Source of the DNA: Candidatus Omnitrophota bacterium
Lineage (GTDB): Bacteria; Omnitrophota; Gorgyraeia; 2-01-FULL-45-10
Direction of reading: 5' to 3'
DNA length: 32,664 nucleotides
Assembly (NCBI GenBank): GCA_018823705.1
Contig: JAHJHP010000055.1
Location: forward strand, 1 to 32,664
Shown here: one piece after another, positions 1 to 32,664 of the stretch
Position numbering within the stretch: position 1 is the first letter of the stretch
Layout of the letters: the number at the start of each line of letters is the position of its first letter
The notes under the pieces: generated by a model
Seen by the model: the letters and a program-made list of their open reading frames with translations, nothing else
What the model was told of the DNA's origin: nothing
The model's database searches: none
Program-made: the position numbers and the translations under genes

Positions 1-250
1 CGAAGTAGGATTTGAGGCCGCCTCCCGGCGGCCGAGTTCCGCAGGTTCCCCTTTTTCTGCTGAATAAAAGACCGGTCCCTATAGCTGGAGCTTAGGGGAA
101 ATATTTTCAGTGCGAATATACTTCGCACTTAGGTCTGACGACGTAAGCGCAATGAAGCCCTGAGGTGCGGCGAAGGCCGTGAGGAGATTTTCGCGATAGT
201 ACCATTACGGAGAGTTCTAGGTTGAATATATGCATCGGTAGTGGTAATAT
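1..250. other. Intergenic region before the first gene
   Basis: No reading frame with a recognisable product lies here. The first bases could be the tail of an upstream gene, but no frame can be chosen. A GC-rich hairpin with 7-bp arms sits at 16-22/27-33 (loop TCCC); the nearest T-run is about 20 bp downstream, so it is not a classical terminator. A second hairpin has arms 109-116 and 122-129. A repeat element is at 151-194. A possible weak promoter, TTGAAT at 222-227, 17-bp spacer and TAATAT at 245-250, directly abuts the ATG at 251. If it is real, translation may begin at the in-frame ATG at 263 from a nearly leaderless message. Confidence 0.6.
151..194 (+). repeat. Intergenic repeat element, copy 1
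   Basis: The block starts AATGAAGCCCT, continues with AGGTGCGGC and ends with ATTTTCGC. The same ordered blocks recur at 32517-32561 (+) and 32306-32343 (-). All three copies lie in intergenic DNA, and two of them are just upstream of a gene or promoter. Spacing between the conserved blocks is nearly constant while the connecting bases vary, which suggests a dispersed element kept for its core motifs. Function is unknown. Confidence 0.7.
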
Positions 251-1135
251 ATGAGTAATATTATGAATAGAGAACGGGTTGCTATAATCATATCGGCTGT
301 AGCGCTGACGATGGTATTCGGATGCGCTAAAGAGCCTTCCCCTGATGACATAGTCCTCGCAAAAATCAGCAATAGCACGATCACGCTCGGTGAGTTTAAA
401 TCAAGGATAGAGAAGCTCCCGTCGTATTACCGGGACATGGTCGAGAAGAACAAGAAGCGATACCTCGAAGAGATGATCGCCGAAAAACTATTCTACGAGG
501 AGGCCCTGCGGAGGGGCTTGAATAACGATAAAGAGGTCGTCGGGGTGATCAATGAGGCGAAGAAGAAGATCGTTATAGCAAAGCTTATCAAGATCGATGT
601 AGAGGACAAGATTAAAGTGAGCGAGGATGAGATTGCCGCATTTTACGAGGCAAATAAGGATAAGCTTAAGACGCCGAAGATGTGGAGGGCGTCGCAGATA
701 TTGGTCCCGACCGAACGGGAGGCCAGGGATGTGCTGCAGAAGCTGAATAGCGGGGACAATTTTGAAGATATCGCCAGGGAGCAATCGAAAGACGCTACCG
801 CGACTAGAGGCGGTGACATCGGATATTTCAGAGCCGGCCAGCTTGTGCCCGAATTTGAAAAAGCCGCTATTGACCTGGATGTGGGGCAGTTGAGCGACGT
901 CGTGCGCACAAAGTTCGGGTATCACATAATAAAACTGACCGATAAGAAAGCTTCCGGCATGCAGGCTTATGAAAACGCGAAACCGATGATCGAAAATGAG
1001 CTTAAGAAAAAGAAGAAGGCTGAGATGTTCTATGAGTTCATCATGTCGCTGAAGAAAAAATACGGCGTGGATATAAACACGGAAGCGTTTTCCTCCATGA
1101 TGCCCGAAAGCAAAGAGGAGCCTGCCGGAGTATGA
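251..1135 (+). CDS. Parvulin-type peptidyl-prolyl isomerase lipoprotein (PrsA/PpiC-like)
   Basis: The 294-aa product has a basic N-terminus, a hydrophobic stretch (about 10-22) and a lipobox ending VFGC, making Cys25 the likely lipidated residue. A SurA/PrsA-like helical region follows, then one rotamase domain at about 142-235 with the family pattern ASQILV, GGDIGYF, FGYHIIKL. The tail is lysine-rich and charged. It probably isomerises prolyl bonds or chaperones exported proteins from the periplasmic face of a membrane. Its stop overlaps the next isomerase gene in ATGA, so the two are likely co-translated. No strong Shine-Dalgarno precedes ATG 251; ATG 263 (residue 5) is an alternative start that still keeps the lipobox. 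Confidence 0.9.
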   Translation: MSNIMNRERVAIIISAVALTMVFGCAKEPSPDDIVLAKISNSTITLGEFKSRIEKLPSYYRDMVEKNKKRYLEEMIAEKLFYEEALRRGLNNDKEVVGVINEAKKKIVIAKLIKIDVEDKIKVSEDEIAAFYEANKDKLKTPKMWRASQILVPTEREARDVLQKLNSGDNFEDIAREQSKDATATRGGDIGYFRAGQLVPEFEKAAIDLDVGQLSDVVRTKFGYHIIKLTDKKASGMQAYENAKPMIENELKKKKKAEMFYEFIMSLKKKYGVDINTEAFSSMMPESKEEPAGV

Positions 1136-2112
1136 AATTAGGAAAATTTTCTAACGGACCGAAGACGAGAGCGCCATTATTTACAATAATCGCTCTTTTC
1201 GCCATTACGACAGCCGTCTCGTACGCGGCTGTTGTGGACAAGATAATGGTTGTGGTAAATAACGAAGTTATCACCCAGGGCGAGATAGACAGGATCCTCG
1301 CGCCGGCATATGAGCAATACAAGAGCGCGTTTGCCGGGGAAGATCTTATTAAGAAGCTGGACGATGCCAGACAGGCTGTCCTGGCTCAATTGATAGAGGA
1401 GAAGCTGATTCTGAGCGAAGCTAAGAGACTGAATATCGAAGTCGACGAGAAGGATGTGAAAGCGAAGGTGGAGGAGGCCAAAAAGCGCTTCCCTTCCAAT
1501 GAGATGTTTGAGCAGGCTTTGGACGCGCAGCGCATTTCGCTTAAAGAGTTAAAAGCCAAGTTTAAGGAGCAGCTAATGTCCAGGAAACTTGTCGATCAAA
1601 AAGTCGGATCAAAGATATCTATAACACCCAACGAGGTAGTCGAATATTATAACAGCCACACCAAGGATTTTTCCAGGCCGGAGGAGATCAGGTTAAGCAA
1701 TATACTGATAAAGCCTAAAGAAAATGTGAGGGTGGAGAAGACGGTGGAACTGGTTCTCGAAATATCGAAACGGCTTAAGGCGGGCAGCGATTTCTCCGAG
1801 CTTGCAAAGATCTACTCCGAAGGCCCGGGAGCTAAGGATGGCGGCGCAATGGGTTACGTAAGGAGAGGCGATCTTTTGCCCGAGATAGAGAAGGTGGTGT
1901 CAGGCATGAAAGAGGGTGAAGTGTCTGAAATGATACGGACGAAGATCGGTTATCATTTCTTCAAGGTAGATGAAAAGAAAACGCCTGAAATCGTGAGCTT
2001 GGCTGATGCCCGACGGCCGATAGAAGAGGTTCTTTGGATGGGTAAGATGAAGGAAAAGTCCAAGGAGTGGATCGAGGACTTGAGGAAGTATGCCTACATC
2101 GCGTTCAAGTAA
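1132..2112 (+). CDS. surA: SurA-like periplasmic chaperone / peptidyl-prolyl isomerase
   Basis: The 326-aa product has a Sec signal peptide (hydrophobic about 16-31, ending SYAA). The SurA N-terminal signature VDKIMVVVNNEVITQGEI follows at once. A helical chaperone module runs to about 180, and a single parvulin domain covers about 181-285 (LSNILIKP, GGAMGYV, IGYHFFKV). E. coli SurA has two parvulin domains and about 430 residues, so this is the shorter one-domain form common outside Proteobacteria. It is expected to escort outer-membrane proteins across the periplasm. The start overlaps the upstream lipoprotein gene by 4 bp, and the two isomerases may have arisen by duplication. Assignment to SurA rather than a generic PpiC protein rests on the N-terminal signature. 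Confidence 0.88.
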   Translation: MKLGKFSNGPKTRAPLFTIIALFAITTAVSYAAVVDKIMVVVNNEVITQGEIDRILAPAYEQYKSAFAGEDLIKKLDDARQAVLAQLIEEKLILSEAKRLNIEVDEKDVKAKVEEAKKRFPSNEMFEQALDAQRISLKELKAKFKEQLMSRKLVDQKVGSKISITPNEVVEYYNSHTKDFSRPEEIRLSNILIKPKENVRVEKTVELVLEISKRLKAGSDFSELAKIYSEGPGAKDGGAMGYVRRGDLLPEIEKVVSGMKEGEVSEMIRTKIGYHFFKVDEKKTPEIVSLADARRPIEEVLWMGKMKEKSKEWIEDLRKYAYIAFK

Positions 2113-3055
2113 GCCGCGAGTCGTCATAAGTATGGGGGATCCGTCCGGAATAGGCCCCGAAGTTACGTTGAAAGCTATGGCAAGTCCCAAAATACGGGGG
2201 CTTGCCGATTTTATTGTAGTGGGCGACATCTTTATATTAGAAAAGATGCTGAGTCGTCTTAAATTAAAATTTACCGGGTCTTTTATAAGCATGGGCAATA
2301 TCCGAAAGAGAACCTTCGCATACGGAAGATCTCATCCGGATTTCGGAAGGGCATCAATAGAGTATCTCGATAAAGCTATGGATATCATCGGCGCAAATGG
2401 CGCGGATTCGCTGGTTACGGCGCCGATAAATAAAGCCTCCATAATCGCCTCCGGATTCAAGAGGTTCGAGGGTCATACCGAATATCTGGCTAAAAAGTCC
2501 CATGCCAAAAATGTAGCGATGATGTTCGTCGCAGAGCGCCTGAAGATAACGCTTGTTACGCGACACATAGCGCTCAAAGATGTACCCGGAAGGCTTTCGG
2601 AAGCAGGAATCATATCCGCCATAGAGATCACCTCTAAGTATTTAAAAAAATACTTCAGGATAGCATCTCCCCGGATAGGCGTAGCGGGATTAAACCCGCA
2701 CGCCGGTGAGAACGGCAGCTTTGGACGAGAAGAAGAACTTATCATATCGCCGGCAATTAAGACGGCATCCCGGCACATTAAAGGCGTTACGGGCCCGGTC
2801 AGCCCTGATGTGGTATTCAATGCGGCGCTTGACGGAAAATTCGATGCGGTGATATCGATGTATCATGACCAGGCCTTGATACCGTTTAAAGTCCTATACT
2901 TCAATACAGGCGTGAATCTGACGCTCGGCCTGCCGTTTGTCCGGACTTCGCCTGATCATGGCACCGCGTTCGACATAGCGGGAAAGGGCATAGCCGATCC
3001 GTCGTCTATGGTCGAGGCGATCAAACTGGCATGCCGTCTGTCCGGCAAGGCGTGA
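2090..3055 (+). CDS. pdxA: 4-hydroxythreonine-4-phosphate dehydrogenase
   Basis: PdxA oxidises 4-phosphohydroxy-L-threonine in the DXP-dependent pyridoxal phosphate pathway, using NAD and a divalent metal. The 321-aa length matches the family. Visible motifs are GDPSGIGPE (16-24), GHTEYLA (128-134), LNPHAGENG (201-209) and SPDHGTAFDIAGKG (287-300). His159, His204 and His259 align with the three metal ligands of E. coli PdxA with a constant offset of 7. The start lies 23 bp inside the surA reading frame and is supported by GAGGAAG just upstream. The next gene follows after 6 bp. No other vitamin B6 gene is in the window, so the location looks like operon packing rather than a pathway cluster. 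Confidence 0.96.
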   Translation: MPTSRSSKPRVVISMGDPSGIGPEVTLKAMASPKIRGLADFIVVGDIFILEKMLSRLKLKFTGSFISMGNIRKRTFAYGRSHPDFGRASIEYLDKAMDIIGANGADSLVTAPINKASIIASGFKRFEGHTEYLAKKSHAKNVAMMFVAERLKITLVTRHIALKDVPGRLSEAGIISAIEITSKYLKKYFRIASPRIGVAGLNPHAGENGSFGREEELIISPAIKTASRHIKGVTGPVSPDVVFNAALDGKFDAVISMYHDQALIPFKVLYFNTGVNLTLGLPFVRTSPDHGTAFDIAGKGIADPSSMVEAIKLACRLSGKA

Positions 3056-3061
3056 TGCGCA

Positions 3062-3898
3062 ATGCTTACGATCGCGCCCCTTAAAGAGATCTTCCGAAAG
3101 TACGATTTTCGTCCGCTGAAACGTCTGGGCGAAAACTACCTGATCGATCCAAACATCAAAGACAAGATAATAGCCGAGGCTTCGCTCTCTCCTCAAGACA
3201 TAGTCCTGGAGATAGGGCCCGGACTTGGAGCTTTAACAACGGATATCGCCCGATCCGGCGCCGGCGTATTTGCGGTCGAAAAGGATAAGAAAGCGTTTTC
3301 GATCCTTGATAGAATGATAGCGGAAGAATTTCCTAACCTGAAACTCATACAGGGCGACATACTGGAATTTGATTTACAAAGTATAGGCGTTTCTAAAAAG
3401 ATAAAGGTCATAGGAAACCTGCCCTATTACATAACCACCCCGATCATTGAATATCTTATCAGGAACAGAGGCCGCATATCATATGCGGTCATAATGGTGC
3501 AAAAAGAATTTGCGAATCGACTCCTGGCTGGCCCTGGGACCGAAGATTACGGTTCGCTGAGTTGTTTTGTCGCGTATTACTCGAAGATCACCCATATCCA
3601 TGCCGTAAGTAGAACCTCTTTTTATCCGGAACCGGATGTCGATTCAAGCCTGATAAGGCTTGATCTTTTGGACGTTCCTTCGGTAGTTGTAAAAGACGAG
3701 GGGCTTCTCTTTAAGGTCATCAGAGGTTCGTTTAACCAGCGCCGTAAGTCGATAATAAACTCGTTATCCCGTGAGAACGTGCTCAATATGCCCAAAGAGG
3801 CCCTCTCAGGTTTGCTGACCGGCCTGAAGATAGATCCGCGCATTCGTCCGGAGATGCTGGGCCTTTCCGAGTTCGCAAAAATCGCCGACTCGCTTTAA
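3062..3898 (+). CDS. rsmA: 16S rRNA (adenine(1518)-N6/adenine(1519)-N6)-dimethyltransferase
   Basis: RsmA (KsgA) dimethylates two adjacent adenines in the loop of 16S rRNA helix 45, late in small-subunit assembly. The 278-aa protein shows the GENYLID entry motif, the SAM-binding loop EIGPGLGALT (50-59), motif IV NLPYY (119-123) and the C-terminal FNQRRKSI region, all typical. It is full length for the family. It starts 6 bp after pdxA with only a weak Shine-Dalgarno, consistent with translational coupling; pdxA-ksgA adjacency is common in bacteria. The operon probably ends here, because an independent promoter follows. Confidence 0.96.
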   Translation: MLTIAPLKEIFRKYDFRPLKRLGENYLIDPNIKDKIIAEASLSPQDIVLEIGPGLGALTTDIARSGAGVFAVEKDKKAFSILDRMIAEEFPNLKLIQGDILEFDLQSIGVSKKIKVIGNLPYYITTPIIEYLIRNRGRISYAVIMVQKEFANRLLAGPGTEDYGSLSCFVAYYSKITHIHAVSRTSFYPEPDVDSSLIRLDLLDVPSVVVKDEGLLFKVIRGSFNQRRKSIINSLSRENVLNMPKEALSGLLTGLKIDPRIRPEMLGLSEFAKIADSL

Positions 3899-3925
3899 AA
3901 ATATTTTACTTGCGGGGAGGGTGAA

Positions 3926-3954
3926 TTGACAAAAGTCAGCTCCTATGGTAACTT
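3926..3954 (+). promoter_or_regulatory. Probable sigma-70 promoter for the gatCAB operon
   Basis: A perfect -35 hexamer TTGACA (3926-3931) is followed by a 17-bp spacer and TAACTT (3949-3954), preceded by TG one base upstream (extended -10). Predicted transcription starts near 3961, giving a very short leader with an AAGGA ribosome site at 3965-3969. The -10 matches consensus at only 3 of 6 positions, so the call rests on the -35, spacing and extended -10. Confidence 0.6.
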
Positions 3955-3975
3955 ATATCAAAATAAGGATTTGTG

Positions 3976-4272
3976 ATGAAAATTGATAAAGAGATTGTAA
4001 GGCGCGTCGCGCTCTTATCGAGGCTCTCTTTGGCCGAAGATGAGATATCTGAATATGGCTCCCAGCTGGGAGCCATACTTGAATATATATCAAAATTAAA
4101 TGAAATAGATACACGGGATGTTCCGCCTACCAGCCATACATTAGCCACTCTTAAGAACGTGTATCGCAAAGATATATTAAAACCTTCATTGAAGGCCGAA
4201 GAAGCGCTGAAGAATGCGCCTTCATCGGAGGGCGACTTTTTTAAAGTCCCGCAGATAATTGAGAAGAGATGA
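3976..4272 (+). CDS. gatC: Asp-tRNA(Asn)/Glu-tRNA(Gln) amidotransferase subunit C
   Basis: GatC is the small structural subunit that wraps around GatA and GatB. The 98-aa product has the family pattern: N-terminal [18 protein letters not shown], a helical [14 protein letters not shown]-like stretch and a C-terminal [12 protein letters not shown] that usually contacts GatA. The ATG at 3976 is preferred over an adjacent in-frame GTG at 3973 because it lies 6 bases after AAGGA. Its stop overlaps the gatA start in ATGA. The gatC-gatA-gatB order is the classical one. Confidence 0.95.
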
Positions 4273-5696
4273 TGGAAGACCTGCATCTTAGTACCGGCCA
4301 TGAACTCAAAGTCCTTATGCGAGACGGGCTTGAAAGCGCGAAGATATTGGATGCGTTATACGCTCGCATAGACGTGCTCGACTCAAAGATCGGAGCATTT
4401 GCTCTGGTGAACAGGAAGGCTCACCGGCGCCCGGGTGGAGGCACTCTGGATGGCATACCGGTACTGGTTAAAGACAATATCTGCGTGAAGGGTGAGGATA
4501 CCACATGTTCTTCGAAAATATTGAAGGGCTTTAAGCCGCCTTACGACGCGACGGTGGTGAGGAGACTCAAAGAGGAGGGCGCGGTTCTGATAGGGAAGGC
4601 CAATATGGATGAGTTCGCGTTCGGATCATCGTGCGAGACGTCCTGTTATGGCCCTACCAGGAATCCATGGGATCTCGAGAGGATACCCGGAGGTTCCTCC
4701 GGAGGCTCGGCCGCGGCGGTCGCCAGCGATGAAACGATAATGGCGCTCGGCTCGGATACGGGAGGATCGATAAGACAACCGGCCGCCCTGTGCGGCGTGG
4801 TAGGATTAAAACCCACATACGGCAGAGTCTCGAGATACGGCCTGATTGCGTTTGCCTCAAGCCTGGACCAGATAGGGCCGATCACAAAAGACGTGGAAGA
4901 CGCCGCGCTTCTTCTTGGCGTGATAGCGGGCTATGACGAGATGGATTCAACATCCGTGGATATCCCGGTGCCGGATTACGCTACATCTCTCGCAAGCGAT
5001 GTAAAGGGTTTGCGTGTAGGCGTCCCGAAAGAATATTTCGTAAAGGGAATAGACCGCGAGGTGGAGGCTGCCGTAAAGCGGTCCATAAATGTCTTCAAGG
5101 ACCTGGGAGCGTTAGTGGTCGATATAAGCCTGCCCCATACGGAATACGCCGTGAGCGCATATTACATAATAGGCCCCGCAGAGGCGAGTTCCAACCTCGC
5201 GCGATTCGACGGAGCGCACTACGGATACAGGGCGCCGGACGCGAAAAATATGCTCGACATGTATGTCCGGACGCGCTCGGAAGGCTTCGGTCGTGAAGCC
5301 AAGCGCAGGATCCTCCTCGGCACATATTGCCTTTCGTCCGGCTATTATGACGCATATTATCTGAAAGCGTTAAAGGTTCGCACAAAGATAAAAGAAGATT
5401 TCGATAACGCGTTCAAGTTCTGCGATATTATCGTTACGCCGACATCTCCGACCCCCGCATTCAGGATAGGCGAGAAGGCCAATGACCCTCTTGCCATGTA
5501 CCTGTCGGATATATTCACGATACCGGCGAATCTCGCGGGACTGCCGGGCATATCTATCCCGTGCGGATTTACCCGCAGCGGCCTTCCGATAGGTTTGCAG
5601 ATAATGGCCAAGCCATTTGCCGAAGAGACTATTTTCAGGGCCGCTTACACGTTCGAGCGGAATGCGGATATAGAGAAGAGAAAGCCTAAACTATGA
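4269..5696 (+). CDS. gatA: Asp-tRNA(Asn)/Glu-tRNA(Gln) amidotransferase subunit A
   Basis: GatA hydrolyses glutamine and channels ammonia to GatB. The 475-aa protein has the amidase signature with its Ser-cisSer-Lys triad visible: Lys68 (PVLVKDNI), Ser143 (PGGSSGGS) and Ser167 ([12 protein letters not shown]). These keep exactly the spacing of the S. aureus residues 79, 154 and 178. Length and C-terminus are normal. The frame overlaps gatC and gatB by 4 bp each, implying stoichiometric translational coupling. Two start codons are adjacent (ATG 4269 and 4272); the first gives the ATGA overlap. Confidence 0.97.
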
Positions 5697-7135
5697 ACTA
5701 CGAGACCGTAATAGGCCTGGAGGTTCATCTGCAGCTGAATACCGTGACGAAGGTATTCTGCGGATGTTCCACAAAGTTCGGACAAAAGCCGAACAGCCAG
5801 ACGTGTCCCGTATGCCTGGGACTTCCCGGAAGCTTGCCCGTGCTGAATGAGACCGCGTTCCTTTTCGGAATCAAAGTCGCTCTCGCGCTCAATTGCGGAA
5901 TCCAGAGCCTGATAAAATTCGATAGAAAGAACTATTATTATCCGGACCTGCCCAAGAACTATCAGATATCGCAATATGATATGCCGCTTGCATATAACGG
6001 CTTTGTCGATATCCCGGCAAATTTGACCGGTCTTCCGAAACGCATCCGCATATTACGCGTTCATCTCGAGGAAGATGCCGGAAAGCTTATCCATCCGGAA
6101 AGAGAAGGGCATAGCCTGGTCGATCTGAATAGGACCGGCATACCGCTATTGGAGATAGTGACGGAGCCCGATATGAATTCTCCCCAGGAAGCTTATGATT
6201 ACCTCACCAGGTTAAAATCGATCCTGGAATATCTCAAAGTCTCGGATTGTGATATGGAGAAGGGTTCGCTCAGATGCGACGCGAATATATCCATAAGGCC
6301 TTCCGGCGAGAGTAAATTGGGCACCAAGATAGAACTGAAAAATATGAATACATTCAAGGGGGTGAAGTCTTCTCTTGAGTATGAAGTCAAGCGACAGGCG
6401 ACGGTGATCGACGGCGGAGAGAAGCTTTTTCAGGAGACGAGGCTATGGGATGCGGATAAGATGATCACTCTTTCGATGCGGAGCAAGGAAGAAGCTACCG
6501 ACTACAGGTATTTTCCAGAACCGGACCTGGTACCCTTTAGTGTGGATAAGGCGTTTATCGAAAAGATACGACAGCGTCTTCCCGAGCTCCCCGAAGCCAA
6601 GATCAGAAGGTTCATGAAAGACTATGGCCTTTCAGAATATGATTCGAACGTTCTCGCGGGCCAATCGGAGATCGCGGAATATTTTGAAAGATGCGCGCAA
6701 GTTTACGAAAACAGAAAGGCGATAGCTAACTGGATAACGGGCGATATCATGGCCTATCTCAAGACCCAGGGCGCCTCTCCGGCAGATCTCGGCGTATCGC
6801 CGGAAAGCCTGGCAGCCCTCCTGAAGATGATAGATAAAGGCGCGATAAGCGGCAAGATGGCCAAGGAGATACTCTCAGAAGCCATTGAGACAAAGATGGC
6901 GCCAGAGAAGATAATCGCCGATAAAGGCCTGTCGCAGATAAGTGACTCCGGAAAGCTTGAGGAGATCGTGATGCAGGTGATATCAAAGAATGAGAGGTCG
7001 GTAAAAGACTATAGAAGCGGAAAGAAGAACGCGCTCGGATATCTGGTCGGACAGATAATGAAAGAGACTAAAGGCGCGGCTAATCCTGAAATAGTAAACC
7101 GTATCCTGGAGAAAGCTCTGGAGGCCCGTCAATGA
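5693..7135 (+). CDS. gatB: Asp-tRNA(Asn)/Glu-tRNA(Gln) amidotransferase subunit B
   Basis: GatB activates the tRNA-bound Glu or Asp with ATP and amidates it using GatA-derived ammonia. The 480-aa product opens with the signature [13 protein letters not shown], has the zinc-site cysteines Cys23, Cys25, Cys38 and Cys41 (FCGCST, TCPVC), and contains [20 protein letters not shown] and the [10 protein letters not shown] segment. The C-terminal tail domain (YqeY-like helical part, about 330-480) is complete. The organism therefore probably lacks at least one of GlnRS or AsnRS, but the window cannot show which. It overlaps both neighbours by 4 bp. Confidence 0.97.
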
Positions 7136-8484
7136 TAAGGAAATATTTATTACTTCTGGTGGTCCTGGGAACGATACTCTTTACGGCGCCGGGCGCAATG
7201 ATAGGGCTTGAAAAGTCGGCCGCCGAGAAACCCGAGTCGCCGGAGAAATTATATAATCAGGTCGAGCTCTTCGCGGACGCGGTAAGCATAATAAGGAACG
7301 AATACGTCGACGCAGTGGATTCGAAAAAGCTCATATACGGCGCAATGCAGGGCATGCTCGGATCGCTCGATGATTACAGCCAGTTTATGGATCCGGATGA
7401 GTATAACGAGATAAGGGTAGAGACCAAGGGTGAGTTCGGAGGCATAGGCGTGGAGATATCGCTGAAAGACGGGATTCTTACGGTCATAACTCCTATGGTC
7501 GGAACCCCCGCCTATCTGGGAGGAGTAAGAGCCGGCGATAAGATCGTTAAGATAGACGGTAAAGTCACGAAGAATATAACGCTCAATGATGCCGTAAAGC
7601 AGATGAGAGGTAAGCCGGGTACCATAGTAACGTTGACGATATGGCGCGAAGGGCTGCCCAATATCCTCGATATACCGATAAAGAGGGACATGATAAAGAT
7701 CAACAGCGTAAAGAGGGCAGATATCATAGCGGATAAGATAGGGTATATAAAATTGATAGAGTTCCAGGAGAATACTCCTCGAGACCTTGATGCTGCTATA
7801 AAGAAGCTTAAGGCCTCCGGAATGAAGTCACTGATCCTTGATCTCAGGAACAATCCGGGCGGACTCCTGGATGGCGCGATAGATGTATCGGAAAGGTTCC
7901 TGGCGAAAGACGAACTCATAGTATCGATAAGATCAAGGACTCAAGATCGGGACGTTCTCTTTAAATCGAGCGGGAAGACTGCGCATACAGACTTCCCATT
8001 GATACTGATCGTAAATGAAGGTTCTGCCAGCGCCTCGGAGATAGTTGCCGGCGCGATAAAAGACAATAAGCGCGGTATAGTCCTCGGCATGAAGACGTAC
8101 GGCAAAGCGTCGGTTCAGACGGTGATACCCCTGAAAGACGGATCCGCGCTCAGATTCACCACCGCATACTATCTTACACCGAGCGGAAAACTGATAAAGG
8201 ATGACGGCATTGTGCCTGATGTGATCATCGAAAGAATGGAAAGCGCAGCGAAGGGCAAGGATAAAGGCCCGGACATATTTGAGGGCCTGGAAGAGGCGGA
8301 GCCCCGCACCGTACCGCCGACAGGCAGGATTGGCGTGCGGGTAAAGGACGATAACTCCATGAAAGATAAACCCTCGGAAAAGACGAGTAAGCCCGTTGTC
8401 ACGGCTCCGGAAATGGATAATCAGCTTGAAGCGGCAGTGAACCTGATGAAGGCTATCAGTATTTATGATATGAAGAAGAGTTGA
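7132..8484 (+). CDS. C-terminal processing protease (S41A family, CtpA-like)
   Basis: This is an exported or membrane-anchored serine protease that trims C-termini of envelope proteins. The 450-aa product has an N-terminal hydrophobic signal/anchor (about 5-24), an S41 helical region, a PDZ domain at about 100-185 (GEFGGIGVEI, GTPAYLGGVRAGDKIVKIDG) and the S41 core with LRNNPGGLL. The catalytic region NEGSASASEI (around residue 300) and YGKASVQ (Lys325) have the expected spacing for a Ser-Lys dyad. A low-complexity charged segment separates the core from the C-terminus. The ATGA overlap with gatB suggests operon packing rather than functional linkage; the following gene also encodes a cell-envelope protein. 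Confidence 0.94.
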   Translation: MIRKYLLLLVVLGTILFTAPGAMIGLEKSAAEKPESPEKLYNQVELFADAVSIIRNEYVDAVDSKKLIYGAMQGMLGSLDDYSQFMDPDEYNEIRVETKGEFGGIGVEISLKDGILTVITPMVGTPAYLGGVRAGDKIVKIDGKVTKNITLNDAVKQMRGKPGTIVTLTIWREGLPNILDIPIKRDMIKINSVKRADIIADKIGYIKLIEFQENTPRDLDAAIKKLKASGMKSLILDLRNNPGGLLDGAIDVSERFLAKDELIVSIRSRTQDRDVLFKSSGKTAHTDFPLILIVNEGSASASEIVAGAIKDNKRGIVLGMKTYGKASVQTVIPLKDGSALRFTTAYYLTPSGKLIKDDGIVPDVIIERMESAAKGKDKGPDIFEGLEEAEPRTVPPTGRIGVRVKDDNSMKDKPSEKTSKPVVTAPEMDNQLEAAVNLMKAISIYDMKKS

Positions 8485-8488
8485 TTCG

Positions 8489-9340
8489 ATGAGAGCAAAA
8501 TATATAGTCATATTAGCGCTTGCGGTTATCCTTGCCGCGGGGTTCTTATATTGGCAGACAAAACACGGCAGGGTCGATAAATCTTCTGCGCTTAAAGGGG
8601 TTGTAGCCCCCGTATCATTAAAAGCAGGCCTTACTGACGACAAGCCAGTTAAGAAGATCGCAGTGGGGAAAGCATACAAACGCCCGAGAGTAGCGATAGT
8701 GGTGGATGATTTTGGTTACAGCAGGAACAACCTTGACCTGCTGTTCAGTTTGAAGCAACCCGTTACATTATCCATCCTGCCGGGGCAGCGCTATACCCGC
8801 GAAGTCGCGGACCTTGCCAGGGCACGCGGATTTGAGGTGATACTTCACCTTCCACTTGAGCCCGAGGGAGATGGTGTCTCGGAGGAGGCGGATACGATCA
8901 AGACCTCTATGAGTGAAAAAGAGATCCTGTTATGTCTTAAGAAAGAGATAGAGCTTGTGCCCGGGATAATCGGAGTATCAAATCATATGGGGTCGAAGGC
9001 CACCGCGAATAAGACGGTGATGACGACCATAATCAGATATCTTAATACCAGAGGCCTGTACTATTTTGACAGCCTGACATCGAGCAGATCGGTTTGCCTT
9101 GATGTGGCAAAGTCGCTCGGCGTAAAGTTCGCGAAGCGGGACATATTTCTGGATAATTCAAACGATACCGTGGCTATTGAAAAACAATTGGCGAACCTTA
9201 AGGTCATGGCATTCAAGCGCGGCAGGGCGATCGCTATATGCCATGATCGTAAAAACACAATCGCGGTTCTGACTAAAGAACTACCGAAGATGGCCAGGGA
9301 AGGGATCGATTTCGTTCGTCTTTCCGAAATGGTGAAATAG
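8489..9340 (+). CDS. Divergent polysaccharide deacetylase family protein (YibQ-like)
   Basis: The 283-aa product has an N-terminal membrane anchor or signal (about 5-22), a lysine-rich linker, then the divergent polysaccharide deacetylase fold from about residue 67. It shows IVVDDFGY, VTLSILPGQ, HLPLEPEGD and SNHMGSKAT, which characterise this family. Such proteins are predicted to act on envelope glycans, but no substrate has been firmly assigned, so the reaction is left open. In many genomes the family lies directly after a CtpA-type protease, as here (4-bp gap). Its stop TAG overlaps the following GTG start by 1 base. Confidence 0.88.
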   Translation: MRAKYIVILALAVILAAGFLYWQTKHGRVDKSSALKGVVAPVSLKAGLTDDKPVKKIAVGKAYKRPRVAIVVDDFGYSRNNLDLLFSLKQPVTLSILPGQRYTREVADLARARGFEVILHLPLEPEGDGVSEEADTIKTSMSEKEILLCLKKEIELVPGIIGVSNHMGSKATANKTVMTTIIRYLNTRGLYYFDSLTSSRSVCLDVAKSLGVKFAKRDIFLDNSNDTVAIEKQLANLKVMAFKRGRAIAICHDRKNTIAVLTKELPKMAREGIDFVRLSEMVK

Positions 9341-10347
9341 TGATAACACTGGGCATAGAAACATCTTGCGATGAGACGGGAGTATCTATTACGAGCGCTG
9401 AGCGCGTTCTTTCCAATGTGGTGACGTCGAGTGTCCATCTTCATAAGAAGTACGGCGGCGTTGTGCCGGAGATAGCGTCCCGTTATCACCTGGAGTATAT
9501 GATAGAGGTGTTTTCCGGGGCGATTGAGGCGTCCGGAAAGAGCTCAAAAGATATCGATCTGGTAGCGGTAACAAACGGGCCCGGGCTGGTGGGCGCTCTT
9601 CTCATAGGTATCTCTATGGCAAAATCGGTCAGTTACGCCTTAGGCGTGCCGCTCATCGGCGTGAATCATATACTCGCGCATCTGTACAGCTCTTTTCTTA
9701 CGGAAGAAGATATAGCATTCCCGTTCATCGGCCTGGTCGTATCGGGAGGTCATACGGCGCTATTCTACTGCAGGGATGTGGGTGATCAGGAAATTTTGGG
9801 ACAGACACAGGATGACGCCGTAGGGGAGGCTTACGATAAAGTCGCCAAGATCCTGGGGCTCGGGTATCCGGGAGGTCCCGTAATAGAGAAGAGGGCATCC
9901 GCCGGCAGCCGCGAAGACAATACGATAACTTTTCCCAGGAGTTACCTCGGAAAGGATTCGCTCGATTTCAGTTACAGTGGACTGAAGACAGCAGTGCTGT
10001 ATTATGCGCAGAAGACGAAAAATCCGGATAGGCGTATTATAAATGATATCTGCCGCGCTTTTCAGGAAGCGGCGCTCGATGTTCTGGTTGATAAGGCATG
10101 TCTTGCGTGCAATATGAGAGGAGTAAAGAAGATCGTAGTGGGGGGCGGAGTGGCGGCTAATTCCAGATTGAGAAACAAGCTCTCAAGCGCCGCGAAGGAA
10201 TCGGATATCAAAGTCTATTTTCCTGAAATGAGATATTGCATGGACAACGCGGCAATGATCGGTGTGCTTGGGGAGGCGTTGTATAAAAAGGGATACAGGT
10301 CCGATATCTACCTGACCGCGGAACCGAATCTTGAAGCCCGATCATAA
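9340..10347 (+). CDS. tsaD: tRNA N6-adenosine threonylcarbamoyltransferase
   Basis: TsaD transfers the threonylcarbamoyl group from TC-AMP to A37 of ANN-decoding tRNAs, with TsaB and TsaE. The 335-aa protein has the glycoprotease/ASKHA signature GIETSCDET (5-13), the metal-binding pair His110/His114 in VNHILAHLY, the nucleotide-binding segments VVSGGHT and VVGGGVAANSRLR, and Asp302 in CMDNAAMIG. The start is GTG at 9340, reading into GIETSCDET with the normal four-residue lead. No tsaB, tsaE or tsaC is in the window, so the complex must be encoded elsewhere. Confidence 0.97.
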   Translation: MITLGIETSCDETGVSITSAERVLSNVVTSSVHLHKKYGGVVPEIASRYHLEYMIEVFSGAIEASGKSSKDIDLVAVTNGPGLVGALLIGISMAKSVSYALGVPLIGVNHILAHLYSSFLTEEDIAFPFIGLVVSGGHTALFYCRDVGDQEILGQTQDDAVGEAYDKVAKILGLGYPGGPVIEKRASAGSREDNTITFPRSYLGKDSLDFSYSGLKTAVLYYAQKTKNPDRRIINDICRAFQEAALDVLVDKACLACNMRGVKKIVVGGGVAANSRLRNKLSSAAKESDIKVYFPEMRYCMDNAAMIGVLGEALYKKGYRSDIYLTAEPNLEARS

Positions 10348-10358
10348 GGAGGAGCTTT

Positions 10359-11030
10359 ATGTTAAATGAATGGATCATATTGTTCAGGCTGTTGCTGGCC
10401 GCAATACTGAGTGGAGCTGTGGGTTTTGAGCGCGAGTTTCATGGCCGCTCAGCCGGTTTCAGGACGCATATATTGCTCTGCATAGGTTCGACACTGATAA
10501 TGCTCACATCGATGCATATGTTCGACCTATATTACGGGAAAGTAGCCGTTGACCCCGGCAGGATAGCCGCGGGCGTTATCACCGGAATAGGATTTTTGGG
10601 CGCAGGTGCGATAATGCATTTTAAGTCGTCCATCAGGGGCCTTACCACTGCGGCAAGTTTATGGGTGGTGGCGGGCATAGGCCTTGCGGTCGGGTCGGGG
10701 CTTTATTTCGGCGCGATCGTCACCACCGTTATCACGATCGTGGCGTTGATGATATTCGCGAGATTGGAACATGCGATGATACGAAAAGACTGGTATAAGA
10801 CTTTAGTTATTGAAACGAAGGAAGGTATTGACCAGCTGAAGTCCATCCGTGGTATACTGGAGGAATGGCATGCCGAGATCACCGATTTTGAGGTCGATCG
10901 CGCAAGAGACGGCGTGGATATGCTTCTCAAGATCGGACTGAAATTAAAGTCGCCAAAACATGCCGATCAGCTGATTGAGAATATAGGTTCCCTTAAAGGC
11001 GTGGCGAGTGTAAGATGGGATCTGGAATGA
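10359..11030 (+). CDS. MgtC/SapB family membrane protein with C-terminal ACT-like domain
   Basis: The 223-aa protein carries the MgtC hallmark GFEREFHGRSAGFRTHILL near residues 22-40. Several transmembrane helices fall within the first 140 residues (about 6-22, 37-53, 68-87, 96-115, 117-135). A soluble C-terminal domain (about 148-223) has an ACT-like pattern. The family is linked to magnesium limitation and membrane ATPase control in pathogens, but most environmental members have no tested role. A strong AAGGAGGAG ribosome site (10347-10355) fixes the start at 10359. The gene sits between tsaD and a DNA-binding protein with no obvious partner. Confidence 0.9.
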   Translation: MLNEWIILFRLLLAAILSGAVGFEREFHGRSAGFRTHILLCIGSTLIMLTSMHMFDLYYGKVAVDPGRIAAGVITGIGFLGAGAIMHFKSSIRGLTTAASLWVVAGIGLAVGSGLYFGAIVTTVITIVALMIFARLEHAMIRKDWYKTLVIETKEGIDQLKSIRGILEEWHAEITDFEVDRARDGVDMLLKIGLKLKSPKHADQLIENIGSLKGVASVRWDLE

Positions 11031-11042
11031 GAGGTAACTGAG

Positions 11043-11441
11043 ATGTCTGAAAAACTTTTATCGATAAGAGAAGTAGCGGATCATCTGAAGGTATCGGAAG
11101 AGGAAGTCAAGCGCCTCGTGGACATAGGTGAGATCCCCGCCTATAAGATAGGCGGGACATTCCTGAGGTTCAGGAGAGAGCAGATCGAGGCGATAAAAAA
11201 TGAGATAGAGGAAGTCGAGGAGATGCACCCGGAGCTCGCCAGGCCGGTCCTCGACGATCTCGGCAAGCCGACACATCATTTGACGGACCTGGAGATCGAG
11301 ATAAAAGCCAGGGAACCAGCGGCAAGGCAGTATGATTATACGTTCGCGGAGAAGATAAGGGATTTCGTATACTTTTATGATTTTTACGTATTATCGTTTA
11401 TTATGATCGGCGTTCTGTTATTCATGATATTTAAGACATAA
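11043..11441 (+). CDS. Excisionase-family helix-turn-helix protein with C-terminal membrane anchor
   Basis: The 132-aa product starts with a MerR/excisionase-type winged helix-turn-helix (about 5-55: LSIREVADHLKVSEEEVKRL, then GEIPAYKIGGTFLRFRREQI). A charged linker follows (about 56-108), and the protein ends with one hydrophobic helix (about 113-131, VLSFIMIGVLLFMIF). This predicts a tail-anchored membrane protein with its DNA-binding head in the cytoplasm. The HTH resembles that of the gene at 15217. It lies 12 bp after the MgtC-like gene and 1 bp before larB. Its target is unknown; it could instead use the fold for protein contacts at the membrane. Confidence 0.82.
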   Translation: MSEKLLSIREVADHLKVSEEEVKRLVDIGEIPAYKIGGTFLRFRREQIEAIKNEIEEVEEMHPELARPVLDDLGKPTHHLTDLEIEIKAREPAARQYDYTFAEKIRDFVYFYDFYVLSFIMIGVLLFMIFKT

Positions 11442-11442
11442 G

Positions 11443-12183
11443 ATGCCTGAGAAGATCGCGAAGACATTGGAGGGGGTCAGGTCCGGACGGATATCCGTTC
11501 GCAGGGCTCTCCTGTCTTTCAAAGACATGCCTTACAAAGATATCGGATTCGCGAAGATCGATAACCATAGGGTGCTGCGTCGTGGTTTCCCGGAAGTTGT
11601 ATTTGGCAGAGGTAAAACGGTAGGCCAGATAGTTGCCATATCAAAACGGATAATCGCCCACGATGGGATACTGCTCGTGACCCGCGCACCCAGGGGCGCT
11701 TATTTAATGCTGAAGCGCGTTTATCCGAAGGTAAAGTATGACGCCAGGGCCGCCTGTTTATATTACAGGAAAGAGAGTCCTGTGCTAAAGAAAGGGCTGG
11801 TTCTTGTGATCACCGCCGGAACAGCCGACCTGCCGGTAGCCGAAGAAGCGCGCATTACTCTGGAGTTAATGGGAAATCCGGTAGAGATATTATGCGATGT
11901 AGGTGTCGCGGGGATACACAGGATACTCAATAAAAGGCACATTCTGGACAAGGCGAACATTATTATAGTGATAGCCGGCATGGAAGGCGCGCTGGCGAGC
12001 GTCGTTAGCGGGCTCGTATCAAAGCCCGTAATAGCTGTTCCCACGAGCATCGGTTACGGCGCCAGCTTCGAGGGAATAGCGCCGCTTCTTACGATGATGA
12101 ATTCGTGTTCGCCCGGAGTATCGGTAGTCAATATAGATAACGGATTTGGAGCGGGTTACTTCGCCTCACTTATAAATGCTTAG
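11443..12183 (+). CDS. larB: Nickel pincer cofactor biosynthesis protein LarB
   Basis: LarB carboxylates nicotinate adenine dinucleotide at C5 and releases AMP, the first step in making the nickel-pincer nucleotide of lactate racemase-type enzymes. The 246-aa protein has the N-terminal LarB region with RRGFPEVVFGRGKT (about 46-59) and a PurE-like C-terminal half (about 117-246) with ITAGTADLPVAEEA, CDVGVAGIHRI and VIAGMEGALASVVSGL. The start is 1 bp after the upstream stop. larC follows directly. The cofactor also needs LarE, and a LarA-type client enzyme is expected; neither is in the window. Confidence 0.95.
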   Translation: MPEKIAKTLEGVRSGRISVRRALLSFKDMPYKDIGFAKIDNHRVLRRGFPEVVFGRGKTVGQIVAISKRIIAHDGILLVTRAPRGAYLMLKRVYPKVKYDARAACLYYRKESPVLKKGLVLVITAGTADLPVAEEARITLELMGNPVEILCDVGVAGIHRILNKRHILDKANIIIVIAGMEGALASVVSGLVSKPVIAVPTSIGYGASFEGIAPLLTMMNSCSPGVSVVNIDNGFGAGYFASLINA

Positions 12184-12191
12184 GAGCGCAT

Positions 12192-13370
12192 TTGAGAATA
12201 GCTTACCTGGATTGTTTCAGCGGTATAAGCGGAGATATGACGATAGCCGCGTTCCTTGACGCCGGTTTGAAGTTATCCGTTCTGTCGCGGGAACTGAAAA
12301 AATTACATATCAAGGGTTACGAGCTTAAGGCGCGCAAGGTCCTGCGCGGCGGGATCGCCGGTACCAAATTCGATTGCATTAAGACCGGGGAGTACGCGGG
12401 CCACAGGAAGCTGGAAGATATAATCACCATCATAGAAAAGAGCGCGCTCAGCCCCAAAATTAAGAAACTCGCTGTAGATATATTCAACAATATCGGAGCC
12501 GCCGAGACAAAGATACATGGATTTCGTAAAGGAGAAGCTGTCCGGCTTCATGAGCTCGGAGATATAGACTCGATAATCGATATCGTGGGCGCAGCCATAG
12601 CGATAGACTTACTGGGTATCGATGAAGTGTACGCGTCGAGTATAAATATGGGCAGCACATTTGTGAAGACGGCCCACGGAGCCATTCCGATACCTTCACC
12701 CGCGGCGCTTGAGTTATTGAAAGGCGCCCCTGTAAAGATTTCTGCTCTCCGCGCGGAGCTCGTCACTCCCACCGGCGCAGGAGTCTTAAAGACTCTTACT
12801 AAAAGTTTCGGCGCGATGCCATCGATGAAGATATATAAAATAGGGTACGGAGCAGGCTCCAGGCATATCGAAGGGCTTCCAAATATGCTGCGTGTCCTCA
12901 TAGGATCATCGAGCGAGCCGGCTCTTAAAGAAGGTAATGTCATGGTGGCCGAGACCAACATAGACGATATGAACCCTCAGCATCTTGAGTACGTCTTTGA
13001 AAAATTATTTACCTCCGGCGCGCTTGATGTATATTCCTCCTGCATTCAGATGAAGAAATCGAGGCCTGCGATCAAGCTCTCGGTCATATGCGCGCCAAGA
13101 GACCTGGAAAAGATATCATCGGTAATATTCAGCGAGACGACGACCATAGGCATCAGATTTTACGCCGCCGGCAGATACAAGCTCGAGAGAAGAGTAGTGA
13201 AAGCGAAGACGAAGTACGGAGAGGTCCGTGTTAAAGTAAGCGAGCGTCCGGGTGGGGTATTAACGGCCGCGCCTGAATACGATGATTGTAGAAGGGTAGC
13301 TAAGGCTAAGAGAGTTCCGATAGGAGAAGTCACTGATATGGCGAGAGAGGCCGCGTATGAAAATCTATAA
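12192..13370 (+). CDS. larC: Nickel insertion protein LarC (pincer nickel cyclometallase)
   Basis: LarC uses CTP to insert nickel into the bis-thiocarboxylated nicotinate nucleotide. The 392-aa frame is continuous across the LarC1 and LarC2 regions, unlike Lactiplantibacillus plantarum where a programmed frameshift joins them. Family motifs seen are YLDCFSGISGDM near the N-terminus, RLHELGDIDSIIDIVG (around 120), SPAALELL with ELVTPTGAG, and ETNIDDMNPQ. The start is TTG at 12192, supported by AGGAG overlapping the larB stop and by the N-terminal match to the family. The 3' end overlaps the next gene by 14 bp. Confidence 0.94.
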   Translation: MRIAYLDCFSGISGDMTIAAFLDAGLKLSVLSRELKKLHIKGYELKARKVLRGGIAGTKFDCIKTGEYAGHRKLEDIITIIEKSALSPKIKKLAVDIFNNIGAAETKIHGFRKGEAVRLHELGDIDSIIDIVGAAIAIDLLGIDEVYASSINMGSTFVKTAHGAIPIPSPAALELLKGAPVKISALRAELVTPTGAGVLKTLTKSFGAMPSMKIYKIGYGAGSRHIEGLPNMLRVLIGSSSEPALKEGNVMVAETNIDDMNPQHLEYVFEKLFTSGALDVYSSCIQMKKSRPAIKLSVICAPRDLEKISSVIFSETTTIGIRFYAAGRYKLERRVVKAKTKYGEVRVKVSERPGGVLTAAPEYDDCRRVAKAKRVPIGEVTDMAREAAYENL

Positions 13371-14349
13371 ATGCGTTCTTTTGGTAGTATTATCCGTCAT
13401 TTACACGATCGGCTGCGCTGTAAGCCTATTCGCGGACACGATCACCACTAATGACCGAAAAGAGATCAAGGGTATAGTGGTCGAAGATTACAAAGACAGG
13501 GTGTTATTCTCCACGGTGGATGGCGAAATAATGATGATGAAGTCCGACATGCGTGAGCTTTTATTTGACAGCGAAGAGGACAATCTGGTGAAGCTGGCCG
13601 AGCAGGCCTCGGAGCGCCGTGACTATTCCAGGGCTATGAGCTATTATGAGATGGCTTTAAAAATAAATCCCGATTCAACCACTGTCAGGCAAGGCATGGC
13701 GTATTTGCGCGGCAATGTTTTCAGAAAAGAAGAATCCTTGAAGACGGCTGAGATAAAAAGACAGCAGGATATGGAACGTTACGGTTCCCAGAGGCCGGCA
13801 ATTAGAAGGTCGGACGATATCGATGGTATGACTAAGACGCTCGAAAAGACTACGGGCCTGAAGATATCGATAGAGGATAGCCTGCCGGTCATAGATGATC
13901 TTAAGCCGGACTCGCCGGCTTATGAGGCAGGATTGAGAAGGGGAGATATCCTGGTTTCGGTATGGAGTAAACTTACCGGATATCTCTCGCTTAAAGAGAT
14001 ATTGGACCTGCTTGTTAATAAATCTGCTATAGAAATAAACTGCGTTATTGAGCGCGTAACCGATGTGCCGATCAACCCGGATAAGACCATGATCTCAGGG
14101 CTCGAAGACCTTATAGGCGCTTCGTTCACCATGGAGATGGACGGTCTTACGATATCGGCTGTCAAGGAATCGGGATCCGGCGCATACGCAGGCCTTCAAA
14201 ATGGAGATCTTGTAATAGCCATAGACGGTCAGCAGACCCGGTATATGCCGCTTAAAAAGGCGATCGAGCTTATAAAGAGATCTGATGAAGAAAATGTCAA
14301 GTTGACGATCAGAAGGAAGGCCGCTATCTGGAGGAATAAGGATATATGA
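13357..14349 (+). CDS. Exported TPR/double-PDZ protein
   Basis: The 330-aa product has an N-terminal signal or anchor (about 5-26). It contains a Cys20 in TIGC that is only a marginal lipobox, and an alternative signal peptidase site after SLFA. Next come a short beta-rich region with RKEIKGIVVEDYKDRVLF, a TPR-like helical pair (about 75-112, MSYYEMALKINPDS), a charged linker and two PDZ-like domains: about 165-235 (PDSPAYEAGLRRGDILVSV) and about 250-325 (GSGAYAGLQNGDLVIAIDG). No protease domain is present, so it is likely a periplasmic scaffold. The family was not recognised. The start overlaps larC by 14 bp and the stop overlaps the next gene by 4 bp. Confidence 0.8.
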   Translation: MKIYKCVLLVVLSVIYTIGCAVSLFADTITTNDRKEIKGIVVEDYKDRVLFSTVDGEIMMMKSDMRELLFDSEEDNLVKLAEQASERRDYSRAMSYYEMALKINPDSTTVRQGMAYLRGNVFRKEESLKTAEIKRQQDMERYGSQRPAIRRSDDIDGMTKTLEKTTGLKISIEDSLPVIDDLKPDSPAYEAGLRRGDILVSVWSKLTGYLSLKEILDLLVNKSAIEINCVIERVTDVPINPDKTMISGLEDLIGASFTMEMDGLTISAVKESGSGAYAGLQNGDLVIAIDGQQTRYMPLKKAIELIKRSDEENVKLTIRRKAAIWRNKDI

Positions 14350-14948
14350 CACAATTTTCGAAGCCTAAATTTAAGAGGACAAAATATCTCGTTTCAACGA
14401 AATTTCAGTTAAGGTATGTGGGGATAATATTACTACTGATGCTCGTGACGGCTTTGATATGTTCGTATATTATATACTATACGGTCATGGTAGTTATGGG
14501 AGAAAAGCTCTCCAATGTTTATCCGCAGGGACGTCTCATAGCGATCATTAATATCGTAAATTTAAAGATATTATTCAGCCTGTTATTAATAACGCCGATT
14601 GTGGCTGCGGTAGGCATATACTTATCACATAAAATCGCAGGCCCGATCTACAGGATAGAGAAGTTTCTCGATGACATGGTCCTGGGAAACCTCGGATCCC
14701 GCATCGTTTTGAGGAAGGGTGATGAGCTTATGTCGGTAGCCGACAAGATAAACATATTGAATGACAGCTTAAGAGCTATTATGGGTGGTCAAAAGTCCGG
14801 TATGAACAAGATAGTGGCTGAGCTTGACGAGCTTAAAGCTATGATAAACTCAAATTCGGGCGATACAGCGCCATTGGACATGAAGGTCGAAAGTCTTCAG
14901 GGCGAGATCAGGGATCTGGATGCGCAGCTCGCAAAATATAAAATTTAA
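14346..14948 (+). CDS. HAMP-domain membrane protein without an output domain
   Basis: The 200-aa protein has two transmembrane helices (about 23-48 and 74-97) flanking a short extracytoplasmic loop. A HAMP-like segment covers about 97-148, beginning SHKIAGPIYRIEKFLDDM with a GDELMSVADKIN second helix. The C-terminal part is coiled-coil (about 155-200). There is no kinase, cyclase or methyl-accepting region, so a signal could pass only through partner proteins. The ATGA overlap with the TPR/PDZ gene suggests the two act as an envelope pair. The operon appears to end here; 268 bp without genes follow. Confidence 0.78.
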   Translation: MTQFSKPKFKRTKYLVSTKFQLRYVGIILLLMLVTALICSYIIYYTVMVVMGEKLSNVYPQGRLIAIINIVNLKILFSLLLITPIVAAVGIYLSHKIAGPIYRIEKFLDDMVLGNLGSRIVLRKGDELMSVADKINILNDSLRAIMGGQKSGMNKIVAELDELKAMINSNSGDTAPLDMKVESLQGEIRDLDAQLAKYKI

Positions 14949-15032
14949 AATAAATCGCTATTAATATTTTCCGCAACACATTTACTACCCGTATGTTACG
15001 TCAATTAAATCCAAGTATTCAATTCCTAACAC

Positions 15033-15060
15033 TTGACAACCTCAAATTATAGGGTATACT
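15033..15060 (+). promoter_or_regulatory. Strong sigma-70 promoter of the signalling cassette
   Basis: TTGACA (15033-15038), a 16-bp spacer and TATACT (15055-15060) match consensus at 11 of 12 positions. Initiation is expected near 15067, giving about 150 nt of leader before the helix-turn-helix start at 15217. Confidence 0.78.
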
Positions 15061-15082
15061 CTGTAACACATTAGGGAGGTAT

Positions 15083-15116
15083 GTGTGCCCTTATATCAAG
15101 CTATGTAAGGGCGCAT
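15083..15116 (+). other. First leader hairpin overlapping a possible mini-ORF
   Basis: The inner arms GCCCTTA (15087-15093) and TAAGGGC (15106-15112) pair perfectly, and G-U and A-U pairs extend the stem to about 15083-15096/15103-15116. Just upstream, AGGGAGGT (15073-15080) is a near-ideal ribosome site, yet no long gene starts there. A GTG at 15085, at good spacing, opens a frame that stops at 15106-15108, coding for seven residues (MPLYQAM if GTG initiates). Translation of this frame would run through the hairpin. Whether it is a real leader peptide cannot be told from one sequence. Confidence 0.45.
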
Positions 15117-15145
15117 TAGTCTGTATCAAAATAGTATAAACGATA

Positions 15146-15194
15146 TCAATCCCTTGCGCATTCAATAAACGATATTGAATGCGCAAGGGATTGA
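15146..15194 (+). repeat. 22-bp perfect inverted repeat in the leader
   Basis: Arms 15146-15167 and 15173-15194 are perfectly complementary and leave a five-base loop AACGA. No T-run follows, so it is not a standard terminator. It ends about 5 bases before the ribosome site (GGAAGG) of the helix-turn-helix gene. A 9-bp direct repeat AAACGATAT occurs just before the left arm (15138-15146) and at the loop (15167-15175). It could be an operator palindrome, an RNA stabiliser, an RNase III site or a translation-control hairpin. Confidence 0.85.
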
Positions 15195-15216
15195 AGGTCG
15201 GAAGGTGGTGTTGGTT

Positions 15217-15405
15217 ATGGCAGATGATACCGTATTTACTGTTCAGGAGTTAGCCGCTTACTTAAGAATGAAGCCTGTCACTATCTATAAACATGCGAAG
15301 GCAGGTAAATTTCCATGTTTTAAGGTTGGCGCTAATTGGCGTTTCAAGAAGTCTACTATAGACCGATGGATCGCCGACCAGGAAGAGCACGAATCAGATA
15401 ATTAG
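15217..15405 (+). CDS. Small excisionase-type helix-turn-helix protein
   Basis: The 62-aa product is essentially one MerR/excisionase-like DNA-binding domain: FTVQELAAYLRMKPVTIYKH, then GKFPCFKVGANWRFKKSTIDRWI, with an acidic tail. Such proteins are often annotated as excisionase-family DNA-binding proteins although no integrase is nearby. ATG 15217 is chosen because the domain usually starts just after it. TTG 15211, five bases after AAGG, is a plausible alternative adding two residues. The in-frame extension back to 15175 runs into the hairpin and is rejected. Being first after a strong promoter, it may regulate its own cassette, which continues with a histidine kinase after 77 bp. Confidence 0.83.
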   Translation: MADDTVFTVQELAAYLRMKPVTIYKHAKAGKFPCFKVGANWRFKKSTIDRWIADQEEHESDN

Positions 15406-15482
15406 AGAATATTTAACTATATTATAAAATATAGGCTTACAGACTATATTAACAGGTGCGCACGTCATAATATGAGTAAGAG

Positions 15483-16496
15483 ATGACTTCATCTTCCAAC
15501 ATCGGTGCATTATTAAAAAAGGCCATTGTTTTTACGGGTCTTTTCGCGGGTATTTACGCTATCCTTGCTCTTTTCGCTTTTATGGGGAATGTTTTCTTTG
15601 AAAGATACGGATCGAGCCCATGGATCTCTGTCCTGCCGGGCATATTAATTGTAATCCTTATATTTCGACCTTTGGAAGATTTTCTAACGAGAGTTGCGGA
15701 TAAATACCTGTTCCGGAATAGGCGTGACAACGAAGAGCTGCTCAAGACATCTATTTCAGAGGCTGCCCAGAAAGAGAAGATGGCGATTATCGGCACATTA
15801 TCGGCGGGGATAAACCACGAAATCTGCAATCCGCTTGGTATAGCCAGGGGGCAGTGCGAAGCGTTTCTCCTGAATATGAAAGACGGACTTTATCAGGATA
15901 AGAGTTCTGAGGATCTGCTTCTGAGAGCCCAGCAGATAATGGCAAAGGTAATCAGGGAGACCGACAGAGCGACCGCCATTACGAAAAAATTATCGAGTTT
16001 CGCGAAGCCTGCGAGAGGAGATGTCGAGCTGGTAGATATAAGTGAAGAGCTCGACGAAGTATTCGGGCTGGTACGTTATGAGCTGCGATTGGATAAGATA
16101 GCGTTTGAGAAAAATATAGCCGGTGATTTGCCGCGCATACTTGTCGATAAGAAACAATTCCAGGAAGTTCTGTTTAACCTGCTGCGGAATGCGGGCCAGG
16201 CAATCGACGATAGGGGCAGGATATCGGTCGCGGCCAGAGAAGCCGCCGGCAAGGTTGTCATAGATATTCAGGATACCGGATCAGGCATCGACCAGGATAA
16301 GATAAAAGAGTTATTCAATCCATTCTTCACTACGAAAGACCCCGGTAAGGGTACGGGGCTCGGGCTCTTCATAGTCCGCCAGGTCGTGGAGAAGAACGGC
16401 GGCAGGATATATATGAAAGATACTAAGGTCGGCAGTGGGACGACATTTACGGTCGAGTTCCCCGTTTCAGGCCTCAAGGGCGCAGGGGCATCATAA
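15483..16496 (+). CDS. Membrane sensor histidine kinase
   Basis: The 337-aa protein has two transmembrane helices (about 14-37 and 46-62) with almost no extracytoplasmic loop. A DHp domain carries the phospho-acceptor His112 in SAGINHEICNPLG, and a full HATPase domain shows the N box (FNLLRNAGQAI), G1 (DTGSGI), F box (FNPFFTTK) and G2 (GKGTGLGLF). The H box is of the NtrB-like HExxNPL type. The short loop suggests sensing within or near the membrane or through a partner. A response regulator gene follows after 54 bp, making a likely cognate pair. The ribosome site is weak (GAGTAAGAG). Confidence 0.94.
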   Translation: MTSSSNIGALLKKAIVFTGLFAGIYAILALFAFMGNVFFERYGSSPWISVLPGILIVILIFRPLEDFLTRVADKYLFRNRRDNEELLKTSISEAAQKEKMAIIGTLSAGINHEICNPLGIARGQCEAFLLNMKDGLYQDKSSEDLLLRAQQIMAKVIRETDRATAITKKLSSFAKPARGDVELVDISEELDEVFGLVRYELRLDKIAFEKNIAGDLPRILVDKKQFQEVLFNLLRNAGQAIDDRGRISVAAREAAGKVVIDIQDTGSGIDQDKIKELFNPFFTTKDPGKGTGLGLFIVRQVVEKNGGRIYMKDTKVGSGTTFTVEFPVSGLKGAGAS

Positions 16497-16550
16497 ACGA
16501 TGAAACGGAATTTAAGGCGGTTAACGCGTAATTAAATAAAGGACTCATGC

Positions 16551-16916
16551 ATGCGTAAGATCCTGGTGGTCGACGACGAATGTGATATTTGTGATTTTGT
16601 TAAGAATTTTTTTCAGGAGAGGGGATATGAAGTTTTTACGGCGCTATGCGGTGAGGATGCGATCGAACTCTCCAAGAAAGAGAAGCCCGAACTCATACTG
16701 CTTGATATCAAGATGAAAGGTATGGACGGCATCGCCACGTTGAAACACTTGAGGGCCATAGACAGGAAGCAGAAGATAATAATGGTGACCGCACTGGATG
16801 ACCAGGACAGGATGGATGAAGCGTCCAAGCTGGGAGCGTGTGATTATGTTATCAAGCCGCTTATGCTCGATTATCTGGAAAACGCGGTCGAAAGAAACCT
16901 GAGGGTTGCCTTATGA
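16551..16916 (+). CDS. Single-domain response regulator (CheY-like receiver)
   Basis: The 121-aa product is a receiver domain only. It has the acidic pair Asp8/Asp9 (VVDDE), phospho-acceptor Asp52 (LLDIKMKG), Thr80 (VTAL) and Lys102 (VIKPL), so it should be phosphorylatable. There is no DNA-binding or enzymatic output, so it must act on a partner. The HD-GYP gene overlapping it by 4 bp (ATGA) is the obvious candidate: in classical RpfG-type proteins receiver and HD-GYP are fused, while here they are separate. The start is set by AAAGGA about 7 bases upstream. Confidence 0.94.
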   Translation: MRKILVVDDECDICDFVKNFFQERGYEVFTALCGEDAIELSKKEKPELILLDIKMKGMDGIATLKHLRAIDRKQKIIMVTALDDQDRMDEASKLGACDYVIKPLMLDYLENAVERNLRVAL

Positions 16917-18310
16917 GCGAAAATAAGAAGGCCCCGAGCTGGGTGAAGCTGCATGAGTGGTTTGTGGGTAAAGCTGTTACCGGCGACGGCGATATCTCGA
17001 ATCGTGTAGACGCCGACAGGCCCGGGACGGTTGATTTGTCCGTATCTGCGGAACCTGATCAGCTGCAAAAGACGGGTTATCAGGTATTCCTGGAGAATGC
17101 GTCACGCACTATGATAAGGTTTAAGAAGCCCGAGCATCTTATCAAGATGATAGTGAAGACGATAGATGAACAGCTCAAGGTGACCCATACCGCAGTGCTC
17201 TTATATAAAGAGGATAAGAAATCATATATTCTGATAGATTCAAAAGGTTCTTTTGGCTGGAAGATCCCGATAGGGTTCATCAGGCTGCCTGTCGATAATC
17301 CACTGATAAGCGTTTTCAGCGAGAAGCAGAGTTACCTGATATCCGAAACCGGTATCCTGAGGTACGAAGACCTTATAGTATCCCTGAGGAACAGGGAAAT
17401 ACTGGAGAAACAGCCTGATTTTTACGACAGGATCATCTTAATCAAACGGCAGATGGACCTGATAAAGGCCTCCATATGTGTGCCGTGCTATTTCAAGAGA
17501 GACCTTTTAGGGATATTGGTGCTGGGGGAGAAAGCATCGGGCGAGCCTTTTAATCGCGAAGAGATGGGATTCTTCATGACGCTTGCCAATAATGCCGCGA
17601 TGGCTATAGCGAATGCCCAGCTGATCGAGAACCTTCATCAAAAGGTCGAAGAGATCAAAGGGATGTATTTAAAAGAGCATCGCATATTCATACATACCGC
17701 GATAGCTCTGGCCGCCGCTATTGACGCGAGAGATCCCTATACACATGGGCATACCGAGCGCGTTACGAACTATTCACTTGCCATAGCCAAAGAGCTGGCC
17801 GGACTTCCCGAGATAGCCGCTTACAGTGATTTCAGGGAGACGCTGCAGATAGCCGCTCTACTGCACGATATAGGGAAGATCGGGATTCCGGACCGTGTGC
17901 TGAATAAGCAGAGCAGGCTTACACCTGAAGAATATGAGGAGATAAAGAAACATTGCGTCATAGGCTCTACGATACTGAATCCAATCAAAGAGCTGCGGAA
18001 TGTATCCAGAGAGATCCGCGCCCATCAGGAGTGTTACGACGGTTCGGGGTATCCTGACGGACTGAAGGGCTCCGGAATACCTTTGATCGCGAGGATAATC
18101 GGTGTGGCGGACGCATTTGACGCGATTACCACCAACAGATCCTACAGAAAAGGCAGAAGCGCGGAGGAAGCATTGCAGGAGTTAAAGCGTTGTTCAGGGA
18201 CCCAGTTCGATCCGGTTATAGTGGGAGCTTTCCTGCTGGCGTATGAAAAAGGCAATATACTTACGAACGGCAAACGGAAGCGCTCCGAAGATGTAGAGGA
18301 TGGTTCCTAG
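16913..18310 (+). CDS. GAF-HD-GYP domain protein, probable cyclic-di-GMP phosphodiesterase
   Basis: The 465-aa protein has a GAF-like sensory domain (about 60-240) and an HD-GYP domain (about 258-445). The metal-binding His318-Asp319 are in LLHDIGKIGIPD, upstream His residues are in THGHTERV, and the GYP motif is DGSGYPDGLKG (376-386) preceded by HQE. The motifs appear intact, so cyclic-di-GMP hydrolysis is likely though not proven. No transmembrane helix is seen. It overlaps the receiver gene by 4 bp and its stop interlocks with that of the opposing XRE-cupin gene in a CTAG sequence. The cassette reads as HTH regulator, kinase, receiver, phosphodiesterase. Confidence 0.92.
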   Translation: MSENKKAPSWVKLHEWFVGKAVTGDGDISNRVDADRPGTVDLSVSAEPDQLQKTGYQVFLENASRTMIRFKKPEHLIKMIVKTIDEQLKVTHTAVLLYKEDKKSYILIDSKGSFGWKIPIGFIRLPVDNPLISVFSEKQSYLISETGILRYEDLIVSLRNREILEKQPDFYDRIILIKRQMDLIKASICVPCYFKRDLLGILVLGEKASGEPFNREEMGFFMTLANNAAMAIANAQLIENLHQKVEEIKGMYLKEHRIFIHTAIALAAAIDARDPYTHGHTERVTNYSLAIAKELAGLPEIAAYSDFRETLQIAALLHDIGKIGIPDRVLNKQSRLTPEEYEEIKKHCVIGSTILNPIKELRNVSREIRAHQECYDGSGYPDGLKGSGIPLIARIIGVADAFDAITTNRSYRKGRSAEEALQELKRCSGTQFDPVIVGAFLLAYEKGNILTNGKRKRSEDVEDGS

Positions 18311-18858
18311 AGGGCGGGGGGAGAGACGACCGAGATCAGGCGAACTTCCGCCAGGCCGGTGTTTTTAAAATGATGCGGCGCTGATGACTCGAAATAGAGC
18401 GTATCGCCTTTTACCAGCTTGTATTTAATTTCGCCGATATCGGCCTCCAGCTTACCATCCAGAACATATATGAATTTTTCTGTTCCGGCCTTGGTCTGTT
18501 CCGGATGCGTATCTCCGCCCTTTGCGATCTTTATCATTATGGGCACCATCTTTTTATTGAAAGAATTGGCGGCGAGCATCTCCGAAGAAGCCCTCTTATT
18601 ATGGACGAATACCCCTGTCCCGGCTTTCCTGGCCTCGACTTCCACCTTTCCGGAAGAGATCATCAGATCCTTGTAAATATCCGTAAGCGATATATCGAGA
18701 GCTTTACATATGTTAATATGGGATTCCAGGGTACCGGTCATCCTGCCGTTTTCCATGCGACTTAAAGTAGCCAATGCGACACCCGATTTTACGGATAGCT
18801 CAAGAAGCGTCATCTTCTTTTCTTTGCGCAGTTTGTGTATCGCCTCGCCGACATTCAT
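18307..18858 (-). CDS. XRE-family transcriptional regulator with cupin domain
   Basis: The 183-aa protein has an N-terminal XRE helix-turn-helix (about 5-60, MTLLELSVKSGVALATLSRM) and a C-terminal cupin-2 barrel (about 95-180) with GTEKFIYVLDGKLE, GDTLYFESSAPHHF and NTGLAEVRLISV. Such regulators sense small molecules in the barrel and often control amino-acid, polyamine or envelope genes; the ligand is unknown here. The promoter and an AGAGAGGGTG ribosome site lie directly upstream on the minus strand. It converges on the HD-GYP gene with four shared bases (18307-18310). Confidence 0.92.
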   Translation of the reverse strand: MNVGEAIHKLRKEKKMTLLELSVKSGVALATLSRMENGRMTGTLESHINICKALDISLTDIYKDLMISSGKVEVEARKAGTGVFVHNKRASSEMLAANSFNKKMVPIMIKIAKGGDTHPEQTKAGTEKFIYVLDGKLEADIGEIKYKLVKGDTLYFESSAPHHFKNTGLAEVRLISVVSPPAL

Positions 18859-18881
18859 AATTGCACCCTCTCTTTAAGTTA

Positions 18882-18909
18882 AGTGTACCACGATTTTAGC
18901 TTTTGTCAA
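18882..18909 (-). promoter_or_regulatory. Promoter of the XRE-cupin gene
   Basis: Reading the minus strand, TTGACA (18904-18909) is followed by a 16-bp spacer and TACACT (18882-18887) preceded by TGG, an extended -10. The start codon at 18858 lies about 24 bp past the -10, so the leader is short. Confidence 0.68.
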
Positions 18910-18941
18910 TGGCTTGTTGACGTATCTAAAAATCAAACGTG

Positions 18942-18978
18942 AAAAAAAGGACGCGCCTCAATCTGCGCATCCTTTTTT
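18942..18978 (-). terminator. Intrinsic terminator of rpmB
   Basis: On the minus strand the stem GGATGCGC (18965-18972) pairs with GCGCGTCC (18949-18956), with one G-U pair, around an 8-base loop, followed by seven Ts (18942-18948). It sits between rpmB and the XRE-cupin promoter, separating the two minus-strand units. On the plus strand the stem has a C-A mismatch, so it should work mainly for rpmB. Confidence 0.85.
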
Positions 18979-19003
18979 ATTTTGAAATAACCCCATCTTT
19001 ATG

Positions 19004-19240
19004 TTAGAATCGGACTGCTTTCACAACCTTGCCTGCTTTCAGGCATTTGACGCATACGGTTAATCTTTTGGGAGTACCGTTCACTATCGCGCGAACACTC
19101 TTCAGATTGGGAAGAAATCGACGGGCTGTGATGCCGGTTATCTTAAGGCCGACTCCGCCCTTCTTCTTGGACATACCGCGCCGGACGATGGTTCTACCCG
19201 CAACCGGTTTTTTGCCGCATATTTCACATATTTTAGACAT
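19004..19240 (-). CDS. rpmB: 50S ribosomal protein L28
   Basis: The 78-aa product is a zinc-type L28: MSKICEICGKKPVAGR at the start, ITARRFLPNLKSV in the middle and TVCVKCLKAGKVVKAV at the end. Cys5, Cys8, Cys63 and Cys66 form the probable zinc site. The start at 19240 is chosen because GGAG lies 8 bases upstream and it matches the family N-terminus; a longer frame reaching 19342 would run into recG on the other strand. The gene is monocistronic, with its own promoter candidate and terminator, transcribed divergently from recG. Confidence 0.95.
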   Translation of the reverse strand: MSKICEICGKKPVAGRTIVRRGMSKKKGGVGLKITGITARRFLPNLKSVRAIVNGTPKRLTVCVKCLKAGKVVKAVRF

Positions 19241-19261
19241 TATTTTACTCCATTTTGAGTA

Positions 19262-19290
19262 ATGATAACACAGGTGATAGCCAGATGCAA
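19262..19290 (-). promoter_or_regulatory. Candidate promoter of rpmB
   Basis: On the minus strand TTGCAT (19285-19290), a 17-bp spacer and TATCAT (19262-19267) with an extended TGT before the -10. The -35 is poor (3 of 6) and overlaps the recG start codon, so divergent transcription here would interfere sterically with recG initiation. Confidence 0.42.
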
Positions 19291-21405
19291 GAGAATAATG
19301 GTTTAAGTAAGTCTGTACGGTATCTAAAAGGAGTAGGCCCAAAGAGGAGTGGTGATCTCGCCGAGTTGGGTATAAAGACCGTGGAAGACATGATCTACTA
19401 TCTTCCCGCCAGATATGAGGACCGCGCGAAGATCGTAAATATACGGGACCTGAAGATTGGGGAGGCCCAGGCGATAGAGGGCCAGATCATAAGCGTTGCC
19501 AGCCGACGGACCAAGAGCGGCCTTGCGATGTTCCAGGCGGGGATAACGGATAAGACGGGGCTTATTTATGCCGTTTGGTTCAACCAACCATACCTTAAAG
19601 ATTATCTGATAAAATCTAAGGCCGTAGCGTTGTACGGCAAGGTCGACAGGTATGACAGGGTCCAGATCATGAACCCTGAATACGAGATCCTGAAAGAGGG
19701 TGACCCTGAATCGGTCCACATGAAGCGGATAGTGCCGGTATATCCGGCGACCGGCTCGCTCTCAGTGAAGTATCTCCGCGGACTTGCATTTCAGGCGGTA
19801 ATGCAATACACCAGATTACTGGCGGAGCACATTCCCACATACATAATAGCGCGCGAACATCTGGTGGATGTTAAATTTGCCTTTAGAAATATACATTTTC
19901 CCGCGAGTTTTGAGAATCTTGAGAAAGCATACAGGCGGATTGTATTCGAAGAGTTCTTTCTGCTGCAGTTGGCGCTTGCGATGAGAAAATCCGCCGTAAA
20001 AGAGGACTCCGGCCTCAGGCATAGGGCCGGCGGAGAACTCATCGAAGAGCTGAAGAGGGCTCTGCCGTTCAATCTTACCGAGGGCCAGAAGAGGGCTATA
20101 TCCGATATTGAACGGGATATGTCGTCCGGGAGGCCCATGAACAGGCTTTTGGAGGGCGACGTCGGAAGTGGCAAGACGGTCGTAGCCGCTCATTCGCTGG
20201 TCCTGACCGTGCAAAATGGTTTTCAGGGGTGTCTGATGTCGCCGACCGAAGTTTTGGCCAGACAGCATTTCATAGGTTTAAGCGAACTACTTATGCCTCT
20301 AGGTATAAATATCGCGCTTCTGACGGGTGGTATGGATCCCGATACAAAGAACCGTATCCATTCGGATATCAGGGAGGGTAGAGTAAATATAATCGTCGGG
20401 ACGCATGCGATAATACAGGAGGCTGTTGAATTTAAAAGATTAGGGATCGCGATAGTGGATGAGCAGCATAAGTTCGGCGTTGACCAGAGGGTGATACTGC
20501 GCAAAAAAGGAGATAATCCTCATATGCTCGTCATGACCGCGACCCCGATACCGAGGACGTTGGCGCTCACGGTATACGGCGATCTGGATATTTCCGTAAT
20601 AAAGGAGATGCCTAAGGGCAGGCTGCCTATCGTTACATATTGGGTTGAGGAAGATAAAAGGGGCAGGGCTTATGATTTCATAAGAGAGGAAGTTGAGAAA
20701 GGCAGGCAGGCGTATGTGATCTGTCCCAGGATCGATGAATCGCCAGCGCCTGATGCCGGAGAAGGCCTCTACGGTATCAAAACACAAAACGTGACCGAGA
20801 CATTCGAGAGGCTTAAAGAGAAGGTCTTTGCGGGCCATGAAGTAGGGTTATTGCACGGCAAGATGTCTTCAAAAGACAAAGAGAGGATAATGAAGAGTTT
20901 CAAGAAGGGCAAGATAAAAATTCTTGTATCGACTGTTGTCATAGAGGTCGGCATAGATGTGCCCAACGCTACGGTGATGCTTGTCGAGAATGCCGACTTG
21001 TTCGGATTGTCGCAGCTCCATCAGTTGCGCGGTAGGATCGGCCGCGGGGAACATAAGAGCTACTGTATATTACTTGCGGATCCTCGAGGCGAAGAGGCAT
21101 CCGAAAAGCTGAAGGCGATAGAAGGGACTCTTGACGGGTTTCAGATAGCTGAAGCCGATCTCGAGATCCGCGGCCCGGGTGAATTTTTCGGCACGCGCCA
21201 GCACGGACTGCCGGAGATAAGATTTGGCAATATTCTGAAAGACTTCGGGATAATGGAGCTTGCGCGGAGAGAAGCGTTTGATCTTGTAGCGAGAGATCCG
21301 GAATTCAAAGAGGCTCATCACAGGCCGCTTAAAGCCGCGCTGGAGGCCAGGTTCAGAGATATATACGCGCCTGCGGTAGTCAACAGGAATGAGGCCCGAT
21401 TATGA
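19285..21405 (+). CDS. recG: ATP-dependent DNA helicase RecG
   Basis: RecG reverses stalled replication forks and migrates branched DNA. The 706-aa product has the N-terminal wedge/OB region with VRYLKGVGPKR (11-21), Walker A GSGKT (294-298), the DEQH box (392-395), motif III MTATPIPRTL and the C-terminal helicase part with LHQLRGRIGRG and the FGTRQHG segment before the TRG motif. ATG 19285 is preferred because AGGTGAT, complementary to the 16S tail, lies 6 bases before it; an in-frame TTG at 19255 would add ten residues without family support. The stop overlaps rsmD in ATGA. Confidence 0.96.
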   Translation: MQENNGLSKSVRYLKGVGPKRSGDLAELGIKTVEDMIYYLPARYEDRAKIVNIRDLKIGEAQAIEGQIISVASRRTKSGLAMFQAGITDKTGLIYAVWFNQPYLKDYLIKSKAVALYGKVDRYDRVQIMNPEYEILKEGDPESVHMKRIVPVYPATGSLSVKYLRGLAFQAVMQYTRLLAEHIPTYIIAREHLVDVKFAFRNIHFPASFENLEKAYRRIVFEEFFLLQLALAMRKSAVKEDSGLRHRAGGELIEELKRALPFNLTEGQKRAISDIERDMSSGRPMNRLLEGDVGSGKTVVAAHSLVLTVQNGFQGCLMSPTEVLARQHFIGLSELLMPLGINIALLTGGMDPDTKNRIHSDIREGRVNIIVGTHAIIQEAVEFKRLGIAIVDEQHKFGVDQRVILRKKGDNPHMLVMTATPIPRTLALTVYGDLDISVIKEMPKGRLPIVTYWVEEDKRGRAYDFIREEVEKGRQAYVICPRIDESPAPDAGEGLYGIKTQNVTETFERLKEKVFAGHEVGLLHGKMSSKDKERIMKSFKKGKIKILVSTVVIEVGIDVPNATVMLVENADLFGLSQLHQLRGRIGRGEHKSYCILLADPRGEEASEKLKAIEGTLDGFQIAEADLEIRGPGEFFGTRQHGLPEIRFGNILKDFGIMELARREAFDLVARDPEFKEAHHRPLKAALEARFRDIYAPAVVNRNEARL

Positions 21406-21956
21406 GGATAATAGGCGGAGAGTTTAAGTCGAGGGTCATTTCAATGCCGAAGGGAGTCGACATCAGGCCTACGCAGGATAAGGTGCGGGAGGCGCTATTC
21501 AATATCCTGGGTGATATTGCCGGTAGGCGGGTTCTGGAACTATTCGGGGGAAGCGGCGCCGTCGGAATTGAGGCCATATCGAGAGGCGCGCGCCACACGA
21601 CTTTTGTGGATAATAACTTCAGGTGCGTGAATACCATAAAGGCGAACCTGAAGTCTCTCGGGGTAGACGATAAGCTCTACGATATTATGCGCTCGGACGC
21701 CCTCAAAGTCTTTCCGACCTTGGAGGCGAAGGGTGAAAAGTACGATATCATATTTTTCGATCCCCCTTATTATCGGGAGCTGGCCAAAAAGTGCTTGATA
21801 AATGCTGACTCATATGATATATTATCGCCCATTGGTCTGGTCATAGTAGAACACTTTAAGAAAGATATTATTACTACAGGCCTCAAGACCCTCGTATTCG
21901 ATCGGGATAGAAGGTATGGGGATACTGTTATAACTTTTTTTCAGAAGAGTATATGA
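21402..21956 (+). CDS. rsmD: 16S rRNA (guanine(966)-N2)-methyltransferase
   Basis: The 184-aa protein begins MRIIGGEFKSR and has RPTQDKVREALFNIL, the SAM-binding loop ELFGGSGAVGIEAISRGA (46-63) and catalytic DPPY (120-123), all diagnostic of RsmD. It methylates G966 of 16S rRNA during 30S assembly. It overlaps recG and coaD by 4 bp each. The rsmD-coaD pair is very widely conserved in bacteria. Confidence 0.96.
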   Translation: MRIIGGEFKSRVISMPKGVDIRPTQDKVREALFNILGDIAGRRVLELFGGSGAVGIEAISRGARHTTFVDNNFRCVNTIKANLKSLGVDDKLYDIMRSDALKVFPTLEAKGEKYDIIFFDPPYYRELAKKCLINADSYDILSPIGLVIVEHFKKDIITTGLKTLVFDRDRRYGDTVITFFQKSI

Positions 21957-22441
21957 TAAAAGCAAAGATAGCGGTTTACCCGGGAACGTTTGACCCCGTT
22001 ACCTACGGACACATTGACCTCGTAAAACGAGCCTCCAGAATATTCGATAAGGTAATAGTCGCGGTAGCTCATAACAGGCCTAAGGGGACATTCTTCAGTG
22101 TCCGGGAACGCATAGATATGCTTAAGGATGCTGTGAAGGGCATCGAGAATATCGAGATCGACGATTTTGACGGCCTGGTCGTAAATTACGTCAAGAAGCA
22201 GGGTTCCTGTGTGATGATAAGGGGGCTCAGGATGTTGACGGATTTTGAATATGAATTCCAGATGGCGCTTACGAACAGGAAATTTGCCGGCGATATTGAG
22301 ACTATATTCATGATGCCGCACGAACAGTATTCGTATATATCCAGCAAGCTGATAAAAGAAGCGGCGGCGCTCGGCGCGGACCTGACAAGCTTCATCCCGA
22401 AGGCTTGCGCGGTGGCGTTAAAGAAAAAAATAAAAAAATAA
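21953..22441 (+). CDS. coaD: Phosphopantetheine adenylyltransferase
   Basis: CoaD makes dephospho-CoA from 4'-phosphopantetheine and ATP. The 162-aa length is typical. Motifs are YPGTFDPVTYGHIDL (TxGH nucleotidyltransferase motif ending at His20), FSVRERIDML, and YISSKLIKEAA near the C-terminus. The tail is very lysine-rich. It is followed after 10 bp by pta, so CoA synthesis is adjacent to acetyl-CoA/acetyl-phosphate conversion. Confidence 0.97.
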   Translation: MIKAKIAVYPGTFDPVTYGHIDLVKRASRIFDKVIVAVAHNRPKGTFFSVRERIDMLKDAVKGIENIEIDDFDGLVVNYVKKQGSCVMIRGLRMLTDFEYEFQMALTNRKFAGDIETIFMMPHEQYSYISSKLIKEAAALGADLTSFIPKACAVALKKKIKK

Positions 22442-22451
22442 GAGGTGTGTT

Positions 22452-23435
22452 TTGAGTATCATTAACGAGATCAGGTTGAGGGCGGCCAAGAACCCGAGGA
22501 AGATAGTGTTGCCCGAGAGCGATGACCCGAGGACGATGACGGCGCTTGAGTATATACTGGACAAAAAAATAGCGAAGATAATATTGATAGGAAAAGAAGA
22601 ATTAAGGGCGAACGTCAAGTCGAAGAATATGCAGGATCTGGAGATAATAGACCCCTTGAAGTATGAGCATACCGCGGCGATTGTGAACGAATATTATGAG
22701 CTTAGGAAGACCAAGGGGATGACTCTCGAGGAAGCCGATAGGACCGTTAAAGAGGATTGGATAGTTTTTGGCGCGATGCTTGTCAGGCGGGATGCGGCTT
22801 ACGGTTTTGTGGCCGGCGCAAACCACACCACTGCGGACACGGTGCGCGCGGCATTAAGATGCCTTAAGATCGATAAAGAAATAGCCGTCGCCGCGGGTGC
22901 GTTTTTGATGGAAGTGCCCTTCTCGCAATATGGAGAGAAGGGAGCCTTCATATTCGCGGATTGCGGAGTTAATCCCGAGCCGAACGCGAGACAGCTTGCA
23001 GGCATAGGAGTCCTGTCGGCCAGATTGTTTGAGACTCTTGTAGGGAAGACGCCGAGAGTGGCGTTCCTTAGTTATTCATCCAAGGGCAGTGCCGCAGGGC
23101 CGCTTGTGGACAAGACGAAAGAGGTTATCGCCAAAGCGAAAGAGATAGCGCCGCACCTTGCGATCGATGGGGAATTCCAGGTCGACAGCGCGCTCGTTCC
23201 TGAAGTCGCCAGAATAAAATGTCCGGCCAGCGATGTCGCCGGTAGGGCAAACGTATTAATATTTCCGGACCTGAACTCGGGAAATATTTCATACAAACTG
23301 ACTCAGAGGCTTGCAAACGCCAGGGCCGTAGGCCCGCTATTAATAGGACTTACCAAACCATGCAGCGACCTGTCCAGAGGCTGTGACGTCGATGACATCA
23401 TCGACGCCGTTGCCGTAACGGCGGTAAGGTCGTAA
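22452..23435 (+). CDS. pta: Phosphate acetyltransferase
   Basis: Pta interconverts acetyl-CoA and acetyl phosphate. The 327-aa product is the short form with only the catalytic PTA/PTB domain and no DRTGG regulatory region. Family patterns include KIVLPESDDPRTMTALEYIL at the start, FGAMLVRRDAAYGFVAGANH, PEPNARQLAGIG, SYSSKGSAAGPLV and VLIFPDLNSGNISYKLTQRL. Initiation is at TTG 22452, preceded by AGAGGTG; no ATG fits the family N-terminus. Its stop overlaps the ackA ATG by one base (TAATG), so the two enzymes are likely co-translated. Confidence 0.95.
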   Translation: MSIINEIRLRAAKNPRKIVLPESDDPRTMTALEYILDKKIAKIILIGKEELRANVKSKNMQDLEIIDPLKYEHTAAIVNEYYELRKTKGMTLEEADRTVKEDWIVFGAMLVRRDAAYGFVAGANHTTADTVRAALRCLKIDKEIAVAAGAFLMEVPFSQYGEKGAFIFADCGVNPEPNARQLAGIGVLSARLFETLVGKTPRVAFLSYSSKGSAAGPLVDKTKEVIAKAKEIAPHLAIDGEFQVDSALVPEVARIKCPASDVAGRANVLIFPDLNSGNISYKLTQRLANARAVGPLLIGLTKPCSDLSRGCDVDDIIDAVAVTAVRS

Positions 23436-24583
23436 TGATAATCCTGGTTATAAACTGTGGTAGTTCGTCCGTGAAATATCAGCTCTTTAATGTCAGGAAC
23501 CTTAGATGTATTGCCCGTGGCGTGGTGGAGAGGATAGGGAGCCCTCTGGCGAGCCTGAAATATCAGAATAACGGAAAGGTTTTCCATAAGAAGGTCGCAT
23601 GTCTAAACCATTACGCGGCGATAAGCATAATAGTCGACTCTCTTACGGATCCGAAGGAAGGCGTTATAAAGTCCAGAGACCTGATAGGCGGTATAGGGCA
23701 CAGGGTGGTGCATGGCGCTGAGGAATTTAAATGCGCGACCAGGATCACGCCCGGCGTGATCGGATCCATAGAGAGATATAATGAGCTCGCTCCTTTACAT
23801 AATCCTTCCGCTGTTTCGGGGATCAGGGCATGCCTGAAGATATTAAGAGGTGTTCAGCAGGTAGCCGTTTTCGACACGTCATTTCATCAGACGATGCCGT
23901 CCAAAGCTTTTCTATACGGGCTGCCTTTGAGATTCTATAAAAAATACGGTATAAGAAGATACGGTTTTCATGGCACAAGCCATCGGTTCGTAGCCAATCA
24001 GGCCGCAAAGATCCTGAAGCGCCCCATTAAGAACCTGAAGCTTATCACCTGTCATCTCGGGAACGGCTGTAGCATGGCAGCTATTATGAACGGCGATTCC
24101 GTGGATACCACAATGGGTTTCACGCCCCTCGAGGGGCTCGTGATGGGTACGCGCTCGGGAGACCTGGACCCGGCAGTGGTATTTTATCTGATGGAGAATG
24201 AGAATATTTCGCCTGAGCGAATAAGCGATATTCTGAACAAGGAGAGCGGACTTTTGGGGCTGTCGGGCGTGAGCAATGATATGCGCGACATAAAAAAGGC
24301 GGCCAAGGGCGCCGACGTACTGGGTCAGCAATCCAAAACCGCGATAGAGACGTTCATTTACAGGATCGAGAAATATATCGGCGCTTATCTGGCGGCGATG
24401 AACGGGCTCGACGCCGTAATATTCACCGCAGGCATCGGAGAAAATAATCCGTGGATAATGAAACGCGTGAAGAGAGACCTCGGGAAGATAGTGGCGAAAA
24501 AGGTGAAATTTCTCATTATTCCGACCAATGAGGAGCTTTTGATAGCCAGAGATACGTTCAATATAATAAAATCCAGATTTTGA
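23435..24583 (+). CDS. ackA: Acetate kinase
   Basis: AckA transfers phosphate from acetyl phosphate to ADP, giving ATP and acetate. With pta it forms the substrate-level phosphorylation branch of fermentation. The 382-aa protein has NCGSSSVKYQLF at the start, GHRVVHGAEEF, FDTSFHQTMP, YGFHGTSHRFV, HLGNGCSM, GTRSGDLDP and FTAGIGENNP. It is slightly shorter than the usual 395-400 residues but ends normally (EELLIARDT). The last codons and stop lie inside the first of two hairpins that precede rpmF. Confidence 0.96.
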   Translation: MIILVINCGSSSVKYQLFNVRNLRCIARGVVERIGSPLASLKYQNNGKVFHKKVACLNHYAAISIIVDSLTDPKEGVIKSRDLIGGIGHRVVHGAEEFKCATRITPGVIGSIERYNELAPLHNPSAVSGIRACLKILRGVQQVAVFDTSFHQTMPSKAFLYGLPLRFYKKYGIRRYGFHGTSHRFVANQAAKILKRPIKNLKLITCHLGNGCSMAAIMNGDSVDTTMGFTPLEGLVMGTRSGDLDPAVVFYLMENENISPERISDILNKESGLLGLSGVSNDMRDIKKAAKGADVLGQQSKTAIETFIYRIEKYIGAYLAAMNGLDAVIFTAGIGENNPWIMKRVKRDLGKIVAKKVKFLIIPTNEELLIARDTFNIIKSRF

Positions 24584-24649
24584 CAGGGCAAAATCTGGAT
24601 ATGTAAACAGCTCGTAGAAATCCAAAATTTGCCCGGTCAAATTTTGGAT
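24571..24649 (+). promoter_or_regulatory. Two tandem, mirror-related hairpins between ackA and rpmF
   Basis: Hairpin 1 has perfect 11-bp arms 24571-24581 and 24590-24600 around loop GACAGGGC. Hairpin 2 has perfect 11-bp arms 24620-24630 and 24639-24649 around loop GCCCGGTC. The hairpins are close to reverse complements of each other, so the region can alternatively fold as one long hairpin, and the loops are complementary at 7 of 8 positions. Hairpin 1 contains the ackA stop; hairpin 2 ends just before the rpmF ribosome site AAAAGGAG. A role in attenuation, mRNA end formation or translational control is plausible but unproven. Confidence 0.75.
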
Positions 24650-24667
24650 AAAAAGGAGCCATTAGAA

Positions 24668-24868
24668 ATGCCAAATCCAAAACGCAAACATTCGAAAGCC
24701 AGGCGTGATAAGCGCAGGAGCGCGAACAGCAAGATGTACGCCTCCAATCTGTCCGTCTGCTCAAATTGCAGGAAGCCCAGGATGCCGCACAAGGTCTGCC
24801 CTTACTGCGGATACTACAAGGGAAAGCCCGTGCTTGTGATTGAAACGTTGGAAGAGAAACAAAAGTAG
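24668..24868 (+). CDS. rpmF: 50S ribosomal protein L32
   Basis: The 66-aa product is a canonical zinc-ribbon L32: MPNPKRKHSKARRDKRRS, then Cys31/Cys34 (CSNC) and Cys44/Cys47 (CPYC), with YKGKPVL. The ATG at 24668 follows AAAAGGAG by about 9 bases and matches the family start; a longer frame from TTG 24629 would run through hairpin 2 and is rejected. rpmF-plsX adjacency is widely conserved in bacteria and couples a ribosomal protein with phospholipid synthesis. Confidence 0.97.
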   Translation: MPNPKRKHSKARRDKRRSANSKMYASNLSVCSNCRKPRMPHKVCPYCGYYKGKPVLVIETLEEKQK

Positions 24869-24901
24869 ACGAGCCATTTTCATGATCGGAGGTAGGTATC
24901 G

Positions 24902-25894
24902 GTGAGGATAATAGTCGACGCGATGGGCAGCGAGATTGGGACGTCAGTTGAGGTTGAAGGGGCCATACAGGCGGTTAAGGAGTATGGCCATGACATCATT
25001 CTCGTGGGCGACGAAGCTGTAATAAAGAGGGAGCTGCATAAGCGCGGTACGGGCGTTCACGGTAAAATATCCGTGATACATGCGCCCGAGAGGATCGAGA
25101 TGCATGAACCCGCCGCGCTGTCGGTAAGACGTAAACGTAAATCCTCGATAGTGGTGGGACTTGAAATTCTGAAAAGGAACGAGGCCGACGGTTTCGTAAG
25201 CGCCGGCAATACAGGGGCGGTGGTCTGCGCCGCTACGCTTTCATTGAGGATGCTGCCCGGCATCGAGAGACCGGGCATAGCCATCGCGATACCCACCATG
25301 ACGGGCGTTTCAGTGATAATAGACGTCGGCGCGAATATCGATCCGAAAGCGCTGCATCTCTTTCAATACGGCGTGATGGCTGACGCTTATTGCCGTTACA
25401 TACTGCACAAATCCAACCCCAAGATCGGCCTCCTGAACGTCGGTGAAGAAGAGTCTAAGGGAACTGAGTTTATCAAGGAAGCGCATACGCTCCTGAGCGA
25501 ATCCAAATTGAACTTTATCGGCAATATAGAAGGCCGCGATATATACGTCGGAACCGTCGATATAGTCATATGCGACGGATTTGTGGGCAATGTCATACTT
25601 AAGGTTTCGGAAAGCGTGATCGACACTTTGGTGAAGCTGATCAAGAAGGAGATCAAGACAAACCCGATCGCGATGATAGGGGCGCTTTTGATAACGACGT
25701 CATGGAAGGCGCTCAAGAAAAAGATGGACTATGCCGAATACGGCGGAGCGCCGCTTCTCGGGATCGACGGCGCGTGTATCATAAGCCACGGTTCATCGTC
25801 TCCGAAGGCCATCAAGAACGCAATCCGCGTGGCGGCTGAATTCAAAGAACAGGATGTCAATAAACATATTATAGAAGAGCTGGAGATTTACTGA
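24902..25894 (+). CDS. plsX: Phosphate acyltransferase PlsX
   Basis: PlsX converts acyl-ACP to acyl phosphate, the donor for PlsY in phosphatidic acid synthesis, and is peripheral to the membrane. The 330-aa product has IVDAMGS at the N-terminus, SAGNTGAVV (about 100), IIDVGANID and EYGGAPLLGIDG with HGSS. The usual DAMGGD start is DAMGSE here, a small deviation. GTG 24902 is the start, with GGAGGT at 24888-24893. fabH follows after one base. No plsY or plsC is in the window. Confidence 0.96.
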   Translation: MRIIVDAMGSEIGTSVEVEGAIQAVKEYGHDIILVGDEAVIKRELHKRGTGVHGKISVIHAPERIEMHEPAALSVRRKRKSSIVVGLEILKRNEADGFVSAGNTGAVVCAATLSLRMLPGIERPGIAIAIPTMTGVSVIIDVGANIDPKALHLFQYGVMADAYCRYILHKSNPKIGLLNVGEEESKGTEFIKEAHTLLSESKLNFIGNIEGRDIYVGTVDIVICDGFVGNVILKVSESVIDTLVKLIKKEIKTNPIAMIGALLITTSWKALKKKMDYAEYGGAPLLGIDGACIISHGSSSPKAIKNAIRVAAEFKEQDVNKHIIEELEIY

Positions 25895-25895
25895 T

Positions 25896-26882
25896 ATGTG
25901 CGAACCGATCAAGGTAGGGATACTGGGGCTGGGTAAGTATCTACCCGAAAAAGTCCTAACCAATAAAGATTTGGAAAAAATAGTTGACACCACCGATGAG
26001 TGGATAGTGTCCAGGACCGGAATAAGCCAGAGGAGGATCGCCAGAGAGAACGAAGCGACGAGCGATATGGCTACGGCGGCTGCGATAGGTGCGCTCAACG
26101 ACGCAAAATTAAAGCCGGAGGATATAGATCTTATCATAGTCGCGACGATCACGCCTGATATGTTCTTTCCGGCTACCGCGTGCCTGGTACAGGAAAAACT
26201 CGGAGCCAGGACGGTTCCTGCTTTTGATATAAGCGTCGCGTGTTCCGGTTTTATTTACGGTATCGCGATCGCGCGGCAGTTTATAGCTTCAGGCGTCTAT
26301 AAGCACGCGCTCGTTATCGCGTCCGAAAAATTATCATCGATTACCGATTGGACCGATCGCAACACCTGCGTCCTGTTCGGTGATGGCGCGGGAGCCGCGG
26401 TATTGGGCCCCGTAGAGTCGGGCGGCATACTTTCGATACATCTCGGCGCTGACGGTAAACAGGGTGAGTTGATAAAGCTTCCGGCGGGGGGATCGAGGAT
26501 ACCTGCCACAAAAAAGAGCATCGAGGACAAACTTCATTTTATAAAGATGAACGGATCCGAGTTATTTAAACACGCTGTCAGGATAATGGCCGACGCAGCG
26601 GCTGAAGTGACGAAGCCTCTCGGGCTTAAAGCCGAAGACATCAACCTTGTAATACCGCACCAGGCCAATATAAGGATACTGCACGCAGCCGCCAAGCGCA
26701 TGGGCCTGACCACGGATAAGATATACCTCAATATAGAGAAGTACGGAAATATGTCGGCTGCCTCGAGCGCCGTAGCCCTGGCGGAAGCTGTCGAGGAAGG
26801 AAGAATAAAGAAGGGCGACAAGATAATGCTTGACGCATTCGGCGGCGGACTGACATGGGGAGCGATATTAATAGAATGGTAG
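25896..26882 (+). CDS. fabH: 3-oxoacyl-ACP synthase III (KAS III)
   Basis: FabH condenses acetyl-CoA with malonyl-ACP to start fatty acid synthesis. The 328-aa protein shows the full catalytic triad: Cys116 (VACSGF), His255 (IPHQANIRI) and Asn285 (YGNMSAAS). It also has the N-terminal TTDEWIVSRTGI and C-terminal FGGGLTWGA motifs. The start at 25896 comes one base after the plsX stop. The plsX-fabH-fabD order is common in many phyla. Confidence 0.97.
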   Translation: MCEPIKVGILGLGKYLPEKVLTNKDLEKIVDTTDEWIVSRTGISQRRIARENEATSDMATAAAIGALNDAKLKPEDIDLIIVATITPDMFFPATACLVQEKLGARTVPAFDISVACSGFIYGIAIARQFIASGVYKHALVIASEKLSSITDWTDRNTCVLFGDGAGAAVLGPVESGGILSIHLGADGKQGELIKLPAGGSRIPATKKSIEDKLHFIKMNGSELFKHAVRIMADAAAEVTKPLGLKAEDINLVIPHQANIRILHAAAKRMGLTTDKIYLNIEKYGNMSAASSAVALAEAVEEGRIKKGDKIMLDAFGGGLTWGAILIEW

Positions 26883-27805
26883 ACGCAGGATTTATATTTC
26901 CGGGTCAGGGCGCCCAGGCTGTCGGCATGGGGAAGGATCTTTATGATAATTTTCCTCAAGCCAGAGAAGTATTTGATAAAGCCGGAGCCATTTTGAAATT
27001 TGATCTGAAGAAGTTATGCTTCGAAGGCCCGCAGGAAGAGCTCTCCGCGACAAAGAACAGCCAGAGCGCGATATTGACTACAAGCATAGCCGTTTTAAGG
27101 GTTTTTGAGTCATCATCTCTTTACGCGGCATTTACTCCAAAATTCAGCATGGGACTGTCACTCGGTGAATATACGGCATTGGTGGGGGCCGGGAGCATAT
27201 CGTTCGAAGACGCTCTCGTACTCGTTAGGAAGCGTGGAGAATTCATGGAAGAGGCTTCCAGAAAGAATCCCGGCAAGATGGCGTGCGTTATAGGTATGGA
27301 GATAAGCGCCGTCGAGGCGCTCTGTAAGGGGTTCGGATGCGAAGTGGCAAACTTGAATTGCCCCGGACAGATAGTGGTATCCGGGAAGACAAATAATATC
27401 GAGCTCTTCGCGAGCTTCGCTAAAGATAAGGGAGCGAAGCGTGTCATAATGCTCGATGTGAGCGGGCCCTTTCATTCATCTTTGATGGCGGGCGCGCGCG
27501 ACAAATTAAAGGATTTCATAGAAAAAGTACGCATAGACACGCCAAGGATACCTTTTATAAGCAACGTCGATGCCCAGGTCCAGTCCGAGCCCGATAAGAT
27601 AAAAGAGAATCTTATTTCTCAGGTAGTCTCAAGGACCCTTTGGGAGGAGTCGATGAGGCTCGCCGTTCGGTCGGGAGTAAAGACTTTTTTAGAGATCGGC
27701 CCCGGGCAGGTATTAAAGGGTATCGCGAAGAAGATAGATCCTAAGCTGGAAGTCAAAAACTTAGAGACATCCCAGGACATGCGCCAGCCGGTCACGTCTG
27801 TATAA
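26876..27805 (+). CDS. fabD: Malonyl-CoA:ACP transacylase
   Basis: FabD loads malonyl groups onto ACP. With the start at 26876 the product is 309 aa: FIFPGQGAQ near residue 6, nucleophile Ser95 in GLSLGEYTA, and catalytic His200 in SGPFHSSLM. The usual GHSLG is GLSLG, a known variant of this family. ATG 26876 overlaps the fabH stop region and gives the normal spacing to FPGQG; an upstream ATG at 26855 would add seven residues. fabG and acpP, which often follow, are absent: the next gene is an unrelated TPR metallopeptidase. Confidence 0.94.
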   Translation: MVDAGFIFPGQGAQAVGMGKDLYDNFPQAREVFDKAGAILKFDLKKLCFEGPQEELSATKNSQSAILTTSIAVLRVFESSSLYAAFTPKFSMGLSLGEYTALVGAGSISFEDALVLVRKRGEFMEEASRKNPGKMACVIGMEISAVEALCKGFGCEVANLNCPGQIVVSGKTNNIELFASFAKDKGAKRVIMLDVSGPFHSSLMAGARDKLKDFIEKVRIDTPRIPFISNVDAQVQSEPDKIKENLISQVVSRTLWEESMRLAVRSGVKTFLEIGPGQVLKGIAKKIDPKLEVKNLETSQDMRQPVTSV

Positions 27806-27826
27806 TTTTCTCAACCCCCCAAAGCC

Positions 27827-29269
27827 ATGAAGATCAAATCCCGTTACAAAAAAATACTACTGTCAATCCTCATTATCCCCGCAATAGCGATCCTTGTAAT
27901 TTTCATAATTGATCCTAATCTGTTGAGCCCGAAGACGCAGGGTTCGTTTGAGTATATCCGTAAAGGCGAGGCTCTTCTGGATAAGGGTAAATATGTCGAG
28001 GCGATCAAATATTATGAGATGGCCTACGCAGCATCTCCGGATAGCGATGAGATCAAGAACGGCCTGGTCTATGCGTATTCGAAGTACGCAGTAAAGTTGG
28101 CTGAGTCCGAAAGATATAATATGGGCGTAAAATATCTTTCGAAAGCGAATGATATTGCCGGGAGCGCTTATACCAGACAGAACCTTTCATTGATGTATGC
28201 CAAGAAGGCGGTCTTTGAGGCCAGGTCTTCCGACCGGACCAGGGCGCGGGAAGATTTGGATATGGCCCGTGAGATAGCCGGTGATTCTGTCGCCTGCGGG
28301 AGAAGTCTCGGCATAACTTTATTTAACGACGCGGTCGTTGAGTTCAAGGCCGGGAAAGAAGATAACGCGATCTTACTGATAAGGACGGCGTTGTCGGTGT
28401 ATGGGGACAGCAACATATACGAATTCCTGGGAGATATATATTACAAGAAGACGGAATTGGAAAAAGCACGGACCTATTTCAATAAAGCAGCCAAATTGGA
28501 TCCGGATAATAAAAAACTTGCCGAAAAATGCGAAAAAGTATCAAAGGAAGAAGCTCTCTCCATTAACGAGAAAGCCAGTGTCCTGCCTTACTTCGACCTG
28601 CGATACGACGAAGACCTCCCCGTAAACGCGGACCTTACGGCGAAGATACTTGAGAAAGCCTATTTCGATATAGGTAAGGACCTGGAGTATCTTCCCGGGA
28701 CCAGGACAGTAGTCTTCTTTTATTCGGAAAAGAACTTCCGCGATATATTCAAGACGCGCGACATGGTCAGGGCGTTTTACGACGGTAACATACGGATACC
28801 TTTACCCGGATCCGTGTCAGACGAGAAAGAGCTTGTCAGCTATCTGTATCACGAATATACGCATGCAATATTATCCGCGAAGACCAACAACAACTGCCCC
28901 GTGTGGCTGAGTGAAGGTATCGCTGTATACGAAGAGTTTAAGTGGACGAGGCCCGGCGCGGCTGTCAATATATCGAAAAATACGGATGATATACCCGTGA
29001 TCTCCATAAAGGCGATCGATCAGATATTTAAGGATCCCGGGACCAACCCAAATAAGCTGGTGGTGGCGTATATACTTGCCTACACGGCCATCGAATTTAT
29101 TGTTGATAACTGGGGATTGAAAGGGCTTCACGGAGTGCTCGATGCGATCGCGCTCGGCCGTCACGCCGTCAATGCGATGGACGATGAATTTTTGTTAAGC
29201 GAGAAGGATTTCGACAGGAGATGGTCGGATTTTGTGGGTAGTAAGTACATCCAGAAAAAAGGAGGCTAA
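27827..29269 (+). CDS. Membrane-anchored TPR protein with gluzincin (peptidase MA-like) domain
   Basis: The 480-aa product has an N-terminal transmembrane anchor (about 9-28). TPR-like repeats span about 38-240 (AIKYYEMAYAASPDSDE, ARTYFNKAAKLDPDNK), and a C-terminal zinc metallopeptidase-like domain has HEYTH (342-346) and, 17 residues after the second His, WLSEG with Glu363 as probable third ligand. This is the HExxH...E gluzincin pattern of peptidase MA-like families. The active site looks intact and should face outside the cytoplasm. Substrates are unknown. It sits 21 bp after fabD with a poor ribosome site. Confidence 0.85.
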   Translation: MKIKSRYKKILLSILIIPAIAILVIFIIDPNLLSPKTQGSFEYIRKGEALLDKGKYVEAIKYYEMAYAASPDSDEIKNGLVYAYSKYAVKLAESERYNMGVKYLSKANDIAGSAYTRQNLSLMYAKKAVFEARSSDRTRAREDLDMAREIAGDSVACGRSLGITLFNDAVVEFKAGKEDNAILLIRTALSVYGDSNIYEFLGDIYYKKTELEKARTYFNKAAKLDPDNKKLAEKCEKVSKEEALSINEKASVLPYFDLRYDEDLPVNADLTAKILEKAYFDIGKDLEYLPGTRTVVFFYSEKNFRDIFKTRDMVRAFYDGNIRIPLPGSVSDEKELVSYLYHEYTHAILSAKTNNNCPVWLSEGIAVYEEFKWTRPGAAVNISKNTDDIPVISIKAIDQIFKDPGTNPNKLVVAYILAYTAIEFIVDNWGLKGLHGVLDAIALGRHAVNAMDDEFLLSEKDFDRRWSDFVGSKYIQKKGG

Positions 29270-29278
29270 AGCAATATT

Positions 29279-29857
29279 ATGGGTAAGTCGATTAAAGGGA
29301 CCAAAACTGAGAAGAATCTGCTGGCGGCATTCGCCGGAGAATCGCAAGCGAGGAACAGATATACTTATTTTGCCAGCGCGGCTAGGAAGGAAGGCTATGA
29401 ACAGATAGCCAATATATTCATCGAGACCGCGGATAACGAGAAAGAGCACGCCAAGATGTTTTTTAAGCATCTCGAGGGCGGTGAAGTCACAATATCAGCA
29501 AGCTATCCGGCAGGTTCAATAAAGGACACCGTAAGTAACCTGGCCGCCGCGGCGGCCGGCGAGAATATGGAGTGGACAAGCATATATTCAAACTTTGCCG
29601 ATGTGGCCGCTAAAGAAGGGCTTCCCGAAGTCGCGCAGACATTCGAACAGATATCCAAGGTGGAGAGATTCCACGAATCGAGATACAGAAGGCTGATAGC
29701 CAATATCGAGAATAAAGAGGTATTCAATAAAAAGGAGAGCGCTAAATGGCATTGCATCAATTGCGGGTATGTCATGGAAGGCGCCCAGGCGCCGAATGAA
29801 TGTCCGGCATGCAAACATCCGCAGGCGTTCTACGAGCTTCTCAGTGAGAATTTCTAA
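29279..29857 (+). CDS. Rubrerythrin
   Basis: Rubrerythrin reduces hydrogen peroxide in anaerobes and microaerophiles. The 192-aa protein has the diiron four-helix domain with Glu21, Glu54, His57, Glu95, Glu98, Glu129 and His132, and a C-terminal rubredoxin domain with Cys159/Cys162 (CINCGY) and Cys175/Cys178 (CPACKHP). It opens with the canonical KGTKTEKNLLAAFAGESQAR. An AAAAGGAGG site overlaps the upstream stop, but 13 bases separate it from the ATG. No rubredoxin reductase is nearby. Its presence supports an oxygen-sensitive lifestyle. Confidence 0.96.
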   Translation: MGKSIKGTKTEKNLLAAFAGESQARNRYTYFASAARKEGYEQIANIFIETADNEKEHAKMFFKHLEGGEVTISASYPAGSIKDTVSNLAAAAAGENMEWTSIYSNFADVAAKEGLPEVAQTFEQISKVERFHESRYRRLIANIENKEVFNKKESAKWHCINCGYVMEGAQAPNECPACKHPQAFYELLSENF

Positions 29858-29870
29858 GGATAGGACGAGG

Positions 29871-31520
29871 ATGAAAGGTTTCCGTCCCGAAGAAATTCTC
29901 TTTTCTCCGACTACCGATTGCAATCTCTCCTGCGGCCATTGCGGAATCACGCCCGCGCGGAAGAAACTCTCCGTTAAGGACGCCGGCAGATTTTTGCTTC
30001 AATGCAGTAAGCTCGGAGTAAAGAGGATAGGATTTACGGGCGGCGAACCCTTTTTGGCGCTCGATTTTTTATGCGCACTGACCCGAAAAGCTGTCGGAAA
30101 AGGGCTCTTATTCGATAGGATAATGACCAATGCTGTCTGGTGGACGAGCGAAGATGAGTTGAAGTCGGCGTTCGGCAGATTACATAATGCAGGATACGAC
30201 GGTTCCATATGCGTCAGCGTGGACGCGTTCCATGCTCAGAGCATCGTGAAGGTAGCGCGTTTCATTGAACTTGCTGCACGAATATGGAGAAGGCCCGATA
30301 TGGTATCGATCGCCTATACCCACGGAGCAAAAGGGCCTGAGACGAAGAGAAAATTAAGGGCGCTCTTCGCGCTGGTTAAGAAGATCCCCGGCGAAATATT
30401 CATCAGGACTCATAAGATAGCATTCGCGCCCATCGGAAACGCGCTGAAGTTTAAAGTTCCTTGGGACGGCAGGTGGTTCAAGGAAGATTATTGTCAGGGG
30501 CCCGGCAACGTATTCCTTGTGGCCCCAGACGGTGACGTCAGGCCATGCTGCGGCTACGCCACGCCGAGAAGAGAGCTTTCAATAGGAAATATCAAAACGG
30601 ATTCCGCCGCGGCCATTATGAAAAATCTCAAAAAGAATAAATTTGTCCATGCGATATTCAATCGCGGTTTAAACGGAATACGCATCCGTCTGGAGAAGTC
30701 CGGTGTGCGTTTTCCCGGCAAGACCGGCAGCCACTGTTACTTTTGCGATTATATACTCACCAAAGTGCCGCGGAAGATCCTCGCAGGATGCCTCATGATG
30801 ATACTGGCGTTATCTACTCTCATACCAGGCCGGGTTCTTGCCTGGGACATTAAGGCCGGCGAGGAGTGTCCGGAGATACGATCCAGTTTAGTTAAGAAAG
30901 TAGCTATACCGAAGTGGTATCACGAAGGCCTTTTTTATGATGGCAAGTCATTATGGCTGGCCAACGGCGAAAAAGGTAATATATGGGTTATAGATACCAC
31001 GACCGGCTCGGTAATATCGCGCATGGAGCCCCTGGGGGATTTTTCCGAAGCGCTTATCAGGGCGGATAATGGGAGCCTCTTCACGACAGAGTGGTATACC
31101 AGGAAGGTATATCGGGTAAAGATTGAAGGCGGCCGATTAATATCGAAAAAGGAGAGCTCCCTTGACCCGGCTCATCCCGCCGGAATCGCATCCAGCGGCA
31201 AGCGCCTCTTCCTCATTACCTGGACTAGAGGCCTCGGAACAAAATTTCACCTGGTAGAGATGGATATGGACCTGAAAGTCGTTAGCACGATGCTGATCAG
31301 GGATATACAGGAGCCGTGTCAACTTGCGTGGGATGGTAAAGACCTGTGGATCTCGAGCTGGTATACTAAAAAGATCTACAGGGTGGATATCGACAGATGG
31401 GAGATCACAGGATATATCAGATCGCCTGTCTCCAAGACTACGGGCATAGCCTGGGATGGCGAATATATGTGGGTAACGGGCACGTATAGCGACTTGTATC
31501 AGATGAAGATCGGCAAATGA
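29871..31520 (+). CDS. Radical SAM protein fused to a membrane segment and beta-propeller domain
   Basis: The 549-aa frame has three parts. Residues 1-295 are a radical SAM enzyme with the cluster motif CNLSCGHC (Cys17, 21, 24), GFTGGEP (54-60) and later cysteines (Cys208, 226, 227, 289, 292) that could bind auxiliary clusters as in SPASM-type proteins. Residues about 302-323 are strongly hydrophobic and end VLAW like a signal peptide. Residues 326-549 contain about five repeats such as GLFYDGKSLWLANG and LAWDGKDLWISSWYTKKIYRVD, suggesting a five-bladed propeller possibly related to glutamine cyclotransferases. No stop lies between the parts. An internal start at ATG 30795 or 30798 could give the propeller as a separate exported protein. 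The start 29871 is preferred over upstream frames inside the rubrerythrin gene because of AAGGA at 29857-29861. Confidence 0.78.
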   Translation: MKGFRPEEILFSPTTDCNLSCGHCGITPARKKLSVKDAGRFLLQCSKLGVKRIGFTGGEPFLALDFLCALTRKAVGKGLLFDRIMTNAVWWTSEDELKSAFGRLHNAGYDGSICVSVDAFHAQSIVKVARFIELAARIWRRPDMVSIAYTHGAKGPETKRKLRALFALVKKIPGEIFIRTHKIAFAPIGNALKFKVPWDGRWFKEDYCQGPGNVFLVAPDGDVRPCCGYATPRRELSIGNIKTDSAAAIMKNLKKNKFVHAIFNRGLNGIRIRLEKSGVRFPGKTGSHCYFCDYILTKVPRKILAGCLMMILALSTLIPGRVLAWDIKAGEECPEIRSSLVKKVAIPKWYHEGLFYDGKSLWLANGEKGNIWVIDTTTGSVISRMEPLGDFSEALIRADNGSLFTTEWYTRKVYRVKIEGGRLISKKESSLDPAHPAGIASSGKRLFLITWTRGLGTKFHLVEMDMDLKVVSTMLIRDIQEPCQLAWDGKDLWISSWYTKKIYRVDIDRWEITGYIRSPVSKTTGIAWDGEYMWVTGTYSDLYQMKIGK

Positions 31521-31527
31521 GGGGAGG
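31520..31527 (+). promoter_or_regulatory. Ribosome-binding site deciding the PEBP gene start
   Basis: AGGGGAGG lies 7 bases before ATG 31535 and overlaps the stop of the upstream gene. The earlier in-frame ATG at 31517 has no such site and would place this sequence inside the coding region. Confidence 0.75.
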
Positions 31528-31534
31528 CTTCTTT

Positions 31535-32077
31535 ATGCCTTATGCAATAGCTCTTATGTTATCGGCGGCGCTTGTTATGACCTGTCAACCATTCGCGCAC
31601 GCCAAAGAGAAGGTGATCGAAAAGCTGGAAGTCACATCGAGCGCGTTCAGGGAAGGGGAAATGATACCGAAAAGGTATTCGGGATACGGAGATAACGTCT
31701 CACCCGACATTAGCTGGTCAAAGCCGCCGATAGGCACCAAATGCATGGCGATCATATGTGAGGATCCTGACGCGACGATAGGCACATGGACCCACTGGAT
31801 GGCCTTTAATATCCCTTATAAATCCGGAACATTGCCCGAGAAGATACCCTCCCAGGCCGCGCTGGAAGACGGCACGATTCAGGGTGTGAATGATTTCAAT
31901 AAGACTGGTTATGACGGGCCTCATCCTCCATATGGCACTCACAGGTATTATTTCAGGGTTTACGCGCTGGACACTCGGGTCACTCTCGCAAGCGATGTGA
32001 CCAGAGAAGAGCTTTTGCATGCCATGGAAGGCAATATCCTTGCCGAAGGCTCTCTCATGGGCCGCTACGCGAAGTAA
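31535..32077 (+). CDS. Exported PEBP-family (YbhB/YbcL-like) protein
   Basis: The 180-aa product has a Sec signal peptide (hydrophobic about 3-16, cleavage probably after FAHA at 23). A phosphatidylethanolamine-binding-protein fold follows with NVSPDISWSKPP, CEDPDATIGTWTHWMAFNIP and GPHPPYGTHRYYFRVYALD, the family's ligand-pocket motifs. Bacterial members are named Raf-kinase-inhibitor-like by homology only; their ligands are mostly unknown. The gene directly follows the radical SAM/propeller gene, so the two may share an operon. A long palindrome starts right after its stop. Confidence 0.92.
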   Translation: MPYAIALMLSAALVMTCQPFAHAKEKVIEKLEVTSSAFREGEMIPKRYSGYGDNVSPDISWSKPPIGTKCMAIICEDPDATIGTWTHWMAFNIPYKSGTLPEKIPSQAALEDGTIQGVNDFNKTGYDGPHPPYGTHRYYFRVYALDTRVTLASDVTREELLHAMEGNILAEGSLMGRYAK

Positions 32078-32287
32078 GATTTTTCGGCCTACTCAGTAGT
32101 CCCTCGCGGGGAGGGTGCCTCGCGGGGACGCAAAATTTCCCCGGCGTTGAAATTTTGCTCTGAAAGTTCGCTCGCTCTTTTTGGCGTGCAGGAATACCAG
32201 GGCCAAAAATCCGTGCCCGCTCGCGACTTTCAATGCCCCGCTCGACACCCTCCCCCGCGAGGAACTGCTCATGTCAACCGAAAAATC
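32078..32287. repeat. 210-bp imperfect palindrome
   Basis: The ends are perfect 10-bp inverted repeats (GATTTTTCGG at 32078-32087, CCGAAAAATC at 32278-32287). Further in, 32102-32117 pairs with 32246-32262 (one extra base), and TTTTTGGC (32178-32185) pairs with GCCAAAAA (32202-32209) near the centre. The left arm carries an extra nested hairpin (arms 32130-32139 and 32149-32158, perfect 10 bp). It begins immediately after the PEBP stop codon. It could act as a bidirectional terminator or be a non-autonomous mobile element relic; no target-site duplication is evident. Confidence 0.75.
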
Positions 32288-32305
32288 TTTTGAGGGAGAG
32301 AGTGA

Positions 32306-32343
32306 GCGAAAATATCGTATGATGCCGCACCTTAGGGCTTCAT
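32306..32343 (-). repeat. Intergenic repeat element, copy 2
   Basis: Read on the minus strand, it runs ATGAAGCCCT, AAGGTGCGGC, then GATATTTTCGC, matching copies at 151-194 and 32517-32561. On its minus-strand upstream side lies TATTCGCTCGACGTAAA (32424-32440), which is also found upstream of copy 3. Confidence 0.75.
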
Positions 32344-32423
32344 GAAGCGGCGAGTTGAATTTTTTTGGCATAGTGCGTAGTATAACTGTAGGTGCGCAAG
32401 GCCCATATGGTTAAGGGAGTAGC

Positions 32424-32482
32424 TTTACGTCGAGCGAATATGAAAGTGCGTGAATCTGTACACATTATTCGCTCGACGTAAA
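32424..32482. repeat. 17-bp perfect inverted repeat between repeat copies 2 and 3
   Basis: Arms 32424-32440 and 32466-32482 are perfect reverse complements separated by 25 bp. They form the inner boundaries of the two divergently oriented repeat copies, so the whole stretch 32306-32561 is a large inverted arrangement with variable interiors. Confidence 0.8.
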
Positions 32483-32516
32483 CCTTTGTGCACGGCGAAA
32501 ATAATTCATCGCCGCG

Positions 32517-32561
32517 AATGAAGCCCTCAAGGTGCGGCAAAGGTCGGGATGATATTTTCGC
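32517..32561 (+). repeat. Intergenic repeat element, copy 3
   Basis: It runs AATGAAGCCCT, AAGGTGCGGC, then GATATTTTCGC, with a short variable link. It ends 15 bp before the -35 of the heat-shock promoter. Confidence 0.78.
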
Positions 32562-32576
32562 TTGTGAAAATAAGTG

Positions 32577-32604
32577 TTGACAACTTTTCGCGATTTAGTA
32601 TAAT
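32577..32604 (+). promoter_or_regulatory. Consensus sigma-70 promoter upstream of CIRCE
   Basis: TTGACA (32577-32582), a 16-bp spacer and TATAAT (32599-32604) match both hexamers perfectly. Transcription would start near 32611, at the edge of the CIRCE operator, the arrangement expected for HrcA repression. Confidence 0.9.
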
Positions 32605-32614
32605 GAGTTCATTG

Positions 32615-32641
32615 TTAGCACTCTTTTAGATTGAGTGCTAA
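32615..32641 (+). promoter_or_regulatory. CIRCE operator (HrcA binding site)
   Basis: TTAGCACTC (32615-32623), nine bases and GAGTGCTAA (32633-32641) give the exact CIRCE consensus; a flanking G-C pair extends the palindrome to 32614-32642. HrcA binds it to repress chaperone genes until heat stress. The controlled gene starts beyond the window and is most likely groES-groEL or an hrcA/grpE/dnaK unit. Confidence 0.96.
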
Positions 32642-32664
32642 CAAGCGATTTATGGAAATTGAAA

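Follow-up and report, generated by a model that had tools for sequence, protein, structure and literature searches.

Positions 29871 to 31520 on the forward strand of the window, by which we mean the whole 32,664-nucleotide stretch of DNA analyzed here, translate as a single stop-free open reading frame of 549 amino acids with its stop codon at 31518-31520 (+). Residues 1-297 (29871..30761, +) comprise a radical SAM domain and a SPASM/twitch-type C-terminal half resembling EpeE/YydG, and residues 325-549 (30843..31517, +) form a five-bladed β-propeller with the type I glutaminyl cyclase fold. The junction between the two, KVPRKILAGCLMMILALSTLIPGRVLA (30762..30842, +), resembles a signal peptide, and a signal peptidase I site is predicted between 30842 and 30843. 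Within the junction is an in-frame ATG ATG (30795..30800, +), a candidate internal start with AGGA at 30785-30788, 6 nt upstream. The original prediction had described a radical SAM enzyme, a hydrophobic segment, and a propeller of about five repeats in one frame, and the open frame, the Pfam matches, and the structural models all showed this anatomy to be correct.

The predicted neighbors were likewise confirmed by profile matches. A rubrerythrin gene lies upstream (29279..29857, +; NF045767, 296 bits, over the cut-off), and a gene for an exported PEBP protein of the YbhB/YbcL type lies downstream (31517..32077, +; TIGR00481, 139 bits; PF01161). As delimited, the PEBP gene shares a 4-nt ATGA overlap with the fused gene, but the sequence makes an ATG at 31535, behind GGGAGG, the likelier start. 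Upstream of the rubrerythrin gene, positions 27827-29269 of the window encode a TPR protein with a Peptidase_MA-like C-terminal domain, found in the same position in several genomes of the Omnitrophota family f1. Between the PEBP gene and the groES promoter region is an interspersed repeat (32085-32545) for which its own genome has dozens of complete or partial matches, many at 81-96% identity and several at contig ends. The repeat contains internal inverted repeats and looks like a MITE-type element. A perfect CIRCE element, TTAGCACTC-N9-GAGTGCTAA (32615-32641), lies at the end of the window, and groES and groEL come next in close relatives.

Fold and family of the two halves

In Pfam scans, residues 208-258 matched SPASM (PF13186) at 31.5 bits versus a cut-off of 21.5, residues 12-123 matched Radical_SAM just under its cut-off, and the propeller exceeded the Glu_cyclase_2 cut-off only when scanned on its own. 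The cysteines of the CX3CX2C motif, C17, C21, and C24 (29919..29942, +), assigned to the AdoMet cluster, are invariant in 41 family members, as is a GGEP motif, and the model of the domain matched solved radical SAM enzymes; these features place it in the radical SAM superfamily. The later cysteines anticipated by the original prediction are C208, C226, C227, C289, and C292. They lie in CX12GX4CC (30492..30551, +) and CX2C (30735..30746, +), are invariant in all 41 members, and conform to the SPASM/twitch pattern of CX9-15GX4C plus later cysteines. By analogy, C208 and C226 would be auxiliary-cluster ligands and C289 and C292, which align with the CGVC of EpeE, the remaining ones, making this a putative cluster-binding domain.

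The full-length AlphaFold model was poor in parts of the enzyme half, and this half was therefore remodeled with a wide alignment of the 41 members, giving a pLDDT of 91. The nine best PDB matches of the new model were all EpeE, the Bacillus subtilis peptide epimerase (PDB 8ai1-8ai6; TIGR04078), with TMq values of 0.73-0.76, and the next enzyme scored 0.59. The likeness thus extends over the fold of the whole domain, the CX3CX2C motif, and the auxiliary-cluster cysteines. It also includes the second cysteine of the PCC motif, C227, which is invariant in 41 of 41 members and aligns with C223 in the sequence of the EpeE C223A variant. In EpeE, C223 gives a hydrogen atom back to the substrate radical (PMC5682303).

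The two enzymes nonetheless share only 18% identity, and the residue aligned with EpeE Asp210, which was mutated in the solved D210A variant, is not Asp. The enzyme half scored 49.4 bits with the YydG model TIGR04078, for which the curated cut-off is 300, and all 41 members matched this model at E ≤ 1e-5. Unlike EpeE, it is continued at the C terminus by a signal segment and a propeller. A survey of small open reading frames up to 1.3 kb from about 40 family members recovered no conserved precursor peptide gene; the only clusters consisted of reading frames shadowing known genes and of enzyme C-terminal tails, the neighboring genes varied, and a RiPP-type precursor beside the enzyme was rejected on these results. 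Because the score was far below the cut-off, Asp210 was lost, and a precursor gene was not found nearby, we did not file the enzyme as YydG. From the fold and the cysteines, our best guess is that the enzyme may abstract a Cα hydrogen from a peptide or protein and return a hydrogen from C227, resulting in epimerization. We offer this tentatively, with the balance tipping somewhat against it, and other SPASM chemistries are possible.

A scan of genome contigs revealed relatives in Elusimicrobia, Planctomycetota, and Spirochaetota that span the whole enzyme domain and share 34-41% identity with it, and among these neither a common partner gene nor an adjacent propeller was seen. The enzyme half is a member of an unnamed orphan family, present in at least four phyla including the Omnitrophota and structurally closest to EpeE/YydG. 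The wider interest of the fusion is that it brought this family to light, whose members have the cysteines known from a peptide epimerase and, in the survey of about 40 of them, no adjacent precursor peptide gene. Motifs of the family (L059-L076 and L187-L191, including other Omnitrophota) are CNLxCxHC, MTNxxW, WFxxDxCxGPG, PCCG, and CxxC. Most Planctomycetota members have a Gly-rich C-terminal tail.

The propeller scored 20.8 bits with Glu_cyclase_2 as part of the whole protein and 25.0 bits (E 1.5e-5) as a separated half, the gathering cut-off being 22.3. The top six PDB matches of its AlphaFold model were five-bladed glutaminyl cyclases with TMt values of 0.70-0.78. The propeller resembles the type I enzymes of plants and bacteria (2faw, 2iwa, 3mbr, 3nol) in fold, in blade number, and in retaining one Trp and the Glu of the FTEG and FGEG motifs, both motif Glu being invariant. 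The active-site set of the type I enzymes, which we take to be Glu, Trp, Asn, and Lys, is however incomplete, as the positions of the Asn (LNELE) and Lys (VTGK) are variable or Thr here. Ordinary glutaminyl cyclase activity is unlikely because these two positions are not kept, and we would expect the propeller to serve in binding or as a structural element, or to catalyze an altered reaction, as opposed to forming pyroglutamate. Weak profile similarity to virginiamycin B lyase and YVTN-type propellers was also detected, but the Vgb_lyase model scored 20 versus a cut-off of 50, and the structure search preferred the glutaminyl cyclases.

Occurrence and origin of the fused frame

The fused, full-length frame without a stop was found in eight genomes from five genera of the single Omnitrophota family f1, to which the window belongs, at 50-68% identity, which contradicts the possibility raised with the original prediction that the halves are fused only in this genome. 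The dN/dS was approximately 0.1 for both domains (0.19/1.62 and 0.17/1.58 for the window compared with G003, the closest relative). The junction diverges faster than the domains, with only 33-38% identity when the window is set against its closest relatives, and its frame is kept; indels across the fused set are in-frame only. Neither an assembly error nor a decaying frame is compatible with stop-free recurrence in eight genomes and purifying selection on the two domains, and the fusion is genuine and lineage-restricted.

A sequencing, assembly, or pseudogene artifact might be thought of, since the related genomes are largely metagenome-assembled. With eight independent assemblies, indels confined to whole codons, and both domains under purifying selection, we regard this as having next to no probability. 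Recurrence rules out an assembly or sequencing error in particular, and conservation and dN/dS rule out a chance run-on frame. The original prediction had taken a stop codon and a new start between the domains of homologs as a sign of error. Such an arrangement does exist in f1 members outside the fused lineages, but its reading as an error fails against the eight fused genomes. The architecture matched no described family in the profile libraries and literature searched, as had been suspected; the literature search for radical SAM-propeller fusions, including any in Omnitrophota, returned nothing relevant. It is a true domain arrangement of limited phyletic spread, in a genome collection covering about half of known species. 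No plasmid relatives were found.

Outside the fused lineages of f1, the enzyme and the propeller are separate genes that overlap in another frame, lie adjacent, or occupy distant loci. In G009 and G006, the propeller starts at an ATG within the last codons of the radical SAM gene, in another frame, so a single indel would be enough for fusion. The propeller of G016 starts a few bases past the enzyme stop codon, and in G007, G021, G023, and G025 a third small gene, c15, lies between the two. The propeller of G012 and G018 is at a fabD...gpsA locus without the enzyme, which is elsewhere, and in G020 and G013 both genes are at other loci. In the rpoB tree, the 15 genomes with adjacent or fused genes group together with support of 99/97, and those with separate loci fall outside this clade, indicating that adjacency preceded fusion. 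Most simply, a frameshift or other indel in the overlap of two operon neighbors would have produced the single frame, and the likely path runs from separate loci through overlapping neighbors to one frame.

There was at least one fusion event, and perhaps there were two or three. The radical SAM and propeller trees require at least two changes for the fused state, and the junction is 42-43 codons long in one fused group and 51 in the other; a single fused clade was not rejected on the rpoB tree (p-AU 0.35), and tree support within f1 is modest. PEBP, and not the enzyme, is the fusion partner of the propeller in G006, G009, and G025 (L047:6815-8050, L053:1695-2963, and L054:5661-6905, all on the reverse strand), such that one operon has been fused at two different joints. 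The c15 gene encodes a small exported coiled-coil protein (L038:891-1292, L041:6755-7165, L046:8186-8635, and L054:6880-7332), with diverged copies elsewhere in other genomes. Its absence from most loci rules it out as a universal third component.

Junction and predicted processing

Most separate propellers have recognizable, ordinary N-terminal signal peptides. In the fused protein of the window, residues ~298-324 are signal-peptide-like, with a hydrophobic segment at ~303-319 and a V-x-A site. In all eight fused genes the conserved frame runs on without interruption and encodes internal n/h/c signal features: a basic stretch (net +2 to +4) is followed by a short hydrophobic core (KD 2.5-3.6 over 11 residues) and an A-x-A-type site, which reads VLA/W in the window and AFA/G, ASA/Q, VSA/E, AEA/R, AHA/E, SSA/E, and SYA/E in the others, the slash marking the predicted cut. 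These cleavage features are kept despite fast divergence of the junction, the pattern expected if selection were for signal peptidase processing and not for a particular linker.

We favor, with moderate confidence, the reading that the gene encodes a polyprotein that arose by frameshift within an operon. A single two-part precursor would be made, the EpeE-like half of which would fold in the cytoplasm. The junction would act as an internal Sec signal peptide, with its basic residues inside and its hydrophobic core in the membrane, and would direct export of the propeller. Cleavage by signal peptidase I at about VLA/WD (30842/30843) would then free the propeller in the periplasm; the enzyme would keep a short hydrophobic tail, which may hold it at the membrane or may later be trimmed. 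The cytochrome b/c1 polyprotein of Bradyrhizobium japonicum, FbcH, is separated into its halves by signal peptidase at an internal signal peptide. The arrangement predicted here is similar in that one open reading frame joins a membrane half and an exported half that are split at such a peptide; however, the proteins are unrelated, and the FbcH halves form one complex, whereas the partnership of enzyme and propeller is not obligate. In what is probably a conserved bacterial polyprotein, a signal peptide apparently now serves as the linker that joins an oxygen-sensitive enzyme of the cytoplasm to a protein that is exported, and gene callers and localization predictors would mislabel fused proteins of this kind.

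The permanent tether of radical chemistry to an external domain, as originally proposed, is unsupported: every one of the eight junctions retains a signal peptidase-type site, and the genes are independent elsewhere. A stable bifunctional membrane protein, with an uncleaved signal anchor linking the enzyme inside to a propeller outside, for example as a sensor or scaffold, would fit the fused and conserved frame and the hydrophobic stretch of some members, such as G003, which at ~18-19 residues is long enough for an anchor. It is made unlikely by the small residues at -3 and -1 throughout the rapidly diverging junctions and by the occurrence of the parts as separate genes, each also alone, in many related genomes. 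The alternative of two products from one frame, in which read-through is accompanied by synthesis of the propeller also or mainly from the ATGs at 30795/30798, starts from codons that are indeed present with AGGA at a 6-nt spacing. Where the old signal began, G004 retains an in-frame ATG-AAG and G014 a GTG, such that separate initiation is possible in both. The start is nevertheless not conserved among the fused relatives. In G003 the sole candidate is a GTG that falls midway through the hydrophobic core. None of G001, G002, and G015 has an ATG from which a usable signal would result, the two in G002 being located far upstream, at VMTK, and late within the core; the best that these three offer is a GTG at KVPR that lacks a consistent Shine-Dalgarno sequence. 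The signal peptide begun at the internal start of the window would itself lack basic residues before the core. The fused relatives thereby rule out internal initiation as a general mechanism, and we consider the two-product explanation quite improbable; a minor second product from ATG 30795 is possible in the genome of the window. It is very improbable, finally, that the enzyme half modifies, for example epimerizes, its own propeller or signal segment, either ahead of Sec export or while it proceeds, with signal peptidase then separating the two. Were this coupling in cis true, the protein would be a self-delivering maturase whose substrate lies within its own polypeptide, and a lineage of the epimerase-like orphan family would act on proteins instead of dedicated precursor peptides.

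Enzyme, propeller, and rubrerythrin as neighbors

Co-occurrence was assessed across 384 sampled genomes of the phylum. Families f37 and f51 have the propeller without the enzyme, and families f12, f46, and f47, as well as other phyla, have the enzyme without the propeller. An obligate pair is ruled out, as each was found alone. The f37 and f51 propellers are often near leuS, spermidine-type, or comEC/EA-like genes, as named from reading of the sequences, and the neighbors of the enzyme in f12, f46, and f47 vary, with none fixed. Since each part occurs alone and three f1 genomes have a propeller-PEBP fusion instead, the association looks like an operon neighborhood and not an established two-part machine.

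We give an even chance to the fusion being a neutral by-product, in which the stop between overlapping neighbors was lost and the result was tolerated through separation by signal peptidase, with no functional link between the halves. The independent phyletic patterns of propeller and enzyme and the propeller-PEBP fusions in other genera agree with this origin, whereas retention of the fusion over five genera despite strong divergence, with no clear reversion seen, argues against it. A neutral origin, which concerns why the fusion exists, is compatible with the polyprotein model, which concerns how it works.

Rubrerythrin is linked to the radical SAM gene more widely than the propeller is. The rubrerythrin and enzyme genes adjoin each other even in G018 and, convergently, in G013 (L043:7354-8891 and L051:7161-8785), where the propeller lies at another locus. 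This neighborhood hints at peroxide protection for the iron-sulfur enzyme.
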